The position numbers were made by a program, and so were the translations under genes. Positions 1 through 64,000 of a stretch of 64,000 nt of DNA are shown here, piece by piece. The notes under the pieces were generated by a model, which was not told the origin of the DNA, did not search any database, and was given only the letters and a program-made list of their open reading frames with translations. The DNA comes from Fibrobacter succinogenes (GTDB lineage: Bacteria; Fibrobacterota; Fibrobacteria; Fibrobacterales; Fibrobacteraceae), in NCBI RefSeq assembly GCF_902779965.1, contig NZ_CACZDK010000018.1, positions 1-64,000 on the forward strand, read 5' to 3'. Numbering within the stretch: position 1 is the stretch's first letter; every line of letters starts with the position of its first letter.

Positions 1-27
1 ATTCGTAATGGCTTAAGCTCTAATCTC

Positions 28-73
28 ACCCGCATAGCGGGTGGTTGTTAAAGCCGATGCTACGCATCGGCTT
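28..73. other. pair of small perfect hairpins
   Basis: Two inverted repeats sit back to back: a 6-bp stem with a 3-base loop (28-42, arms ACCCGC/GCGGGT) and a 9- to 10-bp stem with a 3-base loop (51-73, arms AGCCGATGC/GCATCGGCT). Neither is followed by a long T run. They may be the tail of a transcript that begins left of the window. No coding sequence is evident in 1-140. Confidence 0.4.
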
Positions 74-94
74 CTTACCTAAAGGACTTAATAA

Positions 95-120
95 AAAAGA
101 CCGCTTCTGAGCGGTCTTTT
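95..120. terminator. bidirectional intrinsic terminator
   Basis: A 10-bp stem (AAAAGACCGC/GCGGTCTTTT) with a 6-base loop, with A and T runs on both sides, so it can work in either direction. On the minus strand it lies about 20 bases past the stop of the omega-like gene and probably ends that transcript. Confidence 0.8.
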
Positions 121-140
121 TGAGTTTTCTTTTTTCGAGA

Positions 141-455
141 TTAGAATGCGTCGGCTGCAGCATCGCTTGCTTCGGCAACTGCTTCTGCAGTCGGAGCAAC
201 TTCTGCAACGGAAGCCTTTACAGCTTCATCAGTCACGTCATTAACGCCTTTTTCAACCATCGTAAGCTTATGTTCCTTGAAACGGTTCATAGCAATAGTG
301 GTGGGCTTCTGAGTGAGCTGAATGTAACCTTGCTTGGACTGATTATTGATGAAACGAGCTTCGTGAGCCATCATAACAACGGCACGGAAAACCGAACCTT
401 GGCATTCTTCACTAGCATAGATATCATCAAGATAAACTCTTTGAGACTCAGCCAT
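141..455 (-). CDS. rpoZ: DNA-directed RNA polymerase omega-like subunit
   Basis: Predicted small accessory subunit of RNA polymerase (omega, RPB6/RpoZ superfamily), which helps the beta-prime subunit fold and stay in the enzyme. The 104-residue product has the short helical signature expected: a segment starting AHEARFIN, then QKPTTIAMNRFKEHKL, comparable to the KPT-T-A-EF block of omega proteins in Bacteroidota. The C-terminus is an Ala/Glu-rich tail with no fold I recognise. The frame stays open upstream to 557, but those codons run through the tRNA-Ser gene; the ATG at 453-455 gives a sensible protein. It lies directly downstream of the tRNA and may be co-transcribed with it. The family is divergent, so the call is good but not certain. 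Confidence 0.7.
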   Translation of the reverse strand: MAESQRVYLDDIYASEECQGSVFRAVVMMAHEARFINNQSKQGYIQLTQKPTTIAMNRFKEHKLTMVEKGVNDVTDEAVKASVAEVAPTAEAVAEASDAAADAF

Positions 456-478
456 TAGGTACCTCGAAAAATTTTTAG

Positions 479-563
479 AAGAGGGAGAGGGATTCGAACC
501 CTCGTTACCGTAAGGTAAACACGCTTTCCAAGCGTGCGCCTTCAACCACTCGGCCATCCCTCC
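479..563 (-). tRNA. tRNA-Ser (GGA)
   Basis: Read on the minus strand the sequence begins GGAGGGATGGCCGAGTGG, the standard start of a class II serine tRNA. It has an anticodon loop CTTGGAAAG (anticodon GGA), a long variable arm and the T-loop GGTTCGAATCC. The acceptor stem pairs GGAGGGA with TCCCTCT. CCA is not encoded after the discriminator base. It decodes UCC/UCU. Confidence 0.95.
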
Positions 564-620
564 ATTAGGATGTGCGCCAATTATAACTTTTTATTTTTGC
601 TTTGTCAAGGGATGTTGTTG

Positions 621-656
621 AAATTTTCAAAAAAAAAATGATTTTTTTGAAAATTT
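621..656 (-). terminator. AT-rich perfect palindrome downstream of the M3 peptidase gene
   Basis: A perfect 15-bp inverted repeat (arms AAATTTTCAAAAAAA and its complement) with a 6-base loop. It lies between the stop of the minus-strand peptidase gene and the tRNA gene. The A/T runs within the stem make it terminator-like for the peptidase transcript, though the stem is pure A/T apart from one G:C pair, so its strength is uncertain. Confidence 0.5.
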
Positions 657-748
657 AGTGGTTGGTAAACAGTGGTTAGTAAACAGGAATGTAAAGGAAA
701 CGTTCTTATAGCAATCCTAACCACTAACCACCAATCACTAACCACTAA
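657..748. repeat. interspersed palindromic element, copy A, with flanking ACTAACCAC repeats
   Basis: The 54-bp core at 671-724, read on the minus strand, matches the plus strand at 26416-26469 at 47 of 54 positions. Its ends are inverted (GTGGTTAG/CTAACCAC) and the centre contains an AACGTT palindrome. On both sides the sequence continues as degenerate direct copies of ACTAACCAC. It lies wholly between genes, just after the peptidase stop. Confidence 0.75.
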
Positions 749-749
749 T

Positions 750-2444
750 TCATAATTTACCAAGTTCATCCCAAACTACTTGCATCAAGGGTTCCAGCGT
801 CTTAGGCGTGAAATCGAACTTGATGTTTGCCGTTGCGAAGAGTTCCGGAATCGGACGGCTGCTGCCCAGGCTTTCGGCCTTGAACAAGTCATCAATTGCC
901 TTTTGCGGATCCTTCTTGAAGTTGGCCCAAACCTGCAAAGCGCCAATCTGTGCGATGCCGTATTCAATATAGTAGAACGGACATTCGAACAAATGAAGCT
1001 GTTTCTGCCACAGGTTCCTGCGTACGGCTTCAAGACCGCTGTAATCGATGCCTGCGTCGTAGCGGTCCATGATTTCACTCCAGATATCGCTGCGGTCTTC
1101 GGCGGTATGCGTGGGGAAGTTGTACAGGCGATGCTGGAAACTGTCGATGCTTGCGACCCACGGGAACAGCCAAATCACGTCGGCGAGTTCGCCTTCGGTA
1201 CTGCGGACAATGGCTTCGTGGTCGTCACCGTAGAACGGCTTCAAGTTCGACATGCCAATGAGTTCCATGCTCATGCTTGCAACTTCGGCAAATTCAGCCG
1301 GCACATCGCGGTAGGCGAAAATCGGCTGGTTCGCAAGCGCAAACTGGTGGAAGGAATGTCCGGATTCATGCAACAGCGTGTAAATGTCGCGGTCCGTATT
1401 GGCAGAATTCATGAAGATGAAGGGGAGGCGGCTTTCGTCAAAACCGATCTGGTAACCGCCGGGAGCTTTCCCTAAACGGCTATCCGGGTCGATTAACTTT
1501 TTCGCCTGCATTTCACGGGCCCACTTGCCAGCCTGCGGATGAATGCTTTCGAAAATGCAATCGACTTTTTCGATGAGCTCGTCTCCGCTCTGGTACGGCT
1601 TCAGTGGCGGCCTGCTCAGCGGGTCCACATCCAAGTCCCACGGACGGAGCTTTGTAAGCCCCATCTTTTGGGCGCGACGCTTGTACATTTCCTTTTGCAA
1701 CGGGAGCACCAGCTTTTCGATGCTTTCGTGGAAATTTTCGCAGTCGGTCGGAGTGTAGTCAAAACGATGCTTTGCAAGGAAGATATAGTCGATAAAATCC
1801 TTGCAGTGAGCATTTTTCGCAATTTGTTTTCGGATACCGAACAACTTGTCGTAAGAATTATCAAGCGCTTCTTTGTCCTTGAGGCGGCGTTCCCACATGG
1901 CTCTCCAGGCGCGTTCACGGAGGTCGCGATCGGTCTTTTCCATGTAGGCAGCTAGCTGCTGCATGGTTTTCACGTCGCCATCGAACTCGACGCTCATGCC
2001 GCCTGTGATTTTCTGGTACGCTTGCACGGCTTTATTCTCTTCGGTTTCAAGAGGAATATTGTCCGGAGAGAACAGGTCCAGCGATACTTGAACGCCTTTG
2101 AGCCATTCGCCAAATTCTCCCTTGAGGGCATCTTTGGACGGATGGGCCATCAGCTTACGGTTCAGCTTGTCGTCGTATTCAATCATGAGCGGTTGAATAT
2201 TTTCGACAAACTGTTCGTATGCCTTAGACGCTTGCTCGTCTCGGGTGTCGCAAGTCATCGCGACATAGCGTCTGCAACTGACTTCGCCAAGCACCGATTC
2301 GAGTTCACTCCAATCCAATATCCATTGGCGGAGCTTGTCTGTGTTCACTGGAATATCGCGTTGTAAGAGAGAGCGATATAATCTTGATATTTCTTTTTCA
2401 TCGTCCGGATTTAAATTTTCCGGAACAAAGTTGCGTTTTGTCAT
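750..2444 (-). CDS. M3 family oligoendopeptidase (PepF/thimet type)
   Basis: Zinc metallopeptidase that should cleave short cytoplasmic peptides. The 564-residue product has the M3 zinc motif HESGH at residues 359-363 (His359 and His363 as ligands, Glu360 catalytic) and the third ligand Glu387 in AEFAEVAS. The N-terminal part is the helical, mostly charged region usual for the family. There is no signal peptide, so it is expected in the cytoplasm. The length fits the PepF-like subgroup (about 560-600). The gene starts 19 bases after the stop of the upstream LEA-like lipoprotein gene on the same strand, so the two are probably one operon. A long open frame on the opposite strand is a codon-bias shadow. 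Confidence 0.93.
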   Translation of the reverse strand: MTKRNFVPENLNPDDEKEISRLYRSLLQRDIPVNTDKLRQWILDWSELESVLGEVSCRRYVAMTCDTRDEQASKAYEQFVENIQPLMIEYDDKLNRKLMAHPSKDALKGEFGEWLKGVQVSLDLFSPDNIPLETEENKAVQAYQKITGGMSVEFDGDVKTMQQLAAYMEKTDRDLRERAWRAMWERRLKDKEALDNSYDKLFGIRKQIAKNAHCKDFIDYIFLAKHRFDYTPTDCENFHESIEKLVLPLQKEMYKRRAQKMGLTKLRPWDLDVDPLSRPPLKPYQSGDELIEKVDCIFESIHPQAGKWAREMQAKKLIDPDSRLGKAPGGYQIGFDESRLPFIFMNSANTDRDIYTLLHESGHSFHQFALANQPIFAYRDVPAEFAEVASMSMELIGMSNLKPFYGDDHEAIVRSTEGELADVIWLFPWVASIDSFQHRLYNFPTHTAEDRSDIWSEIMDRYDAGIDYSGLEAVRRNLWQKQLHLFECPFYYIEYGIAQIGALQVWANFKKDPQKAIDDLFKAESLGSSRPIPELFATANIKFDFTPKTLEPLMQVVWDELGKL

Positions 2445-2463
2445 ATCCGTTTTTTTTATTGTA

Positions 2464-3141
2464 TTACTTAGCTAATTTTCCGAGCCATTTGTTCACGAGG
2501 AGGTCGAACAATCTGTCGCGGACGAGGTTCTGGAGTTTTTCGACATCTTCAGGCTTTACGTCTCTCTTGATTTCGAGGCCCTGAGAAACGGATTCTCCAC
2601 CTTCGGTGAGGGATACATCGATAAAGCCTGCGATGGCGTAGTATTGGATTTCTTTAAACTTAAAGATTTTTGCATCCAACGGGAAGGCTGCGTTGAAGTG
2701 CAAGTCGTTGTCACCCGGAGCGAGTTTGATGGTGTCCTTGAGTGTGAGCGGAACCGTAACGAGCGTATCGAACTTGATTTCGATATTGAGCTTGTTGATC
2801 CACAAGGTATCCTTGCCGGTGTTGTTGGCGTTCAGGTAAACGTCAAAGTTGGCATTACCAAGGTTCTTGTTGATGATGTTCTGCGACAAGTCCTTGACCA
2901 GCATGACGGCTTTCGGGTTCGGCAAGAATCCGTTCATCCCGTTATTCACGAGCTCCATAACATCATCATAGACATCAACGTTGTCAAAGGTAAGGTCCTT
3001 GTATTCAAACTTGGTCTCGATGAGGATTTTTGCCGCCTGCACCTTCTTTATCAAAGAGCAGCCGGTGAAGGTGGTTGTCACAAGTGCGAGTGCACCTGCT
3101 ATAATGAGTGATAGTGTGAGGCGTGAGAATTTGGTTTTCAT
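2464..3141 (-). CDS. LEA type 2 (LEA14/WHy-like) lipoprotein
   Basis: A 225-residue predicted lipoprotein. The N-terminus has basic residues, a hydrophobic stretch and a lipobox-like FTGC with the modified cysteine at residue 28. The rest resembles the LEA14/WHy fold: an all-beta domain of about 100 residues with alternating polar strands (a segment NANNTGKDTLWINKLN, then LAPGDNDLHFNAAFPLD). Such domains occur in bacterial lipoproteins of unknown role and in desiccation-related plant proteins. The C-terminal 40 residues are helical. It is the likely first gene of an operon with the M3 peptidase, but this does not by itself define a function. Envelope location is inferred from the lipobox. Confidence 0.75.
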   Translation of the reverse strand: MKTKFSRLTLSLIIAGALALVTTTFTGCSLIKKVQAAKILIETKFEYKDLTFDNVDVYDDVMELVNNGMNGFLPNPKAVMLVKDLSQNIINKNLGNANFDVYLNANNTGKDTLWINKLNIEIKFDTLVTVPLTLKDTIKLAPGDNDLHFNAAFPLDAKIFKFKEIQYYAIAGFIDVSLTEGGESVSQGLEIKRDVKPEDVEKLQNLVRDRLFDLLVNKWLGKLAK

Positions 3142-3194
3142 ATTTATCTCCTTGTCTTTTCAATATTTATTATAAAAAAATATTTGCAACTTTG

Positions 3195-5768
3195 TCAGTT
3201 GGTTCTAAATTCTGTTAGTGTTTGAATAAGCCTTTGTATGTCGATTGGCTTTGCCAAGTGCCCGTTCATACCGGAATTTAGGGCGTTTTGCTTATCTTCT
3301 TCGAAGGCGTTTGCGGTCATGGCGATGATTGGAATGCTTGATTTTTGTGGGTCCGAGAGCTTGCGGATCTGTTTTGTGGCTTCGTAACCGTTCATGCGCG
3401 GCATTTGGACATCCATCAATACGAGTTCGTATTTTTTCGGGGGTGCATTACGGATCTTTTCGACGGCGATATCTCCGTCTTCGGCGGTATCGACGATAAT
3501 TCCAGTTTCTTCTAAAAGTTCCTGGGCTATTTCGCGGTTCATTTCGTTGTCTTCGACAAGCAGAATCCGCATTCCTTTGAGCGAAAGCGTCTTTGCGTTA
3601 TTCTTGTCCATCGCATCGGATGTCGTTTCTTTGCTCCATTTCATGGGGAGGGATACAGTAATTTTTGTGCCTTTTCCTTTTTCCGATTCGATGTCTATGG
3701 TGCCGTTCATCAAGTCGGTGAGCTTTTTTACGATGGTCATTCCAAGGCCAGTTCCTTGGATATTGCTTACAGTTGTTGATGTTTCGCGGGTAAATTCATC
3801 GAAGATATGTTTGAGGAATTCGGGCGACATACCGATGCCTGTATCTTCTACAACTAGGGTGTATAGTCCATAGCCTTCGCGATCGTAGGGGTGCTCGTTT
3901 ATTGTGCATTCGATGCTTCCGCCTTCAAGCGTGTATTTGATGGCGTTCCCGATGATGTTTGCGGTAATCTGGTTGATGCGGTCGCTGTCGATGGAAACGA
4001 ACCTGTGCTCGACGTTCGCGATTGTAGCCGTAAATTTAATGCCCTTTGATTCTGCATGAGTGCCATAAGTTGTCATGAGCGCGGTAATGACGTTCTCGAA
4101 GTCGCATGTCTGTTCTTGCAGAGTGATCTTTCCAGATTCGATGCGAGACATTTCAAGCACTTGGTTTACTAGCGATAGCAACTGCTTCCCGGCAATGTCG
4201 ATCTTGTCGAGATAATCCTTGACCATTTTAGGATTGTCGATGTGTTTTTTTGCCATGGCAGTAAAGCCTGTTACCGCGTTCATAGGCGTGCGAATGTCGT
4301 GTGACATGTTGAACAGAAACGTGGTTTTTGCTTTGCTTGCTTCACGTGCGGCAGAAAGGGCATACGAGAGTTTTTGGTTTGCTTCGATTTCCTTGGATTT
4401 TTCTGCAGTGATGTTTCTGAATAAAATAATTGCTTTATATACAATGTTCAATTTTACTTGAACGGGAATATAAACCATGGTGATGTATTCAATGTTTCCA
4501 TCTCGCCCAGGACTCTTGAATATAACGCTTGGAATTTTATCGAGAGCCTTGCGCTTCTTGATAACTTTAAAGAAATTCTTAAAATCATCGCCATTTTGCA
4601 AGTCGTCGTTCATCCTTATAAAACCTTTTTCGAGGTTTTTGAGGAAACCTTTTTTAGGAAACGGCATTGGCATGACAGAGAGGTCTTCGAATGTCCCGTT
4701 TTCGGCATCGACATAAATCATGGCTCTTGCGATGACGCTTTCTGCTTTGGCAATGTAGCCTGCGAGGCGGTTCTCGCGCGAATCAGCCCGTCGAATAAAG
4801 AACTGGATGAGTAGGAGGTAGGCGATGTATCCACCGAATATGCCGATGAGCAAATACTGCAACATGCGCCCGGCCATGATACCCATGGAATAAAGGTCTT
4901 TTGCGGCGTCAATCGGGAAGTTCGAATAAACGCACAACGGTATGGTTTGGAGTGGCGCTATGTAGCCGTGAATTTCGTCTGTATCGCCGTTGAACTTGTA
5001 GCTTGAAGGCGTGCGCGTTGTGTAGGCGCGTATGATTTTGTTTCTGTTTTTTTCATCGAATTGCGGAGTGTAAAGGAACCTTTTAAAATTGTAGCGGGAC
5101 TGACCATGAACTGTAGTTTGCGGAATTTTCATGGTTTCTAGCGAGATGAAACTATTGCCTTCGGTGTTGACGATACCTGCTGAGGCGCTTGCTCCGTAGA
5201 CCTTGTAATCGAGTAGTCTCTTGATTGTTTTTTCGTCAAACGAGGAGGAGAGGATGCCAACGACTTTTTCTTGAACGTACACGGGTGCATAGAAAACAAC
5301 ATACGCCATGCTTGTATTTGTGGGCATGACAACGAATATGCCGCTATTGCCATTCATCCCTTCGCTAAAATACCATTTGTCGCCGGAGTAGATGGTATCG
5401 CCCGATGTTGTCTGCGTTTTACCGTTGGCATCTGTGAACCGCATGTGGTCGAACTGTGCTATTTTTTCGAGTTCTGCAAGATAGACTTCGTTCAGCAGGT
5501 TTTGGGCAGCTTTGTCAGAACTGAGTTTTGCAAGCGCTTCGATGGACTTGACGGAGTTCGAAAAAATTTCGTCTAGCTTGTTTGCCATTGCCAGGGTGAT
5601 ATCTTTAATGTAGTCGCTATTGCGTGCTGTGACGGCTCTTTTATCTTCTTCCTGGAATGCTGAAAATGCTTCGATAACCAAATAAACCACAAGAATAAGG
5701 GGCGCAAACCTTATTATCGTGTACTTAAGGCGTTTGTTTTTCTTTTTTATTTTCTGGAAACTCTGCAC
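3195..5768 (-). CDS. membrane hybrid sensor histidine kinase/response regulator
   Basis: An 857-residue hybrid two-component kinase. Domain order: one membrane helix near residues 16-38, a large extracytoplasmic region (about 40-290) of dCache type, a second membrane helix around 297-325, a PAS-like linker, then HisKA with the phospho-acceptor His490 in FNMSHDIRTPMN. An HATPase_c domain follows (DTGIGMS and GTGLGMTIVKKL boxes), then a C-terminal receiver domain with Asp786 in LVLMDVQMP. All key phosphorelay residues are present. There is no DNA-binding output domain, so the signal must pass on to another protein. The nearest regulator, a PadR gene, is divergently transcribed and of a different family. 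The ligand is unknown; dCache domains usually bind small molecules. Confidence 0.92.
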   Translation of the reverse strand: MQSFQKIKKKNKRLKYTIIRFAPLILVVYLVIEAFSAFQEEDKRAVTARNSDYIKDITLAMANKLDEIFSNSVKSIEALAKLSSDKAAQNLLNEVYLAELEKIAQFDHMRFTDANGKTQTTSGDTIYSGDKWYFSEGMNGNSGIFVVMPTNTSMAYVVFYAPVYVQEKVVGILSSSFDEKTIKRLLDYKVYGASASAGIVNTEGNSFISLETMKIPQTTVHGQSRYNFKRFLYTPQFDEKNRNKIIRAYTTRTPSSYKFNGDTDEIHGYIAPLQTIPLCVYSNFPIDAAKDLYSMGIMAGRMLQYLLIGIFGGYIAYLLLIQFFIRRADSRENRLAGYIAKAESVIARAMIYVDAENGTFEDLSVMPMPFPKKGFLKNLEKGFIRMNDDLQNGDDFKNFFKVIKKRKALDKIPSVIFKSPGRDGNIEYITMVYIPVQVKLNIVYKAIILFRNITAEKSKEIEANQKLSYALSAAREASKAKTTFLFNMSHDIRTPMNAVTGFTAMAKKHIDNPKMVKDYLDKIDIAGKQLLSLVNQVLEMSRIESGKITLQEQTCDFENVITALMTTYGTHAESKGIKFTATIANVEHRFVSIDSDRINQITANIIGNAIKYTLEGGSIECTINEHPYDREGYGLYTLVVEDTGIGMSPEFLKHIFDEFTRETSTTVSNIQGTGLGMTIVKKLTDLMNGTIDIESEKGKGTKITVSLPMKWSKETTSDAMDKNNAKTLSLKGMRILLVEDNEMNREIAQELLEETGIIVDTAEDGDIAVEKIRNAPPKKYELVLMDVQMPRMNGYEATKQIRKLSDPQKSSIPIIAMTANAFEEDKQNALNSGMNGHLAKPIDIQRLIQTLTEFRTN

Positions 5769-5874
5769 GATGCTCCCTAACCAAAAATCATTCTACACAA
5801 TTAGAAATATAAACTAATATTAATGCTATTGATTACAATCACGGAAAAAATGGCGGATTGCCTAGGATTGTTTA

Positions 5875-5890
5875 ATTGAATAGATTCAAT
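5875..5890. promoter_or_regulatory. 16-bp palindrome in the divergent promoter region
   Basis: ATTGAAT-AG-ATTCAAT is a perfect inverted repeat lying midway between the divergent kinase and PadR genes. Its size and place fit a protein-binding site, but the binding protein is not known. Confidence 0.4.
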
Positions 5891-6005
5891 GCTTACTATT
5901 TTTTTATCGGAAGGGAATTTTTTTTGATAAAAATCAAAATTTTTATGATTTTTTTTTCGCAAATATTCTTTTCTGAGAAAAAAATGTAGTTTTTTAATGG
6001 TTACT

Positions 6006-6022
6006 TATTCCAACTTGGAATA
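6006..6022. promoter_or_regulatory. 17-bp palindrome, candidate PadR operator
   Basis: TATTCCAA-C-TTGGAATA is a perfect palindrome with a one-base centre, 21 bases before the PadR start codon. PadR proteins commonly bind such sites in their own promoters, so autoregulation is likely. Confidence 0.55.
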
Positions 6023-6043
6023 CCGAAGAATCAAGGGATTTAA

Positions 6044-6640
6044 ATGAACCGTTACGATCTAGTATTGCTGGGACTCATTCTTGAGCATGAACGCAGTGGT
6101 TATGACATTATCACGGAAATCCGCGATAGAGAGCTCGACCGCTGGGCGAAGATTAGCACATCGACCGTTTACAATAGACTGATTACGCTTGAAAAAAACG
6201 AATGCATTGTGGGACATTCCGAACGTGATGGAAACCGCCCGGAACGCATGGTGTTCAACATTACCGATAAGGGGAGGGAAGTGCTCCGCAAGGAAGTCCT
6301 CAAGCACTTGACTGGATTCAATGACGATCCGCGCACGCTTGGCTTTGCTTTCCTCTTTGGTGCCGACAACAAGGAAGTCATTCGTACGCTCGAAGTGCAT
6401 GAAAGACGTTTGGTTCAGGAAATCGAAAACCTTGAAAAGATGATTGCCGAAGAACCGCGCCCGACGCTTTACCCGGAAGGCCCGTTCCTCAACTGCATGA
6501 GCCGTGACCACATTTTGGTGGAGCTCAAGTACGTGCGTGCCGCCATCGGCATTTTGCGCGACCCGGTCCGCAGCCAGAAACTCGGCGGTTATTTCTACAT
6601 CAATTTCGGAAGTAGAGAATTCGAAAAGTTTAATGAGTAG
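6044..6640 (+). CDS. PadR family transcriptional regulator
   Basis: A 198-residue DNA-binding regulator. Residues 1-80 form the PadR winged helix (LGLILEHERSGYDIITEI, STSTVYNRLITLEKNE, then a wing containing RPERMVFNITDKGREVL). Residues 95-185 form the C-terminal helical dimerisation region seen in the long (Vir_N-like) PadR subfamily. PadR proteins are usually repressors released by small aromatic or hydrophobic ligands or by drugs. A perfect palindrome just upstream is a likely operator. The next gene downstream is 190 bases away and separated by repeats, so it is not clearly co-transcribed; the target is unknown. Confidence 0.9.
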   Translation: MNRYDLVLLGLILEHERSGYDIITEIRDRELDRWAKISTSTVYNRLITLEKNECIVGHSERDGNRPERMVFNITDKGREVLRKEVLKHLTGFNDDPRTLGFAFLFGADNKEVIRTLEVHERRLVQEIENLEKMIAEEPRPTLYPEGPFLNCMSRDHILVELKYVRAAIGILRDPVRSQKLGGYFYINFGSREFEKFNE

Positions 6641-6798
6641 TTTTTAGTAGACAGTAGACGGTAGGAAGTAGACAGTTTTTTCGTCTTTTCACTTCCTACT
6701 TCTAACTTCCTACTTCCTACTATTTCTAAATTTACCTCGCAAAAGTTTTAACGGTTTCTGATAGGGTTCCTAACCACTAATCACCAACCACTAATCAC
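6641..6798. repeat. intergenic low-complexity inverted arms plus half copy of the palindromic element
   Basis: Two repeats lie here. At about 6641-6726 a left arm of AGTAGACAGTAGACGGTAGG type faces a right arm of CTTCCTACTTCTAACTTCC type; the two arms are imperfect reverse complements made of degenerate 7- to 8-base units. At about 6736-6798 is a half copy of the 54-bp palindromic element (ending CTAACCAC) followed by ACTAATCACCAACC-type units. No gene is present. Confidence 0.6.
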
Positions 6799-6830
6799 TT
6801 TTTACAACACCCCTCTCTAACGGAGATAAA

Positions 6831-9359
6831 ATGGCTACAAAAACAGTGAAGAAGAGCGCTGCAAAGAAGGCCCCGGCAAAGAAGCCCGCAAAGGCCGCTG
6901 CCCCGAAGTATGGCTACTTTGATGACGCTGCAAAAGAATACGTGCTCACCACCCCGGCAACCCCGATCAAGTGGTGCAACTACGTCGGTACTCTCAATTT
7001 CGGCGGTATCGTCGATACGACCGGCGGCACTCTCGTTTGCAAAGGCGACCCGGCTCTCAACCGTATCACCAAGTACATTGCACAGATGCCGTGCTCTGAC
7101 TTCAAGGCCAGCACTATCTACATCCGTATCAAGGATGGCAAGAACTACAAGATTTTCTCCCCGTTCTACGTTCCGACTCTCGTCAAGCTCGACAAGTGGG
7201 AATGCCACGTGGGTCTTTCCTACATGCGCTGGATTGCCGAAGTTTACGGCCTCCGCGTTCAGGTGACGATTTTTGTTCCGACGGGCTCCAACACTCTCCT
7301 CCAGGACATCCAGGTGACCAACATCGCCGGTGGCTCTAAGGAAGTGGACATTATCCCGGTTTATGAATTCAGCCACTTCGAAGCTGAAAAGCAGCTCACG
7401 AACGCCGACTGGGTTCCGCAGACCATGACCCTCAAGGGCCACTGGGAAAAGGACGGCCACGTTGTTTTGGAACAGTACGCTTACATGAAGCGCGATTACG
7501 CCGTGAACTACGTTACTGCTGACTGCAAGGTCGGTTCCTTCGATGGCGACCGCCGCGTGTTCCTCGGCCAGAACGAAATGGGTTCCTGGGCAAATCCGCT
7601 CAGCCTCCAGAACAAGGAACTTGCAAACAGCGAATGCGACCGTGGCGACAACATTGCCGCTCTCATGATCCACGCTGGCAAGATTGCGGCCAAGAAGACT
7701 TTCCGTACCTGCACCCAGCTCGGTCAGGAACAGAGCCTTAAGGTTGCAGCCAAGGCTATCAAGAAGTACCGTGACCTCAAGAACGTCGATAAGGCTTTCG
7801 AAGAACTCGCCAAGTTCTGGGAAAACTACCTCTCTACAATCCAGGTCAACACTCCGGATGCAGCTTTCAACTCCATGGTGAACGTGCACAACCCGCGTCA
7901 GTGCCACACCACCAAGAACTGGAGCCGCTACCTGTCCCTCTACCAGTTGGGCTACGGCACCAGCCGCGGTATCGGTTACCGTGACTCCAGCCAGGACCTC
8001 ATGGGCGTGATGAGCCACATGCCGGAAGAAGCTCTCGTCCTTACGAAGAACCTCCTCTCCGTACAGCGTCCGGAAGGTAACGCTATGCACCAGTACGCTC
8101 CGCTTGCCCTCGAAGAAGACAACGGCAACGAAGCTAACGCCGGTGACTCCCGCGAAAAGAAGGGCGTGCTCGACGAAAACGGCAACCCGGCTTACGCAGA
8201 CTGGTACGGCGATGACCACCTCTGGATCGTCCTCACTGTTGCTAACTACCTCAGAGAAACGGGTAAGATGGAACTCCTCGACGAGGAAATTCCGTTCTAC
8301 GAAGCTGGCAAGAAGCGCGCTCAGCGTGAAAAGGGCACTGTCCTTGAACACTTGAAGCGTTCTGTCAAGTTCTCTCGCGAACACCTCGGTAAGCACGGTC
8401 TTCCGCTCCTCGGCTTTGCTGACTGGAACGACTGCATGAACCTCCCGCTCGGTGCAGAATCTACGTTCAACACTGCTTTGTACGCAAAGGCTTTGCTCGA
8501 AATGATGGGCATTGAAGAAGCTCTCGGCGACAAGGAAGCCGTTGAAATGTACAAGGGCTGGTACGAAGATGTCAAGAAGGCATTCAACGACAGCGCTTGG
8601 GACGGCAAGTGGTGGACTCGTTGGTTCGACAAGGACGGCAACGGCTACGGCGTTTCCTCTGCCAAGTACGGCAAGATTTACTGCAACGGCCAGTCTTGGC
8701 CGGTCATCTCCGGCATTGCATTCGGCGACCGCGCTGTGCAGGGCATGGACAGCTTGAACAAACTCCTCAACACCAAGTACGGCGTGAAGAGCTCTACTCC
8801 GGGTTACCGTGGCTTTGAACCGGCTGTCGGTGGCATCTCCACCTATCCTCCTGGAGCAAAGGAAAACGGCGGTATCTTCCTCCACACGAACCCGTGGGTG
8901 ATGATTGCCGAAACGATTCTCGGCCGTGGCGACAAGGCTTTCGAATACTACTGCCAGATCAACCCGGCTTCCAAGAACGGCATCCTCGACATCTTCGAAT
9001 CTGAACCATATTGCTATCCGCAGAACATCCTCGGTGACGAACACAAGCAGTTCGGTATGGGCCGTAATGCATGGCTCTCCGGTACAAGCTCTTGGACTTA
9101 CCAGGCTGCAACGCAGTTCATCATCGGTATCCGTGCAAGCTTCGACGGCCTCGTTGTCGATCCTTGCATCCCGAGCGCATGGGCTGGCTTCGAAGCCACC
9201 CGTAAGTTCCGCGGTGCTACCTACCAGATCACCGTGAAGAACCCGAACCACGTCTGCAAGGGTGTGGCAAAGATGGTTGTTGACGGTCAGGAAATCGATT
9301 CCAACGTCGCACCGGTCTTTACGAAGGGTGTGCACAAGGTCGAAGTGACTTTGGGTTAA
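6831..9359 (+). CDS. GH94 glycoside phosphorylase, probable cellobiose phosphorylase
   Basis: Predicted to split a beta-linked disaccharide with phosphate into a sugar 1-phosphate and a free sugar; cellobiose is the likely substrate. The 842-residue protein carries GH94 landmarks: a long beta-sandwich N-terminal domain, the segment YRDSSQDLMG, DDHLWIVLTVANYLRETG, and the catalytic-acid motif ADWND (Asp531/Asp534) in GFADWNDCMN. It lacks a signal peptide, so it acts in the cytoplasm on imported cellobiose. Unusual is an extra N-terminus of about 30 residues made almost only of Lys, Ala and Pro. The gene has strongly biased codon use (C or G in third position), suggesting high expression. The start at 6831 follows the RBS-like sequence GGAG. 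Substrate cannot be fixed from sequence alone; chitobiose or cellodextrin phosphorylase are alternatives. Confidence 0.88.
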   Translation: MATKTVKKSAAKKAPAKKPAKAAAPKYGYFDDAAKEYVLTTPATPIKWCNYVGTLNFGGIVDTTGGTLVCKGDPALNRITKYIAQMPCSDFKASTIYIRIKDGKNYKIFSPFYVPTLVKLDKWECHVGLSYMRWIAEVYGLRVQVTIFVPTGSNTLLQDIQVTNIAGGSKEVDIIPVYEFSHFEAEKQLTNADWVPQTMTLKGHWEKDGHVVLEQYAYMKRDYAVNYVTADCKVGSFDGDRRVFLGQNEMGSWANPLSLQNKELANSECDRGDNIAALMIHAGKIAAKKTFRTCTQLGQEQSLKVAAKAIKKYRDLKNVDKAFEELAKFWENYLSTIQVNTPDAAFNSMVNVHNPRQCHTTKNWSRYLSLYQLGYGTSRGIGYRDSSQDLMGVMSHMPEEALVLTKNLLSVQRPEGNAMHQYAPLALEEDNGNEANAGDSREKKGVLDENGNPAYADWYGDDHLWIVLTVANYLRETGKMELLDEEIPFYEAGKKRAQREKGTVLEHLKRSVKFSREHLGKHGLPLLGFADWNDCMNLPLGAESTFNTALYAKALLEMMGIEEALGDKEAVEMYKGWYEDVKKAFNDSAWDGKWWTRWFDKDGNGYGVSSAKYGKIYCNGQSWPVISGIAFGDRAVQGMDSLNKLLNTKYGVKSSTPGYRGFEPAVGGISTYPPGAKENGGIFLHTNPWVMIAETILGRGDKAFEYYCQINPASKNGILDIFESEPYCYPQNILGDEHKQFGMGRNAWLSGTSSWTYQAATQFIIGIRASFDGLVVDPCIPSAWAGFEATRKFRGATYQITVKNPNHVCKGVAKMVVDGQEIDSNVAPVFTKGVHKVEVTLG

Positions 9360-9434
9360 GAAACACATATAGCCGTCGCGATAGTTCGTCAATCTCGCCC
9401 TCACGTAGGAAACTACGCTACGGGCGATCTTTCC

Positions 9435-9553
9435 TGCTCTCGCTAGGCTCTCTGTGTTTCTTGAATGAGAAGATTCGTTCTAATCCAAATTCGGAATTTA
9501 AGAGTCTGCTTCCAACGAAGCAGACTTTTTGTTTTGCTCTCGCTAGGCTCTCT
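9435..9553 (+). repeat. 100-bp-spaced direct repeat downstream of the GH94 gene
   Basis: The 19-base sequence TGCTCTCGCTAGGCTCTCT occurs at 9435-9453 and again at 9535-9553, exactly 100 bases apart, each followed by a similar GTTTCTT stretch. A terminator lies between them. Just upstream (9397-9424) is a stem with CGTAG-GAAA-CTACG at its tip. The whole 9360-9640 gap holds no gene. Confidence 0.6.
9503..9530 (+). terminator. intrinsic terminator after the GH94 gene
   Basis: A 9-bp stem (AGTCTGCTT/AAGCAGACT) with a 6-base loop, followed directly by TTTT. It lies 143 bases after the GH94 stop codon and should end that transcript. Confidence 0.85.
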
Positions 9554-9640
9554 ACGTTTCTTTAATCAATTCACGTTTTTGAGCGCCAGTCACTCACGAG
9601 GCTGGTGTTTTTTTATCCATCTATTTTGTATATATAAATT

Positions 9641-10687
9641 ATGGCATCTTTTTTCAGAAATTACTTGGTTAAGTTTGCGCTTATGGCGGCGATAGCCTTA
9701 TGGGCGGGGTGCAGCGAGGCGGATAAGAATGCGGAAAAATCTACGGAACAGGAAAACACCGTATTTGAGTTTCCTGTGGACTCGAAATATGTGACATTAA
9801 AAATCCCTTTCCGTCCTATTCAATTTCAAGATTCTCTATTTGATGCTAATGGAGTTTCAATACAAGTTTTTAAAGACTATTCTGTAGAGAGTTCTTTAGT
9901 TTATAACGATGATGTTGAAAAAATCGCTCAAATTATTCACAAAGAAAGCAAATCCATTTATGAAATTTTTGATTCGTTTTACAAAAAAGAAACTTGTCAC
10001 GAATTGTATGAAGTGTCTTTATCTTTAAAAGTTTCCTTAGGGACTAATGGTGTTGTTGATAAAGTCAAAAAATCATCTTCTCTCTATGCCGATCAGAATT
10101 TTACAAATAAAATTATTGAATATGTAAAGCAAATCAATTTTCAGGACGTTGGGCGAAATAATATTTTATTGTCTATTAATTTTTGCCGTCCCTTTATAGA
10201 TGCGAACGATTTTAATGCGCTTTTACATGATTTACAATGGAAGGAATATTCTATAAGGAAAACAAATGGTGCAGTGAGTGCACCAACGAGCGACGAAATG
10301 AAATCTGCTGGTGGTGATGAACATGATAAAGATTCAATTTTAAAGGTCATTCGCCAACGGACTCCTGGATTGCGCCACATTTACAATAAACATTTAAGGA
10401 AAAATCGCGCAAAAGCATGTTTAAAGAACAATCAAGACAACAGCAAACCTGATTTTAACGGGATGATTGTTTTTAAGTTGAATATAAACGATGATGGCTC
10501 TGTTCAAAAAGCAGAAATTCAATCTTCGAATACCGGCAATAAGGATTTTGATGACGAAGTCAAGAGAGCTTTAAGCCATTGGAAATTCCTGAAGATGAAT
10601 TCAAGCGAAGTCGTTACATTCCCGTTAGTGTTTTTTGAAAATACTACACCTTATAAGAAACCGACTTATCCCGAAATTCGCATATAA
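9641..10687 (+). CDS. lipoprotein with AgmX/TonB-like C-terminal domain
   Basis: A 348-residue predicted lipoprotein: hydrophobic leader ending WAGC with the lipid-bearing cysteine at residue 24, followed by a Glu/Lys/Asn-rich linker. Residues 235-345 resemble the AgmX/PglI C-terminal domain of TonB-type proteins: a helix containing IRQRTPGLRHIYNKHLRKN, then GMIVFKLNINDDGSVQKAEI, and a final stretch DDEVKRALSHWKF. This domain is common in energy-coupling and gliding-related proteins; here it lacks a partner exbB/exbD. Residues 40-230 match no family I know. Its sequence is more AT-rich than the GH94 gene. It ends by overlapping the convergent PAS-protein gene by 22 bases. Confidence 0.7.
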   Translation: MASFFRNYLVKFALMAAIALWAGCSEADKNAEKSTEQENTVFEFPVDSKYVTLKIPFRPIQFQDSLFDANGVSIQVFKDYSVESSLVYNDDVEKIAQIIHKESKSIYEIFDSFYKKETCHELYEVSLSLKVSLGTNGVVDKVKKSSSLYADQNFTNKIIEYVKQINFQDVGRNNILLSINFCRPFIDANDFNALLHDLQWKEYSIRKTNGAVSAPTSDEMKSAGGDEHDKDSILKVIRQRTPGLRHIYNKHLRKNRAKACLKNNQDNSKPDFNGMIVFKLNINDDGSVQKAEIQSSNTGNKDFDDEVKRALSHWKFLKMNSSEVVTFPLVFFENTTPYKKPTYPEIRI

Positions 10688-11958
10688 ACGCAAAGCACGC
10701 GGCTCACGGTATAGCCGGACTTGAGGAGAGACTTGAGCATGGGCACGACGTTTATGGTGCAAATCCAGTCGCTGTCATCAAATTTTCCTTTCCAGCTCTT
10801 GGACGAACCGTTGTCAAATATGTCCTTGATCATGGATTCGTAGTAGGGTAGAAATTTACCCGAAAGAACGTCTTTCAGAGATTTGTTAACGATTTCGTCT
10901 GTGCTTGCAAAACCGCCGTCCGTTGCAAAAGCGTTGTTGCATCCGAGAATAGTGAAGTTGCGGTCAACCCAGAAAATACCGATGTTCGGGAAATTGAAAA
11001 GCGAATTTATCAGAGATTCTTCAACGCCGCTCTTCATCAGGAACGGAATTTCAGGAGATGTTTCTACGCGGCGGGCCGAACCCATCATTACAATGCGGTC
11101 TTCGTCATCGGGAGCGAGGTGCCCGCGGAAATCGTACCACACAAGATTCTTTTCGCTGTTCCAGCAACGAATCTTGAGTGTGCCAAAGCGTGCGTTTTCA
11201 TTAGCGAGGCGATTGAGCTGGCTCTGTTCGTCAAGCAAGTGGCCTTTATCATCGTAGGCTGCTTCGCCGCCCGCTTTCATCATGCATTCGTTCATCACGC
11301 GTTCAAGCAGTTTAAAATCGTCTGCGGGCATGAGCGTTTCGATGTCAACAACACCACCGGAACGAGGTACATCGCGATAGTCATCGTCCATCATTGGCGT
11401 AAGGAGGTACAGCTGTCTGCTTTCGAAATCGAATTTCCACAAGAAGTCGCCCGTGTTGCGGAGCAGGGATTTTAGCTTTGTTTCGGCTTCGTCAAGGCGG
11501 TGTTGGTTTTCAACGGTGTTCGAGATGTTTTTGATTAAGCAGATGTAACGCGATTCGTCCATGGAAAGTCGCTGGTGTTTACAGCGCATTTCAAACCAGA
11601 GCATGGTTCCGTCATCGCGCTTGTACGAAAACATGAACGGCATTTCGGGGTGCTTGTCGATGTCGTCAAAATAAAGTTTGAGTCGAGCCCAGTCTTTGGG
11701 TGGCAAAATGTCTCTAAACAGGCGGTCTTTGCTCAAATTGTCAAACAACGGGTCCGACATGAACTGCGGCAGCGAACTGATGAATTCGAATTTATCCGAA
11801 AGAACGACGATGAATTCACCGAGGTTCCCTGCAAAAAGGGTGTAAAGTCTTTGCCTTTTCCAATAGTCGAGCAATAGCAAAATTGTGACAATCAGCAAAA
11901 GCAAAAGTACTGTGCAAACGTAGCACCAACCAACAGACCAATCAATAGAGTTCATCAT
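10666..11958 (-). CDS. membrane-anchored PAS domain protein, no output domain
   Basis: A 430-residue protein with one clear membrane helix at residues 12-32, followed by several PAS-like modules. The segments FVLSDKFEFISSLPQF, DDGTMLWFEMRCKH and IGIFWVDRNFTILGCNNAF are typical of PAS sensor folds, and RYICLIKNISNTVENQHRLDEAE looks like a PAS C-terminal strand followed by a coiled-coil linker. No kinase, GGDEF, EAL or DNA-binding domain is present; the last PAS ends close to the stop. It may act through protein partners or be a degenerate sensor. The 3' end overlaps the convergent lipoprotein gene by 22 bases (10666-10687). Confidence 0.65.
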   Translation of the reverse strand: MMNSIDWSVGWCYVCTVLLLLLIVTILLLLDYWKRQRLYTLFAGNLGEFIVVLSDKFEFISSLPQFMSDPLFDNLSKDRLFRDILPPKDWARLKLYFDDIDKHPEMPFMFSYKRDDGTMLWFEMRCKHQRLSMDESRYICLIKNISNTVENQHRLDEAETKLKSLLRNTGDFLWKFDFESRQLYLLTPMMDDDYRDVPRSGGVVDIETLMPADDFKLLERVMNECMMKAGGEAAYDDKGHLLDEQSQLNRLANENARFGTLKIRCWNSEKNLVWYDFRGHLAPDDEDRIVMMGSARRVETSPEIPFLMKSGVEESLINSLFNFPNIGIFWVDRNFTILGCNNAFATDGGFASTDEIVNKSLKDVLSGKFLPYYESMIKDIFDNGSSKSWKGKFDDSDWICTINVVPMLKSLLKSGYTVSRVLCVYMRISG

Positions 11959-12106
11959 ACGTTTATAAAATAATCATTTTTGGAGATGCAAGGCAAGAGG
12001 CGGAATATTTTATTGTTTCGAAAAGATTGTTTTGGACGTTTTGGGTGTTTTTTTATACCTTTAATATATCTTTAGTAAGTCTCAAAATACATTAGCTTGG
12101 CTCTCG

Positions 12107-13282
12107 ATGTCCGAAATACAACTCTCGCCGAAAATAAAAATGCTCTTTTCTTTGTTGCGTTCCGCTTTGACGGGAACAGAATGTGAAGGTTCTTGTTCAC
12201 CAAAGGAGTGGGCTAAGGTGTATGCTCTTGCTGCGCAACAGTGCGTTGTAGGACTGGCGTATCGCGGAATTAGCTTCTTGCCTGCAGCAAATCGACCTTC
12301 GCTTGAGTTATTGCTCCAGTGGGCGAGTGAAGCCGAAACGATTCAAGGGCATAATCGCTTGTTGAATGAGGGTGCTGCACGCTTGACTAAAATGTTTGCG
12401 GCCAAAGGTTTTCGTAGCGCCATTCTTAAAGGGCCTGCGAATGCAAGACTTTATCCTGACCCGTTTGCAAGGCAATGCGGTGATATCGACATTTGGGTTG
12501 AAGGCGGTCAACAGAAAGTGGCTGATTTGTTACAAAGCATGGGACTGTACAAGAGTTTTCCCAAAATTAGTTGGTACGATTATAAAGCTTATCGAAAAGA
12601 ATTGCATGAATTGTGTCAGCGTTTGTCATGGCATCATATTCATTTGCATCAAAAGATAGATGGTGTGTCTGTTGAAGTTCATTTTAGGCCATCGTCTGCA
12701 ATCAATAACCCGGTTGCTAATAGACGGTTGCAACGCTTTTTGGAACAAGAAATAAAAACAACCGAATTTGTTGCTGAAGGCTTTTATGTGCCGTCTCTGA
12801 AGTTTGCGTTGGTCATGCAACTGGCTCATATCCTGCATCATTTTGTTACTTCTGGCATCGGTTTAAAACAGCTTATAGATTACTATGTGCTTTTGCAGAA
12901 TGTTTCGGAAAAAGATCGTATCGAGGTTTCTTCGATGTTACATCGATTTGGATTGTCCAGAACAGCTTCTGCAGTAATGTGGGTTTTGGAATACATTTTC
13001 AAACTAGATCCGCAAAAGATGCTTTGTGAACCGAATTGTAAATTGGGAACGGTTTTATTACAAGAAATCTTTAAAGGGGGCGCATTCGGTTCTTACGCAC
13101 CAAGGCAAAAGCGACGTGCTTTTTTCAAATGGTTTGCAAGAATGCACCGTCCGTTGCAATTGTTTATGTTTGATCCGGTAGAAGTATTTTGGAGCTTTAT
13201 CCATAACTGGATTGAATTTGTACGTTTGATTCCTGTTCGTCTTAAAGCGAGAAAGCTATCCTTGAAAGGATATTGGTCTTGA
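12107..13282 (+). CDS. NTP_transf_5 family nucleotidyltransferase-like protein, copy 1
   Basis: A 391-residue protein of the uncharacterised nucleotidyltransferase family PF14907. The core signature is present: ILKGPANARLYPDPFARQCGDIDIWVE, which holds the aspartates (DID) expected to bind metal, then VEVHFRPSS and a C-terminal helical region with LKFALVMQLAHILHH. Members are often found in capsule or secreted-product loci, but the substrate is not known. It is followed after 18 bases by a paralogue of nearly equal length, so the two form a tandem duplication and probable operon. Both are more AT-rich than the preceding housekeeping genes. Confidence 0.8.
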   Translation: MSEIQLSPKIKMLFSLLRSALTGTECEGSCSPKEWAKVYALAAQQCVVGLAYRGISFLPAANRPSLELLLQWASEAETIQGHNRLLNEGAARLTKMFAAKGFRSAILKGPANARLYPDPFARQCGDIDIWVEGGQQKVADLLQSMGLYKSFPKISWYDYKAYRKELHELCQRLSWHHIHLHQKIDGVSVEVHFRPSSAINNPVANRRLQRFLEQEIKTTEFVAEGFYVPSLKFALVMQLAHILHHFVTSGIGLKQLIDYYVLLQNVSEKDRIEVSSMLHRFGLSRTASAVMWVLEYIFKLDPQKMLCEPNCKLGTVLLQEIFKGGAFGSYAPRQKRRAFFKWFARMHRPLQLFMFDPVEVFWSFIHNWIEFVRLIPVRLKARKLSLKGYWS

Positions 13283-13300
13283 TGGCGCGTTAAAATTCTG

Positions 13301-14473
13301 ATGCCTAGCGATATGCTTTTAACTTTGCTGCGTTCTGCATTGACTGGTGTTGAGCCAGAGTGTTCTTGTTCGCCAGACGAATGGGCTGAAGTATATGCAT
13401 CTGCAGTAAAACAGTGCGTTGTTGGGCTTGCATATCAGGGCGTTTGCCGTTTGCCCGCATCGAAGTGTCCGCCACGTGCGATTTTGATGCGGTGGGCGAG
13501 AAATGCCGAAGCGATTAAGGGACATAACCAGTTGTTGAACGACATCTCGGCTCGTTTGACGGCAACATTTGCGGCAGAAGTATTCTGCAGTGCTATTCTT
13601 AAAGGACCCGCCAATGCAAGACTTTACCCTTACCGTTTGGCAAGGCAATGTGGTGATATTGATATATGGGTTGAAGGCGGAAGGCAAAAAGTAATAGACT
13701 TGCTGCAACGTTTGGGATTGTTCAAGGTCCCACCGAAAATTAGTTGGTTTGATTATAAAGCTTATCGCGAAAGTTTGCGTGAAAACATATCTGTATCTAC
13801 ACCTCATCACATCCATTTGAAACAAACGATTGATGGTATTATGATTGAAGTTCATTTTAAACCATCATCAGGAATTTTCAACCCGATTGCAAATAAACGA
13901 TTGCAACGGTTTTTGGAACAGGAAATTGAAAAAAGCGAAAAGGTTGCAGAAGGATTTTGCGTTCCTTCGGTAAAGTTTGCGTTGGTTATGCAGCTTTCTC
14001 ATATCCAACATCATTTTTTTACAGATGGTATTGGGTTAAAACAACTTGTTGATTATTACGTTCTTTTACAACAGGCTTCGGATGATGAGCGAGCGGACGT
14101 TTCTGCCTTATTGCCTCGCTTTGGCATGTACAGGACTGCGGCCGCATTGATGGGACTTTTAAAAAATATTTTTGGCCTAGAAAAACAGAAAATGCTTTGT
14201 ACGCCCAATTACAAATCGGGAGAAAGATTCTTACGCGATGTGTTAAATGGCGGTGTTTTTGGCTGTGTTGCGGAAAGAAAAAAGCATGGTTTCTTGATGG
14301 AATGGATAAGCTATATGTTTCTCCCGTTCCAATTATTTTGGCTTGACCCCATAGAAGTTTTTTGGAGTGTTGTCGCAAAATGGATTGGCTTTTTGCGGTC
14401 TATTTCTATTCGGCTTAGAGCTAGAAAATTAGTGGTGAGGACACTTTTGCAAAAAGATAAAGCTGTTGCGTAA
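13301..14473 (+). CDS. NTP_transf_5 family nucleotidyltransferase-like protein, copy 2
   Basis: A 390-residue paralogue of the gene just upstream; by eye more than half the residues are identical across their full length. The catalytic-type motif CGDIDIWVEGG and the IEVHFKPSS strand are both intact, so neither copy looks dead. Differences cluster in the N-terminal 60 residues and in the loop after YKAYRE. The start used here gives the same N-terminal layout as copy 1 minus its first dozen residues. The pair probably arose by local duplication followed by divergence, which suggests two related but distinct substrates or a heteromeric pair; this is inference. Confidence 0.8.
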   Translation: MPSDMLLTLLRSALTGVEPECSCSPDEWAEVYASAVKQCVVGLAYQGVCRLPASKCPPRAILMRWARNAEAIKGHNQLLNDISARLTATFAAEVFCSAILKGPANARLYPYRLARQCGDIDIWVEGGRQKVIDLLQRLGLFKVPPKISWFDYKAYRESLRENISVSTPHHIHLKQTIDGIMIEVHFKPSSGIFNPIANKRLQRFLEQEIEKSEKVAEGFCVPSVKFALVMQLSHIQHHFFTDGIGLKQLVDYYVLLQQASDDERADVSALLPRFGMYRTAAALMGLLKNIFGLEKQKMLCTPNYKSGERFLRDVLNGGVFGCVAERKKHGFLMEWISYMFLPFQLFWLDPIEVFWSVVAKWIGFLRSISIRLRARKLVVRTLLQKDKAVA

Positions 14474-14499
14474 GTGTAAAATGTCGCAATAGGAATAAA

Positions 14500-14527
14500 A
14501 AACACCTCCGTCAAAGCAGAGGTGTTT
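14500..14527 (-). terminator. intrinsic terminator for proS
   Basis: A 9-bp stem (AAACACCTC/GAGGTGTTT) with a 10-base loop. Read on the minus strand the stem is followed by a T run (the A run at 14496-14502 on the plus strand), so it serves the proS transcript. It may also slow transcription from the convergent NTP_transf_5 pair. Confidence 0.8.
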
Positions 14528-14558
14528 AAGGTTCCGGCTCTAGGTCGGAATGACAAAG

Positions 14559-16253
14559 TTATTCGGCGAAGAATTCCTTGGCCTTGGCGACGACGTCTTC
14601 GACCTTGACCATAGTGAACTGCTTTTCGTTGCGGAACTTCCATTCGACTTCGCCGTTCACGAGGCCCTTCTTGCCGATGGCGATGCGCACCGGAGAACCC
14701 CACAGGTCGGCGTCCTTGAACTTCACGCCCGGACGTTCGTCGCGGTCGTCCACGAGCACGTCGATGCCGGCGGCTTCGAGTTCCTTTTCGAACTTCTCGG
14801 CGAGTTCCACGAGTTCGGCTTCCTTGCCGATCGGGACGATTTCCACCTGGAACGGAGCGATGGACTTGGGCCAAATCGGTCCGAAGTCATCGTGACTGTT
14901 TTCCACGACAGAGGCCATCAGGCGGCCCACGCCGATGCCGTAGCAGCCCATGATGGCGGGAGCGGTGGTCTTTTCGGCGGTGAGGAACTTGGCGCCCATA
15001 GATTCAGAGAACTTGGTGCCGAGTTTGAAGATGTTGCCCATTTCGATGCCGCGAGTTTCTGTGAGGAGTTCGCCGCAGCAGGGGCACTTGCAGACTTCGG
15101 AAGCTTCGGCGATGTCGGCCACTTCGAACTTCGGGAAGTCGCGCTTCGGGTTGCAATGCTTGAAGTGGTAGCCTTCTTCGTTCGCGCCCGTCACGAGGTC
15201 GAAGGAATCGGCAATCGCTTCGTCCACGATGATGCGGGTGTCGTGAGCGTTGATCGGGGAAGCAAAGCCCGGAACCATGCCGCAGGCCTTGATGAGGCTG
15301 TCTTCGGCCGGATAGAGTTCCTTCGCCTTGAGCAAGTTGTGGAGCTTGATTTCGGAAACGTCGAGGTTGCCCGGAACCACGACCGTGATGAGCTTGCCTT
15401 CGAAGTCGAAGAACACGCACTTGGCGGTGGATTCGGCAGGCACGTTCAGGAACTTGGTGATTTCTTCGATGCTTTCGCTGTTCGGCGTAGCGACCTTTTC
15501 GAGAGCGGCATTTTCGTTGCCCTTGAACGGCACGCGCTGGAACTTGGCGATTTCGCGGTTGGCCTGGTAGCCGCACTTCTTGCAGAGAATCAAGTAGTCT
15601 TCACCGTTCGGAGTGTCGAGCATAAATTCGTGAGCGACCTTACCGCCCATGATACCCGTATCGCTCTGCACCACCACTGGTTCAATGCCCACGCGACGGT
15701 AAATGCGGAGGTAGGCGTCGTATTCTTCCTGGTAGTGACGGTCCAGGTCTTCCTGGCTGGTGTGGAAGCTGTAGGCATCCTTCATCAGGAATTCGCGGAC
15801 GCGGATAAGGCCGCCGCGGGCACGAGCTTCGTCACGGTACTTGGTCTTGAACTGGTAGAGCATCACCGGCAGTTGCTTGTAGCTGTTGAGCACGTAGCGC
15901 ACGAGGTCGGTCATGGCTTCTTCGTGGGTCATGGCGAGCACCATGTTGTGGTTGTTGCGGTCCTTGAAGCGGAGCAGTTCTTCGCCAATGGCCTGGTAAC
16001 GGCCCGATTCGCTCCAGAGTTCGGCAGTCTGCACCACCGGCAAATCGACCTCGATACCGCCGATCTTGTTCATTTCTTCGCGGATGATGTTCACGATCTT
16101 CTGGATCACGCGGAAACCCATCGGCATCATGGAGTAGATACCGGTAGAGACGGGCTTGATGTAGCCGCCGCGCATGAGGAAGATGTGGGAGGGCATGGTG
16201 GCATCGCTCGGCGTTTCGCGGAGCGTCACGTAAAAGTACTTGGAGAGTTTCAT
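14559..16253 (-). CDS. proS: proline--tRNA ligase, bacterial (ProS1) type with editing domain
   Basis: Charges tRNA-Pro with proline in the cytoplasm. The 564-residue length is that of the E. coli-type enzyme. Class II motif 1 region (SHIFLMRGGYIKPVSTGIYS), motif 2 (FKTKYRDEARARGGLIRVRE) and motif 3 (GCYGIGVGRLMASVVE) are all recognisable. Between motifs 2 and 3 lies the INS editing domain that removes misacylated alanine (KCVFFDFEGKLITVVVPGN region). The C-terminal anticodon-binding domain begins near IAPFQVEIVPIGKEA. Standalone gene with its own terminator. Strongly biased codons produce a 610-residue open frame on the other strand that is not a gene. Confidence 0.97.
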   Translation of the reverse strand: MKLSKYFYVTLRETPSDATMPSHIFLMRGGYIKPVSTGIYSMMPMGFRVIQKIVNIIREEMNKIGGIEVDLPVVQTAELWSESGRYQAIGEELLRFKDRNNHNMVLAMTHEEAMTDLVRYVLNSYKQLPVMLYQFKTKYRDEARARGGLIRVREFLMKDAYSFHTSQEDLDRHYQEEYDAYLRIYRRVGIEPVVVQSDTGIMGGKVAHEFMLDTPNGEDYLILCKKCGYQANREIAKFQRVPFKGNENAALEKVATPNSESIEEITKFLNVPAESTAKCVFFDFEGKLITVVVPGNLDVSEIKLHNLLKAKELYPAEDSLIKACGMVPGFASPINAHDTRIIVDEAIADSFDLVTGANEEGYHFKHCNPKRDFPKFEVADIAEASEVCKCPCCGELLTETRGIEMGNIFKLGTKFSESMGAKFLTAEKTTAPAIMGCYGIGVGRLMASVVENSHDDFGPIWPKSIAPFQVEIVPIGKEAELVELAEKFEKELEAAGIDVLVDDRDERPGVKFKDADLWGSPVRIAIGKKGLVNGEVEWKFRNEKQFTMVKVEDVVAKAKEFFAE

Positions 16254-16365
16254 TGTTTTTGCCTTTTGAAATTTTACGGCGTAAATGTAGAAATTAGAGT
16301 AGAGACTAGAGACGAGAGACGAGAGAATAGTAATCTTATTGAATGTATTTTTTTATTTTGCATCC

Positions 16366-17529
16366 ATGGAATTTTTAAATAGGTTGCGGGAAAAATCCGC
16401 TGTTAAAAAAACGGAGAAGTTTTTCCCGGCATTCGCTTTTTTAGGCGGATTCAGTTGGGATTCGATGACCATCGGGAGTAAGGTTTACGGCTCGGACCTG
16501 ATCTTTTTGTCTTTTTACTATATCCTAGCGCTATTTTCGATATCTTTTATAGCCACACGAAAAGTTGTTGATGGTTGTGACAACGTAAATAATGCGGATT
16601 CCAATACTAAAATTCTTCAAAATTTTTACCACAGGATTTTGTCTTATGAATGGCCGCAAACATGGATTGACCGGTTGACTTGGCTTGTGCAATTTTGCTT
16701 TGGAAACCTCTATAGCGCCCTTGTTATTTGCTATTTCAAAAGTTCGGGGTCCATCGCATCGTTAATCATTGTGTTGGTGCTTGCAACTTTGCTTGTCGGC
16801 AATGAATTCTTGAAAGAAAAGTATGAAAACTTTGGAGTTTGCCTTGCATTTTTCTGCTTGCTCGGGACGATGTTCTTTAACTTCTTGATTCCGCACTTGG
16901 TTCATGGAATGGGAACATTCTGGTTCTTTTTGAGTACGCTTTTGTCCGCAGGAATTTGCTATTTACTTTGGATGAAATTTTCGCTAAAATCTTCGAATGA
17001 TGTCTCGCGTCACAAGCGTTTTTTGATCGCGCCTATATCCATTAGTTTTGTCCTAATAATAGCGTATCTCGCCAACTGGATAGCACCTGTTCCGCTCGTT
17101 TTAAAGCAGCAAATCGTTTGCAAAAATTTCGACCGCGAAACGTATTCATGTGATGTAGATAAATTAGACTTTTGGCAACGGACGGGGCTCAAAGGCGCTA
17201 CAATCCACAAAGAAGACGGTGATGAAATTTATTTTATGTCTTCGGTTTATGCGCCTGCGGAACTCAAGGCTCCGATTGAATTTCGTTGGTACTACAAAGA
17301 ACCTTCCACAAATAAATTTAAATTAACGGATAAAATTACATCGAGCCGGATGATTATTCGAGGTGGACGAGATCAAGGTTACCGAAGCTATTCCAAAAAG
17401 AAAAACATCCCGTCTGGGATCTATCGGGTAGAAACGGCGTATAAAGACGGTGCTGTAATCGGCTCTGAAAACTTCGAAGTACTCGAAGGTCTCCCCAAAT
17501 TGGGGTTTGTTCGTGATTCTTTGCATTGA
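16366..17529 (+). CDS. membrane protein with C-terminal DUF2914 domain
   Basis: A 387-residue protein from the ATG at 16366; an in-frame ATG nine codons earlier (16339) is possible but adds only hydrophobic residues. The first 235 residues hold about seven membrane helices (for example YGSDLIFLSFYYILALFSI and FFLSTLLSAGICYLLWMKF). The last 120 residues are an extracytoplasmic DUF2914 domain: segments IEFRWYY, IIRGGRDQGYRSYSKK and GIYRVETAYKDGAVIGSENF match its conserved core. The family has no established function. It stands alone, flanked by intergenic repeats on the left. Confidence 0.75.
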   Translation: MEFLNRLREKSAVKKTEKFFPAFAFLGGFSWDSMTIGSKVYGSDLIFLSFYYILALFSISFIATRKVVDGCDNVNNADSNTKILQNFYHRILSYEWPQTWIDRLTWLVQFCFGNLYSALVICYFKSSGSIASLIIVLVLATLLVGNEFLKEKYENFGVCLAFFCLLGTMFFNFLIPHLVHGMGTFWFFLSTLLSAGICYLLWMKFSLKSSNDVSRHKRFLIAPISISFVLIIAYLANWIAPVPLVLKQQIVCKNFDRETYSCDVDKLDFWQRTGLKGATIHKEDGDEIYFMSSVYAPAELKAPIEFRWYYKEPSTNKFKLTDKITSSRMIIRGGRDQGYRSYSKKKNIPSGIYRVETAYKDGAVIGSENFEVLEGLPKLGFVRDSLH

Positions 17530-17620
17530 AACGAGGTGTCGCGCCAAAAAAAATAAGCTATATTGGAATGCAAAATTAGGAATGGTTATTCCTATTATTT
17601 GACTTTAAGGAGTCTATATA

Positions 17621-18937
17621 ATGAAATTGAAAAAAATTGCTCTTGGTGCTGCCGCTCTTGCACTTATCGCTTGCGGCGAAGCCCAGAAACCGGTTCCTCA
17701 AGTTGCTGCAGTAACCCCGAATTCTACAGATGACCAGAAATTTGCATACATGCTCGGTGCCCAGTTCGGTCTTCAGAATTTTTCGAATCTTCCGTGGCAA
17801 ACTGGTGAAGGCATTGACGAAGACGTTGTTGTTCAGGCTTTCCGTGATGCTTTGGATAACATGAAGGATTCTACCCACAAGCTGCAGATTCCGCAGGATT
17901 CTCTTGGCGTCATTAGCCGTCGTATCCAGAACACCATGCGTGAACGCTATCTCAAGACTCAGCCGGATTCAAGCGCTAAGGATTTAGCTGACGCACAGCG
18001 CTACGCTCTTATTGATTCTCTTCGTAAGGCTTTGCCCGTAAATCCAGCTCCGGCAGTGAAGAATGAAAAAGTGACGCTCCCGGAAGTTCCTTCTGAACAG
18101 CAAAAGTTCTCTTACCTCATTGGTTTCCAGTTCGGTAACCAGTTCTATGGCATCGGTCGTCAGTTCGAAACAGAATTTGACGGGGACTATTTCGTCCTCG
18201 GTCTCCGTGATGCAGGCAAGCGCGTTCGCGATACCACGTTCACAATGACTCTTCCGGATGATACTTTGAAGGCTGTCGGCGACCGCTTTATGGAAAAATC
18301 GAAGTTGATTAACGAAGAAAGGATGAAGAAGGCTAAGGCTGAAGAAGAAAAGCTCAAGGCTGAAGTTGCTTCTCTCCGTGGCGATACGCTTGCCAATGGC
18401 ATGCCTGCCAAGATGAACTTCAAGGTGAAGGCCTCTGGCATTACGGTCAAGGGCGAAGACTTGAGCGCATTTGCTGGTAAGCCGCTTCTCATGTTCTATT
18501 TCTCTGCAACTTGCGGTCACTGCGCACATGCCGCTCCGCAGATTCTTGAAATTGCAAAGGAATTTGCACCGAAGGGCCTTACGACTGTTTCTATCGCTAG
18601 CGGTGGAAACAACAAGCCGGGCATCCGTCGCTTTATTGACGATGCTAAGTTTGATGATAACATCAGCGTCATGTGGGATGAAGCTCGTCAGTTCGGCGAA
18701 CTTTACAGCGATGGCTATGTTCCGAAGGTCTACCTCGTAAATCCGGATGGCTCGTACAAGCAGTACGCTGCATTCGAACGCGAAAAGGATGACTTGAAGA
18801 AAGAAATTGCTGAACTCCTCCAAGGCAAGAATGTCGAATGGAAGATCGAAGTCAAGAAGCCTGAAGAACCTGCCAAGGCTCCTGAAGCTAAGCAGCAACC
18901 CAAGAAGGAAGTAAAGCCGCCCAAAGCTAAGAAGTAA
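17621..18937 (+). CDS. lipoprotein with two FKBP N-terminal domains and a thioredoxin domain
   Basis: A 438-residue predicted lipoprotein (lipobox LIAC, Cys18). Two copies of the FkpA/FKBP N-terminal dimerisation domain are visible, at about residues 35-115 (DQKFAYMLGAQFG, then DVVVQAFRDALDNMKD) and 155-245 (QQKFSYLIGFQFG, then DYFVLGLRDAGKRVRD). The FKBP isomerase domain that normally follows is absent. Instead residues 265-405 form a TlpA/AhpC-like thioredoxin domain with the redox pair Cys298-Gly-His-Cys301. The tail is rich in Lys, Pro and Glu. It should act in the periplasm as a thiol oxidoreductase or chaperone attached to a membrane. I know of no standard family with this exact order. 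SD AAGGAG lies upstream; a strong terminator follows. Confidence 0.82.
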   Translation: MKLKKIALGAAALALIACGEAQKPVPQVAAVTPNSTDDQKFAYMLGAQFGLQNFSNLPWQTGEGIDEDVVVQAFRDALDNMKDSTHKLQIPQDSLGVISRRIQNTMRERYLKTQPDSSAKDLADAQRYALIDSLRKALPVNPAPAVKNEKVTLPEVPSEQQKFSYLIGFQFGNQFYGIGRQFETEFDGDYFVLGLRDAGKRVRDTTFTMTLPDDTLKAVGDRFMEKSKLINEERMKKAKAEEEKLKAEVASLRGDTLANGMPAKMNFKVKASGITVKGEDLSAFAGKPLLMFYFSATCGHCAHAAPQILEIAKEFAPKGLTTVSIASGGNNKPGIRRFIDDAKFDDNISVMWDEARQFGELYSDGYVPKVYLVNPDGSYKQYAAFEREKDDLKKEIAELLQGKNVEWKIEVKKPEEPAKAPEAKQQPKKEVKPPKAKK

Positions 18938-18960
18938 TTCTTCTGGTGTATTTTTTAGAA

Positions 18961-18993
18961 ACGCATCTCGCATTGCGGGATGTGTTCTTTTTT
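18961..18993 (+). terminator. intrinsic terminator
   Basis: An 11-bp stem (ACGCATCTCGC/GCGGGATGTGT, two G:T pairs) with a 3-base loop, followed by TCTTTTTTTT. It ends the FKBP-N/thioredoxin lipoprotein transcript. Confidence 0.9.
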
Positions 18994-19045
18994 TGTAGTG
19001 CGTTTTTCTATAGCCGCATTGTCCGTTATTTTTTAAATTTGGCGC

Positions 19046-20947
19046 ATGATTATCGCAGAATTTGATGTCGTTGTTGTCGGTGGCGGTCACGCCGGAATTG
19101 AAGCAACTCATGCCGCATGGAAGATTGGTGTAAAAACCGCCATGCTTACGATGGACTTGAACGCAATTGGTCGAATGTCTTGCAATCCGGCTGTTGGTGG
19201 CGTTGCTAAAGGCCAAATCGTTCGCGACATTGATGCTTTGGGCGGCCTCATGGGGCTTTTGACAGACAAGGCTGGCATCCAGTTCCGCATGCTCAACATG
19301 AGCAAGGGTCCTGCCGTTTGGGGGCCGCGTGCGCAATGCGATATGAAGTATTACAGCGAAGTCGCTCGTGAAACGATGGAAAGTTTGCAAGGACTCACGC
19401 TGATTCAAGGCGAACTAGCTGCCTTCGAGCGCATGAACGATGGACGTTTAGAACTCACGCTCTTGAATGGCGACCGTTACATTACACGCGCGCTCGTTAT
19501 TACGAGTGGAACGTTCCTCGCCTCCAAGATGTTTACCGGTCTTGAAACAAGCATCGGTGGACGAGTGGGTGAACCGAGTGCAGACAAACTTTCGGAATGC
19601 TTGGCGAAAAACGGAATTCGTTTGCGCCGCTTGAAGACTGGCACTCCGAGCCGCCTCGATCCAGATTCGATTGACTTTAACGAATGCGATGTGCAACATG
19701 GCGACGATAAGCCGTGGCCGATGAGCGACCGACATTTTGATGGTGCAACTCCCGATAAATTCTGGGGTGACCAAGCCAACAAGTTTATTCGTAATGATTG
19801 CGTTTGCTGGATTACGCGCACGAACATCAAGACGCACGATATTTTGCGCAGTGGCTTCAAAGATAGCCCGATGTTTAGCGGCCGTATTCACGGCAAGGGC
19901 CCGCGCTACTGCCCGAGTATCGAAGATAAAATCAACCGTTTTGGCGACCGCGACGGGCACCAGCTGTTCCTCGAACCGGAACAGGCTGACATCGGGCGCG
20001 TGTATATCAACGGCTTCAGCTCCAGCTTGCCAGCAGACATCCAGTTGGCTGCAATTCATACGATTCCGGGTCTTACCCGCGCTAAGGTTTTGCAAATCGG
20101 TTACGCTGTCGAATATGATTCTGTCGATGCTACTCAGCTTTATCCGACGTTCGAATGCAAGAACGTTCCCGGCATCTATTTTGCAGGTCAGGTTTGCGGC
20201 ACAAGCGGTTACGAAGAAGCCGCCGGTCAGGGTCTTATGGCGGGCATCAACGCTGCTCTCAAGGTCAAGGGCGAGGAACCGTTCATTCTCGGACGTTCCG
20301 AAAGTTACCTCGGCGTAATGGTCGATGACCTTGTGAACATTTTGCTCGACGAACCGTACCGCATGTTTACGAGCCGCGCCGAATACCGCTTGTTCCTCCG
20401 CAGCGATAACGCCGAGATGCGTCTCAAGGAAAAGGCTCGTAAGATTGGCATGATTAGCGACCGCGACTGGTTTGATTGGGATCGCCGCAAGAACCTCATG
20501 GCGGACCTCAAAACGAAATTTGCAGAAACATCCGCAACGCCGGAAGAGGCAAATATCATTCTCGAAGCGGGCGGTCAGGCTCTTGCAACGGAGCGCACCC
20601 GCTGGATCAACGTGCTCCGCCGACCGGGCATCGATCCCGAAACGTTCTTCAAGGAGGCTGCTCCGGATGCCCAAATCACGCGCCGCGACCAGTGGTACAT
20701 GTACGCCGAAGAGCTCTACGCTGGATTCTTTGATCGCCAGGAACGCGAAATTGACGACCAGAAGAAGATGGAAAAGGTCAAACTTTCACCGGATTTGGAT
20801 TATATGTCGATTTCTGCCATTAGTATCGAGAGCCGCCAGCGCCTGAACGCGCACAAGCCGCTCACGCTTGGGCAAGCAAGCCGCGTTCCGGGCATCCGCC
20901 CCGCCGACATCACCGTCCTCGCGCATTGGCTGGAAAATAGGTCGTAG
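19046..20947 (+). CDS. mnmG: tRNA uridine-5-carboxymethylaminomethyl modification enzyme MnmG
   Basis: FAD-dependent half of the MnmE-MnmG complex that modifies U34 in the wobble position of several tRNAs. The 633-residue length is normal. Visible features: the FAD-binding loop VVVGGGHAGIEAT at residues 9-21, the family hallmark SCNPAVGGVAKG, GPAVWGPRAQCD, the second hallmark GTFLASKMFTG, PRYCPSIEDK, GYEEAAGQGLMAGINA, and the C-terminal MnmE-binding helix region with LDYMSISAISIESRQRLN. Cytoplasmic. mnmE is not in the window. The gene is monocistronic here, followed by repeats. Confidence 0.98.
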   Translation: MIIAEFDVVVVGGGHAGIEATHAAWKIGVKTAMLTMDLNAIGRMSCNPAVGGVAKGQIVRDIDALGGLMGLLTDKAGIQFRMLNMSKGPAVWGPRAQCDMKYYSEVARETMESLQGLTLIQGELAAFERMNDGRLELTLLNGDRYITRALVITSGTFLASKMFTGLETSIGGRVGEPSADKLSECLAKNGIRLRRLKTGTPSRLDPDSIDFNECDVQHGDDKPWPMSDRHFDGATPDKFWGDQANKFIRNDCVCWITRTNIKTHDILRSGFKDSPMFSGRIHGKGPRYCPSIEDKINRFGDRDGHQLFLEPEQADIGRVYINGFSSSLPADIQLAAIHTIPGLTRAKVLQIGYAVEYDSVDATQLYPTFECKNVPGIYFAGQVCGTSGYEEAAGQGLMAGINAALKVKGEEPFILGRSESYLGVMVDDLVNILLDEPYRMFTSRAEYRLFLRSDNAEMRLKEKARKIGMISDRDWFDWDRRKNLMADLKTKFAETSATPEEANIILEAGGQALATERTRWINVLRRPGIDPETFFKEAAPDAQITRRDQWYMYAEELYAGFFDRQEREIDDQKKMEKVKLSPDLDYMSISAISIESRQRLNAHKPLTLGQASRVPGIRPADITVLAHWLENRS

Positions 20948-21064
20948 GTTTTAGGTTACAGGTTATAGGGAAATAGTCGCGGCTTCGCCGCCCTTTAAAA
21001 ATTTGCGTAGCAAATGATTATTTACCCTAACCCCTAAAACCTAATACCTAACCCCTAACCTCTC
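20943..21064. repeat. intergenic inverted repeat of TAGGTTTTAGGTTACAGG type
   Basis: The left arm (20943-20970) is built of TAGGTTA/TAGGTTT units and the right arm (21024-21064) of CCTAACCCCTAAAACC units, its imperfect complement. The 55 bases between include a short CGGCTTCGCCG-like hairpin. The right arm resembles a telomere-like low-complexity tract. It belongs to the same general class as the intergenic repeats at 6641 and 26483 but with a different unit. Confidence 0.6.
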
Positions 21065-21134
21065 ACTTGCATTTTCCCAATTTTTTACTATTTTTGCGCC
21101 CGTCAACTTAAACAATTTTCCAAGAGGTATATTT

Positions 21135-21440
21135 ATGGCAGAAGAAGCAGAAGTCAAATCCACAGAAGAAGTTAAGCCTCAGGAAACAAAATCCCAAGAA
21201 AAATCTCAAGCTAAGAAGGCTCCGTCCAAGAAAAAGCGCCCGTTCAACGGTAAGCGCAAGGGCGCTGCTCCTGCTGCAAAGAAGCCGGCTGTCTTTAGTG
21301 ATTCCCTGGAAGATCGTTTCCCGAACCTCGCTGCAAAGCTCAAGAAGTCCATCGAAGATGGTATCAAGCAGAAGATCAAGGACGCTCAGAACGATCCGAA
21401 GGTCAAGGCCGCCTCTAAGAAATTTGCTAAGGATAAGTAA
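21135..21440 (+). CDS. small Lys/Ala-rich protein of unknown function
   Basis: A 101-residue highly charged protein. Residues 1-30 are acidic and polar (Glu, Lys, Gln, Ser), 30-58 are strongly basic with Lys/Arg/Ala/Pro patches (KKAPSKKKRPFNGKRKG), and 60-101 are helical with many Lys (LAAKLKKSIEDGIKQKIKD). It has no signal peptide or membrane helix. The basic block resembles histone-H1-like or nucleic-acid-binding tails. An SD (AAGAGG) sits 7 bases before the ATG and a good terminator follows, which supports it as a real, separately transcribed gene. No family is recognised. Confidence 0.7.
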   Translation: MAEEAEVKSTEEVKPQETKSQEKSQAKKAPSKKKRPFNGKRKGAAPAAKKPAVFSDSLEDRFPNLAAKLKKSIEDGIKQKIKDAQNDPKVKAASKKFAKDK

Positions 21441-21463
21441 TTTTACTTCTCAAAATTTTTTGA

Positions 21464-21495
21464 AATGCTCCGCAATGCCGCGGGGCATTTTTTTT
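21464..21495 (+). terminator. intrinsic terminator
   Basis: A 10-bp stem (AATGCTCCGC/GCGGGGCATT, one G:T pair) with a 6-base loop, followed by a T run of seven. It ends the small basic-protein transcript. Confidence 0.9.
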
Positions 21496-21579
21496 ATAGA
21501 ATTTTAAAATATCAAAAGCGAGATTTTACTTCAAAATCAAATTGCCAAGAAATCGTATTGATAACAAAAGCGTCGGCCA

Positions 21580-21661
21580 AGGATGGGGAGGGTGCAGGGA
21601 GGGGCCCGTGCGGCCTTCGCAACTCCGAGCTGGGGCCCCGCCCGCATGAAGTACTTTTTTT
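21580..21661. other. GC-rich structured island in an AT-rich gap
   Basis: The 302-base gap between the small basic gene and the thiamine riboswitch is AT-rich except for this segment. It contains GGGGCCC at 21601-21607 and GGGGCCCC at 21632-21639, so a strong stem can form around a loop containing CGGCCTTCGC. A run of T follows GTAC at 21650-21660. It could be a terminator, a small RNA or a dispersed element; there is no open reading frame worth calling. Confidence 0.4.
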
Positions 21662-21742
21662 TGATTAAAATAGAAGCATCCACTCAAGGCAGAATGCCTT
21701 ATCCTAACTTGCCAAATACCCCTTCAATAGTTAATTTTATGG

Positions 21743-21826
21743 CGCTTACGGGAGCTCGTAAAACGGGCTGAGAGGAAGTTGAAAACTTCGACCGAACCTG
21801 ATTTGGATAATGCCAACGTAGGGAGG
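21743..21826 (+). promoter_or_regulatory. TPP riboswitch (THI element)
   Basis: The conserved thi-box cores are present: GGGCTGAGAGG at 21765-21775, and ACCTGATTTGGATAATGCCA at 21796-21815, followed by ACGTAGGGAGG. This senses thiamine diphosphate and turns off the thi genes. The SD of thiS (GGGAGG, 21821-21826) is the last part of the element, so control is probably at translation. There is no separate terminator hairpin between element and gene. Confidence 0.95.
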
Positions 21827-21831
21827 TTCCA

Positions 21832-22038
21832 TTGAACTCAAATCCAGTCAAAATCAACGGTGAAAACGTCACGGCAGCAGGCATGACCATTGCCGAATAT
21901 TTGGCGTCCGCAAATTACGATACAAAACGCATCGCCGTTGAGCGCAATTTGGAAATCGTCCCGAAAGCAAAGTATGCTGAAGTCGTTCTTGAAGCGGGCG
22001 ATGTCGTTGAAGTTGTAAACTTTGTCGGGGGCGGGTGA
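21832..22038 (+). CDS. thiS: sulfur carrier protein ThiS
   Basis: Small ubiquitin-like sulfur carrier of thiazole synthesis; its C-terminal Gly-Gly is adenylated by ThiF and thiocarboxylated. The 68-residue product has the beta-grasp pattern and ends VVNFVGGG. The start is TTG at 21832, five bases after the SD GGGAGG that lies in the riboswitch tail; no ATG is available that would keep the first strand. The stop codon overlaps the thiF start. First gene of thiSFGH. Confidence 0.93.
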   Translation: MNSNPVKINGENVTAAGMTIAEYLASANYDTKRIAVERNLEIVPKAKYAEVVLEAGDVVEVVNFVGGG

Positions 22039-22682
22039 TGACCTGCGATAAAATCCCGAGCAGGGAAGAGTTCAGACGCGCACTCGTACAAAAGCAGGGC
22101 GAAGAAATCGTTCAGAAACTAGAACAGGCCACAGTTGCCATCTGTGGTGTAGGTGGACTCGGCTCTAACGTTGCCATCAATCTTGCTCGCGCGGGCATCA
22201 AGAAGCTCATTCTCGTGGATTTTGACCGTGTTGACGTGACGAACTTGCAGCGCCAGCAGTACAAGATTTCTCAAGTCGGAACGCCTAAAGCGTTTGCTCT
22301 CGTCGAGAACTTGAAAGAAATCGCGCCGTACACAGAACTCGAAGCGTACGATGAAAAAATCACGGAAGAAAACATCGACAAGTTCGTTGCAAATGCCGAT
22401 GTTGTGTGCGAAGCGTTCGACAATCCCGAAGCGAAAGCGATGCTCGTGAATGCGGTGCTTGAAAAGTATCCGCAAAAATATCTCGTCGCAGCCTCTGGAA
22501 TGGCGGGCACGGACGATGCGAATTCTATCAAGACGCGCAAAATTTCAAAACATTTTTACCTTTGTGGCGATGGCAAAAGCGACGTGACTCAAGGGCTTGA
22601 GCTCCTCGCTCCACGCGTGCAGATTTGCGCAGCGCATGAGGCGCTCACGATTATCCGGATTATTGCCGGTCTAGAAGTTTAA
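22038..22682 (+). CDS. thiF: ThiS adenylyltransferase ThiF (short form)
   Basis: Activates the ThiS C-terminus with ATP. The 214-residue protein has the E1-like nucleotide-binding loop [17 protein letters not shown] near residues 37-53 and the following [15 protein letters not shown]. It is of the short family-2 type without the C-terminal CxxC zinc pairs of the E. coli enzyme. The ATG at 22038 overlaps the thiS stop (TGATG); a GTG one codon earlier is possible. Cytoplasmic; part of the riboswitch-controlled operon. Confidence 0.93.
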
Positions 22683-22698
22683 CATAAAGGACATGCAA

Positions 22699-23469
22699 AT
22701 GAATTCTGACAAACTTGTTATTGGCGGTCATGAATTTGATTCTCGTTTTATTCTCGGTTCTGGAAAGTATTCCCTCAAGCTCATTGAAGCTGCGGTCAAG
22801 GATGCGGGCGCTCAAATTGTAACGCTTGCCGTTCGCCGTGCAAACACGAAGGAACACGAAAACATCCTCGACTACATTCCGAAAAACGTCACGCTTTTGC
22901 CGAACACATCGGGCGCCCGCAATGCCGAAGAAGCAGTCCGCATCGCAAGACTCTCCCGTGAACTTGGTTGCGGTGACTTTGTGAAAATCGAAATCATGCG
23001 CGATACCAAGTACTTGCTCCCGGACAATGCCGAAACGATCAAGGCCACCGAAACACTTGCAAAGGAAGGCTTCGTGGTGATGCCTTACATGTACCCGGAT
23101 TTGAACGTGGCACGTGACCTCGTGAATGCCGGTGCTGCCGCCGTGATGCCGCTTGCATCGCCGATTGGTTCGAACAAGGGACTTTGCACAAAAGAATTTA
23201 TTCAAATTTTGATTGACGAAATCGATCTCCCGATTATCGTTGATGCTGGCATCGGTAAACCGTCCGAAGCTTGTGCCGCCATGGAAATGGGCGCTGCCGC
23301 TATTATGGCAAACACCGCTCTTGCAACGGCTGGCGATCTCACACAAATGGCAACCGCATTCAAGCTGGCGATTGAAGCAGGCCGCAAGGCTTACCTCGCT
23401 GGGCTTGGTCGCGTGCTTTCCCGTGGCGCATCCGCATCTGACCCGCTCACAGGATTCTTGAGGGATTAA
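22699..23469 (+). CDS. thiG: thiazole synthase ThiG
   Basis: Forms the thiazole phosphate ring from 1-deoxyxylulose 5-phosphate, dehydroglycine and ThiS-thiocarboxylate. The 256-residue TIM barrel has FILGSGKY, the Schiff-base lysine in [20 protein letters not shown] and [18 protein letters not shown], all typical. Two in-frame ATGs occur at 22693 and 22699; the SD AAGGA (22687-22691) spaces better to the second, which is used here. The next gene starts one base after the stop, so translation is probably coupled. Confidence 0.96.
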
Positions 23470-23470
23470 G

Positions 23471-24733
23471 ATGGCTGAACGCAAAGACAACAATTACTTT
23501 TTTGATTCTGGGAATCTTTCTCCTGCGGCGCTTGAACGCAAGCACAGGATCGAAACGGATCCGTCTGTTCGCACGAACATCATGGAATACCTGCCGGGAA
23601 TGGAAGTCATCCAGTCCGACATCCGCGACAAGGTTCTCGATGCATTCGAAAACTACGACGCTTCCAAATATACGGCTCGTGATGTGCAATTCGCTTTGCA
23701 GCACGACACTTGCTCTATCGAAGATTTCAAGGCTTTGCTTTCACCGGCTGCAGCGCCGTTCCTCGAACAGATGGCCGCCAAGGCAAAGATTGAGACGGGC
23801 CGCCATTTCGGCAACAACGTCTATCTCTTTACGCCGCTTTACATCGCGAACTACTGCGAAAACTACTGCGTCTATTGCGGTTTCAACTGCTACAATCACA
23901 TCAAGCGCATGCAGCTAAACATGGAGCAGATTGAGCACGAGATGAAGGTCATCGCCGACAGCGGCATGGAAGAAGTCTTGTTGCTCACGGGTGAAAGCCG
24001 CGCGAAAAGCAGCGTCGAATACATCGGCGAAGCTTGCAAGCTTGCCCGCAAGTATTTCAAGCTCGTTGGCGTCGAAGTTTACCCGGTGAATGTCGATGAA
24101 TACAAGTATTTGCATGAATGCGGTGTTGATTACGTGACGGTGTTCCAGGAAACATACGACCGCAAGCGTTATGAACAACTTCATTTGCTCGGTCACAAGC
24201 GCGTATTCCCTTATCGCTTTGATTCTCAGGAACGTGCCCTTATGGGCGGCATGCGTGGTTGCGGATTCTCGGCGCTTCTCGGGCTTTCGGATTTCCGCCG
24301 TGACGCCCTCGCAAGCGCTCTGCACGTTTACTACTTACAAAAGAAGTATCCGCATGCAGAAATGAGCCTCAGCTGCCCGCGTTTACGTCCAATCGTGAAT
24401 AACGAAAAAATTAGCCCGCTCGACGTTCATGAACGCGAACTTTGCCAGGTGCTTTGCGCTTACCGCATCTTCCTCCCGTTCGTGGGCATCACGGTTTCGA
24501 GCCGCGAAAGCAAGGAATTCCGCAACGGTATCGTGAAAATTGCCGCAACGAAAGTTTCTGCTGGCGTTTCAACGGGTATCGGCGACCACGAGAGCAAGTA
24601 CAGCGGTCACGATGACGGGGAAGGCGGCGACGAACAGTTCGAAATCAACGATGGTCGCAGCATCGACAAAATGTACGCTGACATGAGCGGCGAAGGCATG
24701 CAGCCTGTGCTGAACGACTACCTGTACGTATAA
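23471..24733 (+). CDS. thiH: 2-iminoacetate synthase ThiH (radical SAM)
   Basis: Radical S-adenosylmethionine enzyme that cleaves tyrosine to 2-iminoacetate (dehydroglycine) and p-cresol for the thiazole synthase. The 420-residue protein carries the 4Fe-4S motif Cys129-x3-Cys133-x2-Cys136 in YCENYCVYCGFNC, then the GESRAKSSVEYI segment and the C-terminal BATS-like region. The presence of ThiH rather than ThiO implies an anaerobic way of making the glycine imine, consistent with a gut anaerobe. A terminator follows 57 bases after the stop. Confidence 0.97.
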   Translation: MAERKDNNYFFDSGNLSPAALERKHRIETDPSVRTNIMEYLPGMEVIQSDIRDKVLDAFENYDASKYTARDVQFALQHDTCSIEDFKALLSPAAAPFLEQMAAKAKIETGRHFGNNVYLFTPLYIANYCENYCVYCGFNCYNHIKRMQLNMEQIEHEMKVIADSGMEEVLLLTGESRAKSSVEYIGEACKLARKYFKLVGVEVYPVNVDEYKYLHECGVDYVTVFQETYDRKRYEQLHLLGHKRVFPYRFDSQERALMGGMRGCGFSALLGLSDFRRDALASALHVYYLQKKYPHAEMSLSCPRLRPIVNNEKISPLDVHERELCQVLCAYRIFLPFVGITVSSRESKEFRNGIVKIAATKVSAGVSTGIGDHESKYSGHDDGEGGDEQFEINDGRSIDKMYADMSGEGMQPVLNDYLYV

Positions 24734-24789
24734 CGTGCACAGATTTCTCTTGCCATAGAGTACGATTTTTCGATTGAAACTATACAGAA

Positions 24790-24817
24790 AGCTCCGGATT
24801 TGATCCGGAGCTTTTTG
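24790..24817. terminator. intrinsic terminator after thiH
   Basis: A 10-bp perfect stem (AGCTCCGGAT/ATCCGGAGCT) with a 3-base TTG loop, followed by TTTTTG. It ends thiSFGH and lies just before the convergent pseudopilin gene. Confidence 0.93.
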
Positions 24818-24833
24818 TTCTTTAACAACCAAT

Positions 24834-25613
24834 CTATTTCTTTCTCTTTGCACAACCTTTGCGGCCGTAGGTCGAGAAGCAAGTTCCATAATCAGACATG
24901 TATGCCGAGTTCCACTCGCCTTCGTTTGGAATAATGAATACTTCTACGGAATAGCCGGGATTATCTACATCAGACCAACGGATACTTAACGTATAACGGG
25001 TGTTGTCATTAATTTTTCCAGCATTAAGGGCTTTGCTTTGGAATAGCGTTCTCTTAGGTGCTGTTCTGTAGTATGTGGTGCTGCCTTTTTGCCATGGAAT
25101 AGAGGTGTACGTTTCGCCTCCATTTTTGTAATTACCAACTCCTTTAAGTCTGTCGGCGATAATATCGGCGACTCCATCGAAGTTAGCTTCTTTCAAGGCT
25201 GTATAGAATGTTCCGTCTTCGCCAATCATTTCGCTAATATTGTTGGAATTATTAGCGCTATTATGGCTTCCCTGAACGTTTATGGAAAGCTTACCATGTA
25301 ACTCGATTACGAATAGTGTTGCGCCTTGTTTTGATGAAAGACCGTTATTCAGTTTTCTCAAAAGTTCTTTTTTCTTATCGGCACTCTGCTTTTGGGTTGG
25401 GTCGTAGTGCGACATGGCATCGCTATCCTCAATAAGCGCTAAATTGATTGAGTTTCTGAGGTCATACAGTTTCATCAGGTCGATTTTTTCACGAGCCTTT
25501 TCACCGGCACCGAACATCTTCGGCATTGCCACGGTGGAAAGAATACTCATAATAGCGAGGACCACCATAAGCTCCATGAGGGTGATACCCCTCTTTGAAT
25601 TTACAGTTTTCAT
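24834..25613 (-). CDS. type IV pilin-like/pseudopilin protein
   Basis: A 259-residue protein with a classic prepilin N-terminus: short basic leader, cleavage after Gly9 in KRGITLMELMVVLAI, Glu at +5 of the mature protein, and a 20-residue hydrophobic helix. The remainder is a large globular head with a small Cys pair near the C-terminus (YGTCFSTYGRKGC). Such proteins are subunits of type II secretion pseudopili or type IV pili; Fibrobacter genomes carry many stand-alone ones. No pilus or secretion genes adjoin it. Convergent with thiH. Confidence 0.85.
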   Translation of the reverse strand: MKTVNSKRGITLMELMVVLAIMSILSTVAMPKMFGAGEKAREKIDLMKLYDLRNSINLALIEDSDAMSHYDPTQKQSADKKKELLRKLNNGLSSKQGATLFVIELHGKLSINVQGSHNSANNSNNISEMIGEDGTFYTALKEANFDGVADIIADRLKGVGNYKNGGETYTSIPWQKGSTTYYRTAPKRTLFQSKALNAGKINDNTRYTLSIRWSDVDNPGYSVEVFIIPNEGEWNSAYMSDYGTCFSTYGRKGCAKRKK

Positions 25614-25784
25614 AATATCGCTCCGTTTTTAGGATTCTTAATCCTTGTTACATAAAGATATATAACTATATATATTTTGGAAAGATAATTGTGATAAAAA
25701 TGTAAATTTTGTGCAGTTTTTCACAATTTTTAAACTATAAAATGCTCTATTCCAAAGCAGAGCAATATTTTCTACCTTTAAAAC

Positions 25785-26423
25785 ATGAAAAATCTTGATA
25801 CAACGCTCTATTTTATTACCGATAGTACAAGTGTACCTGAGGATCGTTTTTTGCCAACGGTTGAGGCCGCATGTAAGGGTGGGGCGACCCTCATCCAGCT
25901 CCGCGAAAAGAACCGCTCGACACGTGAATACATGGAACTTGCAACTGCAACGCACGAAGTTACGAAATGTTATGGAATCCCGCTGATTATCGATGACCGT
26001 GTTGACGTCGCTCTGGCCATCGGGGCCGAAGGTGTGCATGTGGGGCAGACGGACATGCCAGTGGCGGTGGCTCGCCAGCTGATGGGTGCAGATAAAATAA
26101 TAGGTGCGACGACAAAAACGGTTCCGCAGGCACTTGAAGCTTACGAGCAGGGTGCCGATTATCTGGGCGTGGGCGCGATTTATCCGACGACGACAAAGGT
26201 GGTTACGATCCTTACGAGTGTCGATACGCTCAAGGCGATTGTAAAAGCCGTGCCTATCAAGGTGAATGCTATCGGTGGGCTCAATAAGGATAATATCGAT
26301 GTGCTTAATGGCTCCGGAATTTCAGGCATTTGCGCTGTTTCTGCAATTATGAAGGCCGCAGATCCAGAACGCGCCACAAGAGAATTGAAGCAAGCGTTCT
26401 TGAAATTAGTGGTTGGTGGTTAG
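25785..26423 (+). CDS. thiE: thiamine phosphate synthase ThiE
   Basis: Joins thiazole phosphate and HMP diphosphate to form thiamine phosphate. The 212-residue TIM barrel has the expected ATLIQLREKNRSTREYM, PLIIDDRVDVALAIGAEGVHVGQTDMP, the diphosphate-binding KxTT (IGATTKT), YLGVGAIYPTTTK, and the terminal NAIGGLNKDNI and SGICAVSAIM. It complements the nearby thiSFGH operon but is separate from it, across a convergent pseudopilin gene, and shows no thi-box in front. Confidence 0.95.
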   Translation: MKNLDTTLYFITDSTSVPEDRFLPTVEAACKGGATLIQLREKNRSTREYMELATATHEVTKCYGIPLIIDDRVDVALAIGAEGVHVGQTDMPVAVARQLMGADKIIGATTKTVPQALEAYEQGADYLGVGAIYPTTTKVVTILTSVDTLKAIVKAVPIKVNAIGGLNKDNIDVLNGSGISGICAVSAIMKAADPERATRELKQAFLKLVVGG

Positions 26424-26552
26424 GATTACAATAGGAACGTTCCTTTTACGATCCTGTTTACTAACCACTTAAAACATCCCTGCTTACTAACCACTTCCTA
26501 CTTCCTACCGTCTACTTCCGACTTCCTACTTCCAACTTCCTACTATTTACTA
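26405..26552. repeat. palindromic element copy B plus CTTCCTA-type tract
   Basis: The 54-bp element at 26416-26469 has 8-bp inverted ends (GTGGTTAG/CTAACCAC) and a perfect central palindrome AGGAACGTTCCT; it matches copy A near 671-724 (opposite strand) at 47 of 54 positions. A second partial CTTACTAACCAC follows. From about 26493 to 26545 degenerate CTTCCTA/CTTCCAA units run in tandem, resembling the right arm near 6692-6726. The element starts inside the last codons of thiE. Confidence 0.75.
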
Positions 26553-26564
26553 TCTTTCTCCGCG

Positions 26565-27389
26565 ATGAAAAAGAATTTAAAGAACTCTTTGTCGTTCGTT
26601 GTTGATGTGGGAAACTCCCATACAGTTCTTGGAATTTTCAAGGGTGACAAGGTTGTTGACCATTGGAGACTCACGACCCGCAAGGAAACCACTTCGGACG
26701 AAGTGATGAATCGCGTAGGCGGTCTCATTCATTTTTCGAAAATCAAGCCGGAATCGGTGACGCATGTTGGGCTTTCGACCGTGGTGCCTTCGCTTGAACG
26801 CCCGTGGGTCAAGGCTTTGCAGACGCTCCTCAAGCGCCCTGTGCAAGTGGTGAGTTCTACGAACTGCCTCAATTGCCCGATTGCATACCCGAACCCGAGT
26901 ACGCTTGGAGCAGACCGTCTTTGCAATATTATTGCGCTCAAGGAACGCGGCTACTCTGATGCAATTGTTATCGATATGGGCACCGCCACGACTTTTGACG
27001 TAATGAAGGATGGCGGATTTGCCGGCGGTATCATCATTCCTGGCATTAGCGCTAGCCTCGATGTGCTTACCGAAAAAGCGGCTCGCCTTTTGCCGGTTAG
27101 CATTGAATGGCCTAAGCACCTTATTGCAAACAACACTGACGATGCCATTCGCGCAGGCCTCTTGTTCGGATTCATGGCCGAACTCGAAACGCTCGTTGCA
27201 AAAATCAAGCAGGAAATGGGTAAGAAGGATGTTCCTGTTTTTGCAACTGGCGGTTGGGGTAGAACCATCGTCGGGCATACAAAAATTATTGATACTTACG
27301 ATCCATATTTAACGTTGGACGGAGTCCGTCTTGTTGCGCTTCGCGGAGATTCCGCTGCCGAAGTCATCGACAAGGACGCCGAAGAATAA
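26565..27389 (+). CDS. coaX: type III pantothenate kinase
   Basis: First step of coenzyme A synthesis: phosphorylates pantothenate. The 274-residue ASKHA-fold protein shows the phosphate-1 motif DVGNSHTVLGIFKGD near the N-terminus, the pantothenate/phosphate-2 region LGADRLCNIIA followed by VIDMGTATTFDV, GGIIIPGISASLD, and the C-terminal VFATGGWGRTI. CoaX requires a monovalent cation and is not inhibited by CoA. Cytoplasmic. The next gene (Wzi-like) begins 18 bases later, so these two may share a transcript. Confidence 0.95.
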   Translation: MKKNLKNSLSFVVDVGNSHTVLGIFKGDKVVDHWRLTTRKETTSDEVMNRVGGLIHFSKIKPESVTHVGLSTVVPSLERPWVKALQTLLKRPVQVVSSTNCLNCPIAYPNPSTLGADRLCNIIALKERGYSDAIVIDMGTATTFDVMKDGGFAGGIIIPGISASLDVLTEKAARLLPVSIEWPKHLIANNTDDAIRAGLLFGFMAELETLVAKIKQEMGKKDVPVFATGGWGRTIVGHTKIIDTYDPYLTLDGVRLVALRGDSAAEVIDKDAEE

Positions 27390-27407
27390 TTTATTCGAGA
27401 GGGGAGA

Positions 27408-28898
27408 ATGAGGGCATTTTTTGCAGGTCTTGCTTTAGCAACAGCAGTTTTTGCCGAGAGTGGTTTTTCTACAGTCGTCGGTTCCGAGCGAACCCGCAAT
27501 TTGCGCGGCCTTGAATACGCTCCAATGCTTTTGGAATACCATCGCCAAACGCTGGGCGAGGGGCGCCATTTCTTTACTTACCCGCGCCGCGATACGACAT
27601 TTCGCAAGAATTTTTACAAGAATCACAAGAATTCGATGGCGTTCTTTGAAAGCGACAGCAATTCTTCCCATAAATTCGCTATTGCTGTATCTCCGATACT
27701 TGGTATAGAATATAAATCCTCAACCGTGATTGGCGATACGATTTGGCCTGCGATTGATGGCGGGCTTTATGTTCGCGGCTATGCGGATTCCCTCGATTTT
27801 GATCTTGATGCGCGAATTTATTCTGAGGGTCATTCAGCAAAAAAGCCCAAGAGTTACGACTACGAAGTTTTCGACGTGCAGTCCAAGGATCGAGGCGATG
27901 GGGGAATTGATTATGTGAGCTTTGCCCGTTACCGCGCACACCTTGCTTTAAACTACGCGTGGGCGCGCCTCCAGCTTGCTCGCGATGTTTTGCACTGGGG
28001 CCCAGGCTACTACAACAATCTTTCGCTGAACCAGTTTGCGCTTCCGTACAACATGCTTTCGCTAGACCTGACGTTTGGCCCTTTGCGAATCTATAGTGTA
28101 TATGCTGACCTTCGCGTAAATTCTTGGAGCTACAGCAAAGATAATTTGAACGAACGCAATTTTTACGCGCATCGCTATGAAGTCGCTCTTAAGCATGTGA
28201 CTTTCGGAATCTCGGAATTGCAAGTCCTTTATAACGAAAATAAACCTTGGCTTTTTGTGCCAATCGCTCCGCTTTTTATTGAAAAGGGGAATTATACGGA
28301 ACGAGTCAACAATGGTGCCGTGGCCTTTGATTTTAACGTGCAACTGTTTAAAATGGCGCGCGTCTATGGTGAATTCTTTTTAGATGATATGGAATCGCCG
28401 TATGCGGTTTACGAAAATCGTTACAGCAACAACCGTTGGGCCGCGATGTTTGGCTTCCAAGTCGCTCACGATATGGAAGTAAAAGGCAAAGTGCTTCAAC
28501 TCGGAACTATAGCCGAAATAGCCCGCGTAGAACCGTTTACGTATTGCCATTACGATACAGCCCAGGCGCAAATAGCACACTTGGGGCACCCTCTAGGAAA
28601 CCCGAACGGTCCGAATTCTCTTGCTATCGACTGGACCGTTTATAGCCGGCTTTTATGGAGTCCCTGGACCGATATTTTCTTGGGAATCCATAACAAATGG
28701 CTTTGGAAAGGCAAGGATTACGGGAGCGACATAGACGACCCTTACAAGACGGTTCGAAAAAAATTTATCGAAAAAGCCCCGTTGCAATACACTATTTCGC
28801 CCTCGCTTAGCTATAACGGGCAATATGCTTCTTTTGAATTAGAGCTGATTTTTGGAAAAAATAGTGTTTTTTTTGTTAACACTACCTTCCATTGGTAG
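27408..28898 (+). CDS. Wzi-like capsule assembly outer-membrane beta-barrel protein
   Basis: A 496-residue exported protein (signal peptide about residues 1-16, ending VFAES). It resembles capsule assembly Wzi family barrels: an N-terminal helical bundle region, then many amphipathic strands, with the segment RDVLHWGPGYYNNLSLNQ matching the Wzi lectin-barrel hallmark, and a C-terminal strand ending in aromatic residues (TTFHW), typical of outer-membrane insertion. Wzi helps anchor group 1 capsule at the surface. Its place directly before the polysaccharide locus supports the role. I cannot exclude another OM porin of similar build. Confidence 0.72.
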   Translation: MRAFFAGLALATAVFAESGFSTVVGSERTRNLRGLEYAPMLLEYHRQTLGEGRHFFTYPRRDTTFRKNFYKNHKNSMAFFESDSNSSHKFAIAVSPILGIEYKSSTVIGDTIWPAIDGGLYVRGYADSLDFDLDARIYSEGHSAKKPKSYDYEVFDVQSKDRGDGGIDYVSFARYRAHLALNYAWARLQLARDVLHWGPGYYNNLSLNQFALPYNMLSLDLTFGPLRIYSVYADLRVNSWSYSKDNLNERNFYAHRYEVALKHVTFGISELQVLYNENKPWLFVPIAPLFIEKGNYTERVNNGAVAFDFNVQLFKMARVYGEFFLDDMESPYAVYENRYSNNRWAAMFGFQVAHDMEVKGKVLQLGTIAEIARVEPFTYCHYDTAQAQIAHLGHPLGNPNGPNSLAIDWTVYSRLLWSPWTDIFLGIHNKWLWKGKDYGSDIDDPYKTVRKKFIEKAPLQYTISPSLSYNGQYASFELELIFGKNSVFFVNTTFHW

Positions 28899-28972
28899 CA
28901 TATTGTAACTATATTGTAAATTACAGAATGCTTATTGTAAGCTTTTCTGAGTAAAAAAATAGGTGTTTAAAC

Positions 28973-31045
28973 ATGTCTAAAGTGATGGGACTGTTCGCAA
29001 ATTTTAGGATTCGTAAACGAGTTTTGGCATTTGCTGATGCATTTATCGTTGTTGTTGCGGGGTTGTTCGCGAACTTTCCGCTACCTCTATATGCAACGGC
29101 AATTGACCGAGCCGACCAGTTTGCGATTTTCTTTTTGAGCATCATCATGTGCTTTAGCGCGTTACAGTTCTTTGGCTCATATAACAAGCTTTGGCGCTAC
29201 CTCAACCGTTATGATTTTTTGAGCTGTGTAAAAGGAATTTTTTCGGGTCTTATCGTTACGCACTTTTTCTTCTATTTGGTACGTGGAACATTGCATTGGG
29301 AGTTTGCCCTTGTGCAAGCGTGCATTGCTAGCTTTGGGGCATGCCTCTTCCGCTATATGTTCCGCAATACATTTATTTCTCTTGTAGAATTGGGCCACCG
29401 CGACGCATTAAAGAAACGCACCATGATTATCGGAGCGGGGAAGGCAACCGCGCTCTTGCTTAACGAAATTAAGAATAGTTCGTTGGATGCCGAAAAGGGA
29501 CTTGCAACATCGGTTGCCGCAAGGATCAACCCCGTTTGCCTCATTGATGATGACCGTGAAAAAATCGGAAAACCGTTTGAGGGTGTATTGGTGGCAGGTT
29601 CTACAAACGATATCCCGAAAATTGCCAAGCACGAAAAAATAGAACAAATTATATTCTCAATCCCGAGTTGTCCGCCCAAAGACCGCCAGACGATCATGGA
29701 TGCGTGCGGTAAGACTGGACTTCCGGTGAAGGTTATTCCTTTTGTCGGATCCCTTTTAGATACCTCTCAAATCGGAGACGGTGCGACTAGTTACGCTACT
29801 CAAATTCGAGACATTAAGGTTGAAGACCTGCTTGGCCGTGAACCAATCAAGTTCGACAATAAAGATATTCGAGCCTACATTGAGAATAAAGTATGTATGG
29901 TAACCGGCGGTGGTGGTAGTATCGGTAGTGAACTAGTTCGGCAAATAGCGAAATACAACCCTAAGCAAATTATCATTGTCGATATTTACGAAAACAACGC
30001 TTACGATATTCAGCAAGAACTTGTAATGGAATACGGAAACTCATTGAACCTAGTGACGCTTATCGCTAGTGTCCGTGACTATTTCCGCATGAACAAGATC
30101 TACAAGACTTATCATCCAGATGTGGTGTTCCACGCAGCGGCGCACAAGCATGTGCCACTTATGGAAAACAACCCGATGGAAGCGATAAAAAATAACGTTG
30201 TCGGAACGTTCAACGTAGCGACCCTTGCCATGTTCAATAACGTCAAGAAGTTCGTGATGATCAGCACGGATAAGGCGGTGAACCCGACAAATGTCATGGG
30301 AGCATCCAAGCGTTGTTGCGAAATGATTGTGCGCTTCATGTCCATGTGCAAAGATAGCAGTACAGAATTTGTCGTCACGCGTTTTGGCAATGTCCTGGGT
30401 TCTAACGGCAGCGTGATTCCTCTGTTTAAGCGTCAAATTGAACAAGGCAAGCCGGTTACCGTTACGCATCCCGAAATTATCCGCTACTTCATGACAATTC
30501 CAGAAGCCGTTAGCCTTGTGCTCGAAGCGGCAAGTATTGCGCATGGCGGCGAAATTTTTGTGCTAGACATGGGCATGCCAGTGAAAATCGTAACGCTTGC
30601 CGAAAACTTGATCCGTATGTACGGCAAGGTGCCTTATAAGGACGTGCCCATCAAGTTCACGGGACTGCGCCCTGGCGAAAAAATCAAGGAAGAACTTTTG
30701 ATGAACGAAGAAGGCTTGAAAAAGACAAAGAACAAGCTGATCTTTATCGGAAAGCAAATCGATATCGATACATCCAAGTTTATTAACGAGCTGTGGAAAC
30801 TCAAGTGCGCCGCATCCGAAAATAATGATGAAGTCGCCATTCGTGCATTACACGCTATTGTTCCTTCGTTCACAACTCCAGAAAAATTCAATAAAACCGT
30901 TCTGGAAAAATCGGAATCAAAGAAGGCCTGGGGATTCAAAAAGAAATCGCCAACGCTCAAAGTTGTACCTGATGAAACCCTCGTTGACGATATACCGTGC
31001 ATGGTACCCAATAGCCATGTGGAATATGTTCCGTTGGTACATTAA
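28973..31045 (+). CDS. CapD/FlaA1/WbpM-type membrane nucleotide-sugar 4,6-dehydratase
   Basis: A 690-residue polysaccharide enzyme. Residues 1-145 hold four membrane helices; about 150-280 form a first Rossmann-like domain (RTMIIGAGKATALLLNEI); from 300 the catalytic SDR domain begins with TGGGGSIGSELVRQ. The active-site region reads STDKAVNPTNVMGASKR, the long-chain form with Met in place of the usual Tyr. Enzymes of this type make UDP-2-acetamido-2,6-dideoxy-4-hexulose from UDP-GlcNAc. With the CapN-like reductase at 34814 it should give UDP-D-FucNAc or QuiNAc. It heads the capsule locus, 74 bases after the Wzi-like gene. Confidence 0.92.
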   Translation: MSKVMGLFANFRIRKRVLAFADAFIVVVAGLFANFPLPLYATAIDRADQFAIFFLSIIMCFSALQFFGSYNKLWRYLNRYDFLSCVKGIFSGLIVTHFFFYLVRGTLHWEFALVQACIASFGACLFRYMFRNTFISLVELGHRDALKKRTMIIGAGKATALLLNEIKNSSLDAEKGLATSVAARINPVCLIDDDREKIGKPFEGVLVAGSTNDIPKIAKHEKIEQIIFSIPSCPPKDRQTIMDACGKTGLPVKVIPFVGSLLDTSQIGDGATSYATQIRDIKVEDLLGREPIKFDNKDIRAYIENKVCMVTGGGGSIGSELVRQIAKYNPKQIIIVDIYENNAYDIQQELVMEYGNSLNLVTLIASVRDYFRMNKIYKTYHPDVVFHAAAHKHVPLMENNPMEAIKNNVVGTFNVATLAMFNNVKKFVMISTDKAVNPTNVMGASKRCCEMIVRFMSMCKDSSTEFVVTRFGNVLGSNGSVIPLFKRQIEQGKPVTVTHPEIIRYFMTIPEAVSLVLEAASIAHGGEIFVLDMGMPVKIVTLAENLIRMYGKVPYKDVPIKFTGLRPGEKIKEELLMNEEGLKKTKNKLIFIGKQIDIDTSKFINELWKLKCAASENNDEVAIRALHAIVPSFTTPEKFNKTVLEKSESKKAWGFKKKSPTLKVVPDETLVDDIPCMVPNSHVEYVPLVH

Positions 31046-31108
31046 TAAAATGCCTTCTGAAAATAATTTAAACGTAATATTCTATCAAAAAAGAATTAAT
31101 TTTATAAC

Positions 31109-33256
31109 ATGGTAGAAAAAGAAGAACAAAAGGTTATAAATCAAACCGCTATTCAAATCCCCCAGAATGTAAATACCATTACATTGCTTGAGGCTTTGCA
31201 AATTCTTTGGAATAAAAAATTTATTTTGCTGTTGTTCCTTGTAGTCGGTGCTGCTGTTGGCTTTACTATTGCCAATTGGTTACGCCCGCAGTACACAAGC
31301 GACATCTTATTGCAAATCGATGTCAAGGGTGGCAAGGCCGGAAAGGCGATGGGTGAGATGGGTGCCCTCTTGGATGTGGCAAGCCCCGCCGATGCCGAAA
31401 TTGAACTCCTCAAGAGCCGCATGGTATTGAGCTATGTTGTAGAAACGGAACACCTTTGCTTTAATGCCGTTCCTGTAGGAATTGGCGACCGCTTTAGGCA
31501 TAAAGAAGGTCGCATGGACCTCGATTCCCTTTATATTCCAGAAATGGCGCGCTCCGAAAAATGGATGGCGAAAGCTACGGGATATGAAACTTATGATGTC
31601 ATTGCTCCCGATGGTCGCGTTTTGTTGCAGGGCAAAGTGGGGGAGATGTTTAGGGCTCCGTATGGTGGTGATACCCTCAATATCCATGTTTCCCAAATGC
31701 TAACAGAACCGGATCAGTTGTTTAGACTTTCTCAGTCGGATGACTTGGCGGCAATATTAGCTTTGAAAAACGGACTTAAAGTTACAGAAAAAGGCAAGCA
31801 GACTGGAATTATCGAAGCGAGTTACAATCATCGCTATCCCGATAGGGCGGCTTCAATCATGAATACAATTGCAAAGACTTACTTGCGCCAGAATGTTGAA
31901 ATGCGCAGTGCCGAAGCCGCCAAGACTCTTGAATTCTTGGAAAAGCAGTTGCCCGCAGTGAAGAAAAAACTGGATAGCACAGAGAAAATCTTGGCCGATT
32001 ACCGCTATAGCATTGGATCTGTGGACATGACCGGTGAAACGCAGGCTCACTTGGAAAAAGAACGCGAATTGCAAAAGCAGTTGCTGGACTTGGAACAGCA
32101 GCGTCAGGCCGCCATGCGCTTGTTTAAGGAAGAACACCCGAATGTCCAAACAATTGTCAAGCAGCAAAATAGACTTAGGTTCGAAATATCCAAGCTCAAG
32201 AAGAATGCAGAAAAAATGCCCTTGACGCAACAGGAAGTTTTGCGCCTGAAAGAAGACGTTGCCGTGAACAACGAAGTTTACACGGAAATGCTGAACAAAG
32301 TCCAGCAATTGCGGGTCGTCCGCGCCGGCGAAGTCGGAAACGTGCGTATCGTCGATATGGCTCGAATCAACCGTTTACCGAGCAAACCGAAAAAAATGAA
32401 CATCATCATTTGCTCTACGGCCGCTTCGTTTATGCTTGGGGTTTTGCTTGTATTCTTTATGCGAATGATGCGTAACGGAGTTCGTAGCGTCTCTGAAATT
32501 GAACGCGAAACGAATACCAGTGTGATAGCAAGAGTTCCCGAAAATGGCGACAAGAACGTGATGCACAAGTACACGAAAAACCGAAAACCGTTTGTTGTAC
32601 AATATCCGGATAATACGGTTAGTGAGTCCATCCGTTCTATCCTCACCGCGATTGATTTTTCGTACATCATGAACAAGGAGCATCAAGTTATCATGGTGGC
32701 GGGGATTATTCCGAATGCGGGCAAGAGCTTTATTTCGACAAACCTTGCTGCAGCGTATGCGCTTGTTGGCAAGAAAGTCCTTTACATCGATGCCGATATG
32801 CGTAAGGGATCATGCCGTTTTTCAAAAATTGGCTTGACCGATGTCTTGATGGGCAAGAAGACTTTTGAAGAAGCCGTTTATAGGGGGGTCGAAGTCGATG
32901 GACTTGATGTTCTCGAAGCCGGAAAATTCAAGATGGTTGCCTTTGAACTATTGCGAGGCGATAAACTCCAGAAACTTCTGGATGAACTCCGCCCGAAATA
33001 CGACTTGATCATTATTGATACCCCGCCGACCGGCCTTGTTGCCGATGCCTACATGATTTACCCGCTAGTCGATTTGGCGCTTGTTGTTCTGTATTACGGT
33101 CTCCATTCCATGGATGCCATTAAGGAATCGTTGCAGAACCTAGATCGCTATGGCGATAAGCCGAAGGCTTTTGTACTGAACCATTGCGATAGTCATGATA
33201 GTCACTATGGTTATTATGGGTACTACGGATACTATGGTGAAAAGTCTAAGAAATAG
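31109..33256 (+). CDS. Wzc-type polysaccharide co-polymerase and tyrosine autokinase
   Basis: A 715-residue inner-membrane protein that controls chain length and export. The N-terminal Wzz domain is flanked by membrane helices at about 34-55 and 430-450, with a long coiled-coil region between them (residues 270-400). The cytoplasmic BY-kinase domain has Walker A (IPNAGKSF, Lys near 539), Walker A' (YIDADMRKG) and Walker B (LIIIDTPP). The C-terminus carries a seven-tyrosine cluster (DSHYGYYGYYGYYGEKSKK), the autophosphorylation tail. No Wza channel and no Wzb phosphatase is in the window. Confidence 0.94.
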   Translation: MVEKEEQKVINQTAIQIPQNVNTITLLEALQILWNKKFILLLFLVVGAAVGFTIANWLRPQYTSDILLQIDVKGGKAGKAMGEMGALLDVASPADAEIELLKSRMVLSYVVETEHLCFNAVPVGIGDRFRHKEGRMDLDSLYIPEMARSEKWMAKATGYETYDVIAPDGRVLLQGKVGEMFRAPYGGDTLNIHVSQMLTEPDQLFRLSQSDDLAAILALKNGLKVTEKGKQTGIIEASYNHRYPDRAASIMNTIAKTYLRQNVEMRSAEAAKTLEFLEKQLPAVKKKLDSTEKILADYRYSIGSVDMTGETQAHLEKERELQKQLLDLEQQRQAAMRLFKEEHPNVQTIVKQQNRLRFEISKLKKNAEKMPLTQQEVLRLKEDVAVNNEVYTEMLNKVQQLRVVRAGEVGNVRIVDMARINRLPSKPKKMNIIICSTAASFMLGVLLVFFMRMMRNGVRSVSEIERETNTSVIARVPENGDKNVMHKYTKNRKPFVVQYPDNTVSESIRSILTAIDFSYIMNKEHQVIMVAGIIPNAGKSFISTNLAAAYALVGKKVLYIDADMRKGSCRFSKIGLTDVLMGKKTFEEAVYRGVEVDGLDVLEAGKFKMVAFELLRGDKLQKLLDELRPKYDLIIIDTPPTGLVADAYMIYPLVDLALVVLYYGLHSMDAIKESLQNLDRYGDKPKAFVLNHCDSHDSHYGYYGYYGYYGEKSKK

Positions 33257-33273
33257 GAACTAATTTTTTTCTG

Positions 33274-33906
33274 ATGTACAAGCATTTCTTCAAGCGTTTT
33301 ATCGATATTGTTCTTTCGGGCTTTGGCATTCTGGTGCTTGCTTTCCCGATGCTCGTCATTGCTATTGCCATCAAGCTCGATAGCAAGGGCCCCGTGCTGT
33401 TCAAGCAGAAACGCGTTGGCCTGCACAAGACGCATTTTTACATCTACAAGTTCCGTACCATGCGCACCGACACGCCCAAGGACGCCCCGACGCACGAACT
33501 GAGCGACCCCAAGAAGTGGATTACTAAGGTGGGCGGCTTCCTCCGCAAGACCAGCCTCGATGAACTCCCGCAGATGTTCAACATATTTGAAGGTACCATG
33601 AGCATTATCGGCCCGCGTCCGGCATTGTGGAACCAGTACGACCTGATTGAAGAACGCGATAAGTACGGCGCGAACGACGTGCCCGTGGGCCTGACCGGCT
33701 GGGCGCAGATTAACGGCCGCGACGAACTCGAAATTCCCGTGAAGGCGGCCTTTGACGGCGAATACGTAAAGCGCCAAAGCTTCTTGTTTGATTGTAAATG
33801 CTTCTTTGGCACATTCATTAGCGTGCTTAAGAGCGATGGCGTCGTGGAAGGCGGCACCGGCGAAATGCACCGCGAACAGCGTAAATCGCAATTGGGAGGC
33901 CTGTAA
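33274..33906 (+). CDS. initiating sugar phosphate transferase (CapM/PglC-like)
   Basis: Transfers the first sugar 1-phosphate from a UDP-sugar to undecaprenyl phosphate on the inner face of the membrane. The 210-residue size is that of the small monotopic PGTs. One re-entrant helix (residues 8-33), then the conserved GPVLFKQKRVGL, YKFRTMR, GGFLRKTSLDELPQ and IIGPRPAL are all present; the catalytic Asp-Glu pair lies in SLDELPQ. In the S. aureus type 5/8 pathway the matching enzyme, CapM, loads D-FucNAc-P, which fits the CapD-like and CapN-like genes around it. Confidence 0.92.
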   Translation: MYKHFFKRFIDIVLSGFGILVLAFPMLVIAIAIKLDSKGPVLFKQKRVGLHKTHFYIYKFRTMRTDTPKDAPTHELSDPKKWITKVGGFLRKTSLDELPQMFNIFEGTMSIIGPRPALWNQYDLIEERDKYGANDVPVGLTGWAQINGRDELEIPVKAAFDGEYVKRQSFLFDCKCFFGTFISVLKSDGVVEGGTGEMHREQRKSQLGGL

Positions 33907-33917
33907 TGTTGGCCAAT

Positions 33918-34673
33918 CTATTGCTTAAATCCAAGCATTTCTTTGGAATATCCGGAAGCTTTGACTGCATCGTCTATAGTAATTTTTCCTGCATCAATCA
34001 AAGCCCCAAGAAGTTTGATATTGGCTTTGACAACAGCGCTTGCCAATCGCGTTTGGTATTCTTCGTCACGTTTCATAGCGTTACCCTGCCTTGCCAAAAG
34101 TTTGTTGTCTGCTTTGTCCACCCGAATTCGTTCAAGAGCGTCTCTGATGATTCTATTACCAAAGTCGGGAACTATGTTGTCCGTGCCCGCATGATTCATC
34201 AAGTAAAGCCAAGCGTCCAAATGGGAATGCACTTCTTTTTCGGACTTCCTGAAGTTTGGCAGGCTAATCATAATATACTTATTTTTGCTGAAAATTGGAA
34301 TGATGCTACCGTTTTTTACGGAGTTGCGACTGAAAATACTCCATTCGTCGACATATTCATCTCCGATTCCAGGCAGTTCAAAATCGCATATCCAAATAGA
34401 AATGGTTTCCGGGAGTTCGTAACGTCTTGTTTCACGTTCAGCTTCGAGCAAAGCCTTAAACGTTTCAGAATTATCCAATTCAATTTTGCCTTTGATTACC
34501 AGCGCTGCATTGTAGAGTACAGTGCGATCAATAAAAAATTCATGCTTCCACTTTTGCATTTCGATATTCAAGAAACGTCCGGAATTGGTGGTAATAAAAA
34601 CGTCGAAAAGTTCTTTGAATGCGGGATCGTATTTGGGATCGAGATAAGTTTTTCCTTGAAACTTTTTGGTCAT
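33918..34673 (-). CDS. PD-(D/E)XK (Rpn/PDDEXK_2) family transposase/nuclease, internally shortened
   Basis: A 251-residue member of the Rpn recombination-promoting nuclease family, inserted on the opposite strand inside the capsule operon. The start at 34673 gives the family N-terminus YLDPKYDPAFKELF. Next should come about 55 residues before the first catalytic Asp, as in the fuller copy at 58702; here KELF runs straight into DVFITTNSGRFLNIEMQKW. The Asp and the ExQ pair are retained, so an in-frame deletion removed the helical linker only. The C-terminus is a short helix rather than the usual Gly-Gln repeats. Its 60-bp upstream flank matches that of the copy at 56681. Confidence 0.8.
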   Translation of the reverse strand: MTKKFQGKTYLDPKYDPAFKELFDVFITTNSGRFLNIEMQKWKHEFFIDRTVLYNAALVIKGKIELDNSETFKALLEAERETRRYELPETISIWICDFELPGIGDEYVDEWSIFSRNSVKNGSIIPIFSKNKYIMISLPNFRKSEKEVHSHLDAWLYLMNHAGTDNIVPDFGNRIIRDALERIRVDKADNKLLARQGNAMKRDEEYQTRLASAVVKANIKLLGALIDAGKITIDDAVKASGYSKEMLGFKQ

Positions 34674-34732
34674 AAAAATACCTTCATCAGTTTTTTCGCC
34701 CGCAAATCTACAACAAAAAATTTGAGAAAAGT

Positions 34733-34788
34733 AAAACCTTGCAAATTTTGCAAACAAACGTTAGCAAATAACATCATTTTGCAAACTG
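34733..34788 (-). repeat. upstream flank shared with another PDDEXK_2 gene
   Basis: Segment beginning AAAACCTTGCAAATTTTGC corresponds to 57489-57541 with few mismatches. In both places it lies about 60 bases before the start codon of a PDDEXK_2 gene, so it is either a shared promoter or the end of a mobile unit. It contains TTGCAAATTTTGCAA, a near-palindrome. Confidence 0.65.
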
Positions 34789-34813
34789 TTGTTGATACGT
34801 ATGCGGAGGTCGC

Positions 34814-35692
34814 ATGATCCGCATCCTCATCACAGGCGCGAACAGCTATATCGGCACTTCCTTTGCGAATTACCTCGCTCAACCCGAATTTGCGGGCAAG
34901 TACCAGGTGGATACCCTCGACATGATTGGTGACGCTTGGCGCAGTTTTGATTTTAGCCCATACGATACCGTTTACCATGTGGCGGGAATCGCCCATAGCG
35001 ACAACGGCAAGATTAGCGATGAACGCGCAAAACTCTACTACGCGGTAAACACCGACTTGACCGTAGAATGCGCCAAGAAGGCGAAAGACGCCGGCGTAAA
35101 GCAGTTCATATTTATGAGCAGTGCCATCGTGTACGGCGACAGCGCCCCCATTGGCAAGGAAAAGCTGATTACTCGCGACACCCCCGTGAACCCTGCCAAC
35201 TGCTACGGCGACAGCAAGGTGCAGGCCGAAAACGGCATCCGCCCGCTGGACTGCGACACCTTCAAAGTGGTAATCCTCCGCCCGCCCATGATATTCGGCA
35301 AGAACAGCAAGGGCAACTACCCGCTGCTCAGCAAGCTGGCCCGCAAACTCCCCGTGTTCCCGAAGGTCGAGAACAAGCGCAGCATGCTCTACATCGGGAA
35401 CCTGGTGGAATTCGTGCGCCTGATGATTGAAAACGGCGAACACGGCACCTTCTGGCCGCAGAACCCGCAGTACAGCAACACCAGCGAGGTCATCTCGCTC
35501 ATTGCCAACGCTCACAACAAGCGTTGTATGCTTATCCCCGGATTTGGCTGGGCGCTGAAACTATTGAGCCACGCCACCGGCCTCGTGAACAAGGCGTTTG
35601 GCAACTTGGCCTACGACCAATCCATGAGCGTGTATAAGGAACCTTATCAGAAATTCAGCCTACAAGAGGCTATTGAAAGGACGGAGACGTAA
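34814..35692 (+). CDS. CapN/WbpV-like NAD-dependent sugar reductase/epimerase
   Basis: A 292-residue extended short-chain dehydrogenase. It has the Rossmann motif GANSYIGTSFANYL at the N-terminus, the SSAIVYGD strand and the catalytic YGDSK (YxxxK). It lacks a large C-terminal domain, as in S. aureus CapN and P. aeruginosa WbpV, which reduce the 4-keto sugar made by CapD or WbpM to UDP-D-FucNAc (or QuiNAc). SD CGGAGG lies before the ATG. The gene resumes the capsule operon after the reverse-oriented nuclease insert; the next gene follows after 5 bases. Confidence 0.82.
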   Translation: MIRILITGANSYIGTSFANYLAQPEFAGKYQVDTLDMIGDAWRSFDFSPYDTVYHVAGIAHSDNGKISDERAKLYYAVNTDLTVECAKKAKDAGVKQFIFMSSAIVYGDSAPIGKEKLITRDTPVNPANCYGDSKVQAENGIRPLDCDTFKVVILRPPMIFGKNSKGNYPLLSKLARKLPVFPKVENKRSMLYIGNLVEFVRLMIENGEHGTFWPQNPQYSNTSEVISLIANAHNKRCMLIPGFGWALKLLSHATGLVNKAFGNLAYDQSMSVYKEPYQKFSLQEAIERTET

Positions 35693-35697
35693 CCTAC

Positions 35698-36912
35698 ATG
35701 TCCCGCATTCTTGTCATAAGCCAATACTTTTATCCGGAGCAGTTCCGGATTAATGACATGTGTCAAGAATGGGTTAAACGTGGTCACAAAGTCACCGTCG
35801 TTACAGGAATCCCCAACTACCCGCAAGGTGAATTTTACAAAGGCTACGGCTGGTTCAAGAATCGTCACGAGACATGGAATGGTGTAGAAATTATCCGTTT
35901 ACCGCTTATCGCTCGCGGGCAAGGTTCCATTCGACTCGCGCTCAATTACTTGAGTTTCGTGGTGAGCGGGTTCTTTTGGTCGCATTTTACGGGACTCAAG
36001 GCAGATTACGTGTTTACCTTTGAAGTTTCTCCCATGACCCAGGCCTTGCTTGGAGTGTGGTTTGCTAAGCGCCGTAAAGTTCCGAATTACCTGTACGTGC
36101 AAGACCTTTGGCCTGAAAATGTTGAAATCGTGACCGGAATCCACAGTAAGGCGGTGCTCGGCCCTATCAGTCGCATGGTCAACTACATTTACAAGCGTTG
36201 CGATGCGATTTTCGCCACAAGCCCGAGTTTTGTAATCGACATCCAAAAACATTGTCCCGGTCAGGAACAGAAAGTCCACTACCTCCCGCAATACGCCGAA
36301 GACTTCTACAAACCAGCCACCACTCGTCATCCTGAGGAGTGTAACGACGAAGGATCCAGTAAAGTTTTCAAAATCGCTTTCACCGGTAACATCGGCAAAG
36401 CGCAGGGCCTCGAAATCCTCCCGAAAACGGCATCCCTCCTTAAAGGCAAGGCTAATGTGAACTTCACCATCGTGGGTGATGGCCGTAACAAGGCGGAACT
36501 TATCAAGCAGATTGAACAGAATGATGTTGGCGACATGTTTACCATGGTCGACCGCCAACCCGCCGAAAAAATCCCAGCGATACTTGCCAAATGCGATGCC
36601 GCGTTTATCTCGTTCATGGATACGCCTCTGTTTGCAAAAACTATTCCTGCAAAGCTACAATCTTACATGGCTTGTGGAATGCCCATTGTGGCAAGCGCCT
36701 GCGGAGAGACTGAGCGCATTGTGTGCGAGGCAAATTGTGGTGTGTGTGCGCCCATTGGCGATGCAGAAGCTTTGGCGCAAGCTATTCTCGGTTTAATCAA
36801 TAACCCAGCTCTACCTCAAATGGGTAAAAATGCTGTTGAATATTCCAAGGTCCATTTCAGCAAGGCAAAACTGATGGACGAATTGGAAGAATATTTTGGT
36901 GTAACGAGGTAA
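35698..36912 (+). CDS. GT4 glycosyltransferase, CapL/WbuB-like (probable L-FucNAc transferase)
   Basis: A 404-residue GT-B glycosyltransferase. The N-terminus RILVISQYFYPEQFRIND and the segment VVTGIPNYPQGEFY are close to WbuB/CapL, which add L-FucNAc from UDP-L-FucNAc; capEFG for that sugar are at the far end of the locus. The C-half has FTGNIGKAQGLE and the nucleotide-binding KTIPAKLQSYMACGMPIV. Residues about 207-221 (RHPEECNDEGSS) are an in-frame insert derived from a known type of dispersed DNA repeat (36326-36357), placed just before the second Rossmann domain, where length variation is tolerated. Confidence 0.87.
   Translation: MSRILVISQYFYPEQFRINDMCQEWVKRGHKVTVVTGIPNYPQGEFYKGYGWFKNRHETWNGVEIIRLPLIARGQGSIRLALNYLSFVVSGFFWSHFTGLKADYVFTFEVSPMTQALLGVWFAKRRKVPNYLYVQDLWPENVEIVTGIHSKAVLGPISRMVNYIYKRCDAIFATSPSFVIDIQKHCPGQEQKVHYLPQYAEDFYKPATTRHPEECNDEGSSKVFKIAFTGNIGKAQGLEILPKTASLLKGKANVNFTIVGDGRNKAELIKQIEQNDVGDMFTMVDRQPAEKIPAILAKCDAAFISFMDTPLFAKTIPAKLQSYMACGMPIVASACGETERIVCEANCGVCAPIGDAEALAQAILGLINNPALPQMGKNAVEYSKVHFSKAKLMDELEEYFGVTR
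36326..36357 (+). repeat. interspersed repeat inserted in frame in a glycosyltransferase gene
   Basis: The sequence GTCATCCTGAGGAGTGTAA-CGACGAAGGATCC is of the widespread GTCATCCTGAG...GAAGGATCC repeat family; it is translated as RHPEECNDEGSS. Related repeats lie at 61080-61155 (between genes) and at 61704-61738 (in capF). Confidence 0.75.
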
Positions 36913-36915
36913 TGA

Positions 36916-38058
36916 ATGGGTGAAATAAGAAAATATCAACGATGCACCCAGTGCGTAATGGATACGACTGATTCCAAGATCGTATTCGATGAAAATGGCG
37001 TTTGCGATCATTGCCGGAATTTCGAGAAAAACATCAAGCCATTTTGGAAACCGCAAGAAAATCATTTTGACGAACTAGAAAAAATCGCCGCCCAAATTCG
37101 CAAAGCTGGCGAAGGTCATGACTATGATTGCATTTTGGGGCTTTCCGGTGGCGCAGACAGTTCTTACCTCGCATACGTCGCCAAAGAGATAATGCATTTA
37201 AGGCCTTTGGTGTTCGTTGTCGATACCGGCTGGAACTTAAATGTTGCAGTTGAAAATATCGAAAAGATTGTTAAGGGTCTGAACCTCGACATGTATACTG
37301 AGGTGGTCAATTGGAAAGAAATGGCTGACTTGCAACTTTCTTTCTTCAAGGCTTCTATTTCATCTTGTGATCATCCGCAGGACCATGCTATTTTTGCTGC
37401 CCTGTACAATTATGCCGTAAAGCACAAGATAAAATACGTTTTGACAGGTTCCAACAGTGCAACGGAATTCATTCGTCCACCTGTAGAATGGATTTATATG
37501 AATGATTCCGTTATGCTTAAGGATATCCATAAGCGATTTGGCAAAGTTCCCCTGAAAACATATCCATTATGTGGAATGTTGAAATATCGAATTCTTTATC
37601 GTTATTTCTACGGCATGAAGCGCGTGTTCCCGTTGGATTATGTCGTTTACGACAAAGAAAAGGCTATGGAGCTTTTGCACGAAAAATACGGATGGACTAA
37701 GTATGAGAACAAACATTACGAAAATGTGTTCACCCGTTTCTTTGAAGGGTACTATCTTCCGCATAAATTTGGCTTTGATACAAGAAAGAATGTTTGCTCC
37801 ACGCAAATTTTAACAGGGACAATGACCAGGGACGAGGCGTTGCGCGTTTTAGAAAAACCGCCTTACGACCCGGAACAGATGGAACTTGACAAAGAATATG
37901 TTGCAAAGAAAATGGGCATAACGGCAGCTGAATTCGACAAGATTATAGCTCAACCAAACAAGACTCCGGCTGACTACAAGAACCAAATGTGGATTATAAA
38001 GTTGGGTGTTTTTTTGTCTAAACTTTTGGGCTCTGAAAACAGGAATTTGAGGGTCTAA
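36916..38058 (+). CDS. N-acetyl sugar amidotransferase (WbpG/PseA family), copy 1
   Basis: A 380-residue PP-loop ATPase that should convert an acetamido group of a nucleotide sugar to an acetamidino group, using ammonia from the HisH/HisF pair next door. It has N-terminal cysteine pairs (CTQCVMD and CDHC), the ATP-binding PP-loop GLSGGADSS near residue 75, and the conserved DTGWNLNVAVENI block. It overlaps in role with a second copy at 39472; the two flank hisH and hisF. The best characterised relative is P. aeruginosa WbpG of O5 O-antigen. Confidence 0.92.
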   Translation: MGEIRKYQRCTQCVMDTTDSKIVFDENGVCDHCRNFEKNIKPFWKPQENHFDELEKIAAQIRKAGEGHDYDCILGLSGGADSSYLAYVAKEIMHLRPLVFVVDTGWNLNVAVENIEKIVKGLNLDMYTEVVNWKEMADLQLSFFKASISSCDHPQDHAIFAALYNYAVKHKIKYVLTGSNSATEFIRPPVEWIYMNDSVMLKDIHKRFGKVPLKTYPLCGMLKYRILYRYFYGMKRVFPLDYVVYDKEKAMELLHEKYGWTKYENKHYENVFTRFFEGYYLPHKFGFDTRKNVCSTQILTGTMTRDEALRVLEKPPYDPEQMELDKEYVAKKMGITAAEFDKIIAQPNKTPADYKNQMWIIKLGVFLSKLLGSENRNLRV

Positions 38059-38060
38059 GG

Positions 38061-38681
38061 ATGATTGCTATACTCAACTATGGTCTTGGAAACCTTGGCT
38101 CCATCGCCAACATGCTCAAGGTTATTGGTGAAAAATCAAAAATAACCAGCAGTAATGATGAAATCAATGCGGCTGATGGACTGATCCTTCCTGGAGTTGG
38201 AGCGTTCGATGCAGGAATGCAAAAACTCAATGAAACGGGGCTTGCCCAAGTTGTTAAAGATTTTGCGGCAACGGGCCGCCCAATTTTGGGCATTTGCCTT
38301 GGCATGCAACTATTAGGCAAAAAAAGCGAAGAAGGGACACTCCCTGGGCTTGGCCTAATTCCGTTTGAATGCGTACGGTTCAATTTCGCTAGTGACTCGG
38401 AACTTAAGATTCCGCACATGGGTTGGGATATCGTTGATTTCAAGCAACACCACTCGTTGCTCAACAATCTGCAGGGTACACAAAGATATTACTTTATCCA
38501 TTCTTTCCACGCCGTATGTGACCATGCCGAAAATGTATTGATGACATGCGATTATGGCTATGAATTTGCGGCGTCTGTCGTCAATGGTAATGTAATCGGG
38601 GTTCAGTTTCATCCAGAAAAAAGCCATGATTTTGGACTTGCTCTTTTTAGAAACTTTGTCGATATGTGCAGGAGGAATTAA
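38061..38681 (+). CDS. hisH: HisH-like glutamine amidotransferase subunit of sugar amidation system
   Basis: A 206-residue class I glutaminase that should release ammonia from glutamine. The triad is intact: Cys79 in GICLGMQLLG, His184 and Glu186 in VQFHPEKS. In this setting, between two WbpG-like amidotransferases, it is unlikely to serve histidine synthesis; no other his gene is nearby. It starts two bases after the upstream stop and is followed by the HisF-like gene with an SD inside its last codons. Confidence 0.92.
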   Translation: MIAILNYGLGNLGSIANMLKVIGEKSKITSSNDEINAADGLILPGVGAFDAGMQKLNETGLAQVVKDFAATGRPILGICLGMQLLGKKSEEGTLPGLGLIPFECVRFNFASDSELKIPHMGWDIVDFKQHHSLLNNLQGTQRYYFIHSFHAVCDHAENVLMTCDYGYEFAASVVNGNVIGVQFHPEKSHDFGLALFRNFVDMCRRN

Positions 38682-38683
38682 CT

Positions 38684-39454
38684 GTGTTTACAAGACCTAG
38701 AATTATCCCCACTTTGCTCATTGACGACAGAGACTTGATAAAGACTGTCCAGTTTGGGAAGCGAACATACCTTGGTGATCCGGTGAATGCCGTAAAGATA
38801 TTCAATCGCAAGGGAATTGATGAACTCTCAATTTTGGATATTGGAGCAACAAAGAATGGCCGGGAGCCCGACTACGAACTTCTGAAGGATATCGCTAGTG
38901 AAGCGTTTATGCCACTCAGCTACGGCGGTGGCATTCAGACTGTAGAACAAATCCGTAATTTGCTCGCGATTGGTTACGAAAAGGTTGTTATCAACACAGG
39001 ACTAATCCGTAATCCGGAACTTGTCCGACTGGCTGCAATTCAGTTTGGTTGCCAAAGCATAGTAGCATCTGTCGATGCCAAGAAAGTAGATGGTGCATAC
39101 AAGTGCTTTATTGCTGATGGATCTGAAAAAGTTGATATGGAACCAGTTGCCTTGGCGAAACGCGCCGAAGAACTTGGTGCTGGAGAAATCATCATCAACT
39201 CAATCGATAATGACGGAATGATGGCTGGTTATGATATAAACCTTGTGCAAAGCATCGCTAGTGCGGTCAAGGTCCCAGTAATTGCCATTGGTGGTGCTGG
39301 TGGAATAAGTGATTTGCAAAAGGTTCTGCACCAAGGACATGCCCATGCAGCAGCTGGCGGAAGTATGTTCGTCTATTATGGCAAATTAAAAGCTGTGCTG
39401 ATAACAGCACCTAGTGAAAAAGAATTGACAGATGCAGGCATCTATAAAAATTGA
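38684..39454 (+). CDS. hisF: HisF-like subunit lacking the cyclase Asp
   Basis: A 256-residue TIM barrel partner of the HisH-like protein. The GTG at 38684 is chosen because a perfect SD AGGAGG lies 8 bases upstream; an in-frame GTG at 38666 would put that SD inside the gene. The N-terminal strand reads RIIPTLLIDD; where true HisF has RIIACLDV with the catalytic Asp11, this protein has Leu. The later DGMMAGYDINL and GGAGGISD phosphate sites remain. Loss of Asp11 argues it only channels ammonia, as in O-antigen HisF paralogues, rather than making imidazole glycerol phosphate. Confidence 0.88.
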   Translation: MFTRPRIIPTLLIDDRDLIKTVQFGKRTYLGDPVNAVKIFNRKGIDELSILDIGATKNGREPDYELLKDIASEAFMPLSYGGGIQTVEQIRNLLAIGYEKVVINTGLIRNPELVRLAAIQFGCQSIVASVDAKKVDGAYKCFIADGSEKVDMEPVALAKRAEELGAGEIIINSIDNDGMMAGYDINLVQSIASAVKVPVIAIGGAGGISDLQKVLHQGHAHAAAGGSMFVYYGKLKAVLITAPSEKELTDAGIYKN

Positions 39455-39471
39455 AGGAGCCATGGTTGACG

Positions 39472-40641
39472 ATGAATTACCCCGTAATTAAATCAAAGTC
39501 TGAAAGACCTTATCAAATTTGCAAGTGCTGTGTTATGGACACCAGCGACGAGGACATTGTTTTCGATGAAAACGGCATCTGCATGCGTTGCAAGGAATAC
39601 AAGGAACGCATCGAACCAGAATGGAATCACGGCAAAGGTCATGAAAAACAACTTCAGAATTTAATCCAGGCAATCAAGGATAGTGGTAAGGGCAAGGAAT
39701 ACGACTGTATCCTTGGTCTTTCGGGTGGACTCGACAGCTCTTATATGCTGCACCTTGCCGTTAAAGAATGGGGACTGCGTCCGTTCGTATTCCACATCGA
39801 TGCTGGCTGGAACCTTCCCGTTGCCGAAGAGAATATCAAGCGACTTACTGACAAACTTGGCGTCAAGCTCCATGTCGATAAGATGGACTGGAACGAAATG
39901 CGCGAAATGCAACTCGCTTGGTTCCGTACGGGCCTCGAAATGCTCGATGCTCCGCAAGACCATGCATTTATTTCGCTGATTGACAAATATTCGCAGAAAC
40001 TTGGTGTCAAGTACATTCTGAACGGTTACAACATCTGTACCGAAATTGTTGCTGATCCGGCTTCCTGGGAAAAGGGGGCGGGTCCCACTGGTGATGGTAC
40101 TTACATCAGAGATGTCATCAAGAAATACTGCAAGATTCCTATAAAGAACTATACCTTCACAAGTGGGTTTAAGCACAAGTTTGTACTTCCGTATTTGAAG
40201 GGTGTAAAAACCATCAAGCCGCTGAACCTTGTGGAATTCACCAAGGAATCGATGATAAAGACCCTTTCTGACGAATACGGCTATGTGCCGTATGGCCAGA
40301 AACATTTTGAAGATCTGATTACCAAATTTTTGGAAGGATGGTGGCAACCGACCCGATTCGGCCACGATATCAGAAGGGCGCAGCTGAGCAGCCTTGTTGT
40401 TACGGGACAATTGGATAGACTCAAGGCTTTGGAAATTTTAGAACAGCCACCTTTGAGCGAAGCTGAAAGCAAGGAACTTTTCAAGGAAGTCGCAAGGCGA
40501 CTCGAAATTAGCGAAGATGAACTCACCAAGTTCCATGAAATGCCTGCATGTACCGAAAAATTTAAAAGCCAGGAAAGACTCTACAATTTTGGAATAAGGC
40601 TGTACGAATTACTTGGGCTGGAAAAGAGAATCAGGAAATAA
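39472..40641 (+). CDS. N-acetyl sugar amidotransferase (WbpG family), copy 2
   Basis: A 389-residue paralogue of the gene at 36916. It carries the PP-loop GLSGGLDSSYMLH, CKCCVMD and CMRCKEY cysteine pairs, and HIDAGWNLPVAEENIKRL. The ATG at 39472 follows AAGGAG by 12 bases; a TTG at 39466 is better spaced and may be the true start, adding two residues. The two amidotransferases differ throughout, so they may act on different sugars of the repeat unit. The next open frame begins 23 bases after this stop and shows signs of truncation at its 5' end. Confidence 0.9.
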   Translation: MNYPVIKSKSERPYQICKCCVMDTSDEDIVFDENGICMRCKEYKERIEPEWNHGKGHEKQLQNLIQAIKDSGKGKEYDCILGLSGGLDSSYMLHLAVKEWGLRPFVFHIDAGWNLPVAEENIKRLTDKLGVKLHVDKMDWNEMREMQLAWFRTGLEMLDAPQDHAFISLIDKYSQKLGVKYILNGYNICTEIVADPASWEKGAGPTGDGTYIRDVIKKYCKIPIKNYTFTSGFKHKFVLPYLKGVKTIKPLNLVEFTKESMIKTLSDEYGYVPYGQKHFEDLITKFLEGWWQPTRFGHDIRRAQLSSLVVTGQLDRLKALEILEQPPLSEAESKELFKEVARRLEISEDELTKFHEMPACTEKFKSQERLYNFGIRLYELLGLEKRIRK

Positions 40642-40664
40642 TCGAATTCGCAATTGAGCATAAG

Positions 40665-41843
40665 ATGGAAAACTATATAATTCTACCCAAAACAGCAGAC
40701 CAAACGCTATTGGCTAAATACTACTCGTTAGCCGATGTGTTTACCATTTGCTCTAAGCGCGAAAATTTCCCGACAACTTGCGTTGAGGCTCAATGTTGTG
40801 GAACGCCTGTGGTTGGTTTTGATACTGGTGGAACAAAAGAAACATCTATCGAATCTCAGGATGATTTTGTACGCTACGGCGATATTGACGCCCTTGCAGA
40901 AAAAACGATGTGTAAATTATGCGGTAATTCAAAAGATATTGCTGAAAAAGCCCAAAAGGAATATTCCAAGGAAACCATGTCCAAACGGTACATGGAAACA
41001 TACGACCGTGGAGGCCGAAAAAAAAGAGTCTTGCTGATTGATGTCAACTGCAAGGGGTCGTCTACAGGGAAGATTGTTTACGATTTGTACACAAACTTGC
41101 GAGCTGATGGACGATCCGCTGCGATTTGCTATGGTCGTGGAAAAAACATTGAAGAAGAAAACATATACAAATTTGGTCTGGATTGGGAAACGAATATTCA
41201 TGCGGGGCTTTCTCGTATTACGGGGTACAACGGATATTTCTCGTATTTTTCGACCCGAAGGCTAATAGACTATATCGAACAATTCAAGCCCGACTTAATT
41301 CACATTCATGAGCTTCATGCTTATTTTGTAAACATCAAACCGCTTATCGAATATATCAAGTCTAGAAATATTCCTGTAGTATGGACATTCCATTGTGAAT
41401 ACATGTATACAGGCAAATGTGGACATGCGTATGAATGTAGAAATTACCAAAATAAATGCGGCAACTGCCCCGCTGTAAAAGATTATCCCAAGAGCTTGTG
41501 GCTTGATAAGACCAGGCAAATGCTTGAAATGAAAAAGAATTTGCTCGGTGATTGGAACTTTACGATTATCACCCCGTCGCAGTGGTTAGCAGACAGGGTA
41601 AAGACATCTTTTTTGAAAGATAAAAAAATTAATGTCATTCACAATGGGATTGATACAAGAGTATTTCATCCTGTTGACGCAAATGAATTGAGAAAGGAAC
41701 TAAAAATTTCCGAAGATTGTAAGGTTGTTCTTGCAGTCGCCCCAAACATCATGTCGGAGAGTAAAGGCGGAAAGTGGATATTACAACTTGCTGAAAAAAT
41801 GAAAATCGAAAATGTCTTCTTTGTACTCGTGGGGAAACTGTAA
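40665..41843 (+). CDS. chimeric, permuted GT4 glycosyltransferase (C-half followed by N-half)
   Basis: A 392-residue frame in which the order of domains is reversed. Residues 1-113 are the C-terminal third of a GT4 enzyme (LAKYYSLADVFTICSKREN, then EAQCCGTPVVGFDTGGTKE). From residue 119 a fresh N-terminus begins (KKRVLLIDVNCKGSSTGKI) and runs through the acceptor domain up to FFVLVGKL, where the frame stops just at the linker. The sum of the parts, about 390, equals one full enzyme. Upstream of the ATG the same frame stays open and family-like (EFAIEHK), showing that the 5' end was lost. It most likely arose by deletion between two tandem GT genes. Activity is doubtful but a permuted enzyme cannot be ruled out. 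Confidence 0.75.
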   Translation: MENYIILPKTADQTLLAKYYSLADVFTICSKRENFPTTCVEAQCCGTPVVGFDTGGTKETSIESQDDFVRYGDIDALAEKTMCKLCGNSKDIAEKAQKEYSKETMSKRYMETYDRGGRKKRVLLIDVNCKGSSTGKIVYDLYTNLRADGRSAAICYGRGKNIEEENIYKFGLDWETNIHAGLSRITGYNGYFSYFSTRRLIDYIEQFKPDLIHIHELHAYFVNIKPLIEYIKSRNIPVVWTFHCEYMYTGKCGHAYECRNYQNKCGNCPAVKDYPKSLWLDKTRQMLEMKKNLLGDWNFTIITPSQWLADRVKTSFLKDKKINVIHNGIDTRVFHPVDANELRKELKISEDCKVVLAVAPNIMSESKGGKWILQLAEKMKIENVFFVLVGKL

Positions 41844-41844
41844 T

Positions 41845-42951
41845 ATGGATATTTTGTTTTTTTCCAACATTCCTTCTCCATATTCTATAGCTTATATAAA
41901 CGAGTTGGGAAAATTAGCAAATGTTATTGCTGTATACGAAAAACAATCTTTTAAACATCGAGATTCGAGCTGGAAGTCTTTTTCAGCTCCAAATGTGAAA
42001 AAAATAGTTATAATGAAGGGACTGCCTCTGGGCAGAATATATAAAATATCTTTTGAACCTATTTTTCAAATTTGGAAACATAGGAATTCAAGGATAATTA
42101 TCGCAAATCCTTTAACTCCTTGTGGAATTCTATCCATTTTTTTCTGCAAGTTGTTGCGAATCCCCTTTATCATTCAAAGCGAAGGTGGGCTTGCAAAAAA
42201 CGGCAAAGGTCTAAAGGAACATTTCAAGAAAATAGTGATGCGAGGAGCCTCCTTGTATCTAAGTGGAATGAATCCGAAACATGATTACTTTTTAGCATAT
42301 GGGGCAACTACAGAAAAAATAAAACAGTATCCGTTTTCTTCGTTATATAAAAAGGATTTTCCTAACAGATTATTAAATCAAAAAGAAAAATGCATTTTAC
42401 GAACCGAATTAGGAATAGAAGAAAAAAATGTTGTTCTTTTCGTTGGACAATTTATTTATAGAAAAGGTGTTGATGTTTTGTTGAATGCGTTGTCCATAAC
42501 TCATTCCGAAGTTGGTCTATATTTGATTGGCGGAAAAGAAACTCAAGAATATCGTGATATTATTGACCAATTTGGCTTGAAAAACATTCATTTTATGGAA
42601 TATATTGAATTAAACTCTTTGAAAAAATATTATAGGGCTGCAGATTTTTTCGTTTTGCCAACGAGAGAAGACACTTGGGGACTAGTAATAAATGAAGCCA
42701 TGACTTATGGTTTGCCTATTATTACGACAGATAAATGTGTTGCTGGTCTTGAATTAATCGATGATGGAATAAATGGTTTTTTGGTTCCTGCCGAAAATAC
42801 AAATGCTCTTGTAGAAAAAATCGATTTACTTCTTGACAATCCAAATTTATGTAACAAGATGGCTTTGAATAATTTTGAAAAAATAAAAGATTATAGCTAT
42901 GAAAATATGGCACATGTAATATACAATTATTTGAACAATTTTAATACATAG
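41845..42951 (+). CDS. GT4 family glycosyltransferase
   Basis: A 368-residue GT-B glycosyltransferase starting one base after the chimeric gene. The second domain has the usual signals: VVLFVGQFIYRKGVDVLLNA, FVLPTREDTWGLVINEAMTYGLPII (the donor-binding E-x7-E region). The acceptor domain begins MDILFFSNIPSPYSIAYINE. It is the first gene of a markedly AT-rich run that extends to about 48.6 kb. Donor and acceptor sugars cannot be told from sequence. Confidence 0.88.
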   Translation: MDILFFSNIPSPYSIAYINELGKLANVIAVYEKQSFKHRDSSWKSFSAPNVKKIVIMKGLPLGRIYKISFEPIFQIWKHRNSRIIIANPLTPCGILSIFFCKLLRIPFIIQSEGGLAKNGKGLKEHFKKIVMRGASLYLSGMNPKHDYFLAYGATTEKIKQYPFSSLYKKDFPNRLLNQKEKCILRTELGIEEKNVVLFVGQFIYRKGVDVLLNALSITHSEVGLYLIGGKETQEYRDIIDQFGLKNIHFMEYIELNSLKKYYRAADFFVLPTREDTWGLVINEAMTYGLPIITTDKCVAGLELIDDGINGFLVPAENTNALVEKIDLLLDNPNLCNKMALNNFEKIKDYSYENMAHVIYNYLNNFNT

Positions 42952-42994
42952 GGTGTTGACACATTGATTTTCATCTTTAAGAAGGTTTTCTATA

Positions 42995-44122
42995 ATGAAA
43001 TTTGTTATTTTTGCAGACAGATCGTATAATTACATAAAACCTCTTGCAAATGGATTGCAAAAAACTTTGATAGAAATGGGGCACTCTTCTGAAATTCTAT
43101 ATAATGGAATTTATTGGTTGAGTGATTTAAATCTTTTTAAAGTTGTTATAGCTGACATATATAGGATTTATTTAAATATAAAACATAAACAAAAAGATTT
43201 ATTCATTTATCGATTCTTTGGTTTGTTTTTTTTCTTAACAGCCAAAAGACGAAAGCTTTTAAAAGAATGTGATTGCATTATCATTGTGAATAATTGCCCA
43301 AGTGCATTTTTAAAAAACAAAAGGATTGATTGGCTAAGAGAGAAATTTAACAAGCCTATTGTCAATTACGATTTTCATTATTTACCGAATCAAGGTTGGT
43401 GGAAATACATGAATGAGGGTTATAGGGGCTTAGAACAGTATGATTGGTATCTTCCTGTAGGTTTGGTGACTGAATTTGCTATTCCGAAAGGAATTCCTAA
43501 AATTTATACCTGTATAGGCATGGATGTAAATAGCAAAGATTTATATCCTGAACAAGATGATTTTATCGTACTTCTTGATTTTCCTCGTCCAGGGCATGAA
43601 ATAAAACGTTCTGAAGAGAAAAAAACATTAGAAGAACTTGGTGTAAAATTCATCGAATTACACGGCCGTTATACAACAAAACAAATTCGAGCAATTTATA
43701 GAAAAGCTTCTGTATATTTAGTGAGCTGTAGAGAAAGCTTTGGTTTGCCAATTGTTGAATTACAGTTGTGTGGTGCAAAAATATTTACGCCTTATTTAGA
43801 ATGGGTCCCCGCTCATTATTTAAATAAATCTATAAATAAAAAATCGGCTGGATTATTAGGTGAAAATTTTGTCGTTTACGAAAACAAAGATGGGTTAAAG
43901 AAAGCTCTGCAAAAAGCCAAAATTGAATTTAACGCCTCAAAGAATGTAGAGAAGTTTAAAGAGGATTACCCTTTTTATAACCAAATTTCTAATAAAATGT
44001 TAGAAACATTTGTATTGAAATTAAAAGAAGGTGCAATAACGAGTCAATCTCATGAAGAGTACAAAAAATATAACGGTTTCATTTCTAAAGACGATGATTA
44101 TAAACAATCTGACCGAATATGA
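42995..44122 (+). CDS. glycosyltransferase (GT-B, divergent)
   Basis: A 375-residue cytoplasmic protein with weak but real GT1/GT4-like features in its C-half: RAIYRKASVYLVSCRESFGLPIVELQLCGAKIFTPY, which matches the donor-binding region of glycosyltransferases. The N-half (FVIFADRSYNYIKPLANGLQKTL) is an acceptor-type Rossmann domain. Very AT-rich with many Lys and Asn codons. It overlaps the Wzy gene by 4 bases. Specificity unknown. Confidence 0.75.
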   Translation: MKFVIFADRSYNYIKPLANGLQKTLIEMGHSSEILYNGIYWLSDLNLFKVVIADIYRIYLNIKHKQKDLFIYRFFGLFFFLTAKRRKLLKECDCIIIVNNCPSAFLKNKRIDWLREKFNKPIVNYDFHYLPNQGWWKYMNEGYRGLEQYDWYLPVGLVTEFAIPKGIPKIYTCIGMDVNSKDLYPEQDDFIVLLDFPRPGHEIKRSEEKKTLEELGVKFIELHGRYTTKQIRAIYRKASVYLVSCRESFGLPIVELQLCGAKIFTPYLEWVPAHYLNKSINKKSAGLLGENFVVYENKDGLKKALQKAKIEFNASKNVEKFKEDYPFYNQISNKMLETFVLKLKEGAITSQSHEEYKKYNGFISKDDDYKQSDRI

Positions 44123-45348
44123 TTTATATTAATTATATTGTCCCTTTTTTACTCTGTTTTCCGATGATAAGCCGTTGGATTTTTCCTTCTGCTATTGAAA
44201 CGTTATTTGTTATAGATTTTAAATTTTATAATCTATATTTACCAGATTTAACTTTACTTTTATATCTTTATTTTCAAAGAAGAATTTGCCTAGTTAGAAA
44301 GGGACTTTGGCAAATTACTTTTGAAAAAAAACTTAAACTTATTGCTTTTTTATTGATTGGCTATACTTTTATTATAGGCGTAGCCTATAATAATTCTGAG
44401 ATACTTTTACCTTTGACGAGTGATTTTTCGTGGCTTTGGGTGACAATCATATTTGTATTTTATCCGCTTTCAAAAGAGCAGATGGAAAATTCTAAATATA
44501 TTGTGATTCCAACATTAATTATTTTATGCGTTGAAACGATACTGTATTCTTTTGGAATTCTCAATTATACATCGTCAACAGGAAATGAAATTGAACATCA
44601 AGAGATTGCTAATATATTTAGAATTTCAACAACAATAGGATCTGCAACTGGGACGGCATTTATTTTGATGATTCTTGGCTTTATATGTACTTCGAAATAT
44701 AAAATATCAATAATGCTTAAAATATTTCTTTATATGGTTACTTCAATTTCTATGTTACTTACAATTAGCAGAGCTTCCATTTTTACATGGAGTATCTATT
44801 TGTTTACGGTTTGTTTGGTGTTCTATTTTTCAAAAGGAATAACAGTAAAAAAAATTTTCTTTATTTTCCTTATATTTGGTGCGTTTGTTGGTTCTTATCA
44901 TCTAGGATTCTTTAATCCTTTAATAGAAAGGAACGTTCAATTATCATATGATGCAAATGTTATGACTAATAGAGACCGTTTATTTGAAAAAGCTTTAAAT
45001 GTTGTTCAAGAATCTCACTATATGGGTGTTGGATTGGGACAGGTTTTCCCAAATAAAGATATTGCGAATTGCATTAACTCTGTTTATAAAACGGCGCCGC
45101 ATAATTGCTATTTGGTTATACTTGCCGAGTTGGGGCTTTGGGGACTTGCTCTTTTTTTGTTTATGATAATAATGATGACGTTACAATTAGATTTCTCAAA
45201 AGCAGCTACAATAGGTTGGATAGGAATTTTGCTTGTTAACTTTAATACTGAAGGAGTAATTCTTCATTCCGAATTTTGGAGTGTAGTAGTTCTTTTTTGG
45301 TTGAATTTGGAGAAAAAAAATGAAAATATTATACATATGCATGCATAA
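44119..45348 (+). CDS. wzy: O-antigen/capsule polymerase Wzy
   Basis: A 409-residue integral membrane protein with about ten to eleven hydrophobic helices and a large periplasmic loop near residues 270-335. Wzy-type features include the motif-like RASIFTWSIYLFTVCL helix and the loop NVVQESHYMGVGLGQVFPNKD, similar to the HNxxL-type loop of O-antigen ligase/polymerase (PF04932) with PHNCYLVILAELG later. It should join repeat units at the outer face of the inner membrane. Sequence similarity in this family is always low; the topology and place in the locus carry the call. Confidence 0.82.
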   Translation: MIYINYIVPFLLCFPMISRWIFPSAIETLFVIDFKFYNLYLPDLTLLLYLYFQRRICLVRKGLWQITFEKKLKLIAFLLIGYTFIIGVAYNNSEILLPLTSDFSWLWVTIIFVFYPLSKEQMENSKYIVIPTLIILCVETILYSFGILNYTSSTGNEIEHQEIANIFRISTTIGSATGTAFILMILGFICTSKYKISIMLKIFLYMVTSISMLLTISRASIFTWSIYLFTVCLVFYFSKGITVKKIFFIFLIFGAFVGSYHLGFFNPLIERNVQLSYDANVMTNRDRLFEKALNVVQESHYMGVGLGQVFPNKDIANCINSVYKTAPHNCYLVILAELGLWGLALFLFMIIMMTLQLDFSKAATIGWIGILLVNFNTEGVILHSEFWSVVVLFWLNLEKKNENIIHMHA

Positions 45349-46477
45349 TCCTTTTGGGCGAGGAGACGGAGGGGACCTAGCATCTCACGCTTATTTTAAT
45401 GCGTTCTGCAAACTTGCTAATGGTGCTATTGATTTAATATGTTCTAATGAAATTGAATTAAAAAACAATAGTGAAGATAATTTTACTAAGGGAAAAATTT
45501 TTTTTGCCCCTGAACGTCCTTTTTTTTATAAACTGCTAAGTGTTGTAACAGGTCGTTTAAATCGATACACAAGATTTGCAAAAAGAATCATTAAAAAAGG
45601 ACACTATGAATATGTTGTATTTGACCACAGCTCTATTGCAGGTCAGTTGGTTGATTATGCGAAAAAAAATGGCGTTAAAACGATAACTATACACCATAAT
45701 TATGAATACGAGTATTATAAAGATAATTCAAAATGGTTAAATCGATTGCTTTTTTTGCATCATGTGGTGAGGAACGAAAAAAAAGCGTATCAAAAATCTG
45801 ATTTGAATCTTTTTTTGACTAAACAAGATCTTGTAACTTTCGAAAATGTTTACAAACATTCTCTTAACAAAAATGCGGTTCTAGGAACATTTGAATATAT
45901 GTCCAATACTCATTTGCCCCAAATTAGACAAAATGAAAATGGTGATTGTATAACATTCTCGATTACAGGAACTCTTTGTAGTTTTCAAACAAATGATGGA
46001 ATTAAGTATTTCTTTAGCAAGTTATTTTCTTGCATGCCATCTAAATGCAAAGTTATCATCTCGGGGAAAAATCCAACAGAAGATATTATTCTGCTTTGTC
46101 GTGAACATGCTAATGTAAAATTAATAAAGAACCCTGAAAATATGGATGACGTAATTCAACAGTCTGATGTGTATCTTTGTCCAACAAGAATTGGAGGCGG
46201 TTTAAAATTAAGGGTAATGGACGGCTTACGAAACGGAATCCCTGTGCTCTGTCATGAAAAGGCGGCAAGAGGTTATGACTTTTTTTACGATACACCTTTC
46301 TTTAAAATTTTTCACAATGAAATGGAATTTAAAGAATATTTGATAGAACTAATAGAGAATGTTCAAGAAAAAAATTTTTCAAGAATTTTTATTCAAGAAA
46401 AATATGAAGAATACTTCTCTTTTAATTCTGGCTTTCAAAGATTGAAATCTATTTTTGAAACAACATTTATTATTTAG
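45320..46477 (+). CDS. GT4-like glycosyltransferase
   Basis: A 385-residue glycosyltransferase. N-terminus MKILYICMHNPFGRGDGGDLAS is the acceptor domain with a Gly-rich loop; residues 285-340 contain IQQSDVYLCPTRIGGGLKLRVMDGLRNGIPVL, the donor-binding element of the Glyco_trans_1_4 type. The start lies inside the wzy gene (29-base overlap), implying coupled translation. AT-rich like its neighbours. Sugar unknown. Confidence 0.85.
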   Translation: MKILYICMHNPFGRGDGGDLASHAYFNAFCKLANGAIDLICSNEIELKNNSEDNFTKGKIFFAPERPFFYKLLSVVTGRLNRYTRFAKRIIKKGHYEYVVFDHSSIAGQLVDYAKKNGVKTITIHHNYEYEYYKDNSKWLNRLLFLHHVVRNEKKAYQKSDLNLFLTKQDLVTFENVYKHSLNKNAVLGTFEYMSNTHLPQIRQNENGDCITFSITGTLCSFQTNDGIKYFFSKLFSCMPSKCKVIISGKNPTEDIILLCREHANVKLIKNPENMDDVIQQSDVYLCPTRIGGGLKLRVMDGLRNGIPVLCHEKAARGYDFFYDTPFFKIFHNEMEFKEYLIELIENVQEKNFSRIFIQEKYEEYFSFNSGFQRLKSIFETTFII

Positions 46478-46492
46478 CCTCATGAGAGTTGT

Positions 46493-47611
46493 ATGAAAAA
46501 AATCGGAATTGTTACTTTCTGGAATTCACAAGATAATTATGGGCAGTTGTTGCAGTGTTTTGCATTGTCTTCATTTCTGAAAAAAATGGAATACGAACCG
46601 CAACTGATAAAGATGCGAACTGTTGTGAAAACGACTGTTTTTCATAAAATTGTAACATTTTTAACTTTATTAAAAACTCCTAGCAAGCTATTTTATGTTC
46701 TTTTGGAGAAAAAACTTGTAAAAAAAAGTCGAGCTATGAATGATGCTCATCCAAGATTTTTCGATGATTTTCGTAGAAAACATATTCCATCAACTGATGT
46801 TATTTATATAGAAGATTTCTTTTCTAATCCATTATACTTTGACGCTTATATAACAGGAAGTGATCAAGTTTGGAATTCTTTGTCGCCACTTTATTTTTTA
46901 CAATTCGCTCCAAATGGCGCAAAAAAAATAGCTTATGCAGCATCAATGGGTGGATATAAACCAAACGAAAATGAACGAATCGCTTTGAAAAACTATGTTA
47001 AAGATTTTGATTATGTTTCTTTGCGAGAAAAACAAGCTTTAGAATTCTTTAAAAAATATGATGTTTGTCAAGCAGAATGTGTACCTGATCCGACGCTCTT
47101 GCTTACAAAGAATGATTACAAAAAACTTTATGAAGATAAAATTTTATTTTCAAGAAAACCCTACATATTGCTCTATCTTTTAGGAAATAAATTACAATTT
47201 GATGTCGCTAAGATTTATGAATATGCAAAAGAGAAAAGACTTGATGTGATTTATGTAGCAAGTCAAGGACGAACAGATAAATATTCTAAGGAATATCCTT
47301 CGATTGAAGGATGGCTTGAATTGGTGGAAAATGCAGAAATGGTTGTGACAAATTCATTCCATGGAACTGTATTTTCGATGATATATCGGAAAAGGTTTAC
47401 AACACTACTTTTGACGGGACCTTTTGCAAAAATGAATGACCGAATTACGGATATGTTAAAAAAGTACGGCCTAGAGAAACAAATTTTTTCAGGAAGTCTA
47501 GATGAATACGATAAAGATGTTGACTACAATCTCTTTGAGAGCATTCTTTTTAAAGAACAAATGTATGTTCAACAAAAACTTCGGAATGTAATTGGAGAAA
47601 ATGTAGAATAA
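46493..47611 (+). CDS. polysaccharide pyruvyl transferase family protein
   Basis: A 372-residue member of PF04230, which transfers pyruvate from phosphoenolpyruvate to a sugar as a ketal. The family N-terminus IGIVTFWNSQDNYGQLLQCFAL, the YITGSDQVWNSL motif, and the C-terminal MVVTNSFHGTVFSMIYRK segment are clear. This gives a charged group on the repeat unit. Such genes are often found with the F420-dehydrogenase-beta-like protein, which occurs here at 50128. Confidence 0.9.
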   Translation: MKKIGIVTFWNSQDNYGQLLQCFALSSFLKKMEYEPQLIKMRTVVKTTVFHKIVTFLTLLKTPSKLFYVLLEKKLVKKSRAMNDAHPRFFDDFRRKHIPSTDVIYIEDFFSNPLYFDAYITGSDQVWNSLSPLYFLQFAPNGAKKIAYAASMGGYKPNENERIALKNYVKDFDYVSLREKQALEFFKKYDVCQAECVPDPTLLLTKNDYKKLYEDKILFSRKPYILLYLLGNKLQFDVAKIYEYAKEKRLDVIYVASQGRTDKYSKEYPSIEGWLELVENAEMVVTNSFHGTVFSMIYRKRFTTLLLTGPFAKMNDRITDMLKKYGLEKQIFSGSLDEYDKDVDYNLFESILFKEQMYVQQKLRNVIGENVE

Positions 47612-48633
47612 ATGGAAAATTCGTCAAATATTGTAAAATATGAATATGGCCAAATAGCTGAAAAAATTTATGTGTTAAACATTCTTAAATGTTTTGGCTG
47701 TATTGGGGTTGTGTTTATCCACGTTAATTTTCCTGGATTGTTTGGCTCTGTTGTTGAAAGACTGTCTAGATTTGCTGTTCCAGTTTTCTTTATGATTTCA
47801 GGCTTTTTCGCTTTTGACAAGAATGAATTGATCATAAAAAGAAGATTAAAGAAAATTCTGAAAATTCTTTTTGTTGGAAGCGTTTTGTATTTTATTCAAA
47901 ATGTATTTTCTTATGCTTTTCGAGGTGTTCTTAATGAATTCTTCATACATTTTTTCCAATTAAAGATTTTGTTTATGGCTTTTGTTTTTTGCAACTGGCT
48001 GGCTTCAGTTCTTTGGTATTTAATCGCCATGGCAGAAACATATGCATTGTGGTATTTTGTTGTTAAACATAATAAAGAAAATAAATTTTTATCGGCAATT
48101 CCGTTTTTATTCTCTTTAATGATAATTCTTAATTTAATTTGTGATTCTTTGAATATTTCATGGGTGTTTCATACAAATTTTATGACAGAAGCGATGCCGT
48201 ATTTTTTGTTAGGTTATTTAATTCATAAACATAAATTCATTTTGGTTAAATACCATATGTATTATTATTTCTTATTGTTTTTTTTTTGGGGGGGGCTGCC
48301 GTTTTGTCAAAAATTATTAAAGCATCTATTGATTTCTCGTGTGTTGGAATAATTGCTTATTCTATAGCCGTTTTTATGATTGCACTTAAAATGCCTAATA
48401 GATCTTATTGCAAAATGCTCGAATATGTTGGAGAAAAACTGTCGTTGAATATCTATATAATACATATGTTAGTTTATTCTGTTTTTAACATTGTTTGTCT
48501 TCACTTTTTCAAGGTTGACTATAAAATAGGTTTGTTGAGTTGGTTATATCCATTGTTAATTGTATTAAATTTAATTTTTCTGTCTTTTTTACTAAAAAAA
48601 TATTTTGAGAATACATGTCTCAGCTTAAATTAG
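47612..48633 (+). pseudogene. acyltransferase 3 family protein, split by a frameshift at a T10G8 tract
   Basis: An integral-membrane O-acyltransferase (acyltransferase 3) that would acetylate a sugar. The first 222 or so codons (from ATG 47612) encode the family start (LNILKCFGCIGVVFIHVN, AVPVFFMISGFF) and about six helices. At 48278-48295 the run of ten T and eight G shifts the frame, and the product ends at 48352 with 30 wrong residues. The remaining helices are encoded in the next frame up to 48633. One extra base in the tract (or two fewer) restores a full-length protein of about 340 residues. It may be a phase-variable ON/OFF gene, a fixed pseudogene or a sequencing slip. Confidence 0.82.
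48278..48295 (+). repeat. homopolymeric T10-G8 tract in coding sequence
   Basis: Ten consecutive T directly followed by eight consecutive G at the point where the acyltransferase frame breaks. G runs of this length are rare in AT-rich sequence and are typical slippage sites of phase-variable surface-glycan genes. Confidence 0.85.
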
Positions 48634-50126
48634 GTGCACTTCTTTCATACGTAGCTTTGGCTCTCCAAAATTTGGTGGCGTTACTCTACACACCCTTTAT
48701 GCTTCGCATGATGGGCAAGTCGGAGTATGGACTTTATTCTATTGCGGCCTCCATTGTTGCGTATTTGACGATTCTTGATTTGGGCTTTGGTAACGCCATT
48801 GTCCGTTATACGGCAAAGTTCAGGGCCGAAGATAAACTAGATGAACAGTACGAAATGTTCGGGATGTTTTTCTTGCTGTATTGCGGTATTGGCCTGATTG
48901 CGTTGCTAGCCGGTGGAGTTCTGTATTGGAATGCTGAGAATATTTTTGATGTGTCCATGACGGCGAATGAACTTTCGCGTACAAAGGTTATCCTTGCACT
49001 GATGGTTTTCAATTTGGCGATTACGTTTCCGTTCAGCCTCTTTGGCTCTATCATCACGGCGTACGAACAGTTTGTGTTCCAGAAGGTGGTCGCCATCGTA
49101 CGCATTGTCTTGAATACTGCGACGATGATTGTCCTTCTGAACTTTGGCTACAAGGCGATTGCCATGGTGGTCGTTACGACCATATTCAATGTCTTGACGC
49201 TTGTACTGAATTTCTGGTATTGCAAGCACTACCTGAAAATCAAACTGAAATTTGCTAGATTCAAGTGGGATTTTTTGAAAGAAGTATCAATCTATTCTTT
49301 TTGGATATTCCTGAATGCTATTATGGACCGTATTTATTGGAGTACGGGACAGTTCGTGCTTGGAGCATATTCCGGTACAGCTGTTGTTGCTGTATTTGCT
49401 GTTGCAATAATGTTGGAAAGTATGTATATGAGTTTTTCAACGGCTATTAGTGGAGTTTTTCTTCCAAAGGTGACTGCAATGGCAGTGCGCGATTCCGATG
49501 GAAAATCTATTTCGGACTTATTTATCAAAACTGGTAGAATTCAATATTGCGTAATGATTCTTGTACTTACGGGATTCTTCCTTTTTGGTCGACCGTTTAT
49601 TTATTTATGGGCTGGGGCCGGCTACGATGACGCCTATATTATCGCAATGCTGTTCTTTGTCCCACTGACTGTTCCGCTGATTCAGAATTTGGGAATTACA
49701 ATCTTGCAAGCCCGCAATCAGATGAAATTCAGGTCACTCCTGTATTTGATCATTTCTCTTGTTAGCTTAGGTGCACAGATTCCTCTGTCTAAATATTATG
49801 GTGGAATAGGTTGTGCATGTGCTATTGCCGGGGCGCTTGTGCTAGGGCAAATTTTGGTGATGAATGTGTATTATCAGATTAAGCAGAAAATTGATATTGT
49901 CGGTTTCTGGATTGAAATTGTAAAGATGTCTATTGTTCCTGCTGTATTGACCGTGTTGACCTACCATGTTTTGCATCTTTACGCCATTGATTCGGTTGTG
50001 AAACTCGTTACGGGCATAGTTCTTTATCTGTTGGTTTATTTACCCTTGTTCTTTATGTTTTCGATGAACTCCTACGAACGCGATTTGATTTTAAAGCCTA
50101 TAAAGAAGATTCTCAAGAGGGCGTAA
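48615..50126 (+). CDS. wzx: Wzx-type oligosaccharide flippase
   Basis: A 503-residue multi-pass protein (12-14 helices) of the MOP/PST superfamily. Its N-terminus (YVALALQNLVALLYTPFMLRMMGKSEYGLYS) is the typical start of polysaccharide biosynthesis flippases, and the PVLLFFVPLTVPLIQNLG-like region and paired helices towards the C-terminus agree. It should move undecaprenyl-linked repeat units across the inner membrane. The ATG lies 19 bases inside the 3' end of the acyltransferase. Base composition returns to that of the core genome from here. Confidence 0.92.
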   Translation: MSQLKLGALLSYVALALQNLVALLYTPFMLRMMGKSEYGLYSIAASIVAYLTILDLGFGNAIVRYTAKFRAEDKLDEQYEMFGMFFLLYCGIGLIALLAGGVLYWNAENIFDVSMTANELSRTKVILALMVFNLAITFPFSLFGSIITAYEQFVFQKVVAIVRIVLNTATMIVLLNFGYKAIAMVVVTTIFNVLTLVLNFWYCKHYLKIKLKFARFKWDFLKEVSIYSFWIFLNAIMDRIYWSTGQFVLGAYSGTAVVAVFAVAIMLESMYMSFSTAISGVFLPKVTAMAVRDSDGKSISDLFIKTGRIQYCVMILVLTGFFLFGRPFIYLWAGAGYDDAYIIAMLFFVPLTVPLIQNLGITILQARNQMKFRSLLYLIISLVSLGAQIPLSKYYGGIGCACAIAGALVLGQILVMNVYYQIKQKIDIVGFWIEIVKMSIVPAVLTVLTYHVLHLYAIDSVVKLVTGIVLYLLVYLPLFFMFSMNSYERDLILKPIKKILKRA

Positions 50127-50127
50127 C

Positions 50128-51333
50128 ATGAATATCCCCGTCCTGAATTGCTCCTCCTGCGCGGCTTGTGCCAACATCTGTTCCTGTAGCGCGATTTCAA
50201 TGCAGTTGAATGCCGATGGCTTTTATCGCCCGGTTATTGATGCGGAAAAGTGCGTCGAATGCGGTGCTTGCGAACGCGCTTGCCCATGGAATAAATCTGT
50301 TGAAAACCCGAATGTCGCGGATGTGTCGCCCAAAACGGTGGCAGCCTATGCGAAAGACGAGGCTGTCCGTTTGCAGTCTTCCAGCGGTGGAATATTCACT
50401 GTTTTGGCGGAGCGCATTTTGGATGACGGTGGGGTGGTGGTTGGTGTCGCGCAGACAGCTCCAACCCGTTTCGGGCATATTGTTGTTGACAACAAGGCTG
50501 ACGTGGCAAAACTGCGCGGATCCAAGTATGTGCAGGCCGATGTCGGACTTGTGTATCGAGAGGTCCGTAGCCTGCTCAAGACTGGGCGCAAAGTGCTGTT
50601 TTCGGGGACGCCTTGCCAGGTGGCTGGTCTTTATGCGGTTCTCGGTAATGCGGCGACCTCTGCCGACTTGTTCACGGTTGATGTTGTGTGTCATGGTTCG
50701 CCTAGTGTGAAAGTTTTTGAAAAGTATGTTGCTGAAATAGAGAACGACAAGTCGGCTCTTGTGAAGTCCACCCGTTTTCGCGATAAGCGGAACGGGTGGA
50801 AATTGTACTCAATGACTTCGTCATTGAGTACAATCTCTGGAGACTGTTTTCAAATTTCTGAAACGCTTCGCGAAAACCGGTTCATGCGAGTGTTCTTGCA
50901 AAATATCTGCCTGAACACAAGTTGCGCCGATTGCCATTATGGCAAATTGCCTCGAATTGCTGATATTACGCTTGGGGACTATTGGAATATTGCGCAATTT
51001 CATCCCGAAATGGATGATGATAAGGGAATTTCTGTTGTATTGCTAAACACTGCCCACGGGTTGAGTCTATTCAAATCTGTAGAAGGCAAATTATCAGTAT
51101 GTGCGTCAAAAGTTGAAAAAGCCATTGCGGGAAATTTGTGCATTGTTCGTTCTAGCCAACAACATCCAAAGAGGACAATGTTCTTTACCAATTTGAATAA
51201 ATACACCCTTAATCAATTAATAACAATGTATTGTCCGCCTCCCTCCTTTGCGAAACGAATGTATTATCGTGTGAGAGGAATGCTTGGAAGAATAAAAAGA
51301 AAGTTGTTGAATTGGTTTATAATTGAATGTTAA
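50128..51333 (+). CDS. ferredoxin/F420 dehydrogenase beta-like (FrhB-type) protein
   Basis: A 401-residue protein with two 4Fe-4S ferredoxin motifs at the N-terminus (NCSSCAACANIC and CVECGACERACPW), followed by FrhB N- and C-terminal domains: SSGGIFTVLAERIL, LFSGTPCQVAGLY, DVVCHGSPSVKVFEKY, and CADCHYGKLPRIADITLGDYW. Such proteins are flavin/iron-sulfur oxidoreductases and are frequent in polysaccharide loci next to pyruvyl transferases. F420 itself is not implied. What it reduces is not known. Starts one base after wzx and overlaps the open frame of the LicD gene. Confidence 0.88.
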   Translation: MNIPVLNCSSCAACANICSCSAISMQLNADGFYRPVIDAEKCVECGACERACPWNKSVENPNVADVSPKTVAAYAKDEAVRLQSSSGGIFTVLAERILDDGGVVVGVAQTAPTRFGHIVVDNKADVAKLRGSKYVQADVGLVYREVRSLLKTGRKVLFSGTPCQVAGLYAVLGNAATSADLFTVDVVCHGSPSVKVFEKYVAEIENDKSALVKSTRFRDKRNGWKLYSMTSSLSTISGDCFQISETLRENRFMRVFLQNICLNTSCADCHYGKLPRIADITLGDYWNIAQFHPEMDDDKGISVVLLNTAHGLSLFKSVEGKLSVCASKVEKAIAGNLCIVRSSQQHPKRTMFFTNLNKYTLNQLITMYCPPPSFAKRMYYRVRGMLGRIKRKLLNWFIIEC

Positions 51334-51394
51334 CAGAGAATTTTATGAAAAAAATTTCAATAAGTCATCCAGTTGGATAGGGAATAATGTTTTT

Positions 51395-52225
51395 ATGAGT
51401 GAAGAAGTAAATGTGAAAAAATTACAATCAATAGAGCTAGAAGCTTTATTAAGCATTGATGCGGTATGCAGCAAACTTGGGATTAAATATTTCTTGGTCG
51501 GAGGTACTCTACTTGGTGCCGTTAGACACAAAGGATTTATTCCATGGGATGACGACATTGACATAGGAATGCTGAGAAAAGATTATGAGATCTTTATTGA
51601 TAAAGCACAAAAATTCCTGCCCCAAAATCTTTTTGTGCAAAATTATAAAACTGACTCTGAAGTTCCTTTTAATTATACGAAAATAAGGGATTCTAGAACA
51701 ACTTTTATCGAAACCTGTGTGAAAAATGTTAAGATGAATCATGGAGTGTTCATAGATGTATTTCCGATAGATTATTATCCAGAAAATAGAATTTGGGGAA
51801 CTTTAAAAAACCTTCTTTTTGTTTTTATTGCGCAAAGGTTTTACAGCATCTATTTTTTTGAAAAAAAATTGCACCATACATTTTTGAGAAAAATTGCAAA
51901 TTTTTTCTTGTCTGTCATCTTCAAAAAAACAAAACAAGCTGTTGTTGCAAGGGAATTTATTATTAAATCAGGAAAAAAATCAAAATTGATGAGAAACTAT
52001 AATGGTGCTTGGGGCCGTAGAGAAATCGTTCCTGCAGAATGTTTTGATGATTTTGTGAGACTTGAATTTGAAGGGTATCAATTGATGGCCCCGGCAGCAT
52101 ACGATCTTTATTTAAGACATATTTATGGAAATTATATGACTTTACCGCCTGTTGAAAAAAGAATTTCGCATCATTATACAGACAAAATTGATTTAGAAAA
52201 TCCCTATACAAATTATCAGAAATAA
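51395..52225 (+). CDS. LicD family phosphotransferase
   Basis: A 276-residue protein that should attach a phospho-alcohol or phospho-sugar from a CDP-linked donor to the glycan. The LicD core GGTLLGAVRHKGFIPWDDDIDIGM is present with its metal-binding DDDID. The start is not certain: the frame opens with TTG at 51323, overlapping the upstream gene; the first in-frame ATG is 51395 and keeps the whole domain, so I use it. An out-of-frame ATG at 51344 encodes only a dozen codons. AT-rich codons. The IspD-like gene at 53313 may supply its CDP donor. Confidence 0.85.
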   Translation: MSEEVNVKKLQSIELEALLSIDAVCSKLGIKYFLVGGTLLGAVRHKGFIPWDDDIDIGMLRKDYEIFIDKAQKFLPQNLFVQNYKTDSEVPFNYTKIRDSRTTFIETCVKNVKMNHGVFIDVFPIDYYPENRIWGTLKNLLFVFIAQRFYSIYFFEKKLHHTFLRKIANFFLSVIFKKTKQAVVAREFIIKSGKKSKLMRNYNGAWGRREIVPAECFDDFVRLEFEGYQLMAPAAYDLYLRHIYGNYMTLPPVEKRISHHYTDKIDLENPYTNYQK

Positions 52226-52237
52226 AGGTGCTTTGTG

Positions 52238-53302
52238 ATGTCGCTATACTCAAATAAACATTATCTTGAAGATGTTCATTCTGTTGTGGTGTTGAATCTT
52301 CCTTGGATTAAGCTACAAAATAAATCCATTCTGATTTCAGGTGCAACAGGAATGATTGGGAGTTTTCTCGTTGATGTTCTGATGGAGAAAAATATTTCTG
52401 AAAATCTCAACTGCACTGTATACGCTCTTGGTCGAAATGAAGGCAAATTAAAATTACGCTTTTCAAAATATGCTGATGACGCTAGGCTAGTCTTTGTTCA
52501 ATACAATATACAAGAACCTCTTGCTTGTTCTTATTTAGGCAATGTTGATTATGTTCTTCATCTAGCCTCCAATACACATCCATTGCTGTATTCAACGGAT
52601 CCTATTGGCACGATTTTAACAAATATGATGGGTGTGAAGAACATGCTTGATTTTTCAGTTAAGCATCATGCAACTCGTTTTGCGTTTGCATCCTCCAATG
52701 AAATGTATGGCGAAAATCGTGGCGATGTTGATTTGTTTACCGAAGATTATTGCGGATACATCAACTGCAATACGCTTCGTGCCGGATATCCAGAATCCAA
52801 AAGATGCGGAGAGGCTCTTTGTCAAGCGTACAAGGCGCAAAAAGGGCTTGATATTGTCATACCTCGATTGACGCGAACTTTCGGCCCAACAATGTCTATG
52901 TCCGATACGAAGGCTGCTAGCCAATTCATAAAAAAAGGTGTCGCGGGAGAAGATATAGTTCTGAAATCTAAGGGAACTCAATTTTTCAGCTATACATATG
53001 TCGCTGATGCTGTAAGTGGCTTATTAACAGTTCTGTTGTGCGGAGAAAATGGCGAAGCATATAATATTGCAGACGAAAGCGGTGATATAATGCTTAAAGA
53101 TTTCGCCGCAATTACAGCTGATGTTTGTGGGAAAAAAGTTGTATTTGACATTCCCGATGAAGTTGAATCTGCAGGCTACAGCAAGGCTACAAAGGCTAGG
53201 TTAGACGGTAGCAAACTTAGGGCTTTGGGATGGAAACCCATGTATGGTATCAGAACCGGAATTGAGAGGACTATCAACATTTTAAAATCAATAGAGTGTT
53301 AA
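52238..53302 (+). CDS. NAD-dependent epimerase/dehydratase (SDR)
   Basis: A 354-residue extended SDR. Rossmann motif SGATGMIGSFLVDVLM, then DYVLHLASNTHP, the FASSNEMYGE strand, and the catalytic YPESK (YxxxK) are in place; VADAVSGLLTVL is the C-terminal substrate region. It resembles UDP-glucuronate decarboxylase and dTDP-glucose dehydratase-like enzymes in build. The ATG at 52238 is preferred over a GTG one codon earlier. It is followed after 10 bases by the cytidylyltransferase gene, so the two probably serve one pathway. Confidence 0.85.
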   Translation: MSLYSNKHYLEDVHSVVVLNLPWIKLQNKSILISGATGMIGSFLVDVLMEKNISENLNCTVYALGRNEGKLKLRFSKYADDARLVFVQYNIQEPLACSYLGNVDYVLHLASNTHPLLYSTDPIGTILTNMMGVKNMLDFSVKHHATRFAFASSNEMYGENRGDVDLFTEDYCGYINCNTLRAGYPESKRCGEALCQAYKAQKGLDIVIPRLTRTFGPTMSMSDTKAASQFIKKGVAGEDIVLKSKGTQFFSYTYVADAVSGLLTVLLCGENGEAYNIADESGDIMLKDFAAITADVCGKKVVFDIPDEVESAGYSKATKARLDGSKLRALGWKPMYGIRTGIERTINILKSIEC

Positions 53303-53312
53303 GGAAAAAATT

Positions 53313-54026
53313 ATGAAAAACTATGTGGTATTATTGGCCGGTGGCGTTGGCAAAAGAATGGGAGGAGACATTCCCAAGCAATTTATGGAAGTTGATGGAA
53401 AACCAATCATTGTTTATTCCATTGAAAACTTCCAGAAAAATCCACAGATTGAAAAAATTGTGGTTGTATGCGTTAAGGATTGGATTGATCATCTACGCGA
53501 GTTGATTGCAAAATACGCACTTACTAAGGTTGAATGGATTGTCGAAGGTGGCAATACTGGTCACGATTCCATAAGAAACGGCGTTTTTTTCTTGAAAGAC
53601 AAAATTGATGCTGATGATTTTATAATTGTTCATGACGCTGTAAGGCCGATTCTTCCTCAAAAAGCGATTGACGAAGTTCTTCGTGTAGCTCACGAAAACG
53701 GCAATGCGTCTTCGTCGATAGCATGCCATCCGCCAATCGTTTATACGGAAGACGGAAAATCTGGCATTACAGATGTTGATAGGGAGCACGTTATGCTTAC
53801 CGCCTCGCCTCAGGTGTACAAGTATTCCTTGGCTTTAAAATGCTATGAAAAAGCCGAAAAAGAAAACAAGCATGATTTCACATTTACAAGCTCACTGCTT
53901 ATTCACTATGGTGAACGCGTGTATTTTGCCAAAGGGACGACTAGTAACATCAAGGTTACTAAAAAAGAAGATTTGGCCTTATTCGGAGCTTTGTTAAAAG
54001 TACCCGAAGAACTGCTGTTTAGCTGA
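53313..54026 (+). CDS. IspD/TarI-like cytidylyltransferase
   Basis: A 237-residue GT-A-fold nucleotidyltransferase. It has LLAGGVGKRMGGDIPKQF (CTP-binding), KPIIVYSIENFQ, DFIIVHDAVRPILP, and a modified RxQTPQ region (TASPQVYKY). IspD and ribitol-phosphate cytidylyltransferase TarI share this fold. Its place between an SDR and a TPP enzyme, with LicD upstream, argues for a CDP-activated polyol or sugar for LicD rather than the isoprenoid pathway. Which alcohol is activated is unknown. Confidence 0.85.
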   Translation: MKNYVVLLAGGVGKRMGGDIPKQFMEVDGKPIIVYSIENFQKNPQIEKIVVVCVKDWIDHLRELIAKYALTKVEWIVEGGNTGHDSIRNGVFFLKDKIDADDFIIVHDAVRPILPQKAIDEVLRVAHENGNASSSIACHPPIVYTEDGKSGITDVDREHVMLTASPQVYKYSLALKCYEKAEKENKHDFTFTSSLLIHYGERVYFAKGTTSNIKVTKKEDLALFGALLKVPEELLFS

Positions 54027-54046
54027 TTTTAAGATAGGAGAAAAAA

Positions 54047-54583
54047 ATGAACTGCTCTGAATATTTGGTGGATTTTCTGATTGAACATGGTGTAACCGAT
54101 GTATTTGGTTACGCTGGTGGCTATATTGTGCCCTTCATGGATGCACTTTATAAGCGCAAAGACGAAATAACTACGCATGTCTGCTATCATGAACAAGGGT
54201 GTGCCCTAGCTGCTGATGGTTTTGCAAGAACTACAGGAAAATTGGGTGTATATTTTACGACATCTGGCCCGGGCGCAGTCAATGGGCTTGGTGGACTTGC
54301 TGATGCATGGTTCGACGGATTCCCGATTATGGGTATTTGTGGAAATGTTCCGACAAATGAAATGAAGGGCTTTTCGGGTATTCGTCAAAATGGATTCCAG
54401 GAAATGGAACTTGTTTCCATGACAAGGAGCATCACTAAATATTCTGTTACAGCTAACACGAGTGAAGGATTTGTCGATATTGTAAGTAGAGCATATAACA
54501 TGGCTTTGCTAGGGCGTAAGGGAGGCGTTATTATCGATTTTCCGTTAGATATTCAACAAGCTCTCATTTCAAAGGAGGACTAG
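54047..54583 (+). CDS. TPP enzyme, N-terminal (PYR) part of a split acetolactate-synthase-like protein
   Basis: A 178-residue product corresponding to the TPP_enzyme_N domain: VTDVFGYAGGYIVPFMDALY, the catalytic glutamate in CYHEQGCALAADGFAR, and TSGPGAVNGLGGLADAW. It ends with an amber codon (TAG, 54581-54583) that is followed in the same frame by TCT and an ATG opening the rest of the enzyme. The last codons (AAG GAG GAC) make an SD for that ATG. So this is either a nonsense-mutated gene or a working two-polypeptide enzyme. SD GGAG precedes its own ATG. Confidence 0.88.
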   Translation: MNCSEYLVDFLIEHGVTDVFGYAGGYIVPFMDALYKRKDEITTHVCYHEQGCALAADGFARTTGKLGVYFTTSGPGAVNGLGGLADAWFDGFPIMGICGNVPTNEMKGFSGIRQNGFQEMELVSMTRSITKYSVTANTSEGFVDIVSRAYNMALLGRKGGVIIDFPLDIQQALISKED

Positions 54584-54586
54584 TCT

Positions 54587-55699
54587 ATGATTTTTGAATC
54601 GAAATATAAAAAGCCCATTTTATTGGTCGGTAATGGCGTTCGTACAGCTGGGGCTGTAGACTTGGTCCATGAATTTGCTCAGAAGACAAATATTCCCTTA
54701 CTTACAACGATGAATGGCGTTGATTTGGCTCAGGATGATTTGCGTATCGGCTTTATTGGTACACACGGGAATCGTGTGGCAAACATGATTCTTAACGAAT
54801 GCGACTTGATCGTTTCTGTCGGAGCGCGTCTTGGAATTCGTCAGGTAGGACGAGTTACTAAGAACTTTGCTCCCAAGGCAGACCTAGTTCGTTGTGATAT
54901 TGACGAATATGAACTCAGTCGAAACATAAAGGCAAATGAGAAAAAATATCATACAGATGCATGCGATTTCATGCGTATGCTGATGAATGAATCCGTTCCG
55001 GATTACTCCGAATGGAAAAAGCAATGCTTAGAGGCAAAGCAGTTTTTGTCGGCATACGATAAACAGCTTGGTAACATGGCCGTCGAAAAGATTGCATCAT
55101 TGTTACCTGAAAATCCAAATGTTTCTATAGATGTCGGCATGCATCAATGTTGGTGCGCTCAGTCTCTTGTTTTAAAAGGACATGAAGGGCGAATTCATAT
55201 CAGTGGTGGGTACGGAACAATGGGATGTGGCTTACCATTTGCTATTGGTTCTTGCATAGCCTCAAAAAAGAAGCCAGTCTATTGCATTGCTGGCGATGGT
55301 GGTTTTCAGATGAACATTCAAGAACTAGAAACTGTTCATAGAGAAAATCTGCCTATCAAGATATTTATTCTCAACAACAAGGTCTTGGGCAAAATTAGCG
55401 AAACTCAGCATTTTAATCATGATGATAGATTTGCCGCAACGGCAGTAAGTGGCGGATATACTGTTCCCGAATTTACGAAAGTTGCTAAAGCCTACGGAAT
55501 CCGTGCGGCAAAATTGGAATCTTATGAGGCGTTGGATGAATATGCCAGATGGATTGCAGATAATGAACCATGTTTGTTCGATATTTCACTTCCAGAAGCA
55601 AGCTTCTTGACTCCCAAAATCAAGTTTGAAACAGGTGTGATTAACCCGAAATTAGATGAATCAATAGTTATGCAGGTAAAGGCTATTTTGGGAAGGTAG
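54587..55699 (+). CDS. TPP enzyme, central and C-terminal (PP) part of a split acetolactate-synthase-like protein
   Basis: A 370-residue product with the TPP_enzyme_M domain (KKPILLVGNGVRTAGAVDL, LIVSVGARLGIRQVG) and the C-terminal diphosphate-binding domain (GGYGTMGCGLPFAIG, then GDGGFQMNIQELETVHREN with NN at the end of the TPP-binding motif). Together with the preceding 178 residues it equals a normal 550-residue synthase. In this locus it may condense a ketoacid-derived two-carbon unit with a sugar or make a precursor for the CDP-linked substituent; that is inference. Last gene of the capsule operon on this strand. Confidence 0.88.
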   Translation: MIFESKYKKPILLVGNGVRTAGAVDLVHEFAQKTNIPLLTTMNGVDLAQDDLRIGFIGTHGNRVANMILNECDLIVSVGARLGIRQVGRVTKNFAPKADLVRCDIDEYELSRNIKANEKKYHTDACDFMRMLMNESVPDYSEWKKQCLEAKQFLSAYDKQLGNMAVEKIASLLPENPNVSIDVGMHQCWCAQSLVLKGHEGRIHISGGYGTMGCGLPFAIGSCIASKKKPVYCIAGDGGFQMNIQELETVHRENLPIKIFILNNKVLGKISETQHFNHDDRFAATAVSGGYTVPEFTKVAKAYGIRAAKLESYEALDEYARWIADNEPCLFDISLPEASFLTPKIKFETGVINPKLDESIVMQVKAILGR

Positions 55700-55712
55700 T
55701 TTTTTGATTATA

Positions 55713-55738
55713 CCGGATTGGCGGAGTCGCCAATCTGG
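55713..55738 (+). terminator. hairpin after the last capsule gene
   Basis: Stem GATTGGCG/CGCCAATC with a GAGT loop, extended by CCG/TGG to 11 bp. It lies 14 bases after the TPP enzyme stop. No T run follows, so it is only a possible terminator. Confidence 0.45.
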
Positions 55739-55747
55739 AAATTACAA

Positions 55748-56135
55748 ATGGAGGTCATAAGTCCCAATACAGCAAAATCCTCCGCCTGAAGCATCTCGGG
55801 TTCAGCGAGAGGAACAAGTAGTGTCAAGAGCCTTTCGCAGAAATAGTTTGTTTATGTACCTCGAGTCCGGTGCTAGAGAGCCACCCTTCCGGAAAATGCG
55901 GAGCCACCGTTCCGGTCGAACAGAGCCATCCCACAAACGGTCAAGAAAAACTCTATAATGGGATAGCCCGTCGCAATGTCGCGACGGGTTTTCCAATGGA
56001 GGTCACATGACCAAATACCGCGAAATCCTCCGGCTGAAGCATCTCGGCTTCAGCGAGAGGAACATCGCAAGGACGGCGGGCGTATCCCGCAACACGGTGA
56101 AACGTGTCGTGGCAGAGCATTCTGCTGGTTTGTAA
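55748..56135 (+). mobile_element. IS21-family remnants (left ends and istA 5' fragments)
   Basis: The frame 56007-56135 encodes about 42 residues of IstA, the IS21 transposase: TKYREILRLKHLGFSERNIA then a helix-turn-helix SRNTVKRVV, ending at a stop after SAGL. Upstream, three direct repeats of GAGCCACC-TTCCGG type at 55877-55892, 55900-55915 and 55922-55934 (spaced 22-23 bases) resemble the multiple terminal repeats of IS21 ends, and a CCCGTCGC/GCGACGGG hairpin lies at 55967-55988. A second, more damaged copy of the istA start is at 55748-55817. No istB is present, so it cannot move by itself. Confidence 0.75.
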
Positions 56136-56154
56136 AATGTAATTTTCAAAAATG

Positions 56155-56574
56155 TTTCCGAAAATTGGGAAAGTGCTTCAACAAAAGTTTAAGAGGTTTC
56201 CGAAAATTGGGAAAGTGCTTCTACAAAAGTTTGAGAGCTTTCCCAAAAGTGGGAAAGTGCTTCTACAAAAGTTTAAGAGGTTTCCCCAAAACGGGAAAGT
56301 GCTTCAACAAAAGTTTGAGAGCTTTCCCAAAAGTGGGAAAGTGCTTCTACAAAAGTTTAAGGGGTTTCCCAAAAGTGGGAAAGTACTTCTACAAAAGTTT
56401 GAGAGCTTTCCCAAAAGTGGGAAAGTGCTTCTACAAAAGTTTGAGAGCTTTCCCAAAAGTGGGAAAGTGCTCCTACAAAAGTTTGAGGGGTTTCCGAAAA
56501 TTGGGAAAGTACTCCTACAAAAGTTTAAGAGGTTTCCCCAAAATGGGAAAGTGCTTCTACAAAAGTTTAAGAGT
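56155..56574. repeat. array 1: ten tandem 42-bp palindrome-bearing units
   Basis: Ten units of exactly 42 bases. Each begins with an inverted core (TTTCCC-6 nt-GGGAAA, or variants with 5-bp arms) followed by a conserved 24-base stretch of the type GTGCTTCTACAAAAGTTTGA. Units differ at a handful of positions (CTTCAACA/CTTCTACA/CTCCTACA, AAGAGG/GAGAGC). Left border GCTGGTTTGTAAAAT then AATTTTCAAAAATG; right border ATTCCCTTCA. Spacers are not unique, so it is not a CRISPR. The unit length, divisible by three, leaves open frames on both strands, but they encode only FPKVGKCFYKSLRG-like repeats. Confidence 0.92.
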
Positions 56575-56585
56575 ATTCCCTTCAG

Positions 56586-56709
56586 GTAACGTATATTTTC
56601 TTTCGCAAATTTTTTTAAGGGCAAAAATAGGATGTCTCAAAAGGGCATCCTATGGATAGCAATGTAATCAAAAAAACTGATTACACGGCGATATCTTCGT
56701 CTGTCAATT
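56586..56709. repeat. 124-bp duplication, copy 1 (with PDDEXK_2 3' end)
   Basis: Identical to 58242-58365 but for one base. It includes two hairpins, TAGGATG/CATCCTA and TGTAATC/GATTACA, and the last 10 codons of the minus-strand PDDEXK_2 gene. The second hairpin contains that gene's stop codon. Confidence 0.92.
56663..56685 (-). terminator. hairpin at the 3' end of a PDDEXK_2 gene
   Basis: Stem TGTAATC/GATTACA with a 9-base A-rich loop. On the minus strand it contains the stop codon and would end transcription of the PDDEXK_2 gene. The same hairpin sits beyond the gene copy at 63603, where a further 16 codons come first. Confidence 0.5.
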
Positions 56710-57430
56710 TAGGGTTTGCTAGCATGGCATCGACCATTTCGAGCTTGGCCTCAGTCTTTCCTTCTTCCTTGCTTTCATGAAGGTCAAATTCGTAAGTCAT
56801 ATACTTGTTCCTTATGAGAGTGTCGGCTTTGTAATAAGATACCTGGTCATCGATGGTTTCTGTTTCACGGGAGTCTGCATTCCTTGTCGCAAAATACTTC
56901 ATGTAAGCTTTTACAACCGGATTCTCGAACTCTTCGTATTTATTAAATATATAAAAATTCTTAAAGGTACGGTCGCCCAAGGTGATGTTGGAGTCCTCTC
57001 TAGCCCTATTTTCGAAGTGGTAAACTGGGAATCCATGCTTAAAAATGTCCTTGGGGGACAGAAAAATGATGTATTGATCTTTAAGATTGGTGTAAAAGCC
57101 ACCTTTTGAAAGGGCTACTCCATCATCCACGCTTTGGTAGTATCTAGCTCGTTGCGGGAGTTCCTTGGTATCGACCATCTGCATCTCTAAATCAAAGGAA
57201 CGAATCGTTTCTCCGTTCTCGTTCGTTTCTCGTGCGAAAACATCATATCGAACACCCTTGTGTTCCGCATCGTAGCTCAAAACCGCCTCTGGGACAGGCG
57301 TTTCTAAGTGATCGATTTTGATGCCCAGCAGGTGCTCTATGAATGGCTGCGCGATGTGCTTGTTGCTAAAAACGAGCCCGAACATAATCGGGTCGGTGAT
57401 GTCAAGGTCGTCAAAAGATTTTATGTTCAT
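56681..57430 (-). CDS. PD-(D/E)XK (Rpn/PDDEXK_2) family transposase/nuclease, C-terminally cut
   Basis: A 249-residue Rpn-type protein. The family start SFDDLDITDPIMFGLVFSN and the nuclease core are clear: catalytic Asp in GVRYDVFARE and ExQ in FDLEMQMVD, then RARYYQSVDD and TNLKDQYIIFLSP. It ends DEDIAV; the copy at 63603 continues for another 16 residues (ISGIPLDEIQKHRAQR), so a deletion has joined the gene to its terminator hairpin. The residual protein keeps all catalytic residues. Its 5' flank is shared with the copy at 33918. Role: such proteins nick DNA and raise recombination; true transposition is unproven. Confidence 0.88.
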   Translation of the reverse strand: MNIKSFDDLDITDPIMFGLVFSNKHIAQPFIEHLLGIKIDHLETPVPEAVLSYDAEHKGVRYDVFARETNENGETIRSFDLEMQMVDTKELPQRARYYQSVDDGVALSKGGFYTNLKDQYIIFLSPKDIFKHGFPVYHFENRAREDSNITLGDRTFKNFYIFNKYEEFENPVVKAYMKYFATRNADSRETETIDDQVSYYKADTLIRNKYMTYEFDLHESKEEGKTEAKLEMVDAMLANPKLTDEDIAV

Positions 57431-57488
57431 AATTATACCTCTGTAAAGTTTAGAGGTTCTAAATTAAAACGGAAAATTTTCAAAAAGC

Positions 57489-57541
57489 AAAACTTTGCAA
57501 ATTTTGCCAACAAACGCTTGCAAAATCGTTCATTTTGTCAG
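57489..57541 (-). repeat. upstream flank shared with the PDDEXK_2 gene at 33918
   Basis: AAAACTTTGCAAATTTTGCC and what follows match 34733-34788, and the distance to the start codon is the same in both (about 60 bases). It is a promoter or the end of a mobile unit. Confidence 0.65.
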
Positions 57542-57563
57542 CTAAAGCTTTACTCGAAAATAT

Positions 57564-57605
57564 TTTCCGAAAAATGGGAAAGTGCTTCTACAAAAGTTTA
57601 AGAGT
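57564..57605. repeat. single 42-bp unit with the array's right border
   Basis: One 42-base unit (TTTCCGAAAAATGGGAAAGT start) followed by ATTCCCTTCA, exactly the right border of array 1. The usual left border is absent. Confidence 0.85.
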
Positions 57606-57635
57606 ATTCCCTTCATGCCTTGAGTCGAATGCTAC

Positions 57636-57665
57636 TTGACAGAAAAAATCATTAGATAGTATATT
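57636..57665 (+). promoter_or_regulatory. sigma-70-type promoter candidate for the amidase gene
   Basis: TTGACA at 57636-57641 and TATATT at 57660-57665, spaced 18 bases, lie 24 bases before the amidase ATG. It is among the clearest consensus promoters in the window and starts just after a 42-bp repeat unit. Confidence 0.55.
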
Positions 57666-57688
57666 TAGTATGAAGAAGGAGTATGCCA

Positions 57689-58234
57689 ATGTCCACTTTT
57701 ACCAATAGCCCCTTAGTGGCCTATGTTGCATTGTCGCCGAACAAGACGACAATACGTACACACGCCATCGATACAATAACTATTCATTGCACGGCAGGTC
57801 AAATGACGGTAGAACAGCTTGGCGAGTGCTTTGCCAACAAGGCCCGCAAGGCTTCGTCTAATTACGGAATCGGCTTGGATGGTCGTATTGCCATGTTTGT
57901 GCCGGAATCGTCCCGCAGCTGGTGCAGCAGCAATGCCGCGAATGATCATCGGGCTATCACCATCGAGGTGTCAAGCGATGCTAAATCGCCATATGCTGTA
58001 AATGATGCGGCCTATGCGTCCCTCATTTACCTTGTTGCTGATGTCTGCCGTCGAAACGGTATCGCTAAATTGCGCTGGATGCACAACAAGTCTTTGATAG
58101 GGAAGTGTGGCGAAGATGGAAGATTACTGCAAAACCTTACTATGCACAAATGGTTTGCGAACAAAGCCTGTCCGGGAGCTTTTTTAGAAGAGCGCTTGTT
58201 CGATATCGTCGCAAAGGTGAATTGCTTGATTTAA
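57689..58234 (+). CDS. N-acetylmuramoyl-L-alanine amidase-like (Amidase_2/PGRP) protein
   Basis: A 181-residue protein resembling phage-type peptidoglycan amidases (T7-lysozyme/PGRP fold). Candidate zinc ligands are His in TITIHCTAG, the later His in RWMHNKS, and the Cys in NKACPGAFLEERL, which stands where Amidase_2 enzymes have their last ligand. SSNYGIGLDGRIAMFVPE is the central strand pattern. No signal peptide is present, as in phage endolysins. The ATG at 57689 is favoured because AGAAGGA lies 8 bases upstream; another ATG is at 57683. It lies alone between repeat units and PDDEXK_2 genes, so it looks like cargo or a prophage relic. Confidence 0.82.
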   Translation: MSTFTNSPLVAYVALSPNKTTIRTHAIDTITIHCTAGQMTVEQLGECFANKARKASSNYGIGLDGRIAMFVPESSRSWCSSNAANDHRAITIEVSSDAKSPYAVNDAAYASLIYLVADVCRRNGIAKLRWMHNKSLIGKCGEDGRLLQNLTMHKWFANKACPGAFLEERLFDIVAKVNCLI

Positions 58235-58241
58235 TTCACCC

Positions 58242-58365
58242 GTAACGTATATTTTCTTTCGCAAATTTTTTTAAGGGCAAAAATAGGATGTCTCAAAAGG
58301 GCATCCTATGGATAGCAATGTAATCAAAAAAACTGATTACACGGCAATATCTTCGTCTGTCAATT
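58242..58365. repeat. 124-bp duplication, copy 2 (with remnant of a PDDEXK_2 3' end)
   Basis: Matches 56586-56709 with one difference. Here the final bases (GATTACACGGCAATATC and on) are all that is left of a PDDEXK_2 gene; the sequence then departs. Together with array 2 it fills the 467-base gap 58235-58701, which holds no gene. Confidence 0.92.
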
Positions 58366-58447
58366 AAATGTTTGCAAGTAAAGCATATTGAAGTTCTTTC
58401 CTCAACAGAGCATTCTGCTGGTTTGTAAAATATAATTTTCAAAAGTG

Positions 58448-58572
58448 TTTCCCAAAAATGGGAAAGTGCTTCGACAAAAGTTTAAGGGGTTTCCGAAAAT
58501 TGGGAAAGTACTTCGACAAAAGTTTAAGTGGTTTCCCAAAATGGGAAAGGGCTCCTACAAAAGTTTACGAGC
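58448..58572. repeat. array 2: three units of the 42-bp repeat
   Basis: Units at 58448-58489 and 58490-58531 are 42 bases; the third (58532-58572) has lost one base. The left flank CAGAGCATTCTGCTGGTTTG, starting at 58406, is the same as the left flank of array 1, including the istA-derived bases, so the two arrays share ancestry. Right border GTTCCCTT. Confidence 0.9.
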
Positions 58573-58701
58573 GTTCCCTTAAAGAATATTTTACATAAAA
58601 GTTTCCGGACAAATAGACCGCCAAAGTGTGTTAATGTAATGGAGGGCAAACTCTGCAAACTTGCCTTCCTGGATTTAACCGCCGTATTGGCAAGGATCAT
58701 C

Positions 58702-59748
58702 ATGTCTGAAAATCAAAAAACAATCGAATTTACCATTACAACTTCTCGTGATCAATTGGTTGACAAAACCATCGAAGAAATCAAGAAACACACTTATCTC
58801 GACCCGCTCTTTGATGCGGCATTCAAGGCTTTATTAAGCGATGAAGAAGCTCTAGTAAATTTCTTAAATGGAGTATTTCACCTAAAAGAGAGTAACAAAA
58901 TTGAATCGGTAGTCATCAAGAATTCAGAAATCAACGTCATTTTTCCGGCAGTCAAGTCGTTCAGGCTCGATATCCGAGCGACAACCTCGAATGGCATTCA
59001 CATTAATGTGGAGATGCAGAAAGCAAAACCCGACTATTTTGTCGATAGAGTCCTTTTGCAGCATAGCGCCTTTATGCTCCAAAGCAAATACGAATGGGAC
59101 CAGCTGAATTTTGGAAATCTTCCTACCAATTTGACAAAAGAACAACGCGCTACACGCGAAATCCACCGTTACGAGGTCCCGCCAACCTACGCCATTTGGA
59201 TTTGCGACTTTCCCATAAGCGAACAGAAAAATTTCCGTGGCGATTGGGCTGTCCGCAGCAAGGAGGGCTTGACGCTGAGCGACAAGATGATGTATATTCT
59301 ATATGACCTGACGAAGTTCAACAAAACCTTCGAAAAAATCGTGACCGCAGAGGATCGCTGGCTTTACCTGCTCAAACACGCTGGCAAAGCAGAAAAACTC
59401 CCGAACTTCAACGATTCCGTTATTGCGAAGGCAATTCACAGGATCTTAGTGAACCGAGCGTCAGAAAAACTCATCAAGGACCAGGCTAACGATATGGTAT
59501 GGACAGAAGAAGAATTGGATCGTTGGGCTTTACTAGAAGTTCGTGCCGAACAAAAGGCCATTGCAAAAGGACATAAACAAGGTCTTGAACAAGGGCTTAT
59601 TCAAGGTCTTGAACAGGGACGAGTTGAAATGGCTCTCGATATGCTATCCAACAACGAACCTATCGAGAAAATTGTCAAGTACTCGCATCTGCCCGAAAGC
59701 AAGATTCTTGAGCTTAAGGCTTCATTGTCAGGCTATGCAACCAAGTAA
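58702..59748 (+). CDS. PD-(D/E)XK (Rpn/PDDEXK_2) family transposase/nuclease, full length
   Basis: A 348-residue Rpn family protein and the most complete copy in the window. From ATG 58702 (SD AAGGA) it has the family N-terminus TYLDPLFDAAFKALL, the nuclease core with Asp in SFRLDIRATT and ExQ in INVEMQKAKPDYF, then RVLLQHSAFM, YAIWICDFPI and the C-terminal Gly-Gln repeat helix (GHKQGLEQGLIQGLEQGR), typical of this family. The open frame upstream of 58702 is array-derived and is not part of the protein. It should act on DNA; self-mobility is not demonstrated. Confidence 0.92.
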   Translation: MSENQKTIEFTITTSRDQLVDKTIEEIKKHTYLDPLFDAAFKALLSDEEALVNFLNGVFHLKESNKIESVVIKNSEINVIFPAVKSFRLDIRATTSNGIHINVEMQKAKPDYFVDRVLLQHSAFMLQSKYEWDQLNFGNLPTNLTKEQRATREIHRYEVPPTYAIWICDFPISEQKNFRGDWAVRSKEGLTLSDKMMYILYDLTKFNKTFEKIVTAEDRWLYLLKHAGKAEKLPNFNDSVIAKAIHRILVNRASEKLIKDQANDMVWTEEELDRWALLEVRAEQKAIAKGHKQGLEQGLIQGLEQGRVEMALDMLSNNEPIEKIVKYSHLPESKILELKASLSGYATK

Positions 59749-59776
59749 AAAGAGAGTTCCACACTAAAGTGTATAT

Positions 59777-59806
59777 AAAAAGAGGCCGGTAGGTAGGCCT
59801 CTTTTT
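59777..59806. terminator. bidirectional intrinsic terminator
   Basis: An 11-bp stem (AAAAAGAGGCC/GGCCTCTTTTT) with an 8-base loop between the convergent PDDEXK_2 gene and capG; it can serve both. Confidence 0.93.
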
Positions 59807-59838
59807 GATAATGACATTTAAAATATTGTAATGGTTTG

Positions 59839-61023
59839 CTACCCCTTTCGCCACACCATTTTATCGACGATGCCGGTGTAGCTCTGGATGATCTTCACGA
59901 CCTTCGTGCTGACGTTTTCTTCGATGTAGTCTGGCACGGGGATTCCGTAGTCGCCGTTGGTGTTCATCGTGACGGCGGTGTCGACAGCCTGCAAGAGGGA
60001 CTTTTCATCGATGCCGGCGATGAAGAAGCAGGCCTTGTCAAGCGCTTCGGGGCGTTCCGTGCTTGTTCGAATGCAGATTGCCGGGAACGGGTGGCCGACG
60101 CTTGTGAAGAAGGAGCTTTCTTCGGGGAGCGTGCCGCTGTCGCTCACGACGGCGAATGCGTTCATCTGCAAGCAGTTGTAGTCGTGGAATCCGAGAGGTT
60201 CGTGCTGAATCACGCGCTTGTCGAGTTTGAAGCCCGAGGCGGCGAGGCGGTTACGGCTGCGCGGGTGGCAACTGTACAGAATCGGCATGTCGTACTTTTC
60301 GGCCATCTTGTTGATGGCGGTAAAAAGGCTCGTGAAGTTCTTCTCGGTGTCGATGTTTTCTTCGCGGTGGGCGCTGAGCAAAATGTACTTGCCCTTTTCG
60401 AGGCCAAGGCGGGCGTGAATGTCGCTGGCTTCGATTTGCGCGAGGTTCTTGTGCAGGACTTCGGCCATGGGGCTGCCGGTCACATACGTGCGTTCCTTGG
60501 GGAGTCCGCAGTCTGCGAGGTAGCGGCGAGCGTGTTCAGAGTAAGCCATGTTCACATCGCTGATGATGTCCACGATGCGACGGTTGGTTTCTTCGGGCAG
60601 GCATTCATCCTTGCAGCGGTTGCCGGCTTCCATGTGGAAAATCGGAACGTGCAGGCGCTTTGCTGCGATAGCAGAAAGGCAACTGTTGGTATCGCCGAGA
60701 ATTAGCAATGCGTCGGGTTTGCAAGCGACCATGAGCTTGTAGCTGCAATTGATGATGTTGCCAACGGTTGCGCCGAGGTCGTCACCGACGGCATCCATGT
60801 AAACTTCGGGATCCTTGAGGCTCAAGTCCTTGAAGAAGACGCCGTTCAGGTTGTAATCGTAGTTTTGGCCGGTGTGTGCGAGGATGCAGTCGAAGTACTT
60901 ACGGCACTTGTCGATGACCGCCGCGAGGCGGATGATTTCTGGGCGAGTGCCCACGATAATCAAAAGTTTCAGCTTGCCGTTGTCGGCGAATTTTATATTG
61001 CTATAATCTGTCTTTATATTCAT
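59839..61023 (-). CDS. capG: CapG/WbjD/FnlC-type UDP-N-acetyl sugar 2-epimerase
   Basis: A 394-residue non-hydrolysing 2-epimerase (WecB fold) that should form UDP-L-FucNAc from UDP-N-acetyl-L-pneumosamine, the last step of the CapE-CapF-CapG path. It has GTRPEIIRLAAVI at the N-terminus, LGDTNSCLSAIAAKR, the active-site HMEAGNRCKDECLPEETNR (variant of HVEAGLR specific for the FucNAc branch), SAHREENID, and SDSGTLPEES. ATG at 61023 is used; the upstream ATG at 61050 adds nine unlikely residues. Third gene of capEFG, separated from capF by 136 bases that hold repeats. Confidence 0.92.
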   Translation of the reverse strand: MNIKTDYSNIKFADNGKLKLLIIVGTRPEIIRLAAVIDKCRKYFDCILAHTGQNYDYNLNGVFFKDLSLKDPEVYMDAVGDDLGATVGNIINCSYKLMVACKPDALLILGDTNSCLSAIAAKRLHVPIFHMEAGNRCKDECLPEETNRRIVDIISDVNMAYSEHARRYLADCGLPKERTYVTGSPMAEVLHKNLAQIEASDIHARLGLEKGKYILLSAHREENIDTEKNFTSLFTAINKMAEKYDMPILYSCHPRSRNRLAASGFKLDKRVIQHEPLGFHDYNCLQMNAFAVVSDSGTLPEESSFFTSVGHPFPAICIRTSTERPEALDKACFFIAGIDEKSLLQAVDTAVTMNTNGDYGIPVPDYIEENVSTKVVKIIQSYTGIVDKMVWRKG

Positions 61024-61079
61024 AATAATTGTTCCTGGATCCTTCCGCAATCGTAAAATAAGAAATTATGGATCCCCTC

Positions 61080-61155
61080 CCTGACGGTCGAGGATGACGC
61101 ATCATACTTCGCGTAGCTCGAAATGACGTCATTGCGAACCCGTAGGATGAAGCAA
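61080..61155. repeat. composite of RHCEERSDEAI-type interspersed repeats between capF and capG
   Basis: The gap holds pieces of the GGATCC...GTCATCC and ATTGCTTC...CAATGACG families back to back (for example GCAATGACGTCATTTCGAGC on the minus strand). They are the intergenic relatives of the in-gene copies at 36326 and 61704. Confidence 0.65.
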
Positions 61156-61159
61156 TCTA

Positions 61160-62392
61160 TCACGATTTCACCACTTTCTCCCCAAAAGTATCGGGATGGT
61201 TCGGGTCAAAGGATTCGTTCGCCCACATGACTGTCACGAGGTTTTCGGTTTGCGAGAGGTTAATGATGTTGTGCGTGTAACCGGGGAGCATATGCACCGC
61301 TTCAATTTTATCGCCGCTGACTTCGAATTCCATGATTTCGTCCGTGCCAATCTTGCGTTCCTGAATCAGGGCACGGCCGCTCACTACAATAAAGAATTCC
61401 CACTTGCTGTGGTGCCAGTGTTCACCCTTGGTGATTCCCGGCTTAGACACGTTCACGCTGAACTGGCCGCAATTTACCGTCTTCAAAAGTTCGGTAAAAC
61501 TACCGCGAGCATCTACGTTCATCTTGAGCGGGAATGACACCTTTTCCTTGGGCAAGTAGCTCAGGTAGGTGGAGTAAAGCTTTTTCTCGAAACTGTTGTT
61601 CGGGATTTCGGGCATCACGAGAGTGTTCGGCTGGTCGTGGAACTTATTCAGCAAATCTACGATGGCACCGAGCTTAATCTTGTGGACTGTCGGGACATGG
61701 CAATAGATTGCTTCGTCGCTACGCTCCTCGCAATGACGTGAGCAAGGCACAACATTGATTCCGTCAAAGGTGCAGTAATGTTCCAGACCTTTCAGGGCGG
61801 CAATCATTTCTTCGACGAGGTCATCGATGTAAAGGAGTTCCATGTCCACGTTCGGGTCGTTTACCTGAATCGGCAAGTCGTTCGCGATATTGTTGCAGAA
61901 TGTCGCTACGGCACTGTTGTAATTCGGACGGCACCATTTGCCGAACAGGTTCGGGAAACGATACACAAGCACGCGTGCGCCAGTTTCTTTGCTGTATTCA
62001 AAGAATAGTTCTTCGCCAGCTTTTTTGCTACGACCGTATTCGCTGTTGCCAAAACGGCCTGCGAGTGTTGCCTGAATGCTGCTGCTGAGCATTACCGGGC
62101 ACAAATTCTTGTGGCGTTTGAGCGTTTCTAGAAGGTCGCTTGCAAAGCCAAAGTTTCCAGCCATAAATTCGCTATTATCTTTGGGGCGATTTACTCCAGC
62201 CAAATTGAATACGAAATCTGCATGGGCACAGGCCTCATCCAGTTCAGCCAAAGAAGAATCAATGTCGTATTCGTAGATATCACCAATGATCAAATCTCCG
62301 CGCGTGCGGTCCTTGCCATCGCGGATATTCTTAAGTGCAGCCACCAAGTTGCGGCCGACGAAACCCTTGGCTCCAGTAACGAGAATGTTCAT
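61160..62392 (-). CDS. capF: CapF/WbjC/FnlB-type bifunctional epimerase-reductase with cupin domain
   Basis: A 410-residue enzyme for UDP-L-FucNAc: SDR domain (TGAKGFVGRNLVAAL; SSSIQATLAGRFGNSEYGRSKK with the YxxxK pair) followed by a cupin that binds a metal (GEHWHHSKWEFFIV and HMLPGYTHNI). Length exceeds the usual 370 because of an in-frame repeat-derived insert, SRHCEERSDEAIYCH, between about residues 218 and 236, in a loop before KIKLGAIVDLL. The start overlaps the capE stop by one base. Catalytic residues are intact. Confidence 0.93.
   Translation of the reverse strand: MNILVTGAKGFVGRNLVAALKNIRDGKDRTRGDLIIGDIYEYDIDSSLAELDEACAHADFVFNLAGVNRPKDNSEFMAGNFGFASDLLETLKRHKNLCPVMLSSSIQATLAGRFGNSEYGRSKKAGEELFFEYSKETGARVLVYRFPNLFGKWCRPNYNSAVATFCNNIANDLPIQVNDPNVDMELLYIDDLVEEMIAALKGLEHYCTFDGINVVPCSRHCEERSDEAIYCHVPTVHKIKLGAIVDLLNKFHDQPNTLVMPEIPNNSFEKKLYSTYLSYLPKEKVSFPLKMNVDARGSFTELLKTVNCGQFSVNVSKPGITKGEHWHHSKWEFFIVVSGRALIQERKIGTDEIMEFEVSGDKIEAVHMLPGYTHNIINLSQTENLVTVMWANESFDPNHPDTFGEKVVKS
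61704..61738 (-). repeat. interspersed repeat inserted in frame in capF
   Basis: On the minus strand this reads CGTCATTGCGAGGAGCGTAG followed by CGACGAAGCAATCTA, the widespread CATTGCGAGGAG...GAAGCAAT repeat. It is translated as RHCEERSDEAI. Without it (about 18 codons in total) the flanks INVVP and TVHKIKLG join as in ordinary CapF proteins. Confidence 0.82.
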
Positions 62393-63444
62393 TACTTACC
62401 CGCCTTGGCGAGTTCTTCGCGAATGTACTGGAGCGATAGCAACTTTTCCTTAACTTGTTCAACATTCAAAAGTTTGGTGTTGCTAGAATTAAATTCGGTG
62501 AGAGTGTTACGTTCTGTGTCTCCCTTGCTAAAATACTTGTCGTAGTTCAGGCCGCGTTTGTCACAAGGCACGCGGTAGAAGTTGCCCAGGTCAATGGCGT
62601 GGGCGCATTCTTCGTTGGTGAGGAGCGTTTCGTACATCTTTTCGCCATGGCGGATGCCGATAACCTTAATGGCGTTCTTGTCGCCGCCAAAGAGTTCGCA
62701 TACAGCTTCTGCCTGGGTCTGGATGGTGCAAGCCGGAGCCTTCTGCACCAGAATGTCGCCACTCACGCCGTTTTCGAATGCAAACAGCACCAAATCTACA
62801 GCTTCGTCAAGGCTCATGATGAATCGAGTCATGGAACCTTCGGTAATGGTAATTGGCTGACCTGCGCGAATCTGGTCAATCCATAGCGGAATCACGGAAC
62901 CACGACTGCACATCACGTTGCCGTAACGGGTGCAGCAAATCTTCGTTTTTTCGGGGCTCACCGTACGGGACTTTGCCACAATGACTTTTTCCATCATAGC
63001 CTTGCTGGTTCCCATGGCGTTCACCGGGTAGGCGGCCTTGTCGGTGCTCAAGCACACCACATTCTTGACGCCTTCTTCGATGGCAGCGGTCAACACGTTA
63101 TCCGTACCGAACACGTTCGTCTTAACAGCTTCGAGAGGGAAAAATTCGCAGCTCGGTACTTGCTTGAGGGCTGCTGCATGGAAAATGTAGTCCACTTCGT
63201 GCATGGCATTCTTGACGCTGGCGAGGTCGCGCACATCGCCTATGTAGAACTTGATTTTATCGGCCACATCTGGCATTTTTGCCTGAAATTCATGACGCAT
63301 GTCGTCTTGTTTTTTTTCGTCGCGGCTGAAAATGCGGATTTCGCCAATATCGGTCTTCAAAAAACGATTAAGAACAGCGTTACCGAAACTCCCCGTACCG
63401 CCGGTAATCAAAAGCGTTTTGCCACAGAAAATGGAATTTGACAT
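62392..63444 (-). CDS. capE: CapE/WbjB/FnlA-type UDP-GlcNAc 4,6-dehydratase/5-epimerase
   Basis: A 350-residue SDR that starts UDP-L-FucNAc synthesis from UDP-GlcNAc. The NAD loop GGTGSFGNAVLNRFL is at residues 15-29; the active-site segment is STDKAAYPVNAMGTSKAMMEK with the Met-x3-Lys pair of this subgroup in place of Tyr-x3-Lys; CTRYGNVMCSRGSVIPLW follows. First gene of capE-capF-capG; its promoter must lie in 63445-63600. Convergent to the main capsule operon but dedicated to one of its sugars. Confidence 0.95.
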   Translation of the reverse strand: MSNSIFCGKTLLITGGTGSFGNAVLNRFLKTDIGEIRIFSRDEKKQDDMRHEFQAKMPDVADKIKFYIGDVRDLASVKNAMHEVDYIFHAAALKQVPSCEFFPLEAVKTNVFGTDNVLTAAIEEGVKNVVCLSTDKAAYPVNAMGTSKAMMEKVIVAKSRTVSPEKTKICCTRYGNVMCSRGSVIPLWIDQIRAGQPITITEGSMTRFIMSLDEAVDLVLFAFENGVSGDILVQKAPACTIQTQAEAVCELFGGDKNAIKVIGIRHGEKMYETLLTNEECAHAIDLGNFYRVPCDKRGLNYDKYFSKGDTERNTLTEFNSSNTKLLNVEQVKEKLLSLQYIREELAKAGK

Positions 63445-63577
63445 AAAAAGTCCTTCTTATAGTTTTGCAAGTAAAATGTAGCAAAAATAAGAGCACTTTT
63501 GGGAGATTGCCATAGCATTTTTTGAATCTTGAAATAATCTCAAATCAACCTAAAAAAGAACATTCTATGGATAACAA

Positions 63578-63602
63578 TGTAATCCAAAAGCCCCTGATTA
63601 CA
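63578..63602 (-). terminator. hairpin after a PDDEXK_2 gene
   Basis: Stem TGTAATC/GATTACA with an 11-base loop directly after the stop codon of the minus-strand gene. It corresponds to the hairpin at 56663-56685. Confidence 0.5.
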
Positions 63603-64000
63603 TCACCGTTGCGCTCTGTGCTTCTGTATTTCGTCCAGCGGAATTCCTGAAATAACGGCGATATCTTCGTCTGTCAATTTAGGGTTTGCTAGCATGGCAT
63701 CGACCATTTCGAGCTTGGTGTCTTTTCTTGTTTCTTCTCTACCTTTTATTCTCACATAAGCGAAACAACAGGCAAGTTCTTCTTTTGTAGTCATTTCTCT
63801 CTCCGCTTCGGTTAAGGTTGTTTTGTCCAGATTTTCGATTTTGATGCGGCTCAAGGCTTCGTTGACAATGTCATTCCCAAAGTCGGGGAGGGGCTTGCCT
63901 TCCTTCTCTTCTTTAGTAAGCGCCTTGAATTCTTCCGTGTTTTCCATTTCCTGTTTGCCTTTGATGATTAAGAACGCTTTGTACAGTACGGTTCGGTCGA
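63603..64000 (-). CDS. PD-(D/E)XK (Rpn/PDDEXK_2) family protein, partial at window edge, internally deleted
   Basis: C-terminal 132 residues of an Rpn-type protein; the frame runs off the window at its 5' end (DRTVLYKAFLIIKGKQEMEN precedes the first internal Met). The sequence goes from EEFKALTKEEKEG straight to LPDFGNDIVNEALSRI, whereas the copy at 33918 has about 90 residues between the matching points (RYELPETISIWICDFELPG and on). So this copy has lost the middle of the fold in frame. The end DEDIAVISGIPLDEIQKHRAQR is the intact family C-terminus missing from the 56681 copy. Confidence 0.8.
   Translation of the reverse strand, partial: DRTVLYKAFLIIKGKQEMENTEEFKALTKEEKEGKPLPDFGNDIVNEALSRIKIENLDKTTLTEAEREMTTKEELACCFAYVRIKGREETRKDTKLEMVDAMLANPKLTDEDIAVISGIPLDEIQKHRAQR

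Follow-up and report, generated by a model that had tools for sequence, protein, structure and literature searches.

A very likely functional, naturally circularly permuted GT4 glycosyltransferase in Fibrobacter succinogenes

The stretch of Fibrobacter succinogenes DNA analysed here (64,000 nucleotides, called the window below) carries a gene for a 392-residue protein in which the C-terminal part of a GT4 glycosyltransferase stands ahead of the N-terminal part. Very likely the product is a functional, natural circular permutant of a GT4 enzyme (GT-B fold), and it would have arisen by duplication, loss of the outer parts, fusion and horizontal transfer. We also lean, less firmly, toward a more specific reading, in which the active enzyme is permuted inside its donor-binding Rossmann domain and its living relatives, which keep in a single operon slot the canonical form, the C-N-C′ form, the split genes and the fused gene, form a near-complete natural record of permutation by duplication and of transfer between phyla.

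Domain order of the permuted gene

In GT4 enzymes Glyco_transf_4 usually forms the first half and Glycos_transf_1 the second. The 392-residue protein (Table 1) has them in the opposite order: Pfam places profile positions 79–151 of Glycos_transf_1 at residues 9–80 and positions 6–169 of Glyco_transf_4 at residues 136–332 (bit scores of 64.3 and 49.5 for the two modules, both above the gathering thresholds), and NCBIfam models (BshA, WcaC and others) give the same swapped order. Together with the mapping of the two parts on relatives (see below), this bears out the central claim of an earlier, sequence-only reading of this DNA, that the C-terminal part is joined in frame before the N-terminal part; both halves come from one GT4 subfamily and not from the incompatible subfamilies that reading had named as an objection. 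As the usual N-to-C module order is not found in it, the protein is not a canonical family member, and from its sequence we class it as a permuted homologue that would work like a GT4 enzyme.

The same reading had listed the start as position 40641, where the wbuX stop codon ends; the ORF begins at the ATG at 40665, upstream of which there is no in-frame ATG, GTG or TTG. It had also taken the codons before the ATG (EFAIEHK) for family-like sequence, and they do resemble the helix that lies ahead of the C-part in split relatives, e.g. LKELILERGRNY. They lie outside the gene, however, since the other permuted genes begin at the same place and have upstream DNA unrelated to this stretch.

Table 1. 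Positions of the permuted gene, its parts, its neighbours and its relatives (window positions unless a locus is named)
Feature	Position	Strand	Basis or remark
Circularly permuted GT4 glycosyltransferase gene, 392 aa, C-part then N-part	40665..41843	+	ORF, Pfam, NCBIfam, orthologues
C-part, aa 1–118: β3 onward of donor-binding Rossmann domain and C-terminal helices	40665..41018	+	Pfam, tblastn/blastp, DSSP
N-part, aa 119–392: acceptor-side Rossmann domain and β1-α1-β2 of donor-binding domain	41019..41840	+	Pfam, DSSP, dN/dS
EX7E motif of GT4 enzymes, E33...E41, ENFPTTCVE	40761..40787	+	alignment of permuted proteins
Fusion linker region, about TYDRGGRK, old C-terminus to old N-terminus	41001..41024	+	motif common to five permuted proteins
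In-frame codons EFAIEHK before ATG, outside gene	40644..40664	+	resemble helix preceding C-part of split relatives
Amidotransferase (WbuX-like) copy 1, conserved neighbour	36916..38058	+	BLAST against relatives' loci; weak Pfam NAD_synthase/PP-loop
HisH-like glutamine amidotransferase	38061..38681	+	Pfam GATase; conserved upstream of permuted and unpermuted glycosyltransferases
HisF-like subunit, conserved neighbour	38666..39454	+	Pfam His_biosynth
WbuX-type N-acetyl sugar amidotransferase, copy 2, directly upstream	39451..40641	+	NCBIfam TIGR03573 (251.7 bits; cut-off 203.2)
Next glycosyltransferase gene, unpermuted GT4	41846..42951	+	start is the ATG fitting relatives
Divergent donor-side core	aa 29–98 (window) and aa 30–99 (L032)		
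Permutant L032, F. succinogenes MAG RUG12439, 393 aa	3995–5176		
Permutant L033, Parablautia sp. Marseille-Q6255, 397 aa	3986–5179		
Permutant L034, Lachnospiraceae MAG, 401 aa	3995–5200		
Permutant L109, Parablautia genus (G961), 403 aa	4670–5881		later genus search
L035 N ORF with decaying C-part remnant	4411–5253 with 5244–5423		

Permuted and split relatives and the proposed route to the fused gene

A scan of 84,980 species genomes gave 22 loci coding for relatives, and mapping the N-part and the C-part separately at each locus divided them into three classes. Canonical N-C genes are found at 16 of the 22, permuted C-N single ORFs with no internal stop at three (L032, L033 and L034), and two adjoining ORFs in the order C then N at the other three (L035, L038 and L053). 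A later genus search added the permutant L109, besides which a six-frame protein search of ~1,290 genomes found no further one, so the permuted form is rare. The five permutants in all come from two phyla and are intact, with the same order and the same ends, and the frameshifts that the earlier reading had thought possible in other isolates are absent from all four of the other genes. Their linker follows the pattern YD(R/K)xGRK in every case, which argues for a single fusion event that gave rise to all five.

Viral contigs held no more copies of the gene. The best plasmid matches are ~33% identical; the match in a Segatella plasmid falls in one annotated glycosyltransferase gene of ordinary length, and that in a Subdoligranulum plasmid lies in a region without annotation. 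The match at L072 (genome G416; 16–390 with one TAG) looks like neighbouring unpermuted genes. L110 (genome G334) was rejected as a split gene, having canonical order and only 37% identity; it is a distant canonical-order GT4 relative broken into two ORFs (1520–2227 and 2249–3178, minus strand), the second of which carries two C-part-like segments.

The split loci differ in detail. The C and N ORFs of L038 overlap by 4 bases, and in L035 a truncated, decaying second C-part follows the N ORF to give the arrangement C-N-C′; this remnant is 65–72% identical to the permuted C-parts compared with 58% to the intact C ORF upstream of it. The N-part tree groups the five permutants in a single clade (100/97) and the three split forms in a second (100/98); a sister relation of these clades is moderately supported (85/89). 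Resolution is poor in the C-part tree, where a grouping of permuted with split C-parts is not rejected (p-AU 0.475). From the sister relation we infer that the split forms represent ancestral states rather than a side branch. The permutation-by-duplication model predicts partial-duplication intermediates (PMC3320104), and L035 reads as just such a state; L038 and L053 would be two-gene C+N states, and the permutants the fused end state.

By this route a GT4 gene would first be duplicated in tandem; loss of the outer parts would leave the C and N pieces as two adjoining genes (C-N-C′ at one locus); the two inner parts would fuse in frame into the permuted C-N gene; and horizontal transfer would carry it between Clostridia and Fibrobacter. 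The sequence-only reading had proposed loss of the outer halves from two tandem glycosyltransferase genes, which is in essence the duplication model and agrees with the split genes and with L035, but the events would belong to an ancestor and not to this window. The permutation is old and common to two phyla, and it probably arose in an ancestral Clostridia-type bacterium; a fresh local accident at the AT-rich border is not supported. The split forms and the majority of relatives belong to Clostridia, and Fibrobacter holds just two of the five permutants; a move of the gene from Clostridia into Fibrobacter would therefore be the simpler direction of transfer.

The same end product could also have been reached without tandem duplication, if the gene had been split by fission and its pieces fused in the opposite order, and the three relatives with separate genes in reversed order are compatible with this. 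Fission alone also requires a reversal of gene order, however, and the second, decaying C-part after the N-part of L035 is what duplication predicts; we therefore consider a fission-first origin unlikely, though well short of negligible, and prefer tandem duplication.

Cut point and predicted fold

Mapped separately onto unpermuted relatives, the N-part matches up to about residue 270–273 and the C-part from about 279–282 (these numbers are shifted in a few longer canonical proteins). The parts are complementary, and a loop of 8–10 residues is the only piece absent from the permutants. In the model of the canonical protein L037 this loop sits between strands 264–269 and 282–285, that is, between β2 and β3 of the donor-binding domain. 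In the permutant model DSSP assigns the first strand to residues 4–7 and, at the end of the N-part, a strand at 353–361, a helix at 369–378 and the last strand at 384–391, which are β1-α1-β2 of the second Rossmann domain. The N-part had earlier been read as stopping at the domain linker; in the model it runs on through these elements, so the new termini are predicted to sit in the β2-β3 loop of the donor-binding domain and the two chain ends to build that domain together. The chain would run from β3 of the donor domain through EX7E and the C-terminal helices, cross the linker into the acceptor domain and finish with β1-α1-β2.

For the window protein AlphaFold2 gave a confident two-domain model (pLDDT 88.2, pTM 0.86) from an input of 29 relatives or relative halves, of which only four were full permuted rows and the others half-length; the values for canonical L037 are 83.8 and 0.81. 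The predicted model has two facing Rossmann domains, with strands and helices in the order expected of a permuted fold, as suits the earlier suggestion of a natural circular permutant that folds, and the permutant and canonical models, viewed separately, each look GT-B. The top Foldseek matches of both are the solved GT4-type enzymes BshA and GlgM (5d00, 3mbo and 6tvp), and against solved structures the permutant reaches TM ≤0.44 compared with 0.71–0.73 for L037. BshA and GlgM are unpermuted, and the permutant aligns to them in sequence order over residues 117–392 only. VIA comparison of the permutant gave Z 12.3 with 8vrf (rmsd 4.8, 243 residues, over 117–392 only) and Z 11.2 with 6tvp (rmsd 4.1, 227 residues), and a canonical relative against a solved GT4-type enzyme gave Z 29.7 (rmsd 3.4, 348 residues, 1–396). 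Any circular permutant must give such a partial match, here from about residue 117 onward, when structures are compared in chain order; no full-length match to the permutant was found among the 1000 PDB chains aligned, an absence that says little because the methods are bound to chain order.

In a different arrangement the C-part of one molecule would complement the N-part of its partner within a dimer, or the protein would lend parts to other glycosyltransferases. Split relatives suggest that C-part and N-part are able to exist as proteins of their own, and separately expressed GT-B domains are able to assemble (PMC10937113), but the confident monomer model (pTM 0.86) and the short, conserved linker make such domain exchange improbable.

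Selection, gene neighbourhood and known parallels

Between the window gene and L032, the two Fibrobacter genes, dN/dS of the N-part is 0.048 (274 codons), and pN is far below pS in every permuted pair, with pS saturated outside the Fibrobacter pair. Twenty-one canonical marker residues are kept in all five permuted proteins except for one Gly→Ala in L032. They include the KGG lysine and both EX7E glutamates, which are present in all five; in the unpermuted relatives the second of these glutamates is invariant in 22 rows and the first in 14. One could still suppose that deletions brought two glycosyltransferase fragments side by side and left a functionless relic that is open by chance, the more so as the gene sits at a composition border beside a variable polysaccharide segment and the in-frame codons outside it resemble the helix before the split C-part. 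The five orthologues, intact in both phyla and alike in linker and ends, the low N-part dN/dS and the retained marker residues make this highly improbable, and we reject it on the grounds of conservation. With the same reshuffled gene intact in four other genomes of two phyla, the permuted gene is, by these comparisons, a conserved protein under selection and not a wreck. Redundancy with a second intact copy is likewise rejected, as no second close copy is present in the window genome (G000) or in G060–G062. Equal scores of the same-genus hits and of the genus search suggest that the window genome belongs to the genus of the F. succinogenes MAG. That assembly or annotation falsely joined pieces of two genes, as the draft state of the genome (76 contigs) and the MAG origin of two of the relatives might suggest, has next to no probability: the same junction recurs in independent assemblies, including Parablautia sp. 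Marseille-Q6255, at 65–82% protein identity, so that copying of one error does not explain it.

The C-part is a mosaic when the window protein is compared with L032, with ~90% identity at residues 2–28 and 99–118 and only 39% at 29–98. This suggests that the donor-binding core was exchanged with another GT4 gene in one Fibrobacter lineage, a possible swap of donor specificity.

WbuX and/or HisH/HisF-type genes stand immediately ahead of the permuted and split genes and of most unpermuted ones, and by this shared position the permutant fills the slot of the unpermuted orthologue. The unpermuted GT4 orthologues of Dorea, Butyrivibrio and Pseudobutyrivibrio (~395–410 aa) belong to the same family and share its marker residues and the WbuX/HisH/HisF slot, but have N-C order and an intact β2-β3 loop, whereas the permutant has C-N order and the loop opened.

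The permuted gene's neighbours in the window are the WbuX/HisH/HisF-type genes, glycosyltransferases, a Wzy_C protein, a polysaccharide pyruvyl transferase and a flippase-like Polysacc_synt protein. Homology and this neighbourhood point to GT4-type transfer in a surface-polysaccharide pathway, and the permutant should act as an ordinary retaining GT4 enzyme, in which the domain with EX7E and KGG would bind the nucleotide-sugar and the other domain the acceptor. To judge by the operon slot, it probably adds a (perhaps amidino-modified) sugar; the donor is presumably an amidino sugar from the neighbouring WbuX/HisH/HisF-type genes, a guess from known enzyme roles.

The window has two diverged WbuX-type genes flanking the HisH/HisF-type genes; L032 is without the second copy, and its permuted gene directly follows HisF. 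A gene similar to the next glycosyltransferase gene also follows the permuted gene in L032 and L033. Positions 42000–48000 are AT-rich (GC about 0.30, compared with about 0.45 upstream) and contain glycosyltransferases, the Wzy_C protein and the pyruvyl transferase; this is likely an exchanged polysaccharide segment beginning just past the permuted gene. The 375-residue ORF at 42995–44122 in the polysaccharide cluster has no Pfam or NCBIfam match at E ≤ 0.001.

The nearest parallel that we found is Alg13-Alg14, usually two proteins in eukaryotes, which match the C- and N-terminal parts of MurG and which Entamoeba and Dictyostelium have joined again in the opposite order (PMC8993221). There, too, a GT-B enzyme fell into two genes that later fused in reverse, but it belongs to another GT-B family and is cut between the domains, whereas the permutant is a bacterial GT4 enzyme predicted to be cut inside the donor-binding Rossmann domain. 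DNA methyltransferases and saposin/swaposin (PMC3320104) resemble our case in permutation by duplication with predicted partial duplications, though in other folds; in the GT4 case relatives show both split and C-N-C′ states. GH70 glucansucrases, whose chain is permuted with respect to that of GH13 (PMC11046441), are likewise circularly permuted carbohydrate-active enzymes that keep their catalytic motifs, but are a TIM-barrel glycoside hydrolase family and not nucleotide-sugar GT-B enzymes. In the literature searched, which takes in few subscription papers, we found no earlier report of a circularly permuted GT4 enzyme.

Annotation from domain content alone would take the gene for an ordinary glycosyltransferase. 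Circular permutations in evolution are deduced, for the most part, from their end states; in this family, related loci with similar gene neighbours retain four states (canonical, C-N-C′, two genes and fused), so that the steps of the permutation could be tested at the bench. If our reading is true, a GT-B donor domain can be opened in its β2-β3 loop and rebuilt from both chain ends, and this loop would offer enzyme engineers a cut site with a natural precedent.

Follow-up and report, generated by a model that had tools for sequence, protein, structure and literature searches.

Orphan arrays of 42-bp palindromic units in Fibrobacter succinogenes probably derive from a tandem array that adjoins a DUF6261 gene

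Tandem arrays with a pitch of 41–43 bp accompany genes of the family DUF6261 (PF19775) in two bacterial phyla, and the repeats that we describe here from Fibrobacter succinogenes appear best explained as displaced or duplicate copies of one such array, which is located together with its DUF6261 gene elsewhere in the same genome. The repeats lie in a stretch of 64,000 nt (GCF_902779965.1, NZ_CACZDK010000018.1:1-64000), hereafter called the window. No description of a system consisting of DUF6261 and an array was found in the literature searched; the family is reportedly named in a study of daptomycin resistance in Streptococcus oralis.

Within the window, 42-bp units are present at three sites in the numbers 10, 1 and 3 (Table 1). 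TRF called the first array at 56154–56580 with a 42-bp period, 10.2 copies and a score of 644, and the three-copy array at 58443–58567. TRF and the unit-by-unit layout bore out the 10 + 1 + 3 units with one common unit sequence that had been proposed in an earlier note on this DNA, and its statement that this is not a CRISPR array holds as well, as every position of the unit is repeated and unique spacers are absent. The arrangement around two PDDEXK_2 genes and one Amidase_2 gene was recovered by profile search as it had been given. Two further claims stood in part. Borders had been reported as common to the copies: the right border is TTCCCTT at each of the three sites, while the left border AATTTTCAAAA, within a shared flank of ~41 bp, is common to arrays 1 and 3 only and differs at the single unit. 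The inverted core TTTCCC/GGGAAA, described for every unit, is found in most of them, and some carry TTTCCG instead. A window unit is composed of an 18-bp palindrome of the form TTTC-N10-GAAA, for example TTTCCCAAAAGTGGGAAA, and a remainder, CTTCTACAAAAGTTTAAG, which constitutes a second, imperfect palindrome.

Table 1. Features of the repeat region and its neighbouring genes; positions are counted from the first nucleotide of the window.
Feature	Position	Strand	Basis
Left flank of array 1, ~41 bp, common with array 3 (58406–58445); tail of truncated IstA-like ORF	56113..56153	+	
Orphan array 1, ten units of 42 bp; 18-bp palindrome TTTC-N10-GAAA and second imperfect palindrome CTTCTACAAAAGTTTAAG in each unit	56154..56573	+	TRF, unit layout
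Partial unit / right border TATTCCC	56574..56580	+	
145-bp segment, 94.5% identical to 58242–58386	56586..56730	+	Sequence comparison
PDDEXK_2 (Rpn-like) gene, 249 aa, matches first half of profile; bystander	56681..57430	-	Profile match, E 6e-8
Single orphan unit; border TATTCCC follows at 57604–57611	57562..57603	+	
Amidase_2 gene; bystander	57683..58234	+	Profile match, E 2e-20
Orphan array 3: three units, third 1–2 bases short, right border CGTTCCC (58572–58578)	58446..58571	+	TRF, unit layout
PDDEXK_2 (Rpn-like) gene	58704..59748	+	Profile match

Arrays 1 and 3 share the left flank, and the 145-bp segment on the right of array 1 is found again on the left of array 3, from which it follows that the region underwent segmental duplication; the two copies of the 145-bp segment are a remnant of this event around the arrays. 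Adjoining array 1, at 55747–56133, two partial copies of an ORF were noticed that by eye resemble the N-terminus of an IS21-type IstA. Farther away, the window contains a TPP riboswitch at 21737–21841 (Rfam RF00059, 58 bits).

In the remainder of the 4.09-Mb genome the unit occurs at one place only, on contig C29 (about 42036–42490), where ~11 units are found and ten units are 91.9% identical to array 1 over 419 bp. The C29 array sits between a cas12a gene and a gene matching PF19775 (E 1e-19), directly upstream of the latter. Related repeats in a second genome (G009), 73% identical, are likewise directly upstream of a DUF6261 gene, so that the neighbour common to both arrays is DUF6261 and not cas12a. 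The C29 locus thus unites the two elements by which we recognise the array system, an array of 41–43-bp period and an adjoining PF19775 gene. In the window, neither a DUF6261 gene nor a remnant of one is present to which the arrays could be adjacent, and for this reason we call them orphan copies. A 24-nt near match to the unit inside a gene on contig C7 (E 0.007; counterparts in G006 and G146) was set aside, since its neighbourhood in G000 and G006 makes it look like a coincidence within coding sequence. An apparently complete type V CRISPR locus directly adjoins the DUF6261 array of C29 (L021:874-7722, G000:C29); it comprises cas12a (1262 aa, Pfam match), cas4-, cas1- and cas2-like genes and a repeat array. 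Short Rpn-like PDDEXK_2 fragments between the C29 array and cas12a (L021:7844-7960) match window positions 59332–59521.

To follow the association, every DUF6261 match in 168 Fibrobacterota genomes was listed, a Bacteroidota sample and one annotated Prevotella nigrescens locus were added, and 111 loci were analysed. DUF6261 occurred in 36 of the 168 Fibrobacterota genomes and, in one Bacteroidota family, in 85 of 246 genomes. TRF detected an upstream tandem array with a period of 40–43 at 65 of the 111 loci and, at five others that all lack an upstream array, a downstream array of the same period; the arrays consist of 2–12 tandem units of 41–43 bp. About 40% of the loci had no TRF array, several of them still being weakly 41–43-periodic. 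By autocorrelation, a TRF-independent test for which shuffled sequence reached a maximum z of 4.9, 70 loci exceeded z = 6 upstream, 68 of them at a lag of 40–43. A replication set of 68 further loci from one Bacteroidota family, picked from the match list and not by array content, yielded 29 upstream and no downstream arrays with TRF; z > 6 fell at lag 41–42 in 38 of 40, and the best lag was 41–42 in 56 of the 68. Unrelated loci from the same search, which served as control, contained no array of period 38–46 in 68.6 kb, so that chance is a wholly inadequate explanation of the window arrays. Across both phyla it is the DUF6261 gene with which the arrays are associated, a link that is well supported. 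Four of the five loci with downstream arrays (L055, L101, L108, L122, L124) show the opposite base skew. The arrays at L103 and L098 (-960 to -200 upstream) are long and heterogeneous, with 15 units in which some blocks are constant and others variable; elsewhere the units are near-identical.

The earlier note had regarded the arrays as a possible recombination target of the neighbouring PDDEXK_2 enzymes. Rpn-like genes or fragments do lie within 2 kb of both array loci in this genome, and the orthologous locus L049 also has one nearby. Against this, the genome contains 26 PDDEXK_2 matches and two array loci only, and a related gene was within ~1.5 kb at just 3 of the 111 DUF6261 loci. By these counts the idea that the arrays are recombination targets or substrates of these nucleases, which we consider very improbable, is largely refuted, and the PDDEXK_2 link is local. 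Homologous recombination between Rpn copies could account for the local co-occurrence. The PDDEXK_2 gene at 58704–59748 has a copy of ~89% nucleotide identity next to the array and the DUF6261 gene of C29. Since both array loci are flanked by Rpn-like copies, the array may well have come into the window through homologous recombination between these copies. The more general suggestion of a protein-binding array was upheld as a possibility, with PDDEXK_2 lost as its proposed partner.

The units of DUF6261 arrays are largely private to their locus. They fell into 60 mutually dissimilar clusters, and in 92 of 93 within-genome paralog pairs the units differ, one pair sharing its unit. Genome searches, each made with that genome's own unit, located the array at the DUF6261 locus alone; the exceptions were single additional fragments in G011 and G114, possibly products of broken assembly. 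Measured against this confinement, the orphan arrays of the window are exceptional. Over the 60 clusters the units are dyad-symmetric beyond shuffled sequence (combined Z 12). A pitch of 41–43 bp corresponds to four turns of B-DNA, and in a tandem repeat dyad symmetry implies a spacing of ~21 bp (two turns, half a period) between the axes. The form TTTC-N10-GAAA, to which the window unit belongs, has 79 occurrences within 600 bp upstream over all loci, compared with 7 on the downstream side. In contrast to the first palindrome, which changes, the second one varies little (TTGCACCCCTGCAA in Bacteroidota, CTTAAACTTTTGTAGAAG in Fibrobacter).

Two other readings were considered. Slippage or unequal crossing-over could have expanded a neutral minisatellite that hitchhikes near DUF6261 genes and binds no protein. 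As in satellites, the units of one locus are homogenised and those of different loci divergent, and copy number varies between orthologs (10.8 versus 12.4 units in L106 and L107). For neutral repeats, however, one would not expect the same pitch to be retained over unrelated units and two phyla, nor dyad symmetry, nor a correlation with the N-terminus of the protein (see below), nor control DNA devoid of such arrays, and we therefore regard this origin as improbable. The alternative that the array codes for a protein of 14-residue repeats draws on 42 being a multiple of 3 and on several open frames (ORF 56152–56589). It was rejected and is almost certainly wrong, because related arrays of 41- and 43-bp period break any reading frame; in addition, the translated ORF matched no family in the profile search.

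The DUF6261 protein consists of ~250 aa and looks largely helical from its sequence. No DNA-binding domain was recognised in it by Pfam, NCBIfam or PDB sequence search, and at the same level there was no trustworthy toxin, ParB or Nop match. In close homologs, residues 4–11 are hypervariable (mismatch 0.65 versus ~0.33 elsewhere; 0.44 versus ~0.15). This octapeptide is preceded by the conserved start MKI and followed by an LRN motif. Two proteins encoded in the same genome (L031 and L080) have bodies that are 94% identical, differ in 8 of 8 N-terminal residues and have unrelated arrays; conversely, L070 and L075, with bodies of 75% identity, have an identical N-terminal segment and arrays that are 95% identical. 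A counter-case comes from the Fibrobacter clade, in which L026 and L049 have 4 of 8 N-terminal residues in common and units that are 88% identical. The pair L098/L103, considered as near-identical proteins with unrelated arrays, was left out of the evidence because their arrays turned out to be homologous but rearranged.

A possible recognition code was analysed in 21 related loci of one clade, whose proteins carry an LRNAEYL-like motif. With motif classes read by eye from the data and not set beforehand, IDLPKL (5/5 loci) and IDLTKL pair with TTTCGGG...CCCGAAA, IELxLL pairs with TTTCC...GGAAA (7/7 loci) and IHLPxL with TTTCTC...GAGAAA (2/2 loci). In these 21 loci, array similarity correlated with N-terminal identity when the body was controlled for (partial Mantel r 0.25, p = 0.002), and with body identity when the N-terminus was controlled for (r 0.35, p = 0.001). 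In this one clade, the octapeptide predicts the palindrome.

The arrays might act as DNA sites or as RNA. In the latter case, a transcript of the array would be processed to ~42-nt hairpin RNAs bound by DUF6261, in the manner of a type III toxin–antitoxin antitoxin or of TIGR-Tas-like guides. The anatomy resembles that of TIGR arrays (PMC12045711) and ToxIN (PMC8860590), with one protein, 2–12 units, an upstream or downstream position and units that vary between loci. Moreover, the predicted folds of the units are better than those of dinucleotide-shuffled sequence (mean z about -2.7), compensatory arm changes in the arrays of L059 and L103 fit hairpins better than operators, and an ACCCC loop motif is strand-biased in some arrays (7 versus 0). 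Within-array covariation at first appeared strong (combined Z 6.7) but became marginal (Z 2.0) after the whole procedure was applied to column-permuted alignments, and is therefore not claimed. On the other side, hairpin potential is equal in sense and antisense orientation, G-U pairs show no excess over A-C pairs (crude folds; dyad-based pairs), a terminator between array and gene was found at only 3 of 55 loci with the antisense strand giving equal results, and no Rfam family matched the arrays of 20 loci and the window. These four results together favour palindromic DNA sites. The protein, too, has no match to the ToxN or Nop families, and hypervariable 9-nt spacers are missing from arrays whose units are mostly near-identical. 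We consider an RNA array unlikely, and DNA sites about twice as probable as RNA.

Palindromic DNA sites in tandem have a known counterpart in sopC (parS_F) of the F plasmid, where the ParB protein SopB binds twelve tandem repeats of 43 bp that contain inverted repeats of 16 bp (PMC6238139). DUF6261 loci are similar in having 2–12 units of 41–43 bp with an 18-bp inverted repeat and one adjoining gene, and they possess the tandem sites with inverted repeats that characterise ParABS systems. They differ in that Pfam gave no convincing ParB-family or ribbon-helix-helix domain for DUF6261, and the arrays are here not plasmid-borne, are multi-copy with private sequences and lie mostly upstream of the gene. 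No recurrent neighbour family resembling a partner, such as a ParA-type ATPase, was found within ~1.5 kb across DUF6261 loci, and because a ParA partner is lacking we do not assign the system to ParABS. The ribbon-helix-helix ParB protein omega of pSM19035, small and dimeric, binds contiguous parS heptad arrays and requires at least 4 repeats for full activity (PMC9499535). By eye only, the N-terminus of DUF6261, a strand-like segment followed by a helix, is reminiscent of proteins of this kind, whereas the repeat measures 42 bp instead of 7 bp, and both an ATPase partner and a recognised ribbon-helix-helix domain are absent.

Among systems with a single protein, that of TIGR-Tas is helical, and its array, upstream or downstream of the gene, is built of dyad-like units whose repeats vary between loci (PMC12045711). 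DUF6261 arrays are likewise dyad-like, locus-specific and placed on either side of one gene. Their pitch is 41–43 instead of 36, however, and in place of two alternating repeats of 8–12 nt with 9-nt variable spacers they show low within-array variation that is not arranged in two 9-nt blocks; at the level of sequence, a Nop domain was not detected by Pfam or PDB search. Six query sets gave no DUF6261 relative in viral contigs, and none was found in phage records. In the type III toxin–antitoxin system ToxIN, too, an array of tandem repeats precedes a single gene (PMC8860590), as at DUF6261 loci, but the latter lack a ToxN match (Pfam, NCBIfam), a regular terminator and strand bias; with ToxN and terminator absent, the system is not classed as type III toxin–antitoxin. 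BrickBuilt of P. gingivalis is a MITE minisatellite with 23-nt repeats inside dispersed MITEs (PMC4596501). It shares with the present arrays the tandem organisation in intergenic DNA, in its case of a Bacteroidota species, while DUF6261 arrays go with a single gene family and have a sequence private to each locus. In contrast to the dispersal independent of one gene family that marks MITE and REP elements, they were essentially confined to DUF6261 loci in the genomes tested, the window being the exception.

On balance we favour, at slightly better than even chances, a model in which DUF6261 dimers bind the phased palindromes via their N-terminal segment and form a nucleoprotein array in cis, the window holding orphan duplicates. 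A DUF6261 locus would then be a one-gene system of a protein and its adjoining tandem array. Each dimer would read one palindrome, TTTC-N10-GAAA at many loci, with the hypervariable segment, and dimers could stack on one face of the helically phased array to give a platform beside the promoter of their own gene, possibly used for autoregulation and/or centromere-like anchoring. The three window sites may provide extra sites in trans for the protein encoded on C29. Direct binding, to DNA rather than RNA, is something that we infer, as we do the dimer geometry and the cellular role. More tentatively, and at somewhat less than even chances, DUF6261 with its private array may represent an undescribed class of single-protein systems in which octapeptide and palindrome co-diversify, each paralog having an orthogonal DNA or RNA address, so that a natural code would extend over two phyla.

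With these results DUF6261 can be paired with a definite companion, a tandem array whose pitch is constant and whose sequence is private to its locus. Should the palindrome be read by the N-terminal segment, the many natural pairs of protein and array would provide a code that is directly testable by swaps of eight residues, and an uncharacterised gene family would become experimentally accessible.
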